Source: Neisseria musculi (lineage in GTDB: Bacteria > Pseudomonadota > Gammaproteobacteria > Burkholderiales > Neisseriaceae). From it: a stretch of DNA of 64,000 nucleotides. This document shows positions 1-64,000 of the stretch, piece by piece. A model generated the notes under the pieces. The model saw only the letters and a list, made by a program, of their open reading frames with translations, searched no databases and was not told the origin of the DNA. The stretch covers positions 1,922,001 to 1,986,000 of the forward strand of contig NZ_CP060414.2 in NCBI RefSeq assembly GCF_014297595.2, given 5' to 3'. Every line of letters begins with the position of its first letter. Position 1 is the stretch's first letter. Made by a program: the position numbers and the translations under genes.

Positions 1-98
1 GCCACGGGTAAAATCAATGCAGACAGTTTCATTATGATTTCCTTTCAATCATTCAATCTTTGAGAAAGGCCGCCGTTTTCAGACGGCCTCTGCCGTTA

Positions 99-1562
99 TT
101 ACCACTGGTAACCCAGGCTGGCACCCCAATTGACATCTTTGCGGGTGTTTACACCCACGCCGAATTTGGTCGACCATTTGTTGTTGTCGGAGTTATGCGC
201 ATAACCCACGGCCAAAGCCTGTTGGTTTTTATAACCGCCCACAGCGGCAGAAACCAAGCTCTTGCCCGGCTCGTTGGGGCGTTGCAAAAAGCCGATGGCG
301 GTGGCACCGGCGATACCGGCACGCAGATCTTTGTCCAAATCATTCACACGGTTGCCCAACGCATCGACACGTTGGTTATAGTTGTTGCTGATATTGGTAA
401 TCTGGTTGCCCAAGTTGGTGATGTTGGTGGTGTTGGTGTCCACCTGCTGTGCCACGCTGTAGAGCTGGCTGCCGTTGATGGCATCGGTGCTGGTGGCATT
501 GATGCGGCCGGCGGCAACATTGCTCACGGTGCGCTCGTTACCTGCAGAACCCACACTCACGGTGCCCTTGGGCGAAGTACCCGCAAAGCCGCTGTAAGTG
601 AGGTTGCCCACGGTGGCAGAGTTGGTGGAAACATAAGCCGAGGTGGTAGAGTTCGCGCCCAAGGCCACAGAATTTGCCAAAGAAGCATTGGCAAAGCGGC
701 CTAAAGCCACGGAGTTTTCGGCCGATGCGGCAGCGTTGCGGCCCAAAGCCGCGCTGTCGTTGGCAGATGCATTGGCAGCCACACCCAAAGCCACACTGTT
801 GGTGCCGCCGGCCTTGGCGGCATTACCGCCTGCAAATGAATTGACTGCAGAAGCCGCCGATCTCAAGCCCAAGGCTACGCTGCCGGTGCCGGAGGCATTG
901 GCAGAAGTGCCGAAGGCAGCGCTGTTCACACCGCTGGCTTTGGAGCCTACACCGGCGGCAAGTGCATTAACGGCAGAGCTGTTGGAATGAAGGCCGATGG
1001 CGGTGGCATTTTGCCCCGAGGCAACAGAGCGGGTGCCGATGGCGTTGGAATGCTGGCCGCTGGCATTAGCCGCGCCGCCGAAAGCATTGGCATAGTTGCC
1101 GCTGGCGCGGGATTCTTGACCCAAAGCAGTGCTGGATCCGCCGCTGGCAATGGCTCTGCGGCCGATGGCAGTGTCGGCGTTTTTCTGCGCTTCGGCCAGA
1201 TTGCCCAAAGCAGTGGCAGAAATACCGGTAGCTTTGGTTTGCGCACCCAGCGCAACCGAACCGTTTTGAGTGGATTGACTGATGGTGCCGATAGCCACCG
1301 AACCTTGATTGGTTGCGGTGGGGCCGTGGCCGATAGCTATCGCATAGCGGCCGCTGGCACCCAAGCTGTCTTTATTGTTGTTGGCCGAAGCGGTGTTTAC
1401 ACCCACAATGCCGCCCACACTCACATATTGAACATTTTGGGTTGTGCCTGCCACATAAGCCGCATTGGCATATGCGCCTGACGACACTGCCATCAGGCCG
1501 GCGGCAACAGAAACCGCCAACAGGCGGGGTTGTGCATTGATTTGAACATTTTTACGGTTCAT
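99..1562 (-). CDS. YadA-type trimeric autotransporter adhesin
   Basis: Type Vc secreted adhesin, predicted to trimerise and anchor in the outer membrane. The 487-residue product shows a signal peptide at 1-32 ending SSGAYA. Residues 73-305 are YadA-head repeats with recurring NSVALG and S-x-A-x-G units. A neck at about 349-370 carries INGSQLY, a short coiled coil spans about 373-412, and a YadA anchor (about 413-487) ends in LGYQW. The stalk is very short, so this is a compact family member. I chose the ATG at 1562 because GGGAG lies 6 bases upstream and the signal peptide begins there. An in-frame TTG at 1700 would add 46 residues that do not look like a signal peptide. The family call is firm; the ligand is unknown. 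Confidence 0.9.
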   Translation of the reverse strand: MNRKNVQINAQPRLLAVSVAAGLMAVSSGAYANAAYVAGTTQNVQYVSVGGIVGVNTASANNNKDSLGASGRYAIAIGHGPTATNQGSVAIGTISQSTQNGSVALGAQTKATGISATALGNLAEAQKNADTAIGRRAIASGGSSTALGQESRASGNYANAFGGAANASGQHSNAIGTRSVASGQNATAIGLHSNSSAVNALAAGVGSKASGVNSAAFGTSANASGTGSVALGLRSAASAVNSFAGGNAAKAGGTNSVALGVAANASANDSAALGRNAAASAENSVALGRFANASLANSVALGANSTTSAYVSTNSATVGNLTYSGFAGTSPKGTVSVGSAGNERTVSNVAAGRINATSTDAINGSQLYSVAQQVDTNTTNITNLGNQITNISNNYNQRVDALGNRVNDLDKDLRAGIAGATAIGFLQRPNEPGKSLVSAAVGGYKNQQALAVGYAHNSDNNKWSTKFGVGVNTRKDVNWGASLGYQW

Positions 1563-2019
1563 GGTTATCTCCCGATATGAAAGAAGAGTATCGTTCCAGC
1601 CTGAATCATCTGGCTCGGCCACAAACAGCCGTATCCTGCTTTTGCAGAACCGGCTTTCCGATACGGTTGGTTGAAACAATTGAAACTCGGCCGAAGCCAA
1701 TCAATGTTTGGCGGCCTTACTTCGTTTCTTGCTTCCAATAATATAACTTAACGGCATTTGACTAAAGTAAAATTTTAAAATGAAGTCTAAGTTTTTATTA
1801 CTGTTTTTATCAATATTGGGTATATTTCTTACAAAAATAATAACTTTAGATAATAATTACAACATTATTTATTTACTGTTCTTGTTTTAATTTATATATA
1901 AATTTACATTTATTTAATAAATAATTTATAAAAACATATTTCTTTACTTATTTTATTCATAAAGCATTAAAACAAAGAAACCAATCGGAAACAACCTATG
2001 CAATATTCAATTTGTTTAT
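1563..2019. other. AT-rich intergenic region upstream of the adhesin
   Basis: No gene is seen. The stretch from about 1735 to 2015 is strikingly AT-rich compared with both flanks and probably carries the adhesin promoter. A weak TTTAGT-N17-TATTAT arrangement on the minus strand is possible but not convincing. I see no homopolymeric or tetranucleotide tract long enough to suggest phase variation. Confidence 0.5.
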
Positions 2020-2682
2020 TTATGAATATTGGATATTTTTACTTAAAATCCGCCACTTACCGCTATTGAAATAAAGTTTCAAAACTGTTGTATTTTTTAC
2101 ACTTCTATATAAAACAGCTGCAGAATCTATACTTTTCAACAACGCGGTAATCGCCATTCCGTGCGAAACCAATAACACATTGCCGCCTTTGGGCACGTTT
2201 TCAACCAGCTGGTTCATGCCCTTTTGCAAACGGCCGACAAACTGCCTTTCCGTTTCCGCCAATTTTAAAGGGTCGAGAATGCTGACACTCTCTGCCAATA
2301 TATTATGCGTACCGTGGCGGTAACGGTTCAACCAGGCTTCCACATCAGCCTCGCCCTGATGTGCCGCCGCCATTTCATATACAGTTTGCCTTTTCTCACC
2401 TTCAAAACCCCCGAAACAATATTCGCACAATGCTTCCAATGGTGTTATTTGCAACGCGGCCTGATCCGCCGCCTGCAAAACCAAGCGCGCGGTTTCCAAT
2501 GCGCGCGGGCTGGTGCTGGCAAATGCCGCATCAAACACCACCTCCCCCTTCAGGCTGCTGCCCAACGCCGATGCCGCTGCCCTGCCCTCTTGCGTCAACG
2601 GCGAATCGCTCCATCCCTGCAAACGTCCTACCGTGTTGAATACGGTTTTGCCGTGGCGCACCAAATAAAGTGTGATTTCCAT
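2020..2682 (-). CDS. histidine phosphatase family protein
   Basis: Phosphoglycerate-mutase-like phosphatase of 220 residues. The catalytic RHG motif is at residues 9-11 (LVRHGKTVFN), followed by the usual GRLQGWSDSPLT segment. A second conserved histidine follows late in the protein (LLVSHGMAI). The family acts on small phosphorylated metabolites through a phosphohistidine intermediate; cobalamin-pathway phosphatases and GpmB-like enzymes belong here. The substrate cannot be told from sequence. It is a monocistronic gene on the minus strand with long non-coding DNA on both sides. Start ATG at 2682 directly precedes the conserved N-terminus. Confidence 0.85.
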   Translation of the reverse strand: MEITLYLVRHGKTVFNTVGRLQGWSDSPLTQEGRAAASALGSSLKGEVVFDAAFASTSPRALETARLVLQAADQAALQITPLEALCEYCFGGFEGEKRQTVYEMAAAHQGEADVEAWLNRYRHGTHNILAESVSILDPLKLAETERQFVGRLQKGMNQLVENVPKGGNVLLVSHGMAITALLKSIDSAAVLYRSVKNTTVLKLYFNSGKWRILSKNIQYS

Positions 2683-3472
2683 GTTTTATCCTTAAAAACT
2701 TTCTGCTTTCAGACGGCCTGTTGTTTCGTTGCCCTCATAAAAAATCCAATTGTTAATATATTATGTTTTCAACATTATCAGAAGCCGCTGCAAAATTTAT
2801 AAAATAATGCCGTCTATCGCCATTTTCTCCCAGAATAAACTTATATTAGGTTTTCATAAGCCATTAAAATAAAAAAATTTATTTTTTACGGTCTGTATTC
2901 CTCCTTACCCGGCAATGGCAATAATCGGGCATTTCAGACGGCCGCAACAGATTTTGCAAAGGCACCATTTGATAGCAGAACAACACAGAGCCAAACAAAC
3001 CCAAAACGGTCGGGATACAGCGAATCCGTTTCAGTTCCGCTGCGGCATGGCTGCACTTTGATTCAAAGAAAACCGTTTTACAAGCCGCCCGGGCGGCAAC
3101 AGAACCGTTTCTGTAATATCTGCAATCTCTGTGGCTTTTGCAGCCTTGTGCTGAAAATAAGCTGCCTACTCTAAAAGGCGGCACAGCCCGCCTTGTTGTG
3201 CTTTTTTCCGCCCATTCCTTATATTTAATATTTATTTTTGGAGCCGGCTATAGCCGTCTGACAGGCGGCAATACCGCAGCATTATTCTGTTTCGCCGTCA
3301 TACAAAACCCGTCCTACGCAACATTAACGCCTCCTTCCGCCGCAGTTTGCCCTCTACTGCCTTTTGCGCCATCGCATACTCCCTATCCGAAACTGCCCGA
3401 AATATAGCCGTTCAGGTAAAATAACGCTTGACCGGCATTTATATTTCTTACTCGCTAAACGGCTTATTCATT
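2683..3472. other. long intergenic region with a degenerate repeat
   Basis: No convincing gene. A 101-codon minus-strand frame around 2879-3184 coincides with a degenerate repeat (about 3030-3110) and has no recognisable protein features. A single uptake sequence lies near 2935-2942. The pyrD promoter must lie near the right end; I could not identify a good one. Confidence 0.5.
3030..3110 (-). repeat. member of a degenerate GC-rich intergenic repeat family
   Basis: Read on the minus strand, this stretch contains TTGCCGCCCGGGCGGC followed by an AAAAC and TTCTTTGA stretch. It aligns with copies at 56205-56280 and 56943-57022. It is the most diverged of the three clear copies. Confidence 0.5.
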
Positions 3473-4477
3473 ATGTATTCTTTTCTACGTCCCTTTTTGT
3501 TCAAAACCGACCCCGAAAAAGCACACCACTTCACCTTGGCCGCGCTCGGCACCGCCTACCGGCTCGGGCTGCTGCCCAAAGTCAATAGCCAAACCCGCCC
3601 GACCCGCCTGATGGGGCTAGATCTGCCCAATCCCGTGGGGCTGGCCGCCGGCATGGATAAAAACGGGGAATATATCGATGCGCTGGCCGCACTGGGCTTC
3701 GGCTTTATCGAAGTGGGCACCATCACACCGCGCCCACAAAGCGGCAATCCGCAACCGCGCCTGTTCCGCCTGCCGGAGCACGAAGCCGTAATCAACCGCA
3801 TGGGTTTCAACAACCACGGTATCGATGCGATGGTGAAAAATATCCAAAACAGCCGCTACAACGGCGTTCTCGGCATCAATATCGGCAAAAATGCCGACAC
3901 CCCCATCGAAAAAGCGGCCGATGATTATTTGGCCTGTTTGGAAAAAGCCTATGTTCATGCAGGCTATATCGTAGTGAATATTTCTTCGCCCAACACCAAA
4001 AACCTGCGCGACCTGCAGGGAGGAGATGAATTGAGCCGGCTGCTGTTTACGTTGAAAAACAAGCAATCACGCCTGGCTGCCGTACATAACCGTTATGTGC
4101 CGCTGGCGGTAAAAATCGCCCCCGACTTAAGCGAGGCACAAATTGCCGACATCGCCCATATCGCCGAACAAACCGAAATCGACGGTATCATCGCCACCAA
4201 CACCACCATTGACAAAACCGCTCTCGGCGGCCATGCGCTGGCAGGAGAGCAAGGCGGTTTGAGCGGCAGCCCCGTGCGCGGAAAAAGCAACCGGGTACTC
4301 ACACAGCTCGCACAGCATCTCAACGGCAAAGTGCCGGTTATCGGCGTGGGCGGCATTCTCAGCGGGGAAGATGCAGCGGAAAAAATGCGCTTGGGCGCCA
4401 CCGCCGTGCAACTCTACAGCGGCATGGTGTTTCGAGGCCCCGATCTGGTTCGCGACTGCTTGAAGGCCTGCGTTTAA
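3473..4477 (+). CDS. pyrD: dihydroorotate dehydrogenase (quinone), class 2
   Basis: Oxidises dihydroorotate to orotate in pyrimidine synthesis, passing electrons to quinones at the inner membrane face. The 334-residue length matches class 2 enzymes. The N-terminal helical extension ([13 protein letters not shown]) that docks to the membrane is present, then an FMN-binding TIM barrel with [24 protein letters not shown] and the phosphate-binding [11 protein letters not shown] near the C-terminus. The ATG at 3473 gives the canonical class 2 N-terminus; an upstream in-frame TTG at 3428 would add 15 unrelated residues. Monocistronic on the plus strand. Confidence 0.95.
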
Positions 4478-4669
4478 GGCATAAAAAAAATCAAACCGCC
4501 GTCCGATTATTGGATTTTTAAAGTAACAAACAGCCTGAAAATCCTGCTTGTTTTTGATTTTATCCCAATATGAAAAACGGGGTTCCTTATCACCCATTCG
4601 AGATCAAAGGCAGTTTTGCGCTTGATAAACAAAGATGGAACTGCCTTACCTATCTTTTTAGGAGGACAG

Positions 4670-4993
4670 ATGCTGCCGGATAACTTAGTGAACCGCTGTC
4701 GTGCCATCCGCACGGCCTATAGAGCGCTGGAAATCAAACACCATGGGGCAGAATGGTCTATTGAAGAGGACTTACTGGCCTTATCCAACGACATCGGCAA
4801 TATGAACCGCCTGATCATGACCAAACAAGGCCGTTACTACGATGAAACGCCATATAGACTGGAACATAAACTTGCTGAGAATATCTGGTGGCTGATCGAG
4901 CTGGCCGACCGTCTTAACATAGATATTCAAAAAGAGATGGAAGCCTTTTTGGCGGAGAAAGAAAAACAATTCGGGATAACCGATAAGGGCTGA
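4670..4993 (+). CDS. MazG-like protein (NTP pyrophosphohydrolase fold)
   Basis: Small all-helical protein of 107 residues. A WSIEEDLLALSNDIG helix is followed by LAENIWWLIELADRLNID, resembling the EExx(E/D) and ExxD metal-binding helices of MazG-type nucleotide pyrophosphohydrolases. I infer membership from this pattern; activity and substrate are not shown. The start at 4670 follows AGGAGG at 4660-4665 with 4 bases between. An earlier in-frame ATG at 4616 would read through this ribosome-binding site and is less likely. It stands alone between pyrD and the mla operon. Confidence 0.65.
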   Translation: MLPDNLVNRCRAIRTAYRALEIKHHGAEWSIEEDLLALSNDIGNMNRLIMTKQGRYYDETPYRLEHKLAENIWWLIELADRLNIDIQKEMEAFLAEKEKQFGITDKG

Positions 4994-5190
4994 AACCCGC
5001 CCGGGCAGCCCGTAAAACCAACTCTTTAAGTACCCCGCTCCGCTTTAAAACAACCGCATGGGCTTACCGGTTCACATTATTGTGTGCGGCTTGCGCTGCC
5101 TGATGCTGATTTTACGGATTAGCCATACCACGGCCAAATCCGGGCATAGCGGCGGTTATACGGACAGCGGGCTCTTGTCCAATCCGCCTC

Positions 5191-5244
5191 AGGCCGTCTG
5201 AAATGCAAAGGCCCTCTGAAATGCAAAGGCCCTCTGAAAAACAA
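5191..5244. repeat. three tandem 18-bp units of DUS-like sequence
   Basis: Units at 5191-5208, 5209-5226 and 5227-5244. The first carries a canonical AGGCCGTCTGAA. The second and third carry the same G-to-C change (AGGCCCTCTGAA). Units one and two otherwise match perfectly (tail ATGCAA); unit three differs in its tail (AAACAA). Confidence 0.85.
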
Positions 5245-5285
5245 AAAAGCAGGGCTGCGTTTCTGCTCTTTTGTTTTTCAGACGG
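5230..5285 (-). terminator. intrinsic terminator of the mla operon
   Basis: On the minus strand just after mlaA, GAGCAG and CTGC arms around a short loop are extended by complementary A-rich and T-rich flanks (CTGAAAAACAAAA and TTTTTTGTTTTTCAG). A T-rich run follows the stem. The hairpin uses one normal and one altered uptake sequence as its outer arms. Confidence 0.7.
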
Positions 5286-5300
5286 CCTTATTGGTTATTG

Positions 5301-6170
5301 CTAACTGTCGGGATGCCACAGCGTCAATATTCCGCCCCGGGCTTCCGGCATATCCGGGCTGCTTGCTTGCGGTTGCGCTTCGGCAGCCTGCTCTGTTGCG
5401 GGCGTATATTCCCGTGCCGGCGGCGGGCTGTTTTCATCGGAAACCAAATCATCGATGTCGATTTCTTCATCAGCACCCTGCGGCAGAGCAGAGCCGGTTT
5501 GGCGGGCGCGCATTTTCATAAAGAGATCACGGGTATAGGCATATTTGTCGATGGCAGCATCGTTCAAGCTGTCGGTCAAATCCAGATACTGCTCGCGGAT
5601 GTTGGCAGCCCTCAGGCTTTGCAGTGCAATTCTTCCCGCAGGTTTGGGGAACACCACATTATCGATGGGGTAAAAGGTGGTGATGGTGCTGCCGATGCTG
5701 TCGCGCACGGTAGAAGGCCCGGTGAGCGGATAAACAAAATAGTTGCTGTTTTTCCAGCCCCAAGAAGCAAAAGTGTCGCCCAAAGTGTTTTTATTGTTGG
5801 GAACGCCGCCCGCATCGGCAATATTGATTAAGCCGCCCAAGCCGAAAGTGGAGTTGATGCCCACGCGCACAAAGTCTTCGCTGCTGCGCTTGATGTCCAG
5901 CCGCAACAGGTTGCTGCCCATGCTGACCACATCGCGCAGATTGTCGAAAAAGTTGGTTACGCCCGTCCGCACGGGTTTCGGCGTTACGGCACGGTAGCCC
6001 CGGGCTACGGGGGAGAGAACGTATTTATCGGCGGTGTCGTTCACTTTGAACATCACACGGTTGTAACGCTCGTAGGGGTCGGCCGGATTGCGTTCGGCCA
6101 GGGCGGGCCGGGCGGCGGTAAGGCTCAATACAATCAGGATAATGGCAGATTTTTTCACGGATTCACCCAT
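5301..6170 (-). CDS. mlaA: MlaA (VacJ) phospholipid transport protein, outer membrane
   Basis: Outer-membrane component that removes mislocalised phospholipids from the outer leaflet and passes them to MlaC. The 289-residue product carries the family hallmark DPYERYNRVMFKVND after the signal peptide, then GVTNFFDNL and a NSTFGLGGLINIAD segment. The C-terminal 50 residues are acidic and Q/A/P-rich. No cysteine is present at the signal-peptide junction (TAARPALA then ERNPAD), unlike the lipoprotein in Escherichia coli. Last gene of mlaFEDCBA. The ATG at 6170 overlaps mlaB by 16 bases; a GTG at 6158 forming a 4-base GTGA overlap is a plausible alternative start. Confidence 0.93.
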   Translation of the reverse strand: MGESVKKSAIILIVLSLTAARPALAERNPADPYERYNRVMFKVNDTADKYVLSPVARGYRAVTPKPVRTGVTNFFDNLRDVVSMGSNLLRLDIKRSSEDFVRVGINSTFGLGGLINIADAGGVPNNKNTLGDTFASWGWKNSNYFVYPLTGPSTVRDSIGSTITTFYPIDNVVFPKPAGRIALQSLRAANIREQYLDLTDSLNDAAIDKYAYTRDLFMKMRARQTGSALPQGADEEIDIDDLVSDENSPPPAREYTPATEQAAEAQPQASSPDMPEARGGILTLWHPDS

Positions 6171-6433
6171 TCGTTGATTTCATACAATTCGGCCAAGGCT
6201 TGAACCGAGGTGGGAATACCGCGCAAAAGCGGTGCTTCAGGCTTGGCACGCAAAGCACCCAACAGCAGCGATACACAGGCCGAATCGGCGCGCTCCACAC
6301 CCGAAAAATCAACAGCGGCGGTTTCTTTCAGACGGCATTGCTGCTCAAAACGGCTGTAAACGGCCTGCGTAACGGTTTTCACCGTTACGTTGCCGCCCAC
6401 ATACAGCACGCCGTTGCGTACTTCTGATTCCAT
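6155..6433 (-). CDS. mlaB: MlaB, STAS-domain subunit of the Mla ABC transporter
   Basis: Small cytoplasmic STAS-domain protein (92 residues) that binds and stabilises the MlaF ATPase. The conserved loop reads DFSGVERADSACVSLLLG, with serine where many homologues carry a threonine. It sits between mlaC (3 bases upstream) and mlaA (overlapping), which supports the assignment despite low intrinsic conservation of STAS proteins. Confidence 0.88.
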   Translation of the reverse strand: MESEVRNGVLYVGGNVTVKTVTQAVYSRFEQQCRLKETAAVDFSGVERADSACVSLLLGALRAKPEAPLLRGIPTSVQALAELYEINEWVNP

Positions 6434-6436
6434 GGT

Positions 6437-7036
6437 TTATCTGCCGCCGTTTTTCGATTTCAATTCGGCAATCAGGCCATCTATGCCTTTGTTTTTAATG
6501 GTTTCGCCAAACTGGTTGCGGTATACCGTTACCAGGCTCGCACCCTCGATGGCCACGTTGTAGGCACGGTATTTGCCGCCGCTCTGATAGGTGCTGAAAT
6601 CCATCATCACAGGCTTACCGCCGGGCTGGGTGATTTCGGCGCGCACCACCACTTCTTTGCCGCCACGGTTTACCACGGGGTTGTCTTTCACCACCACGTT
6701 GGCGTTTTTGTATTTCAACATCGTGCCGGAATAAGTGCGGATCAGCAGGGTTTGAAACTCTTTCGACAATACCTGTTTCTGCGCCGGTGTGGCCTCGCGC
6801 CACGGGTTGCCCACCGCCAGCGCAGTCATGCGTTGGAAATCGAAGTTGGGCAGAGCATGGCTTTCGGCTTTGCGGCGCACGGCGGCATCGTTGCTGCCGT
6901 TGGCTTCTTTCAAGATATCCAACACTTGGGTGGCATTGGTACGCACTTGGTTAACCGCTTCGGCCGGTGTGGCAAAAGCAAGGTTGATGCTCAGCAGGCC
7001 GATGCCAAATGCGCTGAATAAGGCTGATTTTTTCAT
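6437..7036 (-). CDS. mlaC: MlaC periplasmic phospholipid-binding protein
   Basis: Shuttles phospholipids between MlaA and the inner-membrane MlaFEDB complex. The 199-residue product has a signal peptide (MKKSALFSAFGIGLLSINLA, cleavage near FATPAEA) and the MlaC/Ttg2D family fold: QVRTNATQVLDIL near the N-terminus, FDFQRMTALAVG, and RTYSGTMLKY. The start at 7036 is where the signal peptide begins; an in-frame upstream extension to 7141 has no signal character. Lies 46 bases after mlaD in the operon. Confidence 0.93.
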   Translation of the reverse strand: MKKSALFSAFGIGLLSINLAFATPAEAVNQVRTNATQVLDILKEANGSNDAAVRRKAESHALPNFDFQRMTALAVGNPWREATPAQKQVLSKEFQTLLIRTYSGTMLKYKNANVVVKDNPVVNRGGKEVVVRAEITQPGGKPVMMDFSTYQSGGKYRAYNVAIEGASLVTVYRNQFGETIKNKGIDGLIAELKSKNGGR

Positions 7037-7082
7037 GGTTGGTTTTCCTATCGGATTTCTTGTCGATGAATCGAAACAACAA

Positions 7083-7589
7083 CTACTCGGCGGCAGAGCC
7101 GCTGCCTGCGGTTTCCGAACCACCCGAGCTTTTCTCGGCAAAGCCGGTCATAAATTTGCCGATCAGGTTTTCCAGCACCATAGCCGATGCGGTTACGGTG
7201 ATGGTGTCGCCTGCGGTAAGGTTTTCTGTCTCACCGCCCTGTTGCAGGCCGATATATTGTTCGCCCAAGAGGCCTGAGGTGAGAATCTGCGCCGACACAT
7301 CGGTGCTGAACTGATAGCGGCTGTTTAAATCAAGGCTCACTTTGGCCTGGTAGCTTTTCGGGTCGAGCTGTATGCCGCCCACACGCCCCACCAACACGCC
7401 GGCCGCTTTCACGGGGGCATTCACTTTCAGGCCGCCGATGTCGGTGAAATCGGCATACACCGTATAGGTTTGGCCGGATCCCCCGCCTACTGCCGCGCCG
7501 CCTGCCACGCGGAAGGCCAAAAAGCCCACGGCAGCCGCCCCCAGCAAGACAAACAAACCGACCCAAAGTTCCAAAACACTCTTTTTCAT
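7083..7589 (-). CDS. mlaD: MlaD, MCE-domain substrate-binding subunit
   Basis: Inner-membrane-anchored MCE protein that forms a hexameric ring on the MlaFE core. One transmembrane helix lies at about residues 8-29 (LWVGLFVLLGAAAVGFLAF). The MCE domain follows, with YTVYADFTDIGGLKVNAPVK and the GLLGEQYIGL segment. The last 25 residues are rich in G, S and E. 168 residues is usual for the family. It begins 5 bases after mlaE. Confidence 0.94.
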   Translation of the reverse strand: MKKSVLELWVGLFVLLGAAAVGFLAFRVAGGAAVGGGSGQTYTVYADFTDIGGLKVNAPVKAAGVLVGRVGGIQLDPKSYQAKVSLDLNSRYQFSTDVSAQILTSGLLGEQYIGLQQGGETENLTAGDTITVTASAMVLENLIGKFMTGFAEKSSGGSETAGSGSAAE

Positions 7590-7594
7590 GGCAG

Positions 7595-8371
7595 TTACCC
7601 GGTAAACATCAATGCAGTCAAAATAAAATCAATCGCCAGCACGGTGAGCGCCGACGACACCACCGTGCGGGTGCTCGCGCGCAGAATCCCTTCCGATGTG
7701 GGCACGCAGTGAAACCCTTGATGTACGGCAATCAGCGTAACGGCCACACCGAACACGGCCGATTTAATCAAACCGTTTACCACATCATATTGAATGGAAA
7801 TATTGCTCTGCATCTGCGACCAGAAAATGCCGCTGTCCAACCCCAAATATTGCACACCAATCAAATAGGCGCCGTAAATACCCGCCACATTGAAAATCGA
7901 AGCCAGCAGCGGCATCGAGGCTACGCCCGCCCAAAAACGCGGCACCACCACGCGGGCAACGGGGTTGACCGCCATCACATTCATCGCTTCGAGCTGTTCG
8001 GTGGTTTTCATCAGGCCGATTTCGCTGGTCATCGCGCCGCCCGCGCTGCTGGCAAACAGAATCGCCGCCAACACCGGGCCGAGCTCGCGCAGCAGGCTCG
8101 CCGCCACCATATAGCCCAGAATATCCGCCGATTTGAATTTGGAAAGCTGCGTATAGCCCTGCAAACCCAACACCATGCCCACAAACAGCCCCGACACCGC
8201 CACAATCAGCACCGAGAGCACGCCCGCAAAATACATCTGGCGCACGCTCAGCCGAAAGCGCAGCAAAGCCGTGCCCGATTTGGCGAGTATCTGCACAAAA
8301 AACAGACACACACTGCCGAGCGCGCGGATAAAGTTAAGGGTTTTCGCCCCTGTGGTTTGAATAAAATTCAT
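7595..8371 (-). CDS. mlaE: MlaE, permease subunit of the Mla ABC transporter
   Basis: Integral inner-membrane permease (258 residues) of the phospholipid ABC transporter. Several hydrophobic helices are evident. The family signature EIGLMKTTEQLEAMNVMAVN, marking the coupling helix region that contacts MlaF, is present at about residues 136-155. Start ATG at 8371. It is separated from mlaF by 126 bases holding a DUS and a degenerate DUS (TTCAGACGACC). Confidence 0.95.
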   Translation of the reverse strand: MNFIQTTGAKTLNFIRALGSVCLFFVQILAKSGTALLRFRLSVRQMYFAGVLSVLIVAVSGLFVGMVLGLQGYTQLSKFKSADILGYMVAASLLRELGPVLAAILFASSAGGAMTSEIGLMKTTEQLEAMNVMAVNPVARVVVPRFWAGVASMPLLASIFNVAGIYGAYLIGVQYLGLDSGIFWSQMQSNISIQYDVVNGLIKSAVFGVAVTLIAVHQGFHCVPTSEGILRASTRTVVSSALTVLAIDFILTALMFTG

Positions 8372-8497
8372 GGTTTCTTCAATATGGGTGTTTTTTCAGA
8401 CGACCAAACCCTCTGCCTGCATTATTCCGATATTCCAAATTATTCCAAATTGCTTTTTTCAGACGGCCGCTGCCGCAAGGCCGTCTGAAAGCACGGG

Positions 8498-9301
8498 TCA
8501 GCGACCCAGCAAATCCTGCTGCAAACCGGTGGCGGCCGGGTAGCGGAACGGCACGGGGCCGTTGGGCAGGCCTTCTACAAACTGCTTCACCCACGGCGAA
8601 TCCTGCCGGCGCATGGCTTCGGGCGTGCCTGAAAACACGATTTCCCCATCGGCCAAAAAAACCACCTGGTTCACAATCGCCAGCGACTGCCCGACATCGT
8701 GCGTTACCATCACGCTGGTGGAGCGCAAGGCTTTGTTGATGCGGCTGATCAAATGCGCAATCACGCCCAGCGAAATCGGGTCGAGGCCGGTAAACGGCTC
8801 ATCGTAAAGCATGATTTCCGGGTCGAGCGCGATGGTGCGCGCCAGTGCCACCCGCCTGGCCATACCGCCCGACAATGCAGACGGCATCAGTTTTTCCACG
8901 CCGCGCAGGCCGACTGCATTCAATTTCAACACCACCAAATCGCGGATAACCGCTTCGGGCAGGCGGGTGAGCTCGCGCATGGGAAACGCCACATTGTCAA
9001 ACACCGTCAAATCGGTAAACAGCGCGCCGTGCTGAAACAGCACGCCCATGCGGCGGCGGTGTTCGTAAAGTTCGCCCGCCCCCATCTGCGCCAAATCGCG
9101 CCCCTCCACCAACACCTGCCCCTGCTGCGGGTGGAGCTGGCCGGTTATCAGGCGCATCAGCGTGGTTTTGCCGCTGCCCGAGCCGCCCATAATGGCCGCA
9201 AAATTACCCTGCTCGATGGTGAAGTTGATATTGTGAAGAATCGGGCGTTCGCCATAGGCAAACGCCACATTTTTCATTTCGATAAAAGGAGAAAGGCTCA
9301 T
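8498..9301 (-). CDS. mlaF: MlaF, ATPase subunit of the Mla ABC transporter
   Basis: ATP-hydrolysing subunit (267 residues). It shows a Walker A GGSGSGKTTLM, a Q-loop near VLFQHGALFTDLTV, the signature LSGGMARRVALAR, a Walker B IMLYDEPFTGLDP and the switch histidine in VTHDVGQS. First gene of the operon, so the promoter should lie within 9302-9450. The C-terminal 25 residues after the ABC core are the part that usually contacts MlaB. Confidence 0.95.
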   Translation of the reverse strand: MSLSPFIEMKNVAFAYGERPILHNINFTIEQGNFAAIMGGSGSGKTTLMRLITGQLHPQQGQVLVEGRDLAQMGAGELYEHRRRMGVLFQHGALFTDLTVFDNVAFPMRELTRLPEAVIRDLVVLKLNAVGLRGVEKLMPSALSGGMARRVALARTIALDPEIMLYDEPFTGLDPISLGVIAHLISRINKALRSTSVMVTHDVGQSLAIVNQVVFLADGEIVFSGTPEAMRRQDSPWVKQFVEGLPNGPVPFRYPAATGLQQDLLGR

Positions 9302-10104
9302 GCAGGTGGAAGAGATTGAAATTTCGACATTTTAATTATTTACACAGCCGAGGGCAATTTTTCAGACGGCCTTTGCGTGCAAAAAATACACGAATGTATG
9401 TAAATTACTGAAATTATTCTACTTCACAGCCAACGAAAAACCCTGAAAAATACAACAGAACGGCCTAGACGGAAACTGTGGCCGTAATAATGTTACAAAC
9501 AGCTTCCCCGAAATTTTGCAGCACAGCATCATCAGCCGTTTGCCCGGTTTCAGGCAGGTTTCAGGCCGAATGTTGCCGCTGCGGCATCGCAGGTTTACCG
9601 AACGGGCAACGGAATCCCGATGCCGTATCGCAGAAAGCGGGCAACGCTATGCACATTGTGAATCGGCTTCGGCCGGATTTTTAAGGATGCGCGAAATTTG
9701 CGCATGGGCGTTTACGGCAAGCAAGGCCGTCTGAAAAATGCTAAAAAATGCTTTTCAGACGGCCGTGTATATTTGAATCGGCTTAGGTATCAATCCGCAC
9801 AAGGCGGGCACAGGGGTTGGCGGCAGCCCGCTGCCGGGCAGGTGCAGTTTGATGCGCCTGGAAGATTGGTTTTGCCAAATTGAAAATGCGCAGGGTTTGC
9901 GCATGGGCGTTTACGGCAGGCAAGGCCGTCTGAAAAATGCTAAAAAATGCTTTTCAGACGGCCATATATGTTGGAATCGGCTGAGATGTATCAATCCCAC
10001 AAGGCGGGCGCAGGGGTTGGCGGCAGCCCGCTGCCGGGCGGATGCAGTTTGATGCGTTTGTCGGATCGGGGTTCGCTGCCCTGCCCTGCCGGAAAGGCAC
10101 GCCG
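9302..10104. other. 800-bp non-coding region with tandem duplication
   Basis: No supported gene. Contents: the mla promoter region at the left, a DUS near 9361-9372, and two copies of a roughly 175-bp unit at about 9684-9858 and 9884-10058. Each copy includes an inverted DUS pair. Short open frames here are created by the repeats. Confidence 0.6.
9684..10058. repeat. tandem duplication, period about 199-200 bp
   Basis: Copy 1 is about 9684-9858 and copy 2 about 9884-10058. Shared landmarks are CGCATGGGCGTTTACGGCA (9701 and 9900), an inverted DUS pair around AAAATGCTAAAAAATGC, and a GTTGGCGGCAGCCCGCTGCC palindromic stretch. The copies differ by scattered substitutions and one small indel, so the event is not recent. 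Confidence 0.9.
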
Positions 10105-11325
10105 CTACAAACACGCCGTTTCGTTGGCCATTTGCTGTTCCCACGTTTCACGCCGGCGGATTAGGCGGGCTTCGCTGCCGTTTACCAGCACTTCGGCCGC
10201 TCTGTTGCGGGTGTTGTAGTTGCCGGCCATGCTGCTGCAATAGGCACCGGCATCGGCAACCAGCAGCAAATCGCCTGCTTCGCAGGCAAGCTCGCGCTCT
10301 TTGCCGAGAAAATCGCCGGTTTCGCAAATGGGGCCGACCACATCGGCAACAAACGGCTGCCGTTTTTTCTGCCCGACCACTTCGATGCGGTGGTAGGCAT
10401 GGTAAAGCGCGGGGCGCATCAAATCGTTCATGGCGGCATCGACAATCACAAAGTTTTTTTCTTCGCCCTGTTTCACAAATTCAACCCGCGTCAGCAATGT
10501 GCCGGCGCGGCCGACCAGGCTGCGGCCGGGTTCGAGTACCAGCTTTTGGCGGCGGCCGGCCATCATGCGGGCAACGGATTGGGCATAGGCATTCAGATCG
10601 GGGGCATTTTCATCGCGGTAGACGATGCCGATGCCGCCGCCCAAGTCGATATGCTCCAACTCGATGCCTTCTGCGGCCAAGCGGTCGACCAGCAGCAGAA
10701 TGCGTTCGCAGGCTTCGACAAGCGGGCTTAAATCGGTGAGCTGCGAACCGATGTGGCAGTCGATGCCGGTGATTTTCAGACGGCCCAACCCCGCAGCATA
10801 GCGGTAGGCAGCAGGGGCATCGGCGTAGGCAATGCCGAATTTGTTGGATTTCAGGCCGGTGGAAATATAGGGGTGGGTTTTGGCATCGACATCGGGGTTG
10901 ATGCGCAGCGAAACGGGCGCGGTTTTGCCGATGCGTTCGGCCACGGCCTGAATGCGGTCAAGCTCGGGCAGACTTTCCACATTAAAACACAACACCCCCG
11001 CGTTTAAGGCGAACTCAATTTCGGCCTCGCTTTTGCCCACGCCCGAAAAAATCGTTTTGCCCGCATCGCCGCCTGCGGCCAGCACACGCGCCAATTCACC
11101 GCCGGAAACAATGTCGAAACCGCTGCCGAGCACGGCAAAATGTTTGAGTATGCTCAGATTGCCGTTGGCCTTCACGGCATAACACACCAGCGGGTTCAGG
11201 GTGGCAAAAGCATCGGTGTAGGCGCAGAAAGCACCGGTAAGTGCCGCTTGGCTGTACACATAAAGCGGCGTGCCGAATTCGCCGGCAAGGCGGCTGTAGG
11301 GGGTTTGTTCGCAATACAGGGTCAT
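10105..11325 (-). CDS. lysA: diaminopimelate decarboxylase
   Basis: PLP-dependent enzyme making L-lysine from meso-diaminopimelate, the last step of lysine synthesis. The 406-residue product has a group IV decarboxylase barrel: the PLP lysine in [36 protein letters not shown], and the active-site CETGDFL and DAGAYCSSM near the C-terminus. The start ATG overlaps the lptM stop in an ATGA arrangement, so the two genes are translationally coupled. Confidence 0.96.
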
Positions 11326-11489
11326 GGCTGTTTCGGGGAGTCGGCAGGTTTTTCAAAGGGCTGCCCGATGCCGGTTTGAATCACACCGAAGCGGGCATCA
11401 TCGTTTTCTTTGGGCAGGTAGAGGTTGCCTTTAAAACCGCAGCTGCACAGCAGCAAAAAGGCGGGCAACAGCAGGATGGGTTTCATCAT
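11322..11489 (-). CDS. lptM: LptM (YifL-like) small lipoprotein
   Basis: A 55-residue lipoprotein. M-M-K-P starts at 11489 (or 11486), then a hydrophobic stretch leads into [17 protein letters not shown]. The CGxKGxLYLP block after the lipid-modified cysteine is the hallmark of LptM, which helps mature the LPS translocon LptD/LptE in the outer membrane. GGAAG lies 4 bases upstream of the start. The stop TGA overlaps the lysA start (ATGA), the usual lptM-lysA arrangement. The presence of two nearby cysteines leaves the exact lipidated residue open. Confidence 0.88.
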
Positions 11490-11528
11490 GAGTCTTCCGT
11501 AGGGTGCGTTAATGTGGCAAGATGCGGC

Positions 11529-11557
11529 ATCTTAAACAAAAATATTCCGATACACAA
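11529..11557 (-). promoter_or_regulatory. possible promoter for lptM-lysA
   Basis: On the minus strand TTGTGT, a 17-base spacer and TAAGAT lie about 40 bases before lptM. Both boxes are imperfect, so the call is tentative. It shares the short divergent region with cyaY. Confidence 0.3.
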
Positions 11558-11564
11558 AGCCATC

Positions 11565-11888
11565 ATGACCGAAAGTGAATTTTTACAGCATTCCGATGCT
11601 TTATTTGCCCACATCGAAGACCGGCTGGACGAAGGCGGCTGGGATTTTGATTGCCGTTTGAACGGCAACGTGCTCACCATCGAAGCAGAAGGCGGCGCAC
11701 AGATTATCATCAACCGCCACACGCCCAATCAGGAGCTGTGGATTGCCGCCAAAAGCGGCGGCTACCATTTTGCCGAAAACAACGGCCGCTGGCTCTCCGC
11801 CCGCGACGGCAGCGAATTTTTTGCCGTGCTCAATCAGGCATTAAGCGCTGCGGCGGGCGAAGAAGTGCGGGTGGAAGCGTTCGGTTAA
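11565..11888 (+). CDS. cyaY: frataxin-like iron donor CyaY
   Basis: Bacterial frataxin homologue (107 residues), an iron-binding regulator of Fe-S cluster assembly on IscS. The acidic first helix ([15 protein letters not shown]) is followed by strands with [31 protein letters not shown] and the terminal helix. The length matches Escherichia coli CyaY. It is divergent from lptM-lysA, a neighbour pairing that also occurs in other proteobacteria. Start ATG at 11565. Confidence 0.95.
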
Positions 11889-11912
11889 CGCCCGTTTTTG
11901 ATTCTATGAAGG

Positions 11913-11949
11913 TTTGAGGCCGTCTGAAAACTTTTCAGACGGCCTCAAA
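11913..11949. terminator. bidirectional terminator formed by inverted DUS pair
   Basis: TTTGAGGCCGTCTGAAAA and its exact complement face each other around one base. The hairpin sits between the end of cyaY (plus) and the end of the bacteriocin-like cassette (minus), so it can serve both. Confidence 0.8.
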
Positions 11950-11998
11950 CATAAAAAATATAAAGAAAAATGAACCGACTCCGAATCATTGCCTACAG

Positions 11999-12193
11999 CT
12001 ATTTGGAGCCGTTTGAATATTTTCGGCTGATAAAAAGGTGGGCGGCATAAAGCAAATCGGCAATATATGCCGTTGAAAGAATCAGCATCACAGTATATAT
12101 GCCTTGTATATTTAACGGTTTGTATACCAAAAAATATGCAGCTGAAAAGCAAACCAGAATATATACCATTCTAATCGGGGGATTGTTTTGCAT
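11999..12193 (-). CDS. small two-helix membrane protein, candidate immunity protein
   Basis: Not recognised. 64 residues with two hydrophobic stretches: VYILVCFSAAYFLVYKPL (about 10-27) and YTVMLILSTAYIADLLYAAHLF, then a basic tail RKYSNGSK. It lies 45 bases after another small membrane protein and downstream of a bacteriocin-like precursor, in the same orientation. Small membrane proteins in that position are often immunity proteins, so I infer, without proof, a protective role. The ribosome-binding site is weak. AT-rich, unlike the flanking genes. Confidence 0.5.
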   Translation of the reverse strand: MQNNPPIRMVYILVCFSAAYFLVYKPLNIQGIYTVMLILSTAYIADLLYAAHLFISRKYSNGSK

Positions 12194-12238
12194 ATCCGAG
12201 TTTCCGATTGAAGTAAATATTTTAGATAAAATCCGTTT

Positions 12239-12439
12239 TTATTTTTCTTTGTTTTTCCCAAACGCTTTTTGGTTAAAAGCCTTATTTAATAAGAAATTGA
12301 CCGGCACAAAAATAAGTGTGGCAATAACGGTAAACTTAAGGGCTTCCCCAATTGTCGGATACATTAAAAAATAAGAGGACAACAACATAAATATAAAAAA
12401 GATACTTCCCGAAATCAATATAAATCTTCCAATATTCAT
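12239..12439 (-). CDS. small two-helix membrane protein, candidate immunity protein
   Basis: Not recognised. 66 residues from ATG 12439, chosen because AGGAG lies 6 bases upstream; a start at 12478 has no ribosome-binding site. Two hydrophobic segments, ILISGSIFFIFMLLSSYF and FTVIATLIFVPVNFLL, are followed by a lysine-rich tail (NQKAFGKNKEK). It sits 63 bases downstream of the bacteriocin-like precursor on the same strand. I infer immunity or processing assistance from position and form only. Confidence 0.6.
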   Translation of the reverse strand: MNIGRFILISGSIFFIFMLLSSYFLMYPTIGEALKFTVIATLIFVPVNFLLNKAFNQKAFGKNKEK

Positions 12440-12502
12440 AACAACTCCTATAATTATATCAATCAACCACATCGGCATAACAGATAGCTTAGATAAAACA
12501 CA

Positions 12503-12742
12503 CTAAGCTATCCTAATCTTGCTAATAATTAAGGATTGCCAAGCATCGCTGATTACTGCTGCGCCAAAACCGCCAACAAAACCACCAACCGCTCCCAAGC
12601 CTGCACCAACGGCAGTTGCCGTGCCTATTGCAGCAGCTCTGCCCCAATTGACCCTACCCCGATCCCAACCACCTGCAACCAAATCCAGTTCAGTCATGGT
12701 TAATTCCTGCATACCCATATTGTTCACGGTCAAAGCTGTCAT
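12503..12742 (-). CDS. double-glycine-leader bacteriocin-like precursor
   Basis: 79-residue peptide with a textbook double-glycine leader: QELTMTELDLVAGG at residues 12-25 has L at -12, E at -8, L at -7, V at -4 and GG at -2/-1. The predicted 54-residue mature part (from WDRGRVNWGR) is Gly/Ala-rich with GAGLGAVGGFVGGFGAA containing GxxxG motifs, typical of class II pore-forming bacteriocins. Start ATG at 12742 has AGGAG 7 bases upstream. A TTGATA-N17-TATGTT promoter precedes it. No ABC exporter with a C39 peptidase is in the window, so export must use a transporter encoded elsewhere. Confidence 0.8.
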   Translation of the reverse strand: MTALTVNNMGMQELTMTELDLVAGGWDRGRVNWGRAAAIGTATAVGAGLGAVGGFVGGFGAAVISDAWQSLIISKIRIA

Positions 12743-12776
12743 AATAATACTCCTATCTTCTATAAAAAATTAATGA

Positions 12777-12805
12777 AACATAGATTTTCCGATAATAAAT
12801 ATCAA
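12777..12805 (-). promoter_or_regulatory. sigma-70-like promoter of the bacteriocin-like cassette
   Basis: On the minus strand TTGATA (12800-12805), a 17-base spacer and TATGTT (12777-12782) lie about 35 bases before the precursor gene, in very AT-rich DNA. Confidence 0.5.
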
Positions 12806-13145
12806 ACAAATCTGGTTCGTATGAGTTCCATCGACTTAATTTTGTTTCGTTTAATTAAGTTTTTTTTGCAATAAAAATTTATAAAAAATTAACCATAAAA
12901 TCATATTATTGATATAGGCTTGCAGAGTGATATATAAAATATGAATATATGGCATGATCCCACCATAAAACGGCATCTGAACCACCCGATATATGTTTTC
13001 CTAAAACACCGTCATGTATCAGTAGTTATTTTTCCTATATGCCGCCAAGATGTTAACGCTTTGTTTTTAATTTGATATTTTCCATAGTATTAACTTTTGA
13101 AAGTTTGTTGCTTTCCGCCGTTTATCCGATGAATGGGCTTTCCTG

Positions 13146-13180
13146 TTGAGGCCGTCTGAAAGTTTTCAGACGGCCTCAAA
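13146..13180. terminator. inverted DUS pair
   Basis: TTGAGGCCGTCTGAAA and complement form a perfect hairpin. It lies between the divergent bacteriocin-like cassette and the dioxygenase gene, so no adjacent transcript obviously ends here. Confidence 0.5.
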
Positions 13181-13302
13181 CCATGCCGGATTAAATTTCC
13201 CAATAGGAAAAGATAAATCAACAAACGGCCTATTTATCAAACAAAATGGCAGGCTTATACTGACTGCCATTCCATGATACAGAGATACATAAAGGTTTTG
13301 CC

Positions 13303-14121
13303 ATGAAACTGCCCGTTTTATTCCTCGGCCACAGCAGCCCGATGAACGCCATGCGCGACACGCCTTACAGCCGCAACTGGCGCAGGCTCGGCTCGGCATT
13401 ACGGCAGCACTACCGCGGCAGAATCCGCGCCGTACTGGCCGTTTCCGCCCATTGGTGCACCGACGGCACCGCCGTAACCGCCATGCCCGACCCGCGCACC
13501 ATCCACGATTTCGGCGGCTTTCCGCAGGAATTGTTCGCTATGCGCTATCCCGCGCCGGGCAGCCCCGGGCTGGCCGCCGAAATCCGCTCGCTACTGCGCG
13601 AACACGCCGTGACCGCCGATTTCGGCTGGGGCTTGGACCACGGCACTTGGAGCGTGTTGTGCCATCTGTTTCCCGAAGCCGATATTCCCGTGGTGCAGCT
13701 GAGCCTGAATGTGAATCTCGATGCACCTGCCCATTTCGCGCTTGCCCGCCGTTTGGCGCCGCTGCGCGAACAAGGCGTGCTGATTGCGGGCAGCGGCGAC
13801 ATCGTCCACAACCTGCGCCTGATGGACTGGCGCGCGCCCGACTCAACCGGCAACGCCTACGAATGGGCACAAAGCGCGCGCATTTTGGTGAACGGCTGGC
13901 TGGAAAACGGCAACACGCAGGCGCTCACCGATGAGGCAGCCTACCCGCCGGCGCTGCATCTGGCTGCGCCCACGCCCGAGCATTGGCGGCCGCTGCTGTA
14001 TGCCGCCGGCGCCGCCGCTTCAGACGAACCGTTGCAGATTTTCAACGATGACATCATCGGCAAATCGCTGAGCATGACTTCGGTGGTGTTCGGACACGAT
14101 GCGTTGTTTGAAGCGGCGTGA
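13303..14121 (+). CDS. ygiD: DODA-type extradiol aromatic ring-opening dioxygenase (YgiD family)
   Basis: Member of the 4,5-DOPA extradiol dioxygenase class III family (LigB-like fold), 272 residues. Metal-site histidines are in LFLGHSSPMNAM near the N-terminus, VSAHWC, and SGDIVHNLR; a further conserved histidine is in LDHGTWSVLCHLFP. The family opens catechol-type rings; the physiological substrate of the bacterial YgiD group is not established. AAGG lies upstream of the ATG. Monocistronic. Confidence 0.88.
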   Translation: MKLPVLFLGHSSPMNAMRDTPYSRNWRRLGSALRQHYRGRIRAVLAVSAHWCTDGTAVTAMPDPRTIHDFGGFPQELFAMRYPAPGSPGLAAEIRSLLREHAVTADFGWGLDHGTWSVLCHLFPEADIPVVQLSLNVNLDAPAHFALARRLAPLREQGVLIAGSGDIVHNLRLMDWRAPDSTGNAYEWAQSARILVNGWLENGNTQALTDEAAYPPALHLAAPTPEHWRPLLYAAGAAASDEPLQIFNDDIIGKSLSMTSVVFGHDALFEAA

Positions 14122-14201
14122 GGCATCATGATGCAGCGTAAAGGTTAGGAAGCCGATTCGGTTTTCCGCAAAATTTCAGGCCGTCTGAAACACCCGATCG
14201 C

Positions 14202-14279
14202 CGTCATACCCGGGCTTGTCCGAGTATCTGCCATTTTTTCGAAAACAATGAGATGACCCGGTCAAGCCCGAGCATGACG
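14202..14279. repeat. REP-like imperfect inverted repeat
   Basis: Left arm CGTCATACCCGGGCTTGTCC (14202-14221) and right arm GGTCAAGCCCGAGCATGACG (14260-14279) are imperfect inverted complements around a 38-base loop. Similar GTCAT...CCCGGGCTTG arms are common as extragenic palindromes in proteobacteria. Confidence 0.65.
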
Positions 14280-14314
14280 CAGGGGGCTAAAATCCGGCAT
14301 AACCTGCAAAACTT

Positions 14315-14348
14315 CAGGCCGTCTGAAAACTGTTTTTCAGACGGCCTG
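14315..14348. terminator. inverted DUS pair between ygiD and mrp
   Basis: CAGGCCGTCTGAAAA, a 4-base loop and the exact complement lie between two convergent genes, so this can terminate both. Confidence 0.75.
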
Positions 14349-14363
14349 AGTTCGTTCCAACCT

Positions 14364-15443
14364 TTATTCCACCACGATTTTTGGAAAACGGCTGCTGAAA
14401 TCTCTGCCTTTGTCGGCCACTGCCAGCGCAATCTGCCAGGCGGCTTCGGTGTAGATTTCTGCAATCGCCGGCTGCGCCTGCTGCATGGCAAATGCCGTGC
14501 CATTGTCCATCGCCTCGCGCACGGGCAGGCTCAGCGGCAGTTGCCCCAGCAGCGGCACCCCCAGCTTGGCGGCCAGGTTTTTGCCGCCATCGCTGCCGAA
14601 CACGGCTTCGGCATGGCCGCAATTGGAGCAGATGTGCACCGACATATTCTCTAACACACCGAAAATCGGGATATTCACTTTGTGAAACATATCCACCGCT
14701 TTGCGTGCATCGATTAAGGCGATATCTTGCGGAGTGGTCACCACCACCGAGCCGGTTACGGGGATTTTCTGCGACAGGGTAAGCTGGATATCGCCGGTGC
14801 CGGGCGGCAGGTCGATGAAGAGATAGTCCACACCGTTCCACTCGCTTTGGAACAGCAGCTGCTGCAACGCTTGGCTGAGCATGGGGCCGCGCCACACCAC
14901 GGCCTGATCGGTATCGATCAGAAAGCCTATCGACATCACCTGTATGCCGCCTTCGGCCTCAACGGGAATCAATTTTTGGTCGGCCTGCGCAGGCTTGCCC
15001 CCGGCCACACCGAGCATGGTGGGCTGGCTGGGGCCGTAGAGATCGGCATCGAGCACGCCCACGCGCGCGCCCATGCGCGACATGGCGGCGGCCAAATTGG
15101 CGGCGGTGGTGGATTTGCCCACGCCGCCTTTGCCCGAAGCGATGGCGATGATGTTTTTTACCCCCTTGATGGTGGCCACGCCCGGCTGCACTTTATGCGT
15201 GCCGATCAGCACATCGATGCCCAAGTGAACCGGCGCGCCGCCGGCAAGCGGCGTTAAGGCCGTCTGAACGCGCTCGGCCAGCTCCTGCCTGATGTGGGCA
15301 ACGGGAAAGCCAAACTGCAAACAGACATGCAGGCCGTCTGAACGCGCCTCTGCCTGCATCACGGCTTTGTCGCTGCCCAGCGTGCGGCTGCTGCGGGGGA
15401 TTTCAACCGCATCCAATGCAGCCCTGATTTCTGAAATATTCAT
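14364..15443 (-). CDS. mrp: Mrp/ApbC iron-sulfur cluster carrier ATPase
   Basis: P-loop ATPase of the Mrp/NBP35 family, which carries and transfers Fe-S clusters. 359 residues: an N-terminal MIP18-like domain of about 90 residues, a deviant Walker A SGKGGVGKSTTAANLA, DADLYGPSQPTMLG, DLPPGTGDIQLTL, and the cluster-binding CSNC (about residues 270-273). The start at 15443 gives the conserved N-terminus, with AAGGG 8 bases upstream; a longer in-frame version to 15515 adds unrelated residues. Confidence 0.94.
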   Translation of the reverse strand: MNISEIRAALDAVEIPRSSRTLGSDKAVMQAEARSDGLHVCLQFGFPVAHIRQELAERVQTALTPLAGGAPVHLGIDVLIGTHKVQPGVATIKGVKNIIAIASGKGGVGKSTTAANLAAAMSRMGARVGVLDADLYGPSQPTMLGVAGGKPAQADQKLIPVEAEGGIQVMSIGFLIDTDQAVVWRGPMLSQALQQLLFQSEWNGVDYLFIDLPPGTGDIQLTLSQKIPVTGSVVVTTPQDIALIDARKAVDMFHKVNIPIFGVLENMSVHICSNCGHAEAVFGSDGGKNLAAKLGVPLLGQLPLSLPVREAMDNGTAFAMQQAQPAIAEIYTEAAWQIALAVADKGRDFSSRFPKIVVE

Positions 15444-15596
15444 GTATGCACCCTTTTCGCGTATCAAGTTTGAGGCAACAAATAACAGGCCGCATTTTAG
15501 CAGAAGCCGGCACAACCGCGCCGCCCTTCAGACGGCCCCCTCTGCCTGCGCTTTCCTTTATAATCACAACCGCTTCACATCACAAAAGGATAGAAA

Positions 15597-16565
15597 ATGA
15601 CTAAAAAAGTAGGCAACAAAGTGGTGGTTGTCGGCACCGGCGCCGTGGGCATCAGCTACGCTTATTCGATGCTCAACCAAGGCCATTGCGATGATATGGT
15701 ATTGATTGATCTCAACCGCAAGCGCGCCGAAGGCGAAGCGCGCGACCTGCGCCACGGCGTGCCCTATGCCCCCACCCCCACCCGCGTTTCAGTGGGCAGC
15801 TATGCCGACTGCTCCGATGCCGACATCGTCTGCATCTGCGCCGGCCTGCCGCAACGCCCGGGCGAAACCCGGCTCGATCTCATCGACAACAACCTCAAAG
15901 TGTTCCACAGCATCGTTACCGCCGTGATGGCCTCGGGCTTCAACGGCATTTTTTTGGTGGCCACCAACCCTGTGGACGTGCTCTCCTACGCCACCTGGAA
16001 ATTTTCCGGCCTGCCCAAAGAGCGCGTTATCGGCTCCGGCACCATTCTCGACACCGCCCGTCTGCGCGTATGTTTGGGCAACGAATTCCAAGTTGCCCCC
16101 GTGAGCATCGATGCCATGATGATCGGCGAACACGGCGACAGCGTGATTGCCGCCTGGAGCACGGCCAACATCGCCGGCATGCCTCTGAAACAGATTCTCG
16201 AGCAGGAAGCAGACGGCAAAGCCCATATGGAAAAAATCTACCGCAACGTGCGCAACGCCGCCTATGAAATCATCGATGCCAAAGGCTCCACCAGCCACGG
16301 CATCGGCATGGGTTTAAGCCGTATTTCCAACGCTATTCTGCACAATCAGAGCGTGGTGCTCACCGTTTCGACCCTGCTCGAAGGCGAATTCGGCCAACAC
16401 GGCGTATATATCGGCGTGCCCGCCGTGATCAACCGCCGTGGCGCGGTGCGCGTGATCAACAAACCGCTGGACGAAAGCGAATCGGCACTGTTTGCCGAGT
16501 CTGCCCGCCTGCTCAAAGGCTGCCAGCAGAAAGTGGACGAATTTCCGGCAGCCCGGGCCGTCTGA
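15597..16565 (+). CDS. ldh: NAD-dependent L-lactate dehydrogenase
   Basis: Interconverts pyruvate and L-lactate with NADH. 322 residues: Rossmann GTGAVGISYAYSM near the N-terminus, the substrate-specificity loop PQRPGETRLD (Q86 marks lactate rather than malate dehydrogenase), VATNPVDVLS, R155, and the catalytic H179 in GEHGDS. AAAGGA lies 6 bases before the ATG, and a TATAAT is at 15559-15564. The last codons A-V-stop are supplied by an uptake sequence. Pathogenic Neisseria are known for respiratory (FMN) lactate dehydrogenases, so a cytosolic NAD enzyme is notable here. Confidence 0.93.
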   Translation: MTKKVGNKVVVVGTGAVGISYAYSMLNQGHCDDMVLIDLNRKRAEGEARDLRHGVPYAPTPTRVSVGSYADCSDADIVCICAGLPQRPGETRLDLIDNNLKVFHSIVTAVMASGFNGIFLVATNPVDVLSYATWKFSGLPKERVIGSGTILDTARLRVCLGNEFQVAPVSIDAMMIGEHGDSVIAAWSTANIAGMPLKQILEQEADGKAHMEKIYRNVRNAAYEIIDAKGSTSHGIGMGLSRISNAILHNQSVVLTVSTLLEGEFGQHGVYIGVPAVINRRGAVRVINKPLDESESALFAESARLLKGCQQKVDEFPAARAV

Positions 16566-16585
16566 AAAAACGCAGGAAAACCATA

Positions 16586-16798
16586 AGGCCGTCTGAAATG
16601 CTTCTATCCCGTCATCCCGGCGCAGGCGGGAAGCCGGCTTTAAAACCATCAAGTATTTTATTTACAAAAAAACAACAAACAACCGGATTCCCGCCTGCAC
16701 GGGGCAACACAGCAGACTTGCCGAGCCGACAGCGATGGCTGAATATTTCAGACGGCCTGAATAATTTTGCAAATAAATTTTGCAAAGGCTTCGGCCTT
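16586..16798. repeat. dispersed intergenic repeat, copy 1 (213 bp)
   Basis: Starts with AGGCCGTCTGAA, contains AAAACCATCAAGTATTTT, then GCAGACTTGCCGAGC, GATGGCTGAATATTTCAGAC and AATTTTGCAAA. The same landmarks occur in the same order at 59342-59545. It lies between the convergent ends of ldh and queA. Confidence 0.85.
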
Positions 16799-16828
16799 GT
16801 ATATTTTACAAAGCGCAAAGCCTCACCG

Positions 16829-17899
16829 TCATCCCCCTGCCGGGGTTCGGGCGGGCTGTTTGGGCAGCCCGTTTTCCCGCCCCAGCAGCATGGCATCACC
16901 GTAGCTGAAAAAGCGGTATTGCTGCCGCACGGCATGGCAGTAAACGGCGCGGATGTGATCCATGCCCGAAAATGCGCCCACCAGCATCAGCAGGGTAGAC
17001 TTGGGCAGGTGGAAGTTGGTAATCAGGCGGTCGGCCACACGGAAACGGTAGCCGGGGGTGATGAAAATATCGGTGTCGCCCTCTCCCGCTTTCAAACGGC
17101 CGGTTGCGCGTGCGGCCGATTCGAGCGCGCGCATCGAGGTGGTGCCCACCGCCCACACGCGGTTGCCGCGCTCTTTGGCGGCTTCAACGGCCGCCACGGT
17201 TTCGGGCGGCACGCTGAACCATTCGCTGTGCATTTTGTGTTCGGCGATGTTTTCCACCCGCACAGGCTGAAACGTGCCCGCGCCCACATGAAGCGTAACC
17301 TCGGCCGTGTGCACACCTTTACTGCGCAGGGTTTGCAGCAGCGCATCGGTAAAATGCAGGCCGGCGGTGGGAGCGGCCACCGCACCCTGATGTTTGGCAT
17401 ACACGGTTTGATAGCGTTCGCTGTCGCCATCATCGGCGGCACGGCCGATATAGGGCGGCAGCGGCAAATGGCCGCTTTGTTCGAGAACGTCATACACGCT
17501 CAGGCCGCTGTCGAAGCGCAGGCAAAACAGCCCGTCCGCCGAACGCGCTTCCATCACCGCACGGATGCCGCCGTCAAACATCAAAACGCCGCCCGCCTTG
17601 GGCGGCTTAGACGCGCGGATATGCGCCAGCGCGTGCCGGCGGCCGGTAACGCGCTCGATTAAAGCCTCGATTCTGCCGCCGCTTTCTTTGATGCCGAACA
17701 GCCGCGCCTTCATCACTTTGGTGTTGTTAAACACCAAAACATCGCCTGCCGCCGCATAATCGGGCAGCGCCGCAAACAGCGAATCCTCAAGCGGCCTGCC
17801 GGGCAGCGCGGCCAGCAGGCGGCTGCCGCCGCGCTCGGCGGGGGGGTGTTGGGCAATCAGGGTTTCAGGCAGCTCGAAATCGAAATCGGAAATACGCAT
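16829..17899 (-). CDS. queA: S-adenosylmethionine:tRNA ribosyltransferase-isomerase
   Basis: Transfers and isomerises the ribosyl group of S-adenosylmethionine onto 7-aminomethyl-7-deazaguanine in tRNA, forming epoxyqueuosine. 356 residues with family motifs [12 protein letters not shown] at the N-terminus, [36 protein letters not shown], and [12 protein letters not shown] near the C-terminus. The ATG at 17899 gives MRISDFDF, the canonical start; a TTG three codons upstream is unnecessary. Confidence 0.96.
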
Positions 17900-18552
17900 G
17901 GCGGGCAAAAAACAAACTAACGGTTTGGGAAAACAGGATTGAAGGCAGGATTATAGTCTAATTCCATCCGCTTCCGATATCGGCCGGCGCACGCAGAGCG
18001 CGCGGCAAGGCAAGGGCAGCCGTGCCTGAACAAAGCAGGCGCAACCTGTTTTGTGCAGCCAGAAACCTGCCGGCAATCTTTGAATCAAAAAGGCCGTCTG
18101 AAAACCTGTTCAGACGGCCTGAATAGTCCGCATCAGCAATGCGCTTGCCCGCTGCCGCGTGTTCTGCACACAACCAGGGGAACAGCCTCGGTGCGGCACC
18201 GCAAAAGACGGAGCAGACTCTTCTGCATAATCAAGCAGACAAATAATTCTGCTGCGGCATTGCCGCCCCAAAAAGCAGCCCGACCGCTATACGTTTCAGC
18301 ACCCGGGTGGAACAGCCGAAGCGGTGCTGCCCGAAATGCTGCGCTCCGGCAGGTTCAGGCCGTCTGAAAAAACGGCGGGGAAATGGCGCGGCATCGCAAA
18401 GTCGGTTGGGTTCTGATTGTTAGGGGCAGTCCGGATATCTGCCTTGATTGCGGTGAAGCCGCCCTGCCCCGCTGCGGCCTTGCCGCGCTATCCGGTTGTT
18501 TGCGGCTTGTTTGGGGTGAAAACAGTGAATCGACCGTTATCCGCCGGGCGGT
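17900..18552. other. intergenic region between queA and purine permease
   Basis: No supported gene. It holds an inverted DUS pair at 18091-18120 and a single DUS at 18357-18368. Short open frames are present on both strands but lack ribosome-binding sites and protein features. Confidence 0.5.
18091..18120. terminator. inverted DUS pair
   Basis: AGGCCGTCTGAA, a 6-base loop and the exact complement. It lies in long non-coding DNA upstream of queA and downstream of the purine permease on the minus strand. Confidence 0.5.
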
Positions 18553-19893
18553 TTATGCGCCCAAAAACCAGAATTTGGCCGCCCACGCCAGCGCGACCGC
18601 CCACACCATCGGCGGCACGTCTTTGGCGCGGCCGCACAAAAGTTTGATAACGGCGTAGCTGATAAAGCCCATGGCGATGCCGTCTGCAATCGAATAAGAA
18701 AACGGCATGAACACGATGGTTAAAAACGCGGGGGCGGCTTCGGTGATGTCGTTCCAGTCGATATCGGCGGCACTGCGCAGCATATGCACGCCCACATACA
18801 GCAGCGCGGGGGCGGTGGCAAATGCGGGCACGCTCTGCACCAGCGGCGAAAACCACAAACAGGCCAGCATTAACACACCCACGGTTACGGCGGTCAAACC
18901 CGTGCGCCCGCCTGCCGACACGCCCGCCGCGCTTTCAACATAGGGCGTGGTGGACGATGTGCCCAACGCCGCGCCCGCCACGATGGCGGTAGAATCGGCG
19001 AGCAGGGCTTTTTTCAGGCGCGGCAGTTTGCCGTTTACCAGCAGCCCGGCGCGGTGGGAAACGCCGACCAGCGTGCCGGTGCTGTCGAACAAGTCCACCA
19101 AGAAAAACACGAAAATCACGCTGATCATGCTGATGTTGAACAAACCGCTGAAATCCATCTGCATGAATGTAGGGGCAATGGCGGGAATTTGGCCGGCCAC
19201 GCCTTTAAACTCGGTCAAACCCAGCGCGGCGGCAATGCCGGTTAAAGCCAAAATGGTGAGGATAATCGCGCCGCGTATGCGGAAATAATCCAACACAATC
19301 ACCATTGCGAAGCCCAAAAAGGTGAGCAAAACCGGCCAGTTGGGCAGCTTTGCTCCGTTGTTTTCTACATAGAAATCGCCCATTTTCACCAGCGTGGCGG
19401 GGCTGTCGATAACAATGCCCGCACCTTTGAGGGCAATCAGGGCGAGAAACAGGCCGATGCCGGCGGCTATCGACATTTTCAGGCTCATCGGCAGCGCATT
19501 CACAATCGCTTCGCGCACTTTGAAAAAGCTGAATAAAATAAAGATGATGCCCGACACAAACACCGCGCCGAGCGCAACCTGCCACGACACGCCCATGCCT
19601 TTGACCACGGCAAAAGTGAAATAAGCGTTCAAGCCCATGCCGGGTGCCAGCGCAATCGGATAATTCGCCAGCAGCCCCATAACCAGGCAGCCGATGGCGG
19701 CGGAAATACAAGTGGCCACAAACACCGCGCCCATATCCATGCCGGTTTCCGACAGAATCAGCGGGTTGACAATCACGATGTAACACATCGCCAAAAAGGT
19801 GGTAAGGCCGGCCAGAAGCTCGGTGCGCACATCGGTGCCGTGTTTGTCGAGCTGAAACAGCCGCTCTAAAAGATGATGCTGCGGGTTGTTCAT
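18553..19893 (-). CDS. purine permease, AzgA-type (NCS2)
   Basis: Inner-membrane proton symporter for adenine, guanine or hypoxanthine. 446 residues and about 12 hydrophobic helices. Family markers: TELLAGLTTFLAMCYI near the N-terminus, PGMGLNAYFTFAVVKGMG, and GTSSTTPYVESAAGVSAGGR about two thirds along. AAGGAAG lies 6 bases before the ATG at 19893. Exact base preference cannot be told. Confidence 0.92.
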   Translation of the reverse strand: MNNPQHHLLERLFQLDKHGTDVRTELLAGLTTFLAMCYIVIVNPLILSETGMDMGAVFVATCISAAIGCLVMGLLANYPIALAPGMGLNAYFTFAVVKGMGVSWQVALGAVFVSGIIFILFSFFKVREAIVNALPMSLKMSIAAGIGLFLALIALKGAGIVIDSPATLVKMGDFYVENNGAKLPNWPVLLTFLGFAMVIVLDYFRIRGAIILTILALTGIAAALGLTEFKGVAGQIPAIAPTFMQMDFSGLFNISMISVIFVFFLVDLFDSTGTLVGVSHRAGLLVNGKLPRLKKALLADSTAIVAGAALGTSSTTPYVESAAGVSAGGRTGLTAVTVGVLMLACLWFSPLVQSVPAFATAPALLYVGVHMLRSAADIDWNDITEAAPAFLTIVFMPFSYSIADGIAMGFISYAVIKLLCGRAKDVPPMVWAVALAWAAKFWFLGA

Positions 19894-20167
19894 CAAAAAC
19901 TTCCTTTAAGGTTGAAACCCCGCTGCGGCAGCGCACAAGCTGCACAATCGGGGCTGAAATAAAACAGCCGCATTATAGCGGATTTGCCCGCATATTTGAC
20001 CCGATGGGGCGTGCTGCGGCCGGCAACAATGGTTCCGTTGTTTTGAGTATGCCGGAAAGCGGCACGGCACGGCCGTGCTTTCGGGCATCCCGGCAATATT
20101 TGAACATGCCCAAACGGGTATTCGGGCAAAAACAAAACGCAAACAACACCGGGGTTCCAACACTTTC

Positions 20168-20196
20168 AGGCCGTCTGAAAATGTTTCAGACGGCCT
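20168..20196. terminator. inverted DUS pair
   Basis: AGGCCGTCTGAAA, a 3-base loop and the complement. It lies upstream of the purine permease, with no obvious gene ending nearby. Confidence 0.45.
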
Positions 20197-20872
20197 TGGG
20201 CATTAGTAGGGAAAAATCCAATCGGTATTGCGCTTCATTGCATTTGGGTCATCGAATTTGATACCCCATACCGCAGTGGCGCAGCAGCTTGGAAGCGGTC
20301 AAACAGCCAACCGCCCGACAGGCAGTTTGCAGCGACTGTCTGAAAAACAGGCATAGCGTGTTCCCGCATTCAGAAAATAGGTGGCGCGGCATCTTTCAGA
20401 CGGCTGCTGTTTCACTTGCCGTATAGCGCGGCCTGAATGCAATCGTGAAACGGCTGCACTTTCGCTGCAACGCCACAGGTTTTGCTCCGCCAACGCCCGT
20501 CAACACGGGCAGACAGCCCGCAAGGCCGTCTGAAAATACCCCTGCCCCCGCAAATCTGCCCTGCTCGTGTGAAAATCCGAGTGAAACTACCAAATCAATC
20601 AGATGCAAAGTGCTTGGATTGCGTTTGCGCAGAAGCGGTGGGGCGATAACGGCATTTCTGATATTTTTTGGATGGTACAAAAGCAGATATTGGGAAAGGC
20701 TGAAAAAGTTTTCAGACGGCCTGAAAGTGTTGGAAAAGAGGGAGGTTTCACAATACAGCCCGCCCACTGAATAAGTTTCAAGAAAGTGCAGCCGCTTCAC
20801 GGCGGCAACCGTTTTTGCCTGCACATAAGGCCGCAAACTCCCCCATCGCGGCCTGCCCGAGTTTTCGATGTA

Positions 20873-20905
20873 TAAAAAACACCGGCTGCTTTTGCAACCG
20901 GTGTT
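20873..20905 (-). terminator. intrinsic terminator after rpoC
   Basis: On the minus strand AACACCGGTTGC, a short loop of AAAA and GCAGCCGGTGTT pair with one mismatch and are followed by a T run. It lies about 30 bases after the rpoC stop and closes the large ribosomal/RNA polymerase operon. Confidence 0.9.
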
Positions 20906-20937
20906 CCGGCAGACCTTACGGCCTGCAATGCTGCGGC

Positions 20938-25113
<4,176 letters not shown>

Positions 25114-25321
25114 TTTGGCTCCTTAGAAGGAAGTATTGTTGGCAGCAATGCGGATATTCGGTTCAGGTTGCATGGCAGGGCTTTTCAGACGGCCTGATAT
25201 TGCCCGCGCGGTTTTATGCCGTTTTACAGACACCGCCGTCAGCTTGCCGGCTCTTGCCGGCGCAGCCCCTATGCCTTTTTCAGACGGCCCGGAACACACA
25301 GGCCGTCTGAAAACCTGTTGG

Positions 25322-29500
<4,179 letters not shown>

Positions 29501-29700
29501 AAAAAACTCCAGGATAGGGAGGGCTTTTAAAAATTAAGAGATTGAAGCTGCCTTAAGCCTGACAGCGATTAGGAATCCGACTGGCGATGCCGTCATCGAT
29601 TGTCTGCAAACTTCGCCATACTTCAAATATTTACATTTATTTTCAATAAATACAGAAAGAAATTGTCAATAAGTGTAAATATTCCGTTTTTTATCAATAA

Positions 29701-29735
29701 AAAGCAAAACAAGGCTGGCAGAGCCTGCCAGCCTT
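29701..29735 (-). terminator. attenuator between rplL and rpoB
   Basis: A perfect 11-bp stem (AAGGCTGGCAG and CTGCCAGCCTT) with a 3-base loop at 29711-29735 is followed on the minus strand by GTTTTGCTTTTTATT. The interrupted T run suggests partial termination, letting a fraction of transcripts continue into rpoB. Confidence 0.8.
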
Positions 29736-29751
29736 TATTCACCACAACGGA

Positions 29752-30126
29752 TTATTTAATTTCAACTTTTGCACCGGCTTCTTCCAGCTGTTTCTGGATA
29801 TCTTCAGCTTCAGCTTTAGAAACCCCCTCTTTAACAGCTTTGGGAGCACCGTCAACCATATCTTTAGCTTCTTTCAAGCCCAAGCCTGTAATGGCACGAA
29901 CCACCTTAATCACGCCTACTTTCTGGTCACCGGCAGCAGCCAAGATAACGTCAAACTCAGTTTTCTCTTCAGCGGCGGCACCTGTAGCGGCACCGGCAGG
30001 GCCTGCAACAGCAACAGCAGCGGCAGACACACCGAATTTTTCTTCAAAAGCTTTAACCAAGTCGTTCAATTCCATAACAGTTAAAGAACCAACAGCTTCC
30101 AAAATGTCTTCTTTAGTAATAGCCAT
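29752..30126 (-). CDS. rplL: ribosomal protein L7/L12
   Basis: Stalk protein of the large ribosomal subunit that recruits translation factors; multiple copies bind L10. 124 residues: an N-terminal dimerisation helix ([20 protein letters not shown]), an Ala/Gly/Pro-rich hinge, and the C-terminal domain with [20 protein letters not shown] and [14 protein letters not shown]. The ATG at 30126 gives the family N-terminus. Last ribosomal gene before the rpoB attenuator. Confidence 0.97.
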
Positions 30127-30176
30127 GCTATTCAAACTCCAAATTTATATTAAAAACTTTAATCGAAACAAAATAC

Positions 30177-30677
30177 TTAAGCAGCTTCTTCAGCAACTTT
30201 TTTCTCAGCCAGAGCAGCCAAAGCGCGGGCAAAGCCTGAAACAGGTGCCTGCATAACGAACAGCAGTTTGGACAACAGCTCTTCACGGCTTGGAATGGAT
30301 GCTAACTCGCTTACTTCGGCAGCATTCAATACATTGCCATTGTAAGACCCGGCTTTGATAATGATTTTGTCGTCTTTTTTCGCGAACTGATGCAGCACTT
30401 TTGCAGCGGCTACAGCATCTTCAGAAGCGGCGTAAACCAACGGACCTGTCATTTGGTCTGCCAAACCTGCAAATGAAGTACCTTCTACTGCGCGACGGGC
30501 CAATGTATTTTTCAGAACGCGCAAATACACGCCTTCTTTACGAGCATTGGCACGAAGCTCTGTCATGCTGGCAACACTGATACCGCGATACTCGGCAACC
30601 ACCAAAGTTTGTGCATGAGCAATCGCAGCACTAATCTCTTCAACGGCCACCTTCTTGGTTTCAATATTGAGACTCAA
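30177..30677 (-). CDS. rplJ: ribosomal protein L10 (TTG start)
   Basis: Stalk base protein that binds 23S rRNA and L7/L12 and represses its own operon by binding the leader. 166 residues with [35 protein letters not shown], and the C-terminal [20 protein letters not shown]. The start codon is TTG at 30677: no ATG or GTG precedes the conserved N-terminus, and GGGAGG sits 6 bases upstream. The 235-base leader before it contains an L10-binding structure. Confidence 0.96.
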
Positions 30678-30777
30678 GGTCTACCTCCCACTGTTAAACA
30701 AAGAAATACCAAAGTATTTCACCAGCGCGGCAACCTAAAAAGACATTTTACAAGAAATACTTGATTATTCGATTCAG

Positions 30778-30835
30778 GACTACCGTCTGCGTAGGGCAGT
30801 TATGATTAAATCTTGCGATCCCTACGGTCTTGGAC
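30778..30835 (-). promoter_or_regulatory. L10 autoregulatory leader of rplJL
   Basis: On the minus strand the leader shows GACCGTAGGGATCGCAAGAT and, after a short interval, CTGCCCTACGCAGACGGT. CCGTAGGG and CCCTACG pair, and GACCGT is complementary to ACGGT. This matches the kink-turn-containing L10 leader known in many bacteria, where the L10-L12 complex binds to repress translation. It lies about 100-160 bases before rplJ. Confidence 0.75.
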
Positions 30836-30863
30836 ATCTACTTAAAAAATTAAGTAGCCCACC

Positions 30864-30906
30864 CATTCAGACGGCCTATTCGGCACATCTCAATAGACCA
30901 TCTGAA
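30864..30906 (-). terminator. degenerate inverted DUS pair between rplA and rplJ
   Basis: On the minus strand TTCAGATGGTCTATT and GAATAGGCCGTCTGAA pair with a few mismatches around about 10 bases. The position suggests attenuation or processing between the L11 and L10 units rather than full termination. Confidence 0.45.
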
Positions 30907-30912
30907 ATTTTT

Positions 30913-31608
30913 TTAACTGCTTATGCTTGAAGTATCAACACGCACCCCCAGCCCCATAGTGCTGGATACAGCCACTTTGCGCAAATATTGCCCCTTCGCG
31001 GCGGCAGGCTTGGCTTTTATGATAGCATCTAACAAAGCATCGAAATTCTCTCGCAAATCAGCCTTAGCAAAAGAAGCTCGACCAATAGTAGCATGCACAA
31101 TACCAGCCTTATCGGTACGATATTGCACCTGGCCTGCTTTGGCATTTTTTACCGCTTCGGAAACATTCGGGGTTACCGTGCCAACTTTAGGGTTCGGCAT
31201 TAAACCGCGCGGGCCTAAAATTGTACCCAACTGGCCGACAATACGCATAGCATCAGGAGAGGCAATCACCACATCGAAATTTAGATTGCCTTTCTTCACT
31301 TCCTCAGCCAAATCTTCGAAACCCACCACATCCGCACCAGCCACTTTAGCTGCTTCGGCATTCGCACCTTGGGCAAACACAGCAACACGTGTTACCTTTC
31401 CAGTACCCTTAGGCAATACAACCGAGCCACGGATAACTTGATCCGACTTACGGGGATCCACACCCAAATTGAACGAAACATCAACAGACTCATCGAATTT
31501 TGCAGTTGCCGCCTCTTTTACCAAAGCAATTGCTTCATCAATCGCATACAGTTTGTTAGCTTCCACCGAGGCCTGCAATGTTTTCAAACGTTTAGAAATT
31601 TTAGCCAT
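30913..31608 (-). CDS. rplA: ribosomal protein L1
   Basis: Large-subunit protein at the L1 stalk and translational repressor of the L11 operon. 231 residues with [17 protein letters not shown] at the N-terminus, [20 protein letters not shown], and [17 protein letters not shown] text ([18 protein letters not shown]). The ATG at 31608 shares one base with the rplK stop (TGATG), indicating translational coupling. An inverted, partly degenerate DUS pair (about 30864-30906) follows the gene. Confidence 0.97.
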
Positions 31609-32039
31609 CACACACCCTCCACATCCAAACCCATAGAGCGGGCTGAGCCAGCAATCGTACGAACCGCAGCATCCAAATCGGCTGCAGTTAGATCAGGCTC
31701 TTTAGTTTTTGCAATTTCTTCCAGCTGGGTGCGGGTTACTTTACCCACTTTGTTGGTTAGCGGATTCGAGCTGCCTTTTTGCAAACCGGCTGCTTTTTTC
31801 AGCAAAATGGTAGCAGGCGGGGTTTTCATTACAAAAGTGAATGATTTGTCCGCAAATGCAGTAATCACCACAGGAATCGGCAAGCCCGGCTCCATGGATT
31901 GAGTAGCAGCATTAAATGCCTTACAAAATTCCATGATATTCAACCCCCGCTGACCCAAAGCCGGCCCCACGGGAGGAGAAGGATTTGCCTTGCCTGCAGG
32001 AATCTGCAGCTTGATGTAGCCAATGATTTTCTTTGCCAC
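31608..32039 (-). CDS. rplK: ribosomal protein L11 (GTG start)
   Basis: Large-subunit protein of the GTPase-associated centre. 143 residues with [20 protein letters not shown], the thiostrepton-region proline-rich [19 protein letters not shown], and a C-terminal domain ending SMGLDVEGV. The start codon is GTG at 32039, with AGGAG 9 bases upstream; no ATG is available in frame. A good promoter lies 65-93 bases upstream. Confidence 0.96.
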
Positions 32040-32103
32040 TTTACATAGCTCCTAATTAAGCGGGTATAACGCGAAAACTTCGCTCCCCAAAAATAGACCC
32101 GAT

Positions 32104-32132
32104 ATTATACTTTACACAAAACATAATATCAA
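32104..32132 (-). promoter_or_regulatory. sigma-70 promoter of rplKA
   Basis: On the minus strand TTGATA (32127-32132), exactly 17 bases, then TATAAT (32104-32109), in the 114-base gap between nusG and rplK. It corresponds in position to the L11 promoter of other bacteria. Confidence 0.8.
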
Positions 32133-32153
32133 TTTATTTCTATTTGCTGCCAA

Positions 32154-32690
32154 TTACTGAATTTTTTCCACTTGATTAAACTCAAGCTCAACAGGCGTTT
32201 CGCGACCGAAAATCTGTACCGAAACGCGCAGCTTATTGCGCTCATAATTGACTTCTTCAACAATCCCGTTAAAGTCGGCAAACGGACCGTCGTTCACACG
32301 CACCTGCTGACCGACCTCAAACTCGACCTTAGGCTTAGGTTTTTCAACCCCTGTCTGAACCTGTTGCAAAATTGCATCAACTTCTTTTTGAGAAATCGGC
32401 ATCGGGCGATTGGCGGTTCCACCGATAAAACCAGAAACCCTGGGAGTGCTTTTTACCAAATGCCAAGAATCATCGGTCATCTCCATTTCAATCAACACAT
32501 AACCAGGAAAAAACTTGCGTTCACTAATAGTTTTTCGGCCATTTTTAATATCTACCACCTCTTCGACAGGCACCAAAATCTGTCCAAAGCAATCACTCAT
32601 ATTTTCACGCGCAATACGCTCTTTTAAAGTTTTCTGCACGTTTTTTTCAAAACCGGAATAAGCCTGCACAACATACCAACGTTTAGACAT
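32154..32690 (-). CDS. nusG: transcription antitermination factor NusG
   Basis: Binds RNA polymerase beta' and links it to Rho or the ribosome. 178 residues: the NGN domain begins [18 protein letters not shown] and contains [10 protein letters not shown] and [16 protein letters not shown]. The C-terminal KOW domain has [21 protein letters not shown]. Start ATG at 32690, 2 bases after the secE stop, so co-transcribed and probably coupled. Confidence 0.97.
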
Positions 32691-32692
32691 TT

Positions 32693-33142
32693 TTATCCCC
32701 TCTTTAACAACAAATCAAAAAACAGCCATGAAATCAAACTGTCTACCGCATAGATAAACAACGACAACACCGCAACAAAGACCACAACAAAAAAAGTCAT
32801 CCGAACAGCATCTTGACGGGATGGCCAAACAACTTTTTTAAATTCAACAACAGAGTCGCGAACATAAACCACCAAACGACGGCCAAAATCGCACCAATAA
32901 AATATAATCAACAAACCCACAATCACGCCGACTACAGGAAATAATGCCCGCACATATATTGATAGGTTTTGTACGTTATAGAAAGCCCACAATCCTGCCA
33001 CAACCAGTGCAACCGCAATCGCTAACTTGAAAACGTCACCCCCCTTGGGACCAGAGCCATAACTACGCTCAGAGAACTTAGTTTCCGTCCGCACAAGCCG
33101 ACCGGGCTTTTTTTCCTTATCCTGCGGTATATTTTCAGCCAT
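32693..33142 (-). CDS. secE: protein translocase subunit SecE
   Basis: Essential inner-membrane subunit of the SecYEG channel. 149 residues with three hydrophobic helices ([34 protein letters not shown] and [18 protein letters not shown]) and the conserved amphipathic [16 protein letters not shown] before the last helix. The first 35 residues are charged and cytoplasmic. The ATG at 33142 was chosen over an upstream TTG at 33160, which would place a second start 6 codons away. Confidence 0.95.
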
Positions 33143-33233
33143 CTTTTTTCCAATATGCAATGAAAGACTTCAATGCAGCCTAGCTACATTAAAAAAATAA
33201 TTTAAATGAAGTAATAAAACTTAGCTACCTGAA

Positions 33234-33262
33234 ATTATAAGGAATAAAATAATAATTGCTTG
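33234..33262 (-). promoter_or_regulatory. possible promoter for secE-nusG
   Basis: A perfect TATAAT (33234-33239, minus strand) lies between the tRNA-Trp terminator and secE, but the hexamer 17 bases upstream is a poor match to TTGACA. Position is sensible; sequence support is partial. Confidence 0.35.
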
Positions 33263-33269
33263 AAACGGT

Positions 33270-33305
33270 AAAAAATTAACCGGCACAAAGGCCGGTTAAT
33301 TTTTT
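33270..33305. terminator. terminator after tRNA-Trp
   Basis: AAAAAATTAACCGG and CCGGTTAATTTTTT are exact inverted complements with a short loop; the T run gives intrinsic termination. It sits 3 bases after the tRNA-Trp CCA end on the minus strand. Confidence 0.85.
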
Positions 33306-33307
33306 AT

Positions 33308-33383
33308 TGGCAGGCCAGGAGGGTCTCGAACCCCCAACCCTCGGTTTTGGAGACCGATACTCTACCAATTGAGCTACTGGCCT
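33308..33383 (-). tRNA. trpT: tRNA-Trp (CCA)
   Basis: 76-base cloverleaf on the minus strand: acceptor AGGCCAG pairs with CTGGCCT, anticodon loop CTCCAAA gives anticodon CCA, T arm GGTTCGAGACC, CCA end encoded. Located between tuf and secE. Confidence 0.97.
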
Positions 33384-33392
33384 CTAAAATAA

Positions 33393-34577
33393 TCAAGCGA
33401 TGATGGAAGATACCACACCGGCACCCACAGTACGGCCGCCCTCGCGAATCGCAAAGCGCAAACCGTCTTCCATTGCAATCGGCGCAATCAATTCTACCGT
33501 GATGGTTACGTTTTCACCCGGCATAACCATTTCCACACCCTCTTCCAAAGTTACCGCGCCGGTAACATCGGTGGTGCGGAAGTAGAACTGCGGACGGTAG
33601 TTGGCGAAGAACGGAGTATGGCGGCCGCCCTCTTCTTTGCTCAACACATACACTTCGGCTTTGAACTTGGTGTGCGGGGTAATCGAGCCGGGCTTGGCCA
33701 ATACTTGACCGCGCTCCACTTCTTCACGCTTGGTGCCCCGCAGCAAAACACCCACGTTGTCGCCTGCCTGACCCTGATCCAGCAGCTTGCGGAACATTTC
33801 CACGCCGGTACAGGTGGTTTTTTGGGTGGCTTTCAGGCCTACGATTTCGATTTCATCGCCTACGTTGATGATACCGCGCTCCACACGGCCGGTTACCACA
33901 GTGCCGCGGCCGGAGATGGAGAATACGTCTTCAATCGGCAGCAGGAAAGGTTTGTCTACGGCACGCTCGGGTGTGGGGATGTAGCTGTCCAAAGCGGCGG
34001 CCAGTTCGAAGATTTTTTCTTTGTAGCCGGCATCGCCTTCCAAGGCGCGCAGGGCGGAACCTTGCACGATCGGGCAGTCGTCGCCGGGGAAGTCGTAGCT
34101 TGACAGCAGGTCGCGGATTTCCATCTCAACCAGCTCCAGCAGCTCGGCATCGTCAACCATGTCGCATTTGTTCATGAATACGATGATGTAGGGCACACCC
34201 ACTTGGCGGGCCAGCAGGATGTGTTCTCGGGTTTGCGGCATGGGGCCGTCTGCAGCGGACACCACCAAAATCGCGCCGTCCATTTGGGCGGCACCGGTAA
34301 TCATGTTTTTAACGTAGTCGGCGTGGCCCGGGCAGTCTACGTGGGCGTAGTGGCGGCCTTCGGTTTCGTATTCCACGTGCGAGGTATTGATGGTGATGCC
34401 GCGGGCTTTTTCTTCCGGGGCATTGTCGATTTGGTCGTAGCCTTTAGCCTGACCGCCGAATTTTTCTGCCAAAATGGTGGTCAGTGCGGCAGTCAAAGTG
34501 GTTTTACCATGGTCAACGTGACCGATGGTGCCAACGTTTACGTGCGGCTTGCTCCGCTCGAATTTCTCTTTAGCCAT
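33393..34577 (-). CDS. tuf: elongation factor Tu
   Basis: GTPase that delivers aminoacyl-tRNA to the ribosome. 394 residues with G1 [14 protein letters not shown], switch [15 protein letters not shown]3 [12 protein letters not shown] and G4 NKCDMVDD, then beta-barrel domains 2 and 3 ending [11 protein letters not shown]. Flanked by three upstream tRNA genes and tRNA-Trp downstream, the tufB-type location. Neisseria usually carry a second tuf near rpsG-fusA, outside this window. Confidence 0.98.
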
Positions 34578-34624
34578 GGCAATTTCCTATTCCTAAAGAT
34601 TTAAGTCCGGGTAAATAAATGAAT

Positions 34625-34700
<76 letters not shown>

Positions 34701-34709
34701 GATTTTTTT

Positions 34710-34783
34710 TGGAGCGGGTGAAGGGAATCGAACCCTCACCGTAAGCTTGGAAGGCTTCTGCTCTACCATTGAGCTACACCCGC
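34710..34783 (-). tRNA. tRNA-Gly (TCC)
   Basis: 74 bases: acceptor GCGGGTG with CACCCGC, anticodon loop CTTCCAA with anticodon TCC, T arm GGGTTCGATTCCC, CCA encoded. Confidence 0.96.
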
Positions 34784-34821
34784 TTACTCTGTTTCTCTGC
34801 TCCAAGTTTGATTGGATTTTT

Positions 34822-34905
34822 TGGTGGAGGGAGAAGGATTCGAACCTTCGAAGCTTACGCAACAGATTTACAGTCTGCCCCCTTTGACCGCTCGGGAATC
34901 CCTCC
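34822..34905 (-). tRNA. tRNA-Tyr (GTA)
   Basis: 84 bases with a long variable arm (class II): acceptor GGAGGGA with TCCCTCC, anticodon stem-loop CAGAC TGTAAAT CTG giving anticodon GTA, T arm GGTTCGAATCC, CCA encoded. First gene of the tRNA-tuf unit. Confidence 0.96.
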
Positions 34906-34920
34906 AAAAAGAGAGATGCA

Positions 34921-34949
34921 ATATTAGAGACTTCCCGCAACCCAGTCAA
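34921..34949 (-). promoter_or_regulatory. strong sigma-70 promoter of the tRNA-tuf operon
   Basis: On the minus strand TTGACT (34944-34949), exactly 17 bases, TAATAT (34921-34926). The tRNA-Tyr 5' end is 15 bases beyond the -10 box. A/T-rich sequence just upstream (about 34952-34990) may act as an UP element. Confidence 0.85.
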
Positions 34950-35033
34950 GATGATTTTTGCTTTTTTTTATTGATCAATCTTAATATGGTAATTTTAAAT
35001 AAATTTATTTTATTCAGACGGCCTCTGAACGGC

Positions 35034-35288
<255 letters not shown>

Positions 35289-35467
35289 TTATTCCTTTAA
35301 AAATATTGAGTTCAAAACCGAAGGCGGATTATAACATAAACCGCTTTAAAACCATTGCCTTCCACTTCAGAATAAAACGCCGAAGGCCGTCCGGGTGTTT
35401 TCAGACGGCCTGATATATTGCCCCCGGTGAAAGGAGGCATTTTTACATTCTTTGGTGTGTTTATTTT

Positions 35468-36874
35468 TTAAAATCGGTAGCTGTATTGCAAACCTACGAT
35501 ATGGGCGTGGCTTTTATAGCCGGCAGATGATGAAACGTTACTGTCCACCGTGGTTACCTGTGCGTTGGAAGGTTTATCCTGCACAACAGCATCGCTCTTC
35601 TGGATATATATATAGCTGTATGCAGCGTTTAACGTATGATTTTTGCCGATATCGTATTTTGCACCCAGCGAATACCAAATGCGGTTGTTGTCGGGCATGG
35701 TAACCAACCGCTCGTTGGTATTGCGCACGGGGGATTGGTCATAAGCCATACCGAAGCGCAATTGCAGGGGGTTGCTGATTTGGTATGCTGCTCCGAGCGA
35801 TACTTTATAAGTATCGCGCCAATTAGGTTCGATGACGGTTTGGTTGGACGGCCGACCGCTGACAGTCCGTTTGGCGTTTTCAAACTGTAATTCAGCACGG
35901 TTAAAGCGCGAATGGCGCGTCCATGTTACATCGCCGAACAAATCCCATTGTCTGCCCGCGCGATACATACCGTGTACCGACAAGGATTCGGGCGTGGTGA
36001 TTTTCAGGCCGGCTTTTTCATGCGCCACATAGCCGGTTCCGCCGTTTTCCAATGTTTTGCCGATACGGGCAGCATACAGGCGCTGTGCTACAGCACCCTG
36101 CGCCGTCCAATCCGCCGATCCCGCCAAATGATGCTTGATGTGCGAACGGTAATTTACGCCCACACGGCTGCGGTCATTAATATCCCACATCCAAGCCAAA
36201 TGGTAGCCGAAGCCCCAATCTTTGCCTTTAACTTCGGAGTAGCCGTCCATATTGCCGACCCCGGCAGGGTCAGGATTGAGCACAGTGTGCCGCACCGATG
36301 CCGCCCAATCTGCATATTTCCGCAACTCGGCCGTGCTGTATTGGGCAACGGCACCTATGGCAACCGAATGGTTTTCGTTTAATTTGAATGCCACGGCAGG
36401 CTCTACCGCAACAGAAGTCAATTCGGTTTTATTCAGGTTGTAACGCAAGGCAGAATCATGATCGTATTCGGTTTTGGAACCAAACGGTACATAAACACCC
36501 AAACCGGCAGCCACATCATCGTTTACTTTATAGGCACCGTAAAGATGCGGGGCAAATACCAAGTCTTTGGTGATTTTACCGCTGCTGCTGCTATTACTAA
36601 CCGCCGTCCCCCCGTTATAAACTGCCCTGCCTTCACGATATTTCACACTGGGGGATACGAGGTTTAAGGAAGCGGAAATTTCAGAGCTTTCCAGCTTAAC
36701 GAGGCCTGCGGGATTGTAAAACAAGGTTGATGCATCTGCAGCTTCGCCGGCGGCGGCATTGGCTGTGCTCTGCGCCGAAACGGACTGTGTGCCGAAATGA
36801 TAACCGGAAGCGTATGCCTGCACGGCAAATGCCGCACCGACAATCATAGCAAGGTAATGCGGTGTGTATTTCAT
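35468..36874 (-). CDS. FadL/TodX-family outer membrane transporter
   Basis: Outer membrane beta-barrel of the FadL family, which takes up long-chain fatty acids or other hydrophobic compounds. 468 residues: signal peptide at about 1-23 (MIVGAAFAVQAYAS), then the conserved N-terminal plug GYHFGTQSVSAQSTANAAAG and STLFYNPAGLVKL, and a C-terminal strand ending QYSYRF with the terminal phenylalanine used by the BAM complex. Monocistronic between ferredoxin and ntrX. Substrate not deducible. Confidence 0.92.
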   Translation of the reverse strand: MKYTPHYLAMIVGAAFAVQAYASGYHFGTQSVSAQSTANAAAGEAADASTLFYNPAGLVKLESSEISASLNLVSPSVKYREGRAVYNGGTAVSNSSSSGKITKDLVFAPHLYGAYKVNDDVAAGLGVYVPFGSKTEYDHDSALRYNLNKTELTSVAVEPAVAFKLNENHSVAIGAVAQYSTAELRKYADWAASVRHTVLNPDPAGVGNMDGYSEVKGKDWGFGYHLAWMWDINDRSRVGVNYRSHIKHHLAGSADWTAQGAVAQRLYAARIGKTLENGGTGYVAHEKAGLKITTPESLSVHGMYRAGRQWDLFGDVTWTRHSRFNRAELQFENAKRTVSGRPSNQTVIEPNWRDTYKVSLGAAYQISNPLQLRFGMAYDQSPVRNTNERLVTMPDNNRIWYSLGAKYDIGKNHTLNAAYSYIYIQKSDAVVQDKPSNAQVTTVDSNVSSSAGYKSHAHIVGLQYSYRF

Positions 36875-37212
36875 AGTTTCAAACCCATCAAAAAATTAAG
36901 ACGGAACAATCTGTAAAAGCGTCCGATGTCGATGCCGCCCTACACGGTAGACTGCTGTTTTGCTGTTTTACATTAAAGTACCGCCTGCTGCATCGGTAGT
37001 GTTTTATTACAAAATTTAGTGTAGGCACTCGATTCTATAATAATTTTTTTCACTTTATGCTGTTTTTCTCACAAAACAGGCCGTCTGAACAATACTTTGT
37101 TGTTTTCTGCCTACCCTCCGCAAACATTTGTAATACGGAAAGGCTTAAAAAAAGCCGCTCAGGCCGTCTGAAAAATTTTCAGACGGCCTGAGCGGTTAAA
37201 TCCATTTCATAC
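36875..37212. other. intergenic region between fadL-like gene and ntrX
   Basis: No gene seen. Holds the ntrX terminator (37155-37195), a DUS at 37079-37088, and AT-rich DNA around 37010-37075 likely to include the fadL-like promoter, which I could not pin down. Confidence 0.55.
37146..37195 (-). terminator. ntrX terminator with extended DUS hairpin
   Basis: On the minus strand CCGCTCAGGCCGTCTGAAA and its complement form a stem of about 19 bp, followed by CTTTTTTTAAG. It is the longest DUS-based stem in the window apart from the topA leader. Confidence 0.88.
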
Positions 37213-38493
37213 TTATTCATCGGTGTTTTTATCACCGCCGCGGCGCGAAAAATTGATACCCAGCTGCTTCAGTTTGCGGTAAAGGTGGGTACGTTCCAAG
37301 CCCACTTTCTGCGCCACTCTGCTCATATTGTGGCTTTCCTGAACGATATGGTATTCGAAATAACGGCGTTCCAATTCTTCGCGCAATTCGCGCAACGGCA
37401 TATTGAAGTTGAAACCGCCCACCATCTCCGACACCGGTGCCCGGTTCATCTGCCCGAGCACGGCACCTGCCGCCTGCTCATCCACTTCTCCGCCCTCCGC
37501 GCCCAATGCGAGATTTTTCACAACGCTGCGCAATTGCTCGAAATTGCCCGGCCAATCATATTGGCGCAAAACATTCAATGCTGCGGGGCTGAATTTTACC
37601 GGCGTGATTTTCTGCGTTTCGGCCAACCCGCTCAGAATCTGCCCAACCAAAAACACTATATCGTCGGGTTGGCTGCGCAGCGGCGGAATCTGAATTATAT
37701 ATGCCGACAGCGCCTCTTGCAGCCTGGCATCCGCAACCGGGTTTTCGGCTGCTTCGCTTTGCCGGCTGGCGGCGCAAACAATCCGCACATTGCTGCGCTC
37801 GGCTTTGCCCAATAAAAAAGCAATACCCTGTTGCAGGCTTTTGCTGTATTCGGAAATATCGCCGAGATACAATATGCCGCCTGCCGCTTTTTGCAGTAGT
37901 TCCATCGGGATATCAACGATATGCTCGGTTTTTCCCGGCTCCACCCACGGGCTGCCGGCCTTATGGAAATACCGCGCCACCATCTCAAACGGCGATCCGC
38001 CCTCACCGGTTAGCAGCACAGGCTTGTTTTGTTTGATTGCCGGCTCCAGCGCGCGGTTAAGCTCTTGAATCGATGGGCTGTTGCCGAGTTTGTCGAGCGA
38101 AAGCCCTGCAGCAGCCTGCATTTCGCCGTATTTCAGCGCGCGGTCAACCGTACTCAGCAGTTTTTGCAGCGCAATAGGCTTTTCAAGAAAATCCAACGCA
38201 CCGATTTTGGTGGCCTCCACAGCCGTATCGATGCTGGCATGGCCGCTCATCATCACTACCGGCATAGTGAGCTGACCGTTTTTTGCCCACTCTTTCAAAA
38301 GAGTGATGCCGTCACAATCGGGCATCCAGATATCGAGCAGCACCATCGCCGGGCGGGTTTGGTGGCGGAGCTGGCGCGCTTCTTCGGCATTTTCGGCCAA
38401 GGTAACGGTGTAGCCTTCGTCTTGGAGGATTTCCGAGAGCAGGTCGCGGATACCGATTTCATCGTCCACAATTAAAATATCACTACTACGCAT
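37213..38493 (-). CDS. ntrX: response regulator NtrX with degenerate ATPase domain
   Basis: Response regulator partner of NtrY. 426 residues: receiver domain 1-120 with acceptor D54 in VLLDIWMPDC and KP at 105-106; a vestigial AAA+ region; and a Fis-type helix-turn-helix near 385-415 (VAQKVGLERTHLYRKLKQLG). The Walker A place reads GEGGSPFE (163-170) instead of GESGTGKE, Walker B reads GGILYLGD, and the GAFTGA loop that contacts sigma-54 is absent. I infer it binds DNA but does not act as a sigma-54 activator. Overlaps ntrY by 8 bases. Confidence 0.9.
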   Translation of the reverse strand: MRSSDILIVDDEIGIRDLLSEILQDEGYTVTLAENAEEARQLRHQTRPAMVLLDIWMPDCDGITLLKEWAKNGQLTMPVVMMSGHASIDTAVEATKIGALDFLEKPIALQKLLSTVDRALKYGEMQAAAGLSLDKLGNSPSIQELNRALEPAIKQNKPVLLTGEGGSPFEMVARYFHKAGSPWVEPGKTEHIVDIPMELLQKAAGGILYLGDISEYSKSLQQGIAFLLGKAERSNVRIVCAASRQSEAAENPVADARLQEALSAYIIQIPPLRSQPDDIVFLVGQILSGLAETQKITPVKFSPAALNVLRQYDWPGNFEQLRSVVKNLALGAEGGEVDEQAAGAVLGQMNRAPVSEMVGGFNFNMPLRELREELERRYFEYHIVQESHNMSRVAQKVGLERTHLYRKLKQLGINFSRRGGDKNTDE

Positions 38494-40609
38494 ATGCTTC
38501 TACCAATCTGGGTAAGACTATTCTGACACACGCGCCGCCCTCTGCCGGATTGCTCAGGCCGATGCGGCCGCCGTGTTCTTCGATGATTTTTTTCACAACG
38601 GGCAAACCCAAGCCGGTGCCGGCGGGTTTGTCGGTTACATAAGGCTCGAACGCATGATGCAGCATTTCTTTGCTGAAACTTTTGCCGTTATTGGTTACGG
38701 TAAGCACCACATGTTTGCCGTCTTCGGCCGGCTGAGTACACACACGGACAACCGGCAGGCTTTCTTCTTCGGCCGCTTCGGCCGCATTTTTGAAAATATT
38801 GTGCAACACCTGCCGCATAGCGGTAGTGTCAGCCGCAACGAAAAGGGCTATATTACTTAAATCGGGGGTGAATGTACACTTACTGCCTTCATATAAAAAC
38901 AGAATTTCTTCAATAATTTGGTTCAAATCAAGCGGTTCGAGTTTGAGCGAGGGCGCACGCGCATAATTGCGGAAGGCTTCCACCATTTCTTTCAACGCCG
39001 CCACCTGCTTGATAATCGTGCCGGTGGAACGCGTCAGAATCTGCGCATCTTGTTCGCCAAGTTTATCATGCAATTTCCATGCCAATCTTTCGGCAGAAAG
39101 CTGGATAGGGGTAAGCGGATTGCGGATTTCGTGTGCCAACCGTTTGGCCACTTCTCCCCAAGCCGCTTCTTTTTGCGCCCGCACCAGTGTGGTGATGTCG
39201 TCAAACACCATCACGATACCGTTGTCGTTGTCATCGGGCAGAATGGTGGCTTTGCCCAGCAGAATCCGCGCTTCATCGGGAGCGGCATAGCTCAGCTGCA
39301 CGGCTTTGTCCACCGGCGCAGTTTCCACGATGGAAGCGAATGTTTCTGCCAATACAGCGTGCTGCGGCGACTGCTTCGGCCAATCATGCCAACTGGTGCC
39401 GGCCAAATCCTGCAATGAAACACCGAGTATATGCTCCGCACTTTCGTTATAGGCTTTCAGACGGCCTGTGTCGTCTATCGTTACCACGCCGGTGGTCAGG
39501 CTCGACAACACGCATTCGAGATAATGGCGGGCGGCTTCCTGCTGCACACGGTTGCGCTCGCTGGCCTCTTGGGCAATGCTCAGCTGCTCGGTCATGTGGT
39601 TGAACAAATGCGTAAGCCTGCCGAATTCATCGTTGCGGAAAACCGGCCGTTTCTGCGAAAAATCACCCTGCGCCACCGCCCGCGCGCCTTCTGCCAGCGA
39701 CAACACCGGTTCGACAAAACGGCGGGCGAAATACAGCGCCATTACCAAAGCCAGCATAATCGCCAGCAAAGTGGTTACCAGCAGAGTGACCAGAAAAAAC
39801 GTTTGCAGGCCTTGCTTGGCATAAGTCAGCTCGGCATATTTGGCGCGCGCCGCTTCAATCAGCGTGGCATCTTGCGCCACGTTTTCAGGGACAGCCTGCC
39901 GGAAAAACAGCGCACTGCTGCCGTTGTCGGTATTCACCGCCAGCCAACCTTGCGCATACAGCACACCGCCGACATTTTCGATACTCCGCGCCGATCCGGA
40001 CTTTTCCAGCAGATCGCGTGTTACGTTATCCAACACCGGTGCCGGCAATTTGGCGGGGTTGCGCACCACCTCTAGTGCCTGCGTGTTCAGGTTGTACACC
40101 GCAAGCTGGCTGAATTGCTGTGTATCGGGTGCGCGCTCCAATGCACGGCTCAGGCTCCGCCCCAAAGATGCGCTGCTGATCAAGTCGATTTGCAGCGGGA
40201 CGGCATTGCGCATACTGTTATCCAACGCCAGATTTAACGCCGATTTGCTTAAGTTTAACCCGCGCTCGAGCGCATCATGGGTATCGTTGCCAAACCATGA
40301 ATTGATGCTGTTGGAAATAAACTGGGCCGACACGCCGAACAAAAACAACCCCGGCAACACCGCCACCAACGTAAACATACCTGCCAGGCGGCGGGCGATC
40401 TGCGAGCCGAACACGCCGCGCTGCACATCGCGCAGCAGCAGGCGGACATAACGCACCAGCACCGCCAGCAGCACCGCCACCAACACACTGCTTGCTGCGA
40501 TAATCCACCAGAAATAGTCGCCCAAAATACTGTCGTTGCCGGTGGCCAGCGTGAGAATATAGAGCGAAACAAATGCAAGCACACCGGCAATAAAGAGGAA
40601 ATAACGCAT
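38486..40609 (-). CDS. ntrY: NtrY sensor histidine kinase
   Basis: Membrane sensor kinase of the NtrYX system, linked in Neisseria to redox and respiration control. 707 residues: N-terminal transmembrane helices (about 1-100), an extracytoplasmic loop, another helix near 270-295, HAMP (about 296-350), PAS (about 365-475), HisKA with H493 in AHEIRNPLTPIQ, and an ATPase domain with GTGLGLPVVKKIIEEHGG. Signal not known from sequence. It begins 3 bases after the DUF4390 gene. Confidence 0.93.
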   Translation of the reverse strand: MRYFLFIAGVLAFVSLYILTLATGNDSILGDYFWWIIAASSVLVAVLLAVLVRYVRLLLRDVQRGVFGSQIARRLAGMFTLVAVLPGLFLFGVSAQFISNSINSWFGNDTHDALERGLNLSKSALNLALDNSMRNAVPLQIDLISSASLGRSLSRALERAPDTQQFSQLAVYNLNTQALEVVRNPAKLPAPVLDNVTRDLLEKSGSARSIENVGGVLYAQGWLAVNTDNGSSALFFRQAVPENVAQDATLIEAARAKYAELTYAKQGLQTFFLVTLLVTTLLAIMLALVMALYFARRFVEPVLSLAEGARAVAQGDFSQKRPVFRNDEFGRLTHLFNHMTEQLSIAQEASERNRVQQEAARHYLECVLSSLTTGVVTIDDTGRLKAYNESAEHILGVSLQDLAGTSWHDWPKQSPQHAVLAETFASIVETAPVDKAVQLSYAAPDEARILLGKATILPDDNDNGIVMVFDDITTLVRAQKEAAWGEVAKRLAHEIRNPLTPIQLSAERLAWKLHDKLGEQDAQILTRSTGTIIKQVAALKEMVEAFRNYARAPSLKLEPLDLNQIIEEILFLYEGSKCTFTPDLSNIALFVAADTTAMRQVLHNIFKNAAEAAEEESLPVVRVCTQPAEDGKHVVLTVTNNGKSFSKEMLHHAFEPYVTDKPAGTGLGLPVVKKIIEEHGGRIGLSNPAEGGACVRIVLPRLVEAYA

Positions 40610-40612
40610 GGT

Positions 40613-41206
40613 TTATTCCTGCGAGATATTGAGCGGCTGCCAGCCCGAATCGAGCTGCCAGCTTTTCGATGTAAGCGCATTAATCTGAAACGGCTTGGGC
40701 AGCTGGGCGGTACTCAGCGCCAGGCGGATTTCAGCCTTGGATTCACGCGGGCCGACACCGCTGAGTGCCCCGCTGCCCAGCACCCGCCAGTTGGCCACCG
40801 CGCCCACGCCCCTGAGGGCGGTTTCCAAGCTGTTGTATTCGGTGGAAAACGTACCCACGGCAACGCGGTAGCGGTTGGTTAGCGGATGGTAGGAAAGTTT
40901 GTATTGAATCGAGCTGTCGCTGCCCACCAGTTGGCCGAATTTAAAGCGGTAGGCCGCTATCGTGGGGGCGGAAAGCTGGTAGTTCAGGGTAAATGTGAGC
41001 GGCACGCCTTGATTGAGTGCCTGTTTGAGCTGGTCGGGCAAATCGGTTTTGAAGCGGCTGCTCACCAGCATCTGCCCCGATGATGTGAGCACGGCCTGCA
41101 TACGGATCGCGCTGATGCCTTCTGCGGCCGTCTGAAAAGACGCGGCCAGCAAAACAGGCAGCAACAGTAGTTTACTGTTTTTGAATAAGCGCGTAATAAA
41201 AGCCAT
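40613..41206 (-). CDS. DUF4390-family exported protein
   Basis: Unknown function. 197 residues with an N-terminal signal peptide (FKNSKLLLLPVLLAASFQ, cleavage near TAAEG). The body has VLTSSGQMLVSSRFKTDLP and EYNSLETALRGVGAVANWRV, matching the DUF4390 family that is regularly found between rsmB and ntrY in betaproteobacteria. Its first 35 bases overlap the end of rsmB, so translation is coupled. Presumed periplasmic. Confidence 0.85.
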   Translation of the reverse strand: MAFITRLFKNSKLLLLPVLLAASFQTAAEGISAIRMQAVLTSSGQMLVSSRFKTDLPDQLKQALNQGVPLTFTLNYQLSAPTIAAYRFKFGQLVGSDSSIQYKLSYHPLTNRYRVAVGTFSTEYNSLETALRGVGAVANWRVLGSGALSGVGPRESKAEIRLALSTAQLPKPFQINALTSKSWQLDSGWQPLNISQE

Positions 41207-42425
41207 CTTGCTGTTTGTTGGGTAAAAGCACCCTCTGCCCTACACATTCGGCATCGGGGTGGCGGTTGAGGAATTTTTGCAGCTGCTGCTCGTTTTCTTC
41301 GACAAAAACCGAGCAGGTAGCCAACAGCATTCTGCCGTTTTGCGTCAGGGTCTGCCACAGTGTGTCGAGCAGCTTTTCCTGCCTGCGGGCGGTTTTAGCG
41401 GCATCTGTGGGGCGGCGCTGCCATTTGATGTCGGGATTGCGCTTGAGCACGCCCGAGGCGGTGCAGGGCACATCGGCCAATACGGCATCGAAGGGGCGTC
41501 CGTTATACCATGCATTTAAATCCTGCGCATCGGCGCATTGCAAAGAGGCCGTCTGAAAACCCAGCCTGTGCAGATTATCCGCCACTCTTTTCAGACGGCC
41601 TGCATCTATATCCAAAGCGGTAACTTCGCAGTCGGCCAGTTCCAATATATGGCCGGTTTTGCCGCCGGGCGCGGCGCAGGCATCCAAAATACGTTCGCCC
41701 TGTTGCGGATTCAGAATATGGGCCGCCTGCTGGGCACCGAAATCCTGCACCGATACCAGGCCGTCTGAAAAACCGGGCAGCAGGGCAACCGGCACGGCTG
41801 TTTCAAGCATCACGGCGTAGTCGTCCAACACTTTTGCCGCCATGCCCGCCTGCGCCAACCCGGCCGCATAATCTCCGGCATTGCTGCGGCGGCGGTTGAC
41901 CCGCAGAATCATCGGCGGATGCTGCTGCCAGGCGGCGGCCATGTTGTGCCAATGCACCGGATAGTGGTTTTTCAGATACTGTATCCACCACGCAGGCAGA
42001 TTGTATTTCGCCACATCGTTGTGTTTGCAGGCCGCCGCCAGTTTGCCACGCTCGCGCAAAAAGCGGCGCAAAACAGCATTGGCAAAAGAACGGTATTGCC
42101 CTTTGCCGATTTTGGCGGCTTCTTCCACCGCTTCATTCACCACCGCATGGGGCGCGTTGCGGGTGTAGTGCAGCTGGTAGAGCGCGGCCAGCAGCAGGCT
42201 TTCGAGCTGCGGGTCGGCAATTGGTTTGGCGAGCATTTTGCCGAGCATGAATTTCAGGCTGCCCAAATAACGCTGACAACCATAGGCAATGTCTTGCAGC
42301 GTGCCGTTTTCCTGCGGGCTTAAATCAGGCTGCCCTGCGCGGATGGCGGCCAACACGTCTTGCAGGTTCTGCCCTGCCGCCACCGCCGCTATGCTTTGGG
42401 CGGCGAGTTTCTGCGCTAAAGCCAT
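41172..42425 (-). CDS. rsmB: 16S rRNA (cytosine-967-C5)-methyltransferase
   Basis: Methylates C967 of 16S rRNA. 417 residues: an N-terminal NusB-like RNA-binding domain (ALAQKLAAQSIAAV; NAVLRRFLRERG) and a Rossmann methyltransferase domain with DACAAPGGKTGHILEL, ALDIDAGRLKRV, the catalytic cysteine motif DVPCTASGVLKRNPDIKW, and LLATCSVFVEENE. The ATG at 42425, 2 bases after the fmt stop, gives the family N-terminus; a longer in-frame extension over fmt is a shadow. Several DUS are embedded in the coding sequence. Confidence 0.95.
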   Translation of the reverse strand: MALAQKLAAQSIAAVAAGQNLQDVLAAIRAGQPDLSPQENGTLQDIAYGCQRYLGSLKFMLGKMLAKPIADPQLESLLLAALYQLHYTRNAPHAVVNEAVEEAAKIGKGQYRSFANAVLRRFLRERGKLAAACKHNDVAKYNLPAWWIQYLKNHYPVHWHNMAAAWQQHPPMILRVNRRRSNAGDYAAGLAQAGMAAKVLDDYAVMLETAVPVALLPGFSDGLVSVQDFGAQQAAHILNPQQGERILDACAAPGGKTGHILELADCEVTALDIDAGRLKRVADNLHRLGFQTASLQCADAQDLNAWYNGRPFDAVLADVPCTASGVLKRNPDIKWQRRPTDAAKTARRQEKLLDTLWQTLTQNGRMLLATCSVFVEENEQQLQKFLNRHPDAECVGQRVLLPNKQQDGFYYALIQKQ

Positions 42426-42427
42426 GC

Positions 42428-43351
42428 TCACAGCCGCTCCCCTGCCGCTATGCGGTTGCCGGCGGCAAAGGCGGCGATACTCATACGCCTGCTGCCGGCG
42501 GGCTGTAATTCGGTAATGTTCACAGCCTGCTCCCCGCAGGCCACAATCAGGCCGTCTGAGCCGCAATGCAGCACTTCTCCCGCCTCGCCGCTCTGCGCCA
42601 CTATTTCGGCCCGCCAGATTTTCAGGGGTTTGCCCTGATATTCGGTCCAGGCACCGGGCACCGGGTTGAAAGCGCGGATTTTGCGCTCGACCACAGCGGC
42701 AGGCTCGCCCCAAACAATTCTGGCTTCTTCTTTGCTCAATTTCTGTGCATACGTTACACCGCTTTCAGGCTGGGGAATGCTTTTCAGACGGCCTTCCTGC
42801 TGCAAACGTTGTAAATCAGACACAATTGCCTGCGCACCGATTTCCGCCAAAGCGTCATGCATGTTTTGGGCGGTGTCTGCCGTTTTAATGGTATAGCGGT
42901 GTGCGCTGACCACATTGCCGGTGTCCAAGCCCGCATCCATCTGCATAATGCACACGCCGGTTTCGACATCGCCCGCCTCCAGCGCGCGCTGTATCGGTGC
43001 AGCACCGCGCCAGCGCGGCAGCAGCGAAGCGTGAATGTTCAAACAACCGTGTTTCGGGATATCGAGCACGGCCTGCGGCAGAATCAGGCCGTAAGCAGCC
43101 ACCACCATCACATCGGCGTGTTGTCTGCGCAACAGCTCCTGCGCCTCTTCATTACGCAAACCCGGGGGTTGGGCAACGGCAAGCCCCAATGCTTCGGCAG
43201 CTTGCTTGACCGGGCTTGCCTGCAGCAGCATACCCCGCCCTTTGGGGCGGTCGGGCTGAGTCAGCACCAGCGGAATTTCAAAACCCGCCGCTGCAATGGC
43301 TTTCAGGGCGGAGGCGGCAAAATCGGGGGTGCCGGCAAAAATAACTTTCAT
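42428..43351 (-). CDS. fmt: methionyl-tRNA formyltransferase
   Basis: Formylates initiator Met-tRNA using 10-formyl-tetrahydrofolate. 307 residues with VIFAGTPDFAASALKAI, LTQPDRPKGRG, the catalytic segment NIHASLLPRWRGAAPIQ, and MDAGLDTGNV. The C-terminal OB-like domain binds tRNA. It lies between def and rsmB in the usual def-fmt-rsmB run on the minus strand; a DUS lies in the 25-base gap after def. Confidence 0.97.
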   Translation of the reverse strand: MKVIFAGTPDFAASALKAIAAAGFEIPLVLTQPDRPKGRGMLLQASPVKQAAEALGLAVAQPPGLRNEEAQELLRRQHADVMVVAAYGLILPQAVLDIPKHGCLNIHASLLPRWRGAAPIQRALEAGDVETGVCIMQMDAGLDTGNVVSAHRYTIKTADTAQNMHDALAEIGAQAIVSDLQRLQQEGRLKSIPQPESGVTYAQKLSKEEARIVWGEPAAVVERKIRAFNPVPGAWTEYQGKPLKIWRAEIVAQSGEAGEVLHCGSDGLIVACGEQAVNITELQPAGSRRMSIAAFAAGNRIAAGERL

Positions 43352-43376
43352 GATGATAAAAAGGCCGTCTGAAAGA

Positions 43377-43880
43377 TTAGAGATTGTGTTTCTGACGCTT
43401 CTTCAGCTTGGTTTTGATGCGGTTTTGCTTCAATTGCGACAAGTGTTCCACAAACACTTTGCCCATCAGATGATCGAGTTCGTGCTGTATGCAGATGGCC
43501 AGCAGGCCGTCTGCTTCGAGCGTGAATTTTTCACCGTTTTCGTTGAGAGCTTCAACGGTTACACGCTCGGCACGGGTTACGGTGTCGTAAATACCCGGCA
43601 CGGAAAGGCAGCCTTCTTCATAAGAGGTTTCGCCGTCCTTGTGCGTGATTACAGGGTTGATAAACACGCGCGGTTCGCTTTTATCCTCGGTTAAATCCAT
43701 CACCACCACCCGCTCGTGCACATCAACCTGTGTGGCGGCCAAGCCGATGCCGCGCGCTTCATACATTGTGTCGAACATATCTGCCACCAGCGTTTTAATG
43801 CGCCCGTCTATCTCGGCCACCGGTGCAGCAACCTTGTGCAAACGTTCATCGGGATACTGAAGAATGTTAAGTAATGCCAT
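43377..43880 (-). CDS. def: peptide deformylase
   Basis: Iron or zinc hydrolase removing the N-formyl group from nascent proteins. 167 residues with motif 1 [10 protein letters not shown], motif 2 [10 protein letters not shown] (metal cysteine), motif 3 [10 protein letters not shown] (two metal histidines and catalytic glutamate). C-terminal tail [12 protein letters not shown] is basic. First gene of def-fmt-rsmB-DUF4390-ntrYX, divergent from the LysM gene. Confidence 0.97.
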
Positions 43881-44037
43881 AATTTCATCTCAAATGTAAA
43901 AATATGTGTGTTTAATGCTATGATAACGGCAATATTAGGTGGTAAAATATCACCTATGATTCAATCGGGCTGCCAAGTCCAACCGTTAATCGTTAATTTC
44001 AAAGATAACCGATTCCGATTTCTAAGGGGAACAAGTC

Positions 44038-45318
44038 ATGCAAAAACACATTATAACCTTGCTTTGCGCCGTAGGTTTGGCAATTTCCGGCCAAGCTTCG
44101 GCCGCAGCTTTAAAAGTGCGCCCCGATGCGCCCCGGCGCTATGTGGTGAAACCAGGCGACACATTATGGGGCATTTCGGGCAAATACCTTTACAGCCCGT
44201 GGCAGTGGAACCGCCTGTGGGGCGCCAACCGCAATGCCGTGCGCAACCCGCATATGATTTATCCCGGCCAGGTGTTGGTGTTGCGCTATATCAACGGCCG
44301 CCCCGTGCTGGGTTTCGACAAAGCCGTGTCTTACCGCGAAGGCGGCATTCCCGTGGTGAAACTTGCACCGCGTGTGCGCGAAATGTCGGCAGGTTACGGC
44401 ATCCAAACCATTAACGTCAATTTCTACCGCATGTTTATGCAGCACCCGCAGGTGATTCCCCAGGAGCAAACCCAAAACGCACCTCGCTTAATCGACGGCC
44501 CCGACAGCCGCATCCTCTACAGCAAAGGCGACCGCGTATACGCTTACGGCATCACCGAACCCGGGCGCTACTTGGTTTACCGTGCGGTTAAAGACATCAC
44601 CGACCCGGATACCAAAAAATATCTCGGCCAAGAAGTGGTGTTCGGCGGCATCGTGAGCACCCTGCCGCACACCAACAGCGCGCTGGATGCCCGCAGTGAA
44701 AAAGATGTCCGCTCGCTGCCGAGCAACGAATACTACACCCGCCTGCACCCTTTGGTGAAAGTGCCTACCCAAACCGCGCAGCCGATGGTGGTAGAAGAAG
44801 CCGTTTCCGAAGTGCGCAAAGGCGACTTCCTGCTGAAAATAACCGATGAAGCCGACAGCTTCCAAATCATGCCGCACGCACCCAGCCGCCATATCGATGC
44901 CAAAGTAGTATCCATTTTCAACGGTATCGGCGAAGCCGGCCAGTTCCAAACCATCACACTCAACAAAGGTGAAGCAGACGGTTTGGACAAAGGTACGGTA
45001 TTGAGCCTCTACAAACGCAGCCGCCAAACAAAAGTAGAGTTGGAAAACGGCCGAAAAGGCAGCCGCAGCGTAGTGAAATACGTGTCGATTCCGGCCGAAG
45101 AAGCCGGCTTGGCCATGATATACCGCACCGGCCCGAATTTGTCTTCAGCCATTATTTTGGAGAGCTTAACCAGCATCAATATCGGCGATACCGCATCAGA
45201 ACCCGGCCAAGATTTGGACAATATGGCCGATGATACCCCGCATGCGCCGAATGTACCGCAGGAGCCGCACGATACCGAATTAAACGAATACAACATCAAC
45301 AGCAACATCACCCCCTGA
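44038..45318 (+). CDS. LysM-domain exported protein
   Basis: Peptidoglycan-binding exported protein, 426 residues. Signal peptide at about 1-24 (ending GQASAAA); a LysM domain at about 36-82 beginning YVVKPGDTLWGISGKYLY and including MIYPGQVLVL. The remaining 340 residues resemble the conserved domain found with LysM in proteins encoded next to dprA in betaproteobacteria; function unknown. AGGGGAAC lies upstream of the ATG. Followed by a strong intrinsic terminator. Confidence 0.88.
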   Translation: MQKHIITLLCAVGLAISGQASAAALKVRPDAPRRYVVKPGDTLWGISGKYLYSPWQWNRLWGANRNAVRNPHMIYPGQVLVLRYINGRPVLGFDKAVSYREGGIPVVKLAPRVREMSAGYGIQTINVNFYRMFMQHPQVIPQEQTQNAPRLIDGPDSRILYSKGDRVYAYGITEPGRYLVYRAVKDITDPDTKKYLGQEVVFGGIVSTLPHTNSALDARSEKDVRSLPSNEYYTRLHPLVKVPTQTAQPMVVEEAVSEVRKGDFLLKITDEADSFQIMPHAPSRHIDAKVVSIFNGIGEAGQFQTITLNKGEADGLDKGTVLSLYKRSRQTKVELENGRKGSRSVVKYVSIPAEEAGLAMIYRTGPNLSSAIILESLTSINIGDTASEPGQDLDNMADDTPHAPNVPQEPHDTELNEYNINSNITP

Positions 45319-45354
45319 CAAACAGCAAACAGGTCTCATTCAGGCCGTCTGAAA

Positions 45355-45382
45355 AAGGCACGCCCTCACGCGTGCTTTTTTT
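45355..45382 (+). terminator. intrinsic terminator after LysM gene
   Basis: GCACGC, a 6-base loop and GCGTGC are followed by seven T residues. A DUS lies just before the stem. Confidence 0.9.
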
Positions 45383-45447
45383 GTTGCCGTTTTCACCACA
45401 CATTCACCCTTCTGCCACACTTAAATGTAAATAAAACTTCAAAATGA

Positions 45448-45476
45448 TTAACAAACCATTACAAAAAAGATAAAAT
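45448..45476 (+). promoter_or_regulatory. sigma-70 promoter of dprA
   Basis: TTAACA (45448-45453), exactly 17 bases, TAAAAT (45471-45476), 65 bases before the dprA ATG in an AT-rich stretch after the LysM terminator. Confidence 0.7.
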
Positions 45477-45540
45477 CCTAAAAATAAAAAATATCACGGG
45501 CGTTATTAAATGCCCATGCAGACACAACGGGGTTTAAGCC

Positions 45541-46686
45541 ATGAATGATTCAGAACGGCTCGCCTGGATACAGCTTGCCCTCACTCCTTATGTAGGCGCA
45601 GAAAGCTTTTTGGCATTGATCCGGCATTACGGCTCGGCCCGTGCCGCCTTAGCGGCACCGGCCGAATCCGTTCAGAAACTGGTTCGCCACAAACAGGCAG
45701 TTGCAGCATGGGACGGGGATAACGCACCAGCAACCGCCGCCGCAGAAGCCGCACTGGCATGGGAAACACAGGAACATTGCCGGCTGATGCTGCTGGGCGA
45801 CAGCGACTTTCCCATGATGCTCACGGAAGGCATGACTCCACCGCCGCTGCTATTTTTACGCGGTCGCACCGAATTGCTGCACCGCCCCACTGTTGCCGTT
45901 GTCGGCAGCCGCCATGCCACACCGCAGGCAGCAAGGGTTGCCCGCGATTTCAGCCATGCACTGAGCGAAAAAGGAGTAACCGTCATTTCGGGGATGGCTT
46001 GCGGTATCGACACCGCAGCGCACCAAGGCGCATTGCAGGCCAGAGGCGGCACCATTGCCGTTTGGGGAACGGGAATAGACCGCATTTATCCGCAAACGAA
46101 TAAAGCACTGGCCTACCAGATTGCCGAGCAAGGTTTGGTAATCAGCGAGTTTCCGTTGGGAACCCGCCCTCTGGCCGGCAACTTTCCGCGCCGCAACCGC
46201 CTGATTGCCGCTTTGGCACAAGCCGTTTTGGTGGTAGAGGCCGCCACCGAATCCGGGTCGCTGATTACCGCCAAACTGGCCGCAGAAATGGGGCGCGAAG
46301 TGATGGCTGTACCGGGCTCCATCGACAACCCGCACAGCAAAGGCTGCCACAAACTGATAAAAGAAGGTGCCAAACTGGTGGAATGCCTGAACGATATCAT
46401 GCAGGAATGCCCGCAGTTATTGCAGCACACCCCGCCCGAACACCCTGCCCCGCAGGCGGTTCGAAACACCGCGCAACACGAGGAAAACGCCGTAGCGGCC
46501 GCACCTGCCGAACAGCCCGCCGAGCATCCGCTCCTAACGGCTTTAGGCTACAGCCCGGCACACCCCGACAGCCTGGCGCAGGCTTTAAACCTGCCCACCG
46601 CCGAAATCTACGCACAATTGCTTGAGCTCGAGCTGGAAAACCGGGTTGCCGCCTTGCCAGGCGGCCGCTACCAGCGGGTTAAATAA
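45541..46686 (+). CDS. dprA: DNA-processing protein DprA
   Basis: Binds incoming single-stranded DNA and loads RecA during natural transformation, acting in the cytoplasm. 381 residues: N-terminal helical domain, then the DprA Rossmann fold with VVGSRHATPQAARVARD, VISGMACGIDTAAHQGAL, AVWGTGIDRIYPQTNKAL, PRRNRLIAALA and ATESGSLITAKLA, and a winged-helix-like C-terminus. Its presence matches the dense uptake sequences. Likely co-transcribed with smg 19 bases downstream. Confidence 0.96.
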   Translation: MNDSERLAWIQLALTPYVGAESFLALIRHYGSARAALAAPAESVQKLVRHKQAVAAWDGDNAPATAAAEAALAWETQEHCRLMLLGDSDFPMMLTEGMTPPPLLFLRGRTELLHRPTVAVVGSRHATPQAARVARDFSHALSEKGVTVISGMACGIDTAAHQGALQARGGTIAVWGTGIDRIYPQTNKALAYQIAEQGLVISEFPLGTRPLAGNFPRRNRLIAALAQAVLVVEAATESGSLITAKLAAEMGREVMAVPGSIDNPHSKGCHKLIKEGAKLVECLNDIMQECPQLLQHTPPEHPAPQAVRNTAQHEENAVAAAPAEQPAEHPLLTALGYSPAHPDSLAQALNLPTAEIYAQLLELELENRVAALPGGRYQRVK

Positions 46687-46705
46687 CAAAAAACAAGGAA
46701 CCACC

Positions 46706-47161
46706 ATGGCTGATGTTATCGCCTTTTTAATCAAACACTTTTACGACTTAGACGCCTGCCCTGCCCCATCGGATCTGGAGCAGATTCTGGAAGACATCGG
46801 TTTCAGCGATTTGGAAATCAACCAAGCCCTGATGCTGCTCGAAGTGCTGGCCAACAGCCCCGAAGTTGCCGAAACCCGCTACCGCAGCGGTGCCATGCGC
46901 GTTTACCACCACGAAGAAACAGCAGCCCTGCCGCATGATGTGGTCAACCTGCTCTATTTCTTAGACCGCGCCGAAGCCATCAACGGCGAACAACGCGAAT
47001 TTGTGGTGCACGCCTTGGCGCACCTGCCCGCCGAAGACATTACCGTTGATATGGCCAAAGTGCTCACTCTGCTGGTTTTGTGGGCGCATAAATCAGAGCT
47101 GCCCGCATTAATCGGCGCAGAGCTGATGATGGCACTGCGCGGCAAAGCCGTGATGCACTGA
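46706..47161 (+). CDS. smg: Smg/DUF494 family protein
   Basis: Function unknown; conserved in beta- and gammaproteobacteria next to dprA and topA. 151 residues with the family N-terminus MADVIAFLIKHFYDLDACPA, a middle YRSGAMRVYHHEE segment and helical C-terminus. The ATG at 46706 has AAGGAA upstream; an in-frame start inside dprA at 46622 is not supported. An intrinsic terminator follows 14 bases after the stop. Confidence 0.93.
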   Translation: MADVIAFLIKHFYDLDACPAPSDLEQILEDIGFSDLEINQALMLLEVLANSPEVAETRYRSGAMRVYHHEETAALPHDVVNLLYFLDRAEAINGEQREFVVHALAHLPAEDITVDMAKVLTLLVLWAHKSELPALIGAELMMALRGKAVMH

Positions 47162-47175
47162 AACATGCAAAATAT

Positions 47176-47199
47176 CGACAGCCGCGCTGTCGGTTTTTT
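47176..47199 (+). terminator. intrinsic terminator after smg
   Basis: CGACAGC, loop CGC, GCTGTCG, then GTTTTTT. It ends the dprA-smg unit. Confidence 0.88.
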
Positions 47200-47334
47200 G
47201 CGCAGGCAGCCGGACAACACGGCAATCCGCCCGCCTTGCCGCGCGCATTGCCGCAGCCGGACACGTTAAAGCAAAACCAAAAAAACCCGTGCGGCAACGC
47301 CCTTTGCCTCACGGCAATGAAAGAAGCAAACAGA

Positions 47335-47371
47335 AAGGCCGTCTGAAACCCGAAGTTATTCAGACGGCCTT
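47335..47371. terminator. inverted DUS pair
   Basis: AAGGCCGTCTGAA and complement around an 11-base loop, 140 bases beyond the smg terminator and before the small membrane protein gene. Confidence 0.5.
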
Positions 47372-47637
47372 CGGGCACCTGCCGCACCATAAAAATACCA
47401 TAACCATAATTCAAACACTCATTATCGGTAACAGACACCGCCTGTACCACACGGAAAACCCAATCTCACTGCCGGCACCCGCCGTTGCCGCCAGCGTAAG
47501 CAGCCCGCCTGCGCGCAAGCACGCCCGAAACCGCCGCAGCACCGGTACCCGTTTCGTGCGCCGCGCCTGCCGCACGGTTTGCAGCCGGCTCCCTGCTTAC
47601 ATGTTTTGCAACACTTGATTAATACAAAACAGAGATT

Positions 47638-47910
47638 ATGTTACGCATTCCGTTTATTTATTTACTTTATGCCTCCATATTTTCCATCGTACTGACCTCG
47701 GTGGTGATGAGCACGCAAGCCGGTGCCTGCATAGCCCGTATCACGCTGTTTTTGCTGCCCGGCCATCAAAGGCTGCTGCACTTGGGCATTTATCATTTCC
47801 ACACCGTTTTACCGGTATTGTACGTCCACTTTTTGTGGGGGCTGGCAGCAGTTTATCTCTACTGCAAACAAACCAAGCCGGGCAAAAGGCCGTCTGAAAC
47901 CGAAAAATAG
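47638..47910 (+). CDS. small membrane protein, unrecognised
   Basis: Possible 90-residue protein with two hydrophobic segments: YLLYASIFSIVLTSVVMS (about 8-25) and a second at about 61-78 (VLPVLYVHFLWGLAAVYLY), then a basic tail. The last codons run through a DUS (RPSETEK). The ribosome-binding site is poor (AGAG). I do not recognise the family. It may be real because the hydrophobic pattern is coherent and it occupies otherwise empty DNA between smg and topA. Confidence 0.45.
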   Translation: MLRIPFIYLLYASIFSIVLTSVVMSTQAGACIARITLFLLPGHQRLLHLGIYHFHTVLPVLYVHFLWGLAAVYLYCKQTKPGKRPSETEK

Positions 47911-47912
47911 TT

Positions 47913-47942
47913 TTGACAAGCCGCAAAGCCGCATCATATAAA
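47913..47942 (+). promoter_or_regulatory. sigma-70 promoter of topA
   Basis: A perfect TTGACA (47913-47918), 18 bases, TATAAA (47937-47942). It starts 3 bases after the small membrane protein gene. The resulting leader of about 135 bases includes a large hairpin. Confidence 0.75.
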
Positions 47943-48002
47943 TAATAATAGACACAGGCGGCGCACCATTCAAACCGCCGCGCCGCACAACCCTAAAATA
48001 TT

Positions 48003-48044
48003 TTTTCAGACGGCCTGCCGGAAACACGGCAGGCCGTCTGAAAA
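48003..48044 (+). promoter_or_regulatory. perfect 18-bp hairpin in the topA leader
   Basis: TTTTCAGACGGCCTGCCG, loop GAAACA and the exact complement lie between the topA promoter and start codon. The stem comprises two inverted DUS. No T run follows, so full termination is unlikely; a regulatory or RNA-stability role is possible. Confidence 0.7.
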
Positions 48045-48087
48045 CCCAAACCACTTTGCTTGTTTGACAACATTCAGGAAACCGACC

Positions 48088-50397
48088 ATGGCAAAAAATC
48101 TTTTGATTGTGGAGTCGCCCTCCAAAGCCAAAACACTGAAAAAATATCTCGGCAGCGAGTTTGAAATTCTTGCTTCCTACGGCCATGTGCGCGATTTGGT
48201 GCCGAAAAACGGCGCGGTGGATCCCGACAACCACTTTGCCATGAAATACGAGCTGGTTGCCCGCAATGCCAAGCATGTCGATGCCATCGTAACCGCTGCC
48301 AAAAAAGCCGACAATCTCTATCTGGCCACCGACCCCGACAGGGAAGGCGAAGCCATTTCATGGCATTTGCAGGAAATCCTCAAAAGCAAACGCGGCCTGG
48401 GCAACATTCGACCGCAGCGCGTGGTGTTTCACGAAATTACCAAAAATGCCGTGCTCGAAGCCATCGCCCGCCCGCGCGGTATCGAAACCAACCTGGTCGA
48501 TGCCCAGCAGGCGCGCCGTGCGCTCGATTATCTGGTCGGCTTCAACCTCTCGCCGCTGTTGTGGAAAAAAATCCGCCGCGGCCTGAGCGCCGGCCGTGTG
48601 CAAAGCCCCGCCCTGCGCCTGATTTGCGAACGCGAAAACGAAATCCGCGCCTTTGAAGCGCAGGAATACTGGACGCTCCATCTCGACAGCCACAAAGGCC
48701 GCAGCAGATTTACCGCCAAATTGGTGCAATATAAAGGCGAAAAGCTCGAGCAGTTCTCGCTGCCGTCTGAAACCTCGCAAGCCGAAGTGTTGGCCGCCCT
48801 GCAGGGCAAAAGCGCGCAAGTTGCCGCCATCGAAAAGAAAAAGCGCAGCCGCAACCCCGCCGCACCGTTCACCACCTCCACCATGCAGCAGGATGCCGTG
48901 CGCAAACTGGGCATGACCACCGACCGCACCATGCGCACCGCCCAACAGCTCTACGAAGGCATCGATGTCGGCCAGGGCGCCACCGGCCTGATAACCTATA
49001 TGCGCACCGACAGCGTTACCCTGTCGCAAGAAGCCCTCACCGAAATCCGACACTACATCGAAAACAAAATCGGCAAAGACTATCTGCCTGCTGCGGCCAA
49101 ACAATACAAAACCAAATCCAAAAACGCCCAAGAAGCGCACGAAGCCGTGCGCCCCACCTCGGTGTACCGCACACCCGAGAGCGTGAAGCCGTTTTTAACC
49201 GCCGACCAGTTCAAACTCTACCAAATGATTTGGCAGCGCACCGTTGCCTGCCAGATGGCACCCGCCAGATTCGACCAAACCACCGTGGATATCGCCGTGG
49301 GCGAAGGCATCTTCCGCGTAACCGGCCAAGTGCAGACCTTCGCCGGCTTCTTGAGCGTGTATGAAGAAAGCACCGATGAAGAAAACGAGGGCGGAGAAAA
49401 CAAAAAACTGCCCGAAATGGCCGAAGGCGAAACCCTGCCTGTTGATAAGCTCTACGGCGAACAACACTTCACCACCCCGCCGCCGCGCTTCAACGAAGCC
49501 ACGCTGGTGAAAGCACTCGAAGAATACGGCATCGGCCGCCCTTCCACCTACGCCAGCATTATTTCTACACTCAAAGACCGCGAATACGTTACCCTGGAGC
49601 AAAAACGCTTCGCCCCCACCGACACCGGCGACATCGTCAACAAATTCCTCACCGAACACTTCGCCCAATACGTTGATTACCACTTCACCGCCAAACTCGA
49701 AGACCAACTGGACGAAATCGCCGGCGGCAAACGCGAGTGGATACCGGTGATGGACAAATTCTGGAAAGGCTTTCACAAACAGGTTGAAGAAAAAGAAGGC
49801 ATCGAGCGCGCCAAATTCACCACCGAAGAGCTCGATGAAACCTGCCCCCGGTGCGGCAACCACCAACTGCAAATCAAGTTCGGCCGCAACGGCCGCTTCG
49901 TTGCCTGCGCCGGCTACCCCGAATGCGGCTACACCCGAAACGTTGGCGAAACCGCCCAGCAGGCCGCCGAGCGCGCCGCGCAGGAAGCCGCCGAGCAGGC
50001 CGAGCTCGAAGGCCGCCAATGCCCCAAATGCGGCGGGCAGCTGGTTTACAAATACAGCCGCACCGGCAGCAAATTCATCGGCTGCGCCAACTACCCCAAA
50101 TGCAAACACATCGAACCGCTGGAAAAACCCAAAGACACCGGCGTTGAATGCCCGCAGTGCAAAAAAGGGCATCTGGTAGAGCGCAAATCGCGCTACGGCA
50201 AGCTGTTTTACAGCTGCAGCACCTACCCCGACTGCAACTACGCCGTCTGGAACCCGCCCCTGTCAGAAACCTGCCCCCAATGCCGATGGCCGGTGTTAAC
50301 CGTCAAAACCACCAAACGCTGGGGCGTGGAAAAAGTCTGCCCGCAGAAAGAATGCGGCTGGAAAGAGCAAATCGAGCCGCCCGCGCCGAAGGCGTGA
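48088..50397 (+). CDS. topA: DNA topoisomerase I
   Basis: Type IA topoisomerase that relaxes negative supercoils. 769 residues: TOPRIM domain with IVESPSKAKTL and the acidic TDPDREGEA (81-89); catalytic Y304 in ITYMRTDS; YGIGRPSTYASII later. The C-terminal third has four or so zinc-ribbon repeats with cysteine pairs (CPRCGN, CPKCGGQ, CPQCKKG, CPQCRW). The ATG at 48088 gives MAKNLLIVESPSK; upstream in-frame codons are unsupported. Confidence 0.97.
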   Translation: MAKNLLIVESPSKAKTLKKYLGSEFEILASYGHVRDLVPKNGAVDPDNHFAMKYELVARNAKHVDAIVTAAKKADNLYLATDPDREGEAISWHLQEILKSKRGLGNIRPQRVVFHEITKNAVLEAIARPRGIETNLVDAQQARRALDYLVGFNLSPLLWKKIRRGLSAGRVQSPALRLICERENEIRAFEAQEYWTLHLDSHKGRSRFTAKLVQYKGEKLEQFSLPSETSQAEVLAALQGKSAQVAAIEKKKRSRNPAAPFTTSTMQQDAVRKLGMTTDRTMRTAQQLYEGIDVGQGATGLITYMRTDSVTLSQEALTEIRHYIENKIGKDYLPAAAKQYKTKSKNAQEAHEAVRPTSVYRTPESVKPFLTADQFKLYQMIWQRTVACQMAPARFDQTTVDIAVGEGIFRVTGQVQTFAGFLSVYEESTDEENEGGENKKLPEMAEGETLPVDKLYGEQHFTTPPPRFNEATLVKALEEYGIGRPSTYASIISTLKDREYVTLEQKRFAPTDTGDIVNKFLTEHFAQYVDYHFTAKLEDQLDEIAGGKREWIPVMDKFWKGFHKQVEEKEGIERAKFTTEELDETCPRCGNHQLQIKFGRNGRFVACAGYPECGYTRNVGETAQQAAERAAQEAAEQAELEGRQCPKCGGQLVYKYSRTGSKFIGCANYPKCKHIEPLEKPKDTGVECPQCKKGHLVERKSRYGKLFYSCSTYPDCNYAVWNPPLSETCPQCRWPVLTVKTTKRWGVEKVCPQKECGWKEQIEPPAPKA

Positions 50398-50422
50398 TGA
50401 TTGGCTGCAATTGAACTAACAG

Positions 50423-50450
50423 AGGCCGTCTGAAAACTTTCAGACGGCCT
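50423..50450 (+). terminator. inverted DUS pair after topA
   Basis: AGGCCGTCTGAAA-type arms in exact inverted repeat with a 2-base loop, 25 bases after the topA stop. Confidence 0.7.
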
Positions 50451-50581
50451 GGCAGCAGAGCAACGACAAGCAAAACAAAGCGGCCAAACCGTCTGAAAAC
50501 AAATGCTGCGCCGTGCTTGCGCCGCCAAACCTTTTCAGACGGCCTCTGCTTGATAACCCCCTTTCCCCCCACCTGAACACT

Positions 50582-51151
50582 ATGAAACACGCCAAACACC
50601 AAAACCAGATCCGCATCATCGGCGGCAGCTGCCGGGGCAGGAAGCTGCATTTCAACGGTGCCGCCGGCCTGCGCCCCACGCCCGACAGCGTGCGCGAGCG
50701 TTTGTTTAACTGGCTGGGGCAGGATTTGGCCGGAAAGAGGGTATTGGATTTGTTTGCCGGCAGCGGGGCGCTGGGGCTGGAAGCGGCTTCGCGCCATGCG
50801 GCTTCGGTGGTGCTGGTGGAAAACAACCGCCGCACGCTGCAAACCCTTGCGGGCAATATCTGCGCGTTGGGTTTGAAACAGGTGCAAACCGTGTATTCAG
50901 ACGGCCTGCTTTATCTGAAACACAGCCGTGAAATGTTTGACACGGTGTTGCTGGATCCGCCTTTCAACTGGCAGCAATGGCCGGATGTGTTTGCGCTGCT
51001 GCAAGGCCGTCTGAACACCGGAGCGATGGTTTATATTGAAGCGGGCAGGCTGCCGCCGTTTCCCGAGTGGCTCGCGCCGTATCGCGAAGGCAAAGCGGGA
51101 ATGAGCAGGTTTGCGCTGGGGGTGTATGACGGCGGCGGCATTGCAGCTTGA
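50582..51151 (+). CDS. rsmD: 16S rRNA (guanine-966-N2)-methyltransferase
   Basis: Methylates G966 of 16S rRNA. 189 residues: RIIGGSCRGRKLHF, LRPTPDSVRERLFNWL, the SAM-binding VLDLFAGSGALGLEAASR, and catalytic DPPF in TVLLDPPFNW. All are standard for RsmD. ATG at 50582 begins just before the conserved core; the upstream frame to 50513 is not supported. A DUS is embedded in the coding sequence (VYSDGLLYL). Confidence 0.95.
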   Translation: MKHAKHQNQIRIIGGSCRGRKLHFNGAAGLRPTPDSVRERLFNWLGQDLAGKRVLDLFAGSGALGLEAASRHAASVVLVENNRRTLQTLAGNICALGLKQVQTVYSDGLLYLKHSREMFDTVLLDPPFNWQQWPDVFALLQGRLNTGAMVYIEAGRLPPFPEWLAPYREGKAGMSRFALGVYDGGGIAA

Positions 51152-51512
51152 GAAGCGTGAATCTGCCGGCCGCTGCGGCTTTTCGATAGGCTGCGAAGAT
51201 TTGCCGATAGGTGTGTTTTCCCATTTCAGGCACAGCCGTTCCCGGAGAAAGCGGTGCCGGCACTCCCCTGCGGCTGTATGCCGGAAAACCGAGTATTTTA
51301 ATCCTAATGACTGACAAAGTCAGCATTTGCAGCCAAGGGCTTTTTCTGCATCAAATAAATCACAGATTCCCGATTGGCCGTGTAAATAAATTTTATAATG
51401 CCGTCTGAAAAACCCAACCGGCATTACAAAGCTGCCGCTGCCGGGTTAAAAATCCGCCCCGGCCGCCGTGTTTTCCAACCTTTCTTTCAGCCTGCCCCAG
51501 GAGTGCCTTTTC
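51152..51512. other. intergenic region between rsmD and serine transporter
   Basis: No gene seen. A TATAAT at 51394-51399 may be part of the sdaC-like promoter but lacks a well-placed -35 box. It directly abuts an ATGCCGTCTGAA at 51399-51410, the one clear AT-type uptake sequence I noted. A small TGAC-AAA-GTCA hairpin lies near 51310-51320. Confidence 0.5.
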
Positions 51513-52781
51513 ATGAGCCCCCAACCCTCAAGCCTGCAACACACCCGCAAATGGAACAAATTCGACCTGCTTTGGATTCTCAACCTGTTTGGCACCGCCG
51601 TTGGCGCAGGAGTTCTGTTTCTGCCCATCAATGCCGGTATGGGCGGCTTCTGGCCGCTGGTGCTGATGGCTGCCATTGTCGGGCCGATGACGTATTTCTC
51701 CCACAGGGGGCTGGCGCGTTTTGTGGCCTCTTCCGCCAAGCCCGGCAGCGACATCACCGAAGTGGTTGAAGAGCATTTCGGCTCCGCCGCCGGAAAGCTG
51801 ATTACCCTGCTCTATTTCTTTGCGATTTTCCCCATTCTGCTGATTTACGGCAACAGCGTTACCAACACGGTGGATTCCTTTATCGTCAATCAGATGGGCA
51901 TGGCTTCTCCGCCGCGCGCGCTGCTCTCGCTGGTTTTGATTGCATCACTTATCGGCATTTTGCTGCTGGGCGAGCGCATTGTGTTGAAAGTAACCGAATG
52001 GCTGGTTTACCCGCTGGTGCTGATTCTGTTTTTTCTGTCGGTGTATCTGATTCCGCACTGGAACGCCGCCTCGCTTTCGGTAATGCCCGATGCCGGCATT
52101 TTTATCTCTACTTTGTGGATTACCATTCCGGTATTGGTGTTTTCGTTTAACCATTCTCCGGCCATTTCTTCTTTTGTGCTCTCGCAGCAGCGCGAATATC
52201 AAAACCCTGAAACAACCGACTATCATGCCTGCCGCACGCTGAAGGGCACTTCGACCGTGCTGCTGGTGTTTGTGATGTTTTTCGTGTTCAGCTGCGTGCT
52301 GACTTTAACCCCCTCCGAACTGGCGGCGGCAAAAGAGCAGAACATTTCGGTGTTGTCGTTTCTCGCCAACAAATTTGAAAACCCCTATATTTCGTATCTC
52401 AGCCCCCTGATTGCATTTTTAGCCATCACCAGCTCGTTTTTCGGGCACTACATGGGTGCAAAAGAAGGCTTGGAAGGGCTGTATATCAAAATGAAGCAAG
52501 GCTCGGGCTCTGATGCCGTCAACCGCAAAAAGCTGAATCTGGTTTCCGCCGTGTTTTTCCTGCTGACCCTGTGGGCGGTGGCCATTATCAACCCGAGCAT
52601 TTTGGGCTTGATTGAATCGCTGGGCGGCCCCATCATTGCCATGATTCTCTTCATCATGCCCATGTATGCCGTGCGCAAAGTACCCGCCATGCGCCGCTTT
52701 CAAGGCAAAGCCAGCAATGTGTTTGTGGTGGTGATGGGCATCATGGCCATTTCCAATATTGTTTACAGCCTGATTTTTTAA
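51513..52781 (+). CDS. sdaC: amino acid permease, probable serine transporter (HAAAP family)
   Basis: Inner-membrane amino-acid/proton symporter of the hydroxy and aromatic amino acid permease family. 422 residues, about 11 hydrophobic helices, with the N-terminal [20 protein letters not shown] and [13 protein letters not shown] signatures. AGGAG lies 10 bases before ATG 51513. sdaA follows 39 bases downstream, so serine is the likely substrate (inference from context). Symbol given by analogy. Confidence 0.85.
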
Positions 52782-52820
52782 TACACCGCCAATATTTTGC
52801 ACCCACACACAGGTAACACC

Positions 52821-54185
52821 ATGATCAGCATATTCGATATGTTTAAAGTCGGCATCGGCCCCTCCAGCTCGCACACCGTAGGCCCGATGAAAGCCGGAAA
52901 GCAGTTTGTCGATGACTTGGCCGCCCGCAATCTGTTGCAGCAAACCGACCATATCCGCGCCGATGTTTACGGCTCACTCTCGCTCACCGGCGTGGGGCAC
53001 GGCACCGACACCGCCATCATCATGGGGCTGGCCGGCTATCTGCCCGACACCGTAGATATCGATCTGATTGCCGGCTTTATCGCCGAAGTGAAGGCAGGCG
53101 GCCGTCTGAATATTGCACTGGGCACGCGAAACGTGCGCTTCGAATACCTGAAAGATATGGTGTTCCACAGCAGCTTTCTGCCGCTGCACGAAAACGGTAT
53201 GACCCTCACCGCCTTTTCAGACGGCCTCGAAATCTACCGCCAAACCTATTATTCCATCGGCGGCGGCTTTATTGTCGATGAAGCGGGCTTCGGCGCGGCA
53301 AAAGAAACGCCCCCTGCCGTTCCCCACCCCTACCGCAACGCCGCCGACATCGTCCGCCACTGCAACAGCAACGGCATTTCGATTTCTTCGATGACCCTGC
53401 GCAACGAAGCCGCCCTGCGCAGCCGCGAAGAAGTCGAGCAGTATCTGCAATATATCTGGCAAACCATGACCGCCTGCATCGAGCGCGGCCTCGCCACCGA
53501 AGGCATCCTCCCCGGCCCGTTGAAACTGGCGCGCCGCGCCAACGGCCTTTACCGCTGGCTTTCGGCCAACCAAACCCTGCAAAACGACCCGATGCAGATT
53601 ATCGACTGGGTGAATATGTATGCGCTGGCGGTAAACGAAGAAAACGCCGCCGGCGGGCGGGTGGTTACCGCCCCCACCAACGGCGCCTGCGGCATCGTGC
53701 CTGCCGTGTTGATGTATTACCACAAATTCGTTTCCCCGCTCACGCCCGACACCATCGGCCGCTATCTGCTCAGCGCAGGCGTTATCGGCTCGCTCTATAA
53801 AATGAACGCTTCCATCTCGGGTGCCGAAGTCGGCTGCCAGGGCGAAGTGGGCGTTGCCTGCTCGATGGCGGCGGCCGGGCTGGCCGAAATTTTCGGCGGC
53901 ACGCCCGAGCGGGTCTGCTCCGCCGCAGAAATCGCCATGGAACACAACCTCGGCCTCACCTGCGACCCCGTGGGCGGCCAAGTGCAGGTACCCTGCATCG
54001 AGCGCAACGCCATCGGCGCGGTGAAAGCCATCAACGCCGCCAGAATGGCTCTGCGCCGCACCAGCGCACCGCAGGTGGATTTAGACAAAGTGATTGAAAC
54101 CATGTATGAAACCGGCAAAGATATGAACGCCAAATACCGCGAAACCTCCAAAGGCGGGCTGGCCATCAAAATCGTGTGCAATTGA
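52821..54185 (+). CDS. sdaA: L-serine dehydratase (Fe-S dependent)
   Basis: Deaminates L-serine to pyruvate and ammonia with a 4Fe-4S cluster. 454 residues, single-chain type: the beta domain starts [20 protein letters not shown] and the alpha domain has [32 protein letters not shown] and [20 protein letters not shown], which include the cluster cysteines. Co-oriented with the permease, forming a serine uptake and degradation unit. Two DUS lie inside the gene. Confidence 0.96.
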
Positions 54186-54223
54186 TGCTTTGAGTGCTGT
54201 TGAAAACGCTGCAGGCAATACGG

Positions 54224-54251
54224 GGCCGTCTGAAAATATATTCAGACGGCC
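54224..54251. terminator. inverted DUS pair between sdaA and recQ
   Basis: GGCCGTCTGAA, loop of 6, exact complement. It lies between convergent genes; the right arm includes the recQ stop codon. Confidence 0.75.
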
Positions 54252-56056
54252 TGATTATCGTTTTGGACAAACGTTTGGCAGATTTCGATGATGCCGCTGC
54301 CGAACTTATCGATTTTGGCTTCGCCCATGCCGTAGATGCCGTGCAGGTCGTTGAGCGTGGCGGGCAGTTTTTCAACGATGTCGCGCAGGGTTTTATCGCC
54401 GAACACCATATAGGCGGGCACTTCTTCGGCCCGCGCCCGCGCCAGCCGCCAACTTCGCAATGCCTGCCAGATGCGCTCTTCGCGCTCGGTGCGCAGCCAG
54501 GTTTCTTTGGGCTTTTGCAAGGCGGCTTTTTCGCGTTTGAGCGGGCGCAGCCACACTTCCTCGCTGCCTTTGAGCACGGCTTTGGCCGCTGCGGTGAGCA
54601 CCAGCGCCTGATGGTGCAGCGGATTGACGGTGAGATAACCCAAGCCGATACACTGGCGGATGATGCCCCGCCATTCTTTTTCGCTGAAGTCGGCGCCGAT
54701 GCCGAACGTGGATAATTCATGGTGGCGGTTGCCGGCAATCCAAGCATCGTTTTTGCCGCGCAACACGTTAATCACATAACCTGCGGCAAACTGCTGGCCG
54801 ACACGGTACACGCAGCTTAAGAGTTTCTGCGCATGAACGGTGCCGTTAAAGCGCACGGGCGGGTGCAGGCAGTTGTCGCAATGGCCGCAGGGCCGGCCTG
54901 CTTCGCCGAAATGCTGCAACAGCAGCACGCGGCGGCAGGCGGCAGTTTCGCACACGGCCAGCATGGCATCGAGCTTTTGCAGCTCCACCTGCTTTTGCTC
55001 TTGGCTGCTTTCGCCGCTTTGGATACGCTCGCGCAAAACCACCCAGTCGTTGAGGCCGTAACACAGCCAGCTGACGGCAGGCAGGCCGTCGCGGCCGGCT
55101 CGGCCGGATTCCTGATAGAAATGTTCGATGCTCTGCGGCATATCGAGATGGGCAACAAAACGCACATCGGGCTTGTCGATGCCCATGCCGAAGGCCACCG
55201 TGGCCACCACGATGATATTGTCTTCGCGGGTGAAGCGCAGCCGGGCGGCTTCGCGCGCCTCCATGCTCAAACCCGCATGGTAAACAACGGCATCGTGGCC
55301 GTTTCCGCGCAGAAAAGCAGCCGTGTCTTCCACTTTTTTGCGGCTCAGGCAATAAACGATACCGCTCTGCCCCGCCATCTGCCTGGTAATAAAATCAAGC
55401 AGTTGTTTTTTGCCGTTGTTTTTTTCGATAACCTGGTAATAAATGTTGGAGCGGTCGAAACCGGCGATAAATTCGGGGGCATCGCCCAAATGCAGATAAT
55501 GTTTGATGTCGGCGCGGGTGGCGGCATCAGCGGTGGCCGTAAGCGCGATGCGGGGAACATGGGGATAGCGTTCGGCCAGAATGCCCAGCCGGCGGTATTC
55601 GGGGCGGAAATCATGCCCCCACTGGCTCACGCAGTGGGCTTCATCAATGGCAAACAGGCTGACGGTGTGTTGGTCGAGAAAACGCAGAAAACGCTCAGTA
55701 ACCAGCCGTTCGGGGGCAACATAGAGCAGTTTCAGACAGCCGGATTCGATATCTTCGGCAATGCGGCGCGCTTCGTCCGGCGAAGTGCCGCTGTGTATAC
55801 CGGCGGCCGCCACGCCTGCGGTGTGCAGGTTGGCCACTTGGTCGTTCATCAGCGCAATCAGCGGCGACACCACCACCGCCACGCCTTCGCGCATCAGCGC
55901 AGGAATCTGGTAACACAGCGATTTGCCGCCGCCGGTGGGCATCAACACCAGCAGGCTGCCGCCCGCCGCCAGCCTGTCCACAATCTCGGCCTGGCTTCCG
56001 CGAAACTCGGGGTAGCCGAACACATCGTGCAGGATTCGGGCGGCGGTTTGGGGCAT
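54242..56056 (-). CDS. recQ: ATP-dependent DNA helicase RecQ, single HRDC
   Basis: 3'-5' helicase for recombination and repair. 604 residues from ATG 56056 (a TTG at 56071 is possible): Walker [11 protein letters not shown] (41-50), DEAH box in [20 protein letters not shown], motif VI with [10 protein letters not shown], the RQC zinc cysteines in [20 protein letters not shown], and one C-terminal HRDC domain (about 530-604). Gonococcal RecQ is described with three HRDC domains, so this shorter form stands out. The final A-V-stop comes from an uptake sequence. Confidence 0.95.
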
Positions 56057-56204
56057 GGGCAGCTTTCGCAAAGGCTCTGTGGGAAAGTGCGTATTTTAGC
56101 GTTTTTCGCCGGCGGCCGTCTGAAAATCCCAACACGGGTTATATCGCGGATCCCCTGATTTTCGGCACAACGGGCAAACCGCAGATTGTGCAGAACATGC
56201 CGAA

Positions 56205-56280
56205 ACGGTTCCGATGCCGCCCGGGCAGCCTGCCCAAACATTCTCTTTCGGCCACGGCGCGGTAACACCGTAACGGCAAC
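56205..56280 (+). repeat. degenerate GC-rich intergenic repeat, copy A
   Basis: Contains GATGCCGCCCGGGCAGCC, ACATTCTCTTTCGGCC and GGTAACACCGTAACGG. Aligns closely with 56943-57022. Lies between recQ and the small lipoprotein gene. Confidence 0.7.
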
Positions 56281-56396
56281 CGGGCGTCCCCCCCATCACG
56301 GCCGGGTTGGGTTGATTTTTTTGCCGCTTTCCATAAAAAGGCTTACCATTATGCGGTTTTAACCGAGCGGCTGTTTCGGCCGTCTGAAAGGAATTT

Positions 56397-56831
56397 ATGA
56401 ACACTTTGCGCTTTTTCTCCGCCGCAGCGGCCGCCCTGCTGCTGGCTGCCTGTGCCGGCACGTCCGGCCCTTCAGTGAGCGGCAGTTGGGAAAAAATCGG
56501 CACCACCTCCAACGGCAACATCCGGGCTTATGTAGACAAATCCAGCATCCGCAAAAACGGCAGCCTGGTTACTTTCCGCGACCGCAAAGTGGTGCAGAAA
56601 ACCGATGAAGAACGCTATGTGAACACGCCCGAATACAAAACCGCCGTGGGCACTTGGGAAATGCACTGCACCAACAAAACCTACCGCTTAACCGCCCTGC
56701 AGCTGCTAAACGAAAAAGGCACGGTGCTGCTGAACCAAACCTACACCGCCGCCGGCATCCGCCCCATGAGCATCATCAGCGGCTCGATAAACGAAAAACA
56801 GTTTGAAATGGTGTGCGGGCAAAACCCGTAA
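56397..56831 (+). CDS. small lipoprotein, surface-adhesin E-like
   Basis: 144-residue predicted lipoprotein with lipobox LLAAC (cysteine at about residue 19), then a WEKIG start and AYVDKSSIRKNGSLVTFRDR, EYKTAVGTWEMHCTNKTYR, a pattern like the surface-adhesin protein E family of Haemophilus and relatives. Adhesion is inference from family resemblance only. A DUS ends 8 bases before the ATG and its GAAAGGA end supplies the ribosome-binding site. Confidence 0.75.
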   Translation: MNTLRFFSAAAAALLLAACAGTSGPSVSGSWEKIGTTSNGNIRAYVDKSSIRKNGSLVTFRDRKVVQKTDEERYVNTPEYKTAVGTWEMHCTNKTYRLTALQLLNEKGTVLLNQTYTAAGIRPMSIISGSINEKQFEMVCGQNP

Positions 56832-57482
56832 ACCGATGCGTGAACGGCCGTCTGCACGCATTCAGACGGCCTAGACTTCTGCAAAACCATACCGCTGCTC
56901 CAACACAAGGCAGCAAACCGCATACCGCACCGATACTGCCAAGCCGATTCCGTTGCCGCCCGGGCGGCCGGCAAAACCATTCTCTTCGAGCCGGGGCACC
57001 GCAACACCGTAACGGAAAACGGAGCCGCCTTACCGCCAATCTGCCGAAACCGGCACCGGCAGCGAACTGCAGGCCATGCAGGCCGCAGGAAGCCGCACAC
57101 AATATTTTCAGACGGCCCAAACAGGCCGTGCAAGCAGTGCGCAACCCATGCCGATGCCGCTTTTGCGGCCGGCATAGCCATGCTGTTTGAACCAAGGCCG
57201 GCCAACGCCGTGATGGTGTGAAAACCGCCGGCAACGCTGAAATACCAAACAGGGCAAAACGATAAAACCGAATACAGCAAGCAGTGCCGAACCGTTCTTG
57301 ATGCAAGCGGGCAAAGCCGTGCCGGCCGGCATGCAATCCGCCATACCCCGAAAACACCGCAAAAGCCTGCCCCTTGCCGCCATTGACACCACACCAAACT
57401 GCGCGCCGCCCGAAACCGCCACCGATACCCGCCCCGTGAAAAACCATTACAATAACCACACTGCCAATTTTTCAGACGGCCT
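56832..57482. other. intergenic region rich in degenerate repeats
   Basis: No supported gene. Holds repeat copy B (56943-57022), a weaker related stretch near 57140-57215, and DUS copies near 56848-56872, 57105-57115 and just before the photolyase start. A 218-codon antisense frame here overlaps the lipoprotein gene and has no recognisable domain. Confidence 0.5.
56943..57022 (+). repeat. degenerate GC-rich intergenic repeat, copy B
   Basis: Contains GTTGCCGCCCGGGCGGCC, AAAACCATTCTCTTCGAGCC and GCAACACCGTAACGGAAAA. Nearest relative is copy A at 56205-56280; copy at 3030-3110 (minus) is more diverged. Confidence 0.75.
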
Positions 57483-58907
57483 ATGACTGCTCAACCGATA
57501 ACGCTGGTGTGGTTCCGCCGCAATTTGCGCCTCTTCGACAACACCTCCCTGCAAACCGCCATACGCCGCGGCCTGCCCGTGGCGGGCGCGTTTGTGTTCG
57601 ACCCTGCCGGCGAAACCGCCGCCGCGCGCAATGTGCGCCGTTCCGGTTTTATTTATCACAGCGTGGCAGCCTTTCAAACGGCCTTATCGGCTCAAAACAT
57701 GCCGCTTTATGTTTTGCACGGGCGTGCCGAACACGAAATCCCGCAACTGGCCGCCGCGCTGGCCGCCGACACCGTGGTGTGCGCCGAAAGCTACGAACCG
57801 CAAGGCAGGGAAGAAACCAATGCTGTCGGCCGCGCACTCGGCCGGCTGGGCTGTGAGCTTGTGCAGACCGATGATTTTGCCGTATTGCCCAAAGCCGCCG
57901 TGATGGCGCACACCGGCCGCCCCCACCCCGCTTTCCCACCCTATCAAACCGCCTGGCTGCAAACCTATGCCCAACGTTTCGGCACATGGAAACCGGCCGA
58001 CAACCGTCTCGAACTTGCCGCACTGCAAACACGCCTGCCCGAACACATCCGCCGCGCCCCGCCGCTGCCCGAGCCCGCCGCCCTCGGCATGGCCGCCGGC
58101 TCCCCCCCCCTGTTTGCCGGTGGCGAAGCAGCCGCACAGGCGCAGTTAAACCGCTTTCTCGAGCGCATCGGCCACCACCGCCTCGAGCGCGATTTTCCCG
58201 CCAAAAACGGCACTTCCCGCCTTTCGCCCTATATCGCCCACGGCATGCTCTCGCCCCGCCATTTGGTCTATCTGGCGCGGCAGCACGGCAGCGAAGGCGC
58301 ATCGACGTGGCTCAATAATCTGATTTTACGAGATTTTTTTCAGCAGACACTCTACCACCACCCCAACGCGGCGCAAGAAAGTTTCCGCCCCGAATACCGC
58401 AACCTGGCCTGGCCGGGCACAGCCGAATGGTTTGAACGCTGGAAAGCCGGTCAAACCGGCTATCCGATTATCGATGCCGCCATGCGCTGCCTGGCCGGCA
58501 GCGGCTGGCTGCACAACCGTTTGCGTGCGCTGGCGGCGGACTTTTTGGTGAAACACCTGCTCATCGACCCGCGCCTGGGCGAGGCATGGTTTGCCGAGCA
58601 GCTGACCGATTACGACTTGGCCGCCAACAACGGCGGCTGGCAGTGGGCGGCCGGCACAAGCGGCGGTGCGCCGCCCCATACCCACATTGCCAACCCCGTT
58701 TTGCAGTCGCAGAAATTCGACCCCGACGGCCGCTTTATCCGCCGCCACGTGCCCGAGCTGGCACACTTGGGCAAAGACCTGATCCACGCCCCGTGGTTGG
58801 CAAAAGAAAGCATACGCACCCACGGCTACCCTTCTCCCATCGTGAACCACAGCCAACAGCGTTTGCGGGCAGCGGCGTTTTTCAAGCAGCACGAACAAGC
58901 CGTCTGA
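57483..58907 (+). CDS. phrB: deoxyribodipyrimidine photolyase
   Basis: Light-dependent repair of cyclobutane pyrimidine dimers. 474 residues: N-terminal photolyase domain starting LVWFRRNLRLFDNTSL, and a C-terminal FAD-binding domain with SRLSPYIAHGMLSPRHL, ILRDFFQQTLYHHP, MRCLAGSGWLHNRLRALAAD and NNGGWQWAAGT. The final AV-stop is formed by a DUS. It starts directly after a DUS. Confidence 0.96.
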   Translation: MTAQPITLVWFRRNLRLFDNTSLQTAIRRGLPVAGAFVFDPAGETAAARNVRRSGFIYHSVAAFQTALSAQNMPLYVLHGRAEHEIPQLAAALAADTVVCAESYEPQGREETNAVGRALGRLGCELVQTDDFAVLPKAAVMAHTGRPHPAFPPYQTAWLQTYAQRFGTWKPADNRLELAALQTRLPEHIRRAPPLPEPAALGMAAGSPPLFAGGEAAAQAQLNRFLERIGHHRLERDFPAKNGTSRLSPYIAHGMLSPRHLVYLARQHGSEGASTWLNNLILRDFFQQTLYHHPNAAQESFRPEYRNLAWPGTAEWFERWKAGQTGYPIIDAAMRCLAGSGWLHNRLRALAADFLVKHLLIDPRLGEAWFAEQLTDYDLAANNGGWQWAAGTSGGAPPHTHIANPVLQSQKFDPDGRFIRRHVPELAHLGKDLIHAPWLAKESIRTHGYPSPIVNHSQQRLRAAAFFKQHEQAV

Positions 58908-58935
58908 AACCGCCCCAAACTTTTCAGACGGCCGC
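58894..58935 (+). terminator. DUS pair overlapping the phrB stop codon
   Basis: AAGCCGTCTGAAA (includes the TGA stop) and TTTTCAGACGGCC pair around about 12 bases. Probable transcription end of phrB. Confidence 0.65.
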
Positions 58936-59555
58936 CTGCCCGATTTAACAGCCGCGTCCGCACCGCTTACAATTCCATATTTGCCCGCCGCTGCGCCGTT
59001 CCCCCATAATGAATCCGCTTGATTTCCGGCACAAAGCAGGCTGCCGCCCATCCCAAGGCTAATCAGTGTTGCCCGCCGCCCTACCGCCCGGTTTGCGGCA
59101 GCCAAGCAAAAAGAGAGGCAGGCATCTAACCGATCAGGCGCACGGCAAACCCGCTGATTCGGCGCAAGACAGCAAGCCGCAGACCATGCAGACACTACAT
59201 AACCGGTTCGATACCGCTTTAGCCCCCACCCAACCACCCTCTTTGAGCCGAGGCACGACAGAGCCTTAACGGAAATACAGCAGATTCACGCTACAGACAA
59301 AAGTGTTTTCAGACGGCCTGAAAGCTTTGCAAAATTCATTTAGGCCGTCTGAAAATGCTTCAATGCCATCATTCCCGCACAGCAAAAACCCAGCCTGAAA
59401 ACCATCAAGTATTTTTATTTCAATAACTTACAAAATCCGACTGGGTTGCTGCCTGCGCGGGAGAGCCGGCAGGCTTGCAAAGCTGATAAAGATGGTTGAA
59501 TATTTCAGACGGCCTAAATGAATTTTGCAAAGCCCTCCGGCCTTGAAAACCGCCC
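58908..59555. other. intergenic region with dispersed repeat copy 2
   Basis: No supported gene. It holds the phrB end hairpin, the 204-bp dispersed repeat at 59342-59545, and a weak relative of the degenerate GC-rich family around 59190-59276. Confidence 0.5.
59342..59545. repeat. dispersed intergenic repeat, copy 2 (204 bp)
   Basis: Shares with 16586-16798, in order: AGGCCGTCTGAAA, AAAACCATCAAGTATTTT, GGCAGGCTTGC, GATGGTTGAATATTTCAGAC, AATTTTGCAAA. It lies between the convergent ends of phrB and the unrecognised gene at 59556. Confidence 0.85.
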
Positions 59556-59885
59556 CTAACCGCTGCGCCGCTTCAAAGCCGCCACCACCACTTCGCTCCG
59601 CAACGCTTGGCGGAACATCGTGCCAAACGGCATCACATCTTTATTCGCCACCACAATCACACATTTGCGGCTTTCAGGATTTTGCCAAATATCGAACCAC
59701 AAACCGCAGGCATGGGCGGCCATACGCACCGCCTGCCTGGTTCTCTCGGGCTGCAAAGCCAGCCTGAATAGCGCGGGATTGCGGATAAAATAATCACCAA
59801 GCCGGTTTTTCGACACCGCATAATCGGCCCTGTCGCGGTCGATGGGCAGTACAGGCACAGGCAATTGATTGACAATGTTCATCAT
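59556..59885 (-). CDS. hypothetical protein, unrecognised
   Basis: 109 residues beginning M-M-N-I-V-N (either ATG possible). AGGAAAA lies about 10 bases upstream. Soluble-looking mixed sequence: LGDYFIRNPALFRLAL, AAHACGLWFDIWQNPESRKC, VIVVANKDVMPFGTMFRQAL, and a basic end. No signal peptide or membrane helix. No family recognised; the balanced composition and ribosome-binding site favour a real gene. Transcribed minus strand, convergent with phrB. Confidence 0.6.
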   Translation of the reverse strand: MMNIVNQLPVPVLPIDRDRADYAVSKNRLGDYFIRNPALFRLALQPERTRQAVRMAAHACGLWFDIWQNPESRKCVIVVANKDVMPFGTMFRQALRSEVVVAALKRRSG

Positions 59886-60292
59886 GGCATATTTTTCCTA
59901 TTACGGCGACAGCCGGCCCGTGGTGAGTCTATGGTATTTTACAATCACCATAGCGCCGCTCCGCATGATACGGCTTATACTGCCCGCTTCCCGCCACCCT
60001 GCACGCATTTGAACGGTTTGGCCGCCACAGCCGGCAAAGGTTGCCTTTGTGGCACAAATCAAGCCGCCGCAAGACGTGTTGAATCAAAAACAGATACAAA
60101 AATGCCTACCGCCCACGGCCAAGCCAAAACCACTACCCAACCACCTGTTCATCGAAGAGGTTCAGGCAACAGGACTCAGGGATGCTTATATCAATAGCAT
60201 TACAAAAAGCTGTCTGAATATTTCAGACGGCTTTTCCAATTCTTTCGTTGTTTCGAAGCAAAATCTTGTGCGGCAGGCTCAGGCTTTTTTAC
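59886..60292. other. intergenic region before the M16 protease end
   Basis: No supported gene. A degenerate inverted DUS pair (CTGTCTGAATATTTCAGACGGC) lies near 60209-60232, likely ending the M16 protease transcript. Confidence 0.5.
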
Positions 60293-61609
60293 CTATTCCG
60301 GCTGTGTCTGCGCGGGCTGCACCGCCACTACGCTGGAGCGTTCGGGGGTGAGCAGGCGGGCGGCGGACTGCACATCGGCGGCGGTTACGTTTTGCAGACG
60401 GCGGCGGATTTCGGCTTCATCTCCGTGGCGGAAACCTCGGGTTTCGAGTCTGCCCATCAGCGAGGCTTGGGCACTCATCGAATCTTTGGCGTAGATTTCG
60501 GAGGCAGCCGCCTGCGCTCGCACCCGCTCCAGCTCGGTGCGGCTGATGCCGTTGCGGGCGATGTCGGCAATTTCACTGCGTATCATCTCGAGCAGCTCTT
60601 GTTCGCCCGTGCCGCCGGCGGGCATGGCGATAATGCTGAACAGCGGCATTTCGCGGCTGAACATATCGTAGTTCACGCCGATATCGAGTGCGGCCTGCCT
60701 GCCGCGCACCAGTTTTTTATCGAAGCGGCTGGAGGCGTTGCCGCCGAGCACATCGGAAAGCACATCAAGCGCGTAAGGCGTTTTATCATCGATGCGGTCG
60801 AGTTTGGGCACACGGTAGGAAAGGGCGAGCACGGGCTGGCGGGTAACGGCCGATTCGGTTTGCGCGCTCGCGGGGCGGGTTTCGGCGGCCTCGTTCACAA
60901 TGTTGCGCGGCGGCAGGGGCTTGGCGGGAACCGCGCCGAACAGCCGGCCGGCGGTTTTGAGGGTTTGTTTTGCGTCCACATCGCCCACCACCACCAGCAC
61001 GGCATTATTGGGGGCATACCATCGGCGGTACCACTGGCGCAAATCTTCGGCTTTGAGCGCGTGCAAATCGCCCATATAGCCGATAACGGGCGCGCGCAGG
61101 GCGGGGGTTTGGTAGCTGTTGAGATACACATGCTCCCACAGCTTGCCGAAGGGGTTGTCTTCGGTGCGCTGGCGGCGTTCTTCGCGTATCACGCTCATTT
61201 CGTTGGCGAACTCTTTGTCGCTGAAATTGAGGTTGGCCATGCGGTCGGCTTCCATTTTCAGCACTTCGGGCAGGTTTTGGGCGGCCACGTTTTCGTAATA
61301 CACGGTTTCGCTGCGGTTGGTGTAGGCGTTATTCTGGCCGCCCAATGCCGACACGCGGCGGCTGAATTCGCCCGAAGGCACGGCAGGCGTGCCTTTAAAC
61401 ATCATATGCTCGAGCGCGTGGCTCAGGCCGGTTTTGCCTTCCTGCTCATCGATGCTGCCCACTTTATACCAAAGCTGCGACACAGCCACCGGTGCGCGGC
61501 GGTCTTCTTTCACAATCACTTTCATGCCGTTGGGCAGCGTTTGCGAAAGCGTTTGCGCCCATGCGGGGGCGGCGGCGAGCAGCATCAGGAAAACAGTTGG
61601 GCGCAGCAT
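60293..61609 (-). CDS. M16-family zinc metalloprotease, exported
   Basis: Insulinase-type peptidase, 438 residues. Signal peptide about 1-18 (LMLLAAAPAWAQ); inverted zinc motif HALEH with H64, E67 and H68 in GLSHALEHMMFKGT; downstream glutamate within the ENVAAQNLPEVLKMEADR region. The second M16 half-domain (KPLPPRNIVNE onward) lacks the motif, as usual. Predicted periplasmic. Single gene, divergent from ftsY. Confidence 0.92.
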   Translation of the reverse strand: MLRPTVFLMLLAAAPAWAQTLSQTLPNGMKVIVKEDRRAPVAVSQLWYKVGSIDEQEGKTGLSHALEHMMFKGTPAVPSGEFSRRVSALGGQNNAYTNRSETVYYENVAAQNLPEVLKMEADRMANLNFSDKEFANEMSVIREERRQRTEDNPFGKLWEHVYLNSYQTPALRAPVIGYMGDLHALKAEDLRQWYRRWYAPNNAVLVVVGDVDAKQTLKTAGRLFGAVPAKPLPPRNIVNEAAETRPASAQTESAVTRQPVLALSYRVPKLDRIDDKTPYALDVLSDVLGGNASSRFDKKLVRGRQAALDIGVNYDMFSREMPLFSIIAMPAGGTGEQELLEMIRSEIADIARNGISRTELERVRAQAAASEIYAKDSMSAQASLMGRLETRGFRHGDEAEIRRRLQNVTAADVQSAARLLTPERSSVVAVQPAQTQPE

Positions 61610-61673
61610 GGTTTCTCCTTCAAAACAGATTGCGGCAGATGATAACTTCCGCCCGCCGATTAAACAAGGTTTG

Positions 61674-61704
61674 AGGCCGTCTGAACGCGCTTTTCAGACG
61701 GCCT
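61674..61704. repeat. inverted DUS pair between divergent genes
   Basis: AGGCCGTCTGAA, 7 or so bases, complement. It lies in the divergent interval between the M16 protease and ftsY, where no transcript should end. Confidence 0.7.
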
Positions 61705-61811
61705 GCAAATGATGTCGGCTTCACCGTGCCTTGTGCTTTCGAAGCATAGCCATTACCTGAAAATACGTTACAATCAGGCCTTGAAACCATTTTGAAAACA
61801 AGGGAAACCCC

Positions 61812-63143
61812 ATGTTCAGCTTTTTTAAACGCAAAAAAAACCAGAATAATGCCGAACCCGCCGCCGAGCCTGCGCAAACGGGCGCCGCGCCCGATGGGCA
61901 AAGCGCCTCCCCGCCGACAGAGCAAGCCTCTTCTTTGCCCGAAACACAGCCGCAAGCCGTTGGGGCACACCCGCCAAACCGTCCTGCCGCCCAACCGGCA
62001 GCAAACCCCGCCGACACCGAAACCGGCCTGCCCGGGCAAGACAACCCCAACGCGCCGGCGGCTGAAAGCCATATCAGGCCGTCTGAAAACGAAGCCGCGC
62101 CGGCGGCTGAAACCATACCGGCACCCGGCAGCAATGAAACAGCCGGAAGCCTGAAACAGCCCGGCGCCCTTACCGCCGCCGCCATGCCCGCCGCTCCGGC
62201 TGCCGCTGCTGCCGAAGCAGGCGAACCCGCTAAAACCGGCTGGGCGGCGCGCCTGAAAAAAGGCCTTGCCAAATCGCGCGACCACATGGCCAAATCGCTG
62301 GCGGGCGTGTTCGGCGGCGGGCAGATTGACGAAGATTTATACGAAGAGCTCGAAACCGTGCTGATCACCGGCGACATGGGCATGGAAGCCACCGATTATC
62401 TGATGAAAGACGTGCGCAAGCGCGTGTCGCTGCGCGGCCTCAAAGACGGCAGCGAGTTGCGCGGTGCCTTAAAAGACGCGGTTTACGATTTAATCAAACC
62501 GCTGGAGCAGCCGCTGGCCATCCCCGACAGCGGCCAACCGTTTGTGATTATGCTGGCGGGCATCAACGGCGCGGGCAAAACCACTTCCATCGGCAAGCTC
62601 GCCAAATATTTCCAATCACAGGGCAAATCGGTGCTGCTGGCCGCGGGCGACACCTTCCGCGCCGCCGCCCGCGAGCAGTTGCAGGAATGGGGGGCGCGCA
62701 ACGGCGTTACCGTGATTTCGCAAACCACCGGCGATTCTGCCGCTGTGTGCTTCGATGCCGTTGAGGCCGCCAAAGCGCGCGGCATCGATATTGTGCTGGC
62801 CGACACCGCCGGCCGCCTGCCCACGCAGCTTCACCTGATGGAAGAAATCAAAAAAGTGAAGCGGGTGCTGCAAAAATCCCTACCCGATGCACCGCACGAA
62901 ATCATCTTGGTGCTGGATGCCAACATCGGCCAAAATGCCATCGGCCAGGTTGCCGCCTTTGATGATGCGCTGGGGCTCACCGGGCTGATTGTTACCAAGC
63001 TGGACGGCACCGCCAAAGGCGGCATTCTTGCCGCGCTCGCCGGCAACCGCCCGATTCCCGTGCGCTATATCGGTGTAGGCGAGGGCATAGACGACCTGCG
63101 CCCGTTTAGCGCACAAACATTTATAGATGCTTTGTTGGATTAA
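61812..63143 (+). CDS. ftsY: signal recognition particle receptor FtsY
   Basis: GTPase receptor for the SRP at the inner membrane. 443 residues: a poorly conserved Ala/Pro/Glu-rich N-terminal region (about 1-140) containing a DUS-encoded IRPSENEA; N domain with [20 protein letters not shown] domain with G1 [10 protein letters not shown] (about 250-259), [25 protein letters not shown], and [10 protein letters not shown]. Start ATG at 61812. Confidence 0.97.
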
Positions 63144-63196
63144 TCCGAACCTCCGCCCGCCCCCTGTTTTTTGCAGGCGGGCGCGGCAAAACCGTT

Positions 63197-63230
63197 TCAG
63201 GCCGTCTGAAAACCGTTTCAGACGGCCTGA
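63197..63230. terminator. inverted DUS pair between ftsY and TonB-dependent receptor
   Basis: TCAGGCCGTCTGAAA, loop of 4, exact complement. It serves two convergent genes; a GC-rich imperfect hairpin at about 63150-63185 precedes it. Confidence 0.8.
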
Positions 63231-63274
63231 GATTTAATGCCGCCAGCGGCTGCGGCAGAATGCGGCTTTGAATG

Positions 63275-64000
63275 TTAGAAGCGGTAGTTCACACCCAATA
63301 CATACTCGCGGCCGCGTTCATAGAAGCTGATGCGGGTGGGGTCGTTGCTGAAGCGTTGGCCGTGGCTGCGGTATTTTTTATCACCGATGTTGTTGATGCC
63401 GGCGTTGATGTTGAGATTGTCTTTCCCGGTGGGTTTCCAGTTGGCAAAAATATCGTGAACGCCGTAGCCTGCTTTGTGGCCTTTGTTATACGGCGCGCGG
63501 CTGCCCGATGTGTAGGCAACGCGCTGGGCATAACGGCCGCGCCAGCCGATTTCGAGATTCGGGTGTGCGAAGCGGTAGGCAAGGCTGGTCAGCCATTGGC
63601 GGCCGGTATTCCAAAAGTAAAAAGAGCTTTCATAGTTGTCAGCATCAATCAGCTTCGAGCCGTCATACAGGGTACCGCCGATTTTCGGTTTGACGTAAGA
63701 CACGCCCGCGCGTGCGGTCAGGCCGCCGTTGCGGTAAACGGCATCCAGCTCATAACCGTGGTTTTTGAGCCTGCCGCCGTTGAAAATGCGCCCCCGGCTG
63801 TTGATCGTGCCGGTGCTGTTGCTGATGCCTGCCCACTGGTAGGCGATAACGTCTTTGATGTTTTGTTGGAACAGGCTGCCTGCCACGCTGAAATTATCGT
63901 TGCGCCATCTGAAACCGACTTCGGCACGGCGCGCTGTTTCGGCTTTCAAGCCGGCATCAACATCGGCAGCGGCTCCGGCGCGCTCGTTGGCCAGCAGCAC
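63275..64000 (-). CDS. TonB-dependent receptor, C-terminal part (cut by window edge)
   Basis: C-terminal 241 residues of an outer-membrane beta-barrel receptor. Alternating amphipathic strands, loops with NSTGTINSRGRIFNGG and LKNHGYELDAVYRNGGLTA, the family box NLNINAGINNIGDKKYR, and a terminal strand REYVLGVNYRF ending in phenylalanine for BAM recognition. The style resembles heme or siderophore receptors; substrate cannot be assigned because plug and N-terminus are outside the window. Confidence 0.88.
   Translation of the reverse strand: MLLANERAGAAADVDAGLKAETARRAEVGFRWRNDNFSVAGSLFQQNIKDVIAYQWAGISNSTGTINSRGRIFNGGRLKNHGYELDAVYRNGGLTARAGVSYVKPKIGGTLYDGSKLIDADNYESSFYFWNTGRQWLTSLAYRFAHPNLEIGWRGRYAQRVAYTSGSRAPYNKGHKAGYGVHDIFANWKPTGKDNLNINAGINNIGDKKYRSHGQRFSNDPTRISFYERGREYVLGVNYRF

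Follow-up and report, generated by a model that had tools for sequence, protein, structure and literature searches.

Two described systems of Gram-negative bacteria resemble the locus reported here in several parts. With class II microcins, such as microcin V (CvaC with CvaAB-TolC), it has in common a precursor, a small membrane immunity candidate, a C39 ABC exporter, a membrane fusion protein and a TolC-like protein, going by the accessible sections of PMC9746304. With McbC/McbI of Moraxella catarrhalis, a nasopharyngeal Gram-negative species, it shares a double-glycine bacteriocin gene with a tiny immunity gene behind it that has no similarity to database entries, as described in the available portion of PMC2761928. 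Within Neisseria, the nap island is a GG-peptide locus with experiments behind it, and competitor killing was not found according to the part of that report at hand (PMC11798529). The bacteriocin genes of the meningocin were not identified, according to an excerpt of PMC9263626, and a 2021 article, in the text available, lists meningococcal bacteriocin islands and calls the meningocin of one island functionally verified, with reference to the same 2008 study (PMC8627216). A single N. subflava strain showed no diffusible inhibition in the accessible part of PMC13375697, which has no bearing on the cassette. Since a 2022 review, in the sections open to us, found no Neisseria bacteriocin characterised at both the genetic and the biochemical level, the Neisseria family described below is best seen as a testable lead. 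Our literature search, which mostly covered papers outside subscription, returned no paper recognisably describing the cassette.

The window, i.e. the whole 64,000-nt stretch that was analysed, comes from the genome G000 (other G numbers stand for further genomes, L numbers for loci and P numbers for proteins). It probably carries a mobile precursor-immunity cassette belonging to a Neisseria family of class II double-glycine bacteriocins, which here would provide immunity beside an impaired or changed toxin. The features of the locus are as follows.

11565..11888, plus strand: flanking gene, which we take to be cyaY (frataxin-like)
11919..11943: DUS inverted repeat, insertion edge toward cyaY
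11951..13147: inserted AT-rich segment of about 35% GC, missing in G020
11999..12193, minus strand: Imm2, small membrane protein of 64 aa (dN/dS, genome search)
12239..12439, minus strand: Imm1, predicted immunity protein of 66 aa, two-helix membrane hairpin, read from the start that bears a Shine-Dalgarno sequence
12503..12742, minus strand: double-glycine precursor of 79 aa (ORF, family search, alignment)
12742-12668, minus strand: leader of the precursor, 25 aa with a GG end
12667-12539, minus strand: core of the precursor
12538-12506, minus strand: read-through tail of the precursor (last 11 codons)
12750..12754, minus strand: Shine-Dalgarno sequence of the precursor, AGGAG, also kept in G019
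12777..12805, minus strand: sigma-70-like promoter site, of a kind not above chance frequency
13151..13174: DUS inverted repeat, insertion edge toward ygiD
13303..14121, plus strand: flanking gene, presumably a ygiD-like dioxygenase

The cassette has been inserted where it now lies between two DUS hairpins, and its empty site is seen in G020, where cyaY and ygiD are spaced by 177 bp with a single DUS hairpin between them and no cassette. In the window and in G019 the same DUS repeat occurs twice between these genes with the AT-rich segment between the copies, and in G019 the whole unit lies at the same cyaY-ygiD site, with lysA beyond cyaY. The original prediction had pointed to the AT-richness of the segment relative to its surroundings and was right in this, as 11951-13140 has 34.9% GC compared to 54.4% for the window and is its lowest 1.19-kb stretch (steps of 50), that is, the most AT-rich stretch of about 1.2 kb. 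The coordinates originally given fall short of the whole inserted segment, however, which extends to the second hairpin at about 13150. A DUS hairpin had also been proposed to close the unit; the inverted repeat at 11919-11943 is indeed there, but it is not among the terminator-like sites found (two, compared to 1.3 expected). Inside the insertion, upstream of the precursor, about 400 bp of AT-rich DNA (12743-13147) differ by 10% from G019 and hold no convincing ORF, and an Rfam search over 11500-13500 gave nothing close to a gathering score.

A search with cyaY gave 45 matches, from which 30 loci were examined. The cyaY-ygiD site could be compared in G000, G019 and G020 only, the other 27 cyaY loci having no ygiD match within their 1.5 kb. 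Across these three genomes the two conserved genes enclose one cassette type in two (G000 and G019) and none in the third (G020), and the unit looks mobile. The DUS hairpins at both edges suggest that the cassette was incorporated by homologous recombination. Among 13 cassette loci examined, DUS hairpins on both sides within about 550 bp occur only in the window, L030 and L034, so that bounding by DUS is seen in these three and not shown to be general among cassettes; L036-L039 have few or no DUS of the window's type. Empty sites were also sought for two cassettes of G029, whose flanks we take to be mqo/waaA and phoH/apbE, and among the other 27 and 29 loci, respectively, none has both genes of the pair. 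Synonymous difference is 0.13 for the immunity genes compared to 0.31 for cyaY, 0.35 for lysA and 0.17 for ygiD; since ygiD is also low, these values do not decide for a recent transfer.

The 79-residue precursor with a GG leader is present as predicted, the leader positions that had been named are correct (...L(-12)...E(-8)L(-7)..V(-4).GG), and the proposed ribosome-binding site was found as AGGAG at 12754-12750. The precursor matches PF10439 Bacteriocin_IIc of Pfam with 20.7 bits (E=4e-4; curated cut-off of 27.1 not reached) and PF17508 MccV with 20.8 bits (curated cut-off of 27 not reached), and a structure model of it is of low confidence (pLDDT 54.7). A search with the single sequence found precursor matches at E<=0.01 in 7 of 83 family genomes, own genome counted, and a profile found them in 11 of 83; the ORF behind the profile hit in G061 was not seen as double-glycine, and this hit was not used as evidence. 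The homologue search that had been proposed as a check thus yielded relatives with a conserved leader and a variable core in other Neisseria. Three outcomes had been set beforehand as counting against the prediction, and two of them turned out in its favour, homologues existing and a C39 exporter being encoded in the genome.

In an alignment of ten precursors of the genus (A1) the leader is conserved and a Trp stands at the C terminus or close to it, the tail of the window copy beginning after this Trp; in a wider set of 18 precursors, P0048 is without the C-terminal Trp. PF10439 is matched at E<=0.01 by nine of the ten aligned precursors. When 8000 candidates were scored in a profile search, 56 proteins, among them that of the window, reached E<=1e-3; PF10439 is carried by 14. 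Several of the 56 are named bacteriocin by their sources, including Blp family class II bacteriocins in N. sicca and Aquibacillus, and the set also has proteins of N. canis, N. wadsworthii and N. yangbaofengii. As a separate observation, the precursor at L035:8466-8720 of the Neisseria genome G051 is 85% identical over 73 residues to P0012 of the Gram-positive Aquibacillus, with the differences mostly in the leader, and a transfer across phyla with acquisition of a new leader is a possible explanation.

The window copy had been taken for a typical, intact antibacterial precursor, which does not agree with the alignments, as three differences set its core apart from those of its relatives. Compared to G019 and to P0003, which had the highest identity among the relatives in the protein search, the core has a gap of 12 residues; aligned position 28 is Arg in place of the Trp of the other nine A1 members; and the window copy has lost the stop at which G019 ends after its final Trp, and runs on for 11 residues. 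With the core altered at three points, its present role is most likely immunity with an impaired or changed toxin, and the window peptide may have lost its activity with immunity retained. Similar states are seen in G029, where an intact Imm1 lies beside a precursor that terminates right after GG (L031:6535-6774) and an Imm1 relative occurs in a locus with no double-glycine ORF found (L033:5737-5958), next to one intact precursor-Imm1 pair elsewhere in that genome. Loss of the toxin with retention of immunity would be the simplest reading. Alternatively, divergence may have given the window core a different target range, with a shorter but still active peptide as the result of the deletion and the new tail. 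Frame, leader and ribosome-binding site are intact, and compared to G019 the first 22 core residues have seven nonsynonymous and three synonymous changes, as expected where cores diversify, with none and one in the leader and none and three in the last 20 shared core residues. On the other hand, the tail runs past the G019 stop, after a Trp that in the nine other A1 members is at or near the C terminus, and together with the Arg at position 28 this makes a still active peptide somewhat unlikely in our judgement.

As the original prediction held, two tiny hydrophobic proteins are encoded on the minus strand after the precursor and in the same direction. The start of Imm1 with a Shine-Dalgarno sequence is at 12439 (66 aa), not at the longer ORF start at 12478 (79 aa), and an AlphaFold2 model of Imm1 (mean pLDDT 87.4) has helices at 3-25 and 30-64. 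Compared to G019, Imm1 is 97% identical as a protein with one nonsynonymous and five synonymous changes (dN/dS about 0.05, P=0.002), and Imm2 is 98% identical with one and six (dN/dS about 0.05, P=0.001), while the other two frames of both genes have 0 or 1 synonymous to 6 or 7 nonsynonymous changes. From these frame-specific counts it follows that Imm1 and Imm2 are coding and constrained.

In the window, L030, L031 and L032 the gene immediately after the precursor is Imm1, and remoter relatives adjoin the precursors of G048 and G033. At E<=0.01 Imm1 matches in 7 of 83 family genomes, own genome counted and with one weak match in G058; this weak Imm1-like match (internal stops) and another in G016, each seen in one search only, were not used as evidence. 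In a protein search 35 relatives were obtained at E<=1e-3 including Imm1 itself, none of them informatively named. Imm1 fits an immunity candidate in size, membrane hairpin, linkage to the precursor and selection, and its two-helix hairpin is predicted to protect the producer. Imm2 has matches in 2 of 83 genomes only (G000 and G019, E<=0.01), one protein search for homologues returned Imm2 itself alone, and no clear Shine-Dalgarno sequence was seen by inspection at its start; it is possibly a second immunity or accessory protein.

The cassette had been described as self-contained, which has to be revised, since export must come from elsewhere: a C39 exporter is encoded 159 kb away in the same genome. 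That no exporter lies nearby was correctly predicted, the genome's only two C39 matches both falling outside the window, and looking elsewhere for a C39 ABC transporter and an HlyD partner, as had been suggested, uncovered both, along with a TolC-like gene. The exporter (720 aa) has C39 (E=7.5e-37), ABC membrane and ABC ATPase domains, and its Cys41/His114/Asp130 are spaced like Cys32, His105 and Asp121, given as the catalytic residues of CvaB in the available text of PMC9746304. Its 5' end is overlapped by a same-strand gene of the HlyD type (HlyD_3/HlyD_D23); about 3.7 kb further, on the opposite strand, there is a gene for outer membrane efflux (OEP, TolC-like). The bacteriocin transporter structure 4ry2 is matched over 26-706 (E=1.5e-95), and P-glycoprotein-type chains outscore it slightly, without the C39 part. 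Between the HlyD-type and efflux genes of this locus (L003) lie six more double-glycine ORFs, one of them a paralogue of the window precursor (E=0.003); one further leader hit of 15 aa elsewhere in the locus was dropped as spurious.

The distance between cassette and exporter, with contigs taken as circles, is 159 kb here, 550 kb in G019, 279 kb in G014, 7 kb in G051, 209 to 1065 kb in G029, and 236 and 900 kb in G048. An exporter at least 65% identical is present in 14 of 46 genomes of the genus (only partial or in pieces in G017 and G038), and one at least 83% identical in six of the seven genomes with a single-sequence precursor match, which have the six best exporter scores of the search. 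Co-occurrence in the genus is significant for these precursors (Fisher P=0.002) and for the 10 profile precursor genomes, seven of which have the exporter (P=0.005), both tests ignoring genome relatedness. Precursors without the exporter occur in G033 (single sequence) or in G033, G037 and G050 (profile), and 7 of the 14 exporter genomes are without a precursor of the window's family (profile). Scanning named genome contigs with the exporter found N. wadsworthii and two distant loci, and the same scan with the G019 precursor confirmed no relative. The exporter 159 kb away is predicted to export the window precursor.

Further peptides and peptidases were noted at these loci. At L003:12047-12154 and 12722-12907 two double-glycine ORFs have short proline-rich cores, in contrast to the Gly/Ala-rich ones, and these peptides have the look of proline-rich antimicrobials. 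Double-glycine peptides of a second type, whose cores are charged and rich in aromatic residues, stand ahead of Gly/Ala-rich precursors at L003:13936-14115 and at L035:8089-8280 and 10572-10763, and the two together are perhaps two-peptide bacteriocins. The window's own genome also encodes a 222-aa C39 peptidase that has no ABC domains (L004:9476-10144), near a Gly-rich ORF with a Sec-signal-like start and then a glycine-alanine leader-like stretch (L004:11665-12111), an arrangement resembling nap or fap. In the window, which has no C39 match, no FapF-like channel gene beside the peptides was recognised by inspection of the ORFs at 5-20 kb. An ABC gene set seen by inspection at 5.3-9.3 kb looks, we assume, like Mla-type lipid transport.

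Double-glycine leaders serve pheromones too, which counts for a reading of the peptides as signals or autolysis factors, like the gonococcal Naps, and not as bacteriocins that kill competitors. The Naps have GG motifs and promote autolysis, with no detected antimicrobial activity, in the available text of PMC11798529. Nevertheless, we find this quite unlikely for the present family, as its cores are Gly/Ala-rich and Bacteriocin_IIc-like, in contrast to the short cationic nap peptides, and as the precursor is followed by a constrained small membrane protein that is intact even in G029 with the stop after GG, which fits immunity. That the precursor is a modified RiPP, i.e. an XyeA-like triceptide, is very improbable: the NCBIfam match to XyeA over residues 7-36 (17.2 bits, E=0.0043) falls far below the cut-off of 33, and no radical-SAM-like gene was recognised by inspection of the flanking ORFs.

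The cassette is presumably transcribed, but the proposed promoter adds nothing to this; the hexamers TTGATA-N17-TATGTT are present as claimed, but such sites are not commoner than chance (7 found in 1.5 kb, this one included, compared to 5.8 expected, sd 2.4), and for this reason carry no weight. This chance frequency, and a leader pattern that alone is non-specific and also matches two spurious ORFs within the window, would suit chance ORFs in AT-rich intergenic DNA, a reading that we consider practically untenable, being contradicted by frame-specific purifying selection on Imm1 and Imm2, homologues in other genomes and the same site in G019. The cassette is real and selected.

For the mobile precursor-immunity cassette, we propose the following course of events. 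The precursor has a leader of 25 residues ending in GG, after which the remote C39 ABC exporter, whose components and catalytic residues are encoded in the genome, would cut and, together with the HlyD- and TolC-like proteins, export the core. The Gly/Ala-rich core would then enter the inner membrane of related non-immune cells and presumably kill them, while Imm1, and possibly Imm2, would shield the producer, as judged from linkage and purifying selection. The DUS-bounded segment was inserted into the cyaY-ygiD gap, most likely by natural transformation and recombination. Since the insertion is clean and edged by DNA uptake hairpins, it becomes possible to test whether transformation and bacteriocin exchange are linked, and the family supplies concrete precursor, immunity and exporter genes for this kind of testing. 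Searching only beside the exporter misses members of the family. More speculatively, and on balance we think it unlikely, the whole may form a hub-and-spoke arsenal, in which one C39 exporter serves scattered precursor-immunity cassettes, some DUS-bounded, that are shuffled by transformation. Killing of non-immune kin would free DUS-tagged DNA that spreads the cassettes, and immunity may at first outlast the toxin, a pattern hinted at by the window copy and by G029.

Compared to known systems, the differences are mainly in arrangement. The mcbABCI genes of Moraxella form one operon with its own exporter (PMC2761928, in the portion available), whereas precursor and exporter are apart here. In contrast to class II microcins, the exporter of the window's genome is 159 kb off, the MccV profile stays under its cut-off, and antibacterial activity is a prediction. 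With the nap island of N. gonorrhoeae the locus shares GG peptides, a C39 peptidase, an immunity-like gene, horizontal acquisition and the genus, but nap has a separate C39 peptidase, a FapF-like channel and short cationic peptides and is tied to autolysis without killing of competitors, as far as the accessible text goes (PMC11798529). NMB0097/NMB0098, linked to meningocin (PMC9263626), and the bacteriocin island GI 15A (PMC8627216), both known to us from parts of these sources, are likewise Neisseria secretion genes or islands tied to inhibition of other meningococci. The minimal mobile elements of Neisseria, as outlined in the available section of PMC3898611, are also gene cassettes between two conserved genes, but the cyaY-ygiD site shows presence or absence of one cassette, with no alternative cassettes seen in the three genomes. 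With the PF10439 or Blp family the leader type and the Gly/Ala-rich core are the same, although the window copy scores under the family cut-off and the Neisseria cassettes mostly lie far from the exporter. In its sequence the cassette resembles the class II double-glycine bacteriocin type, of which it would be a further example.
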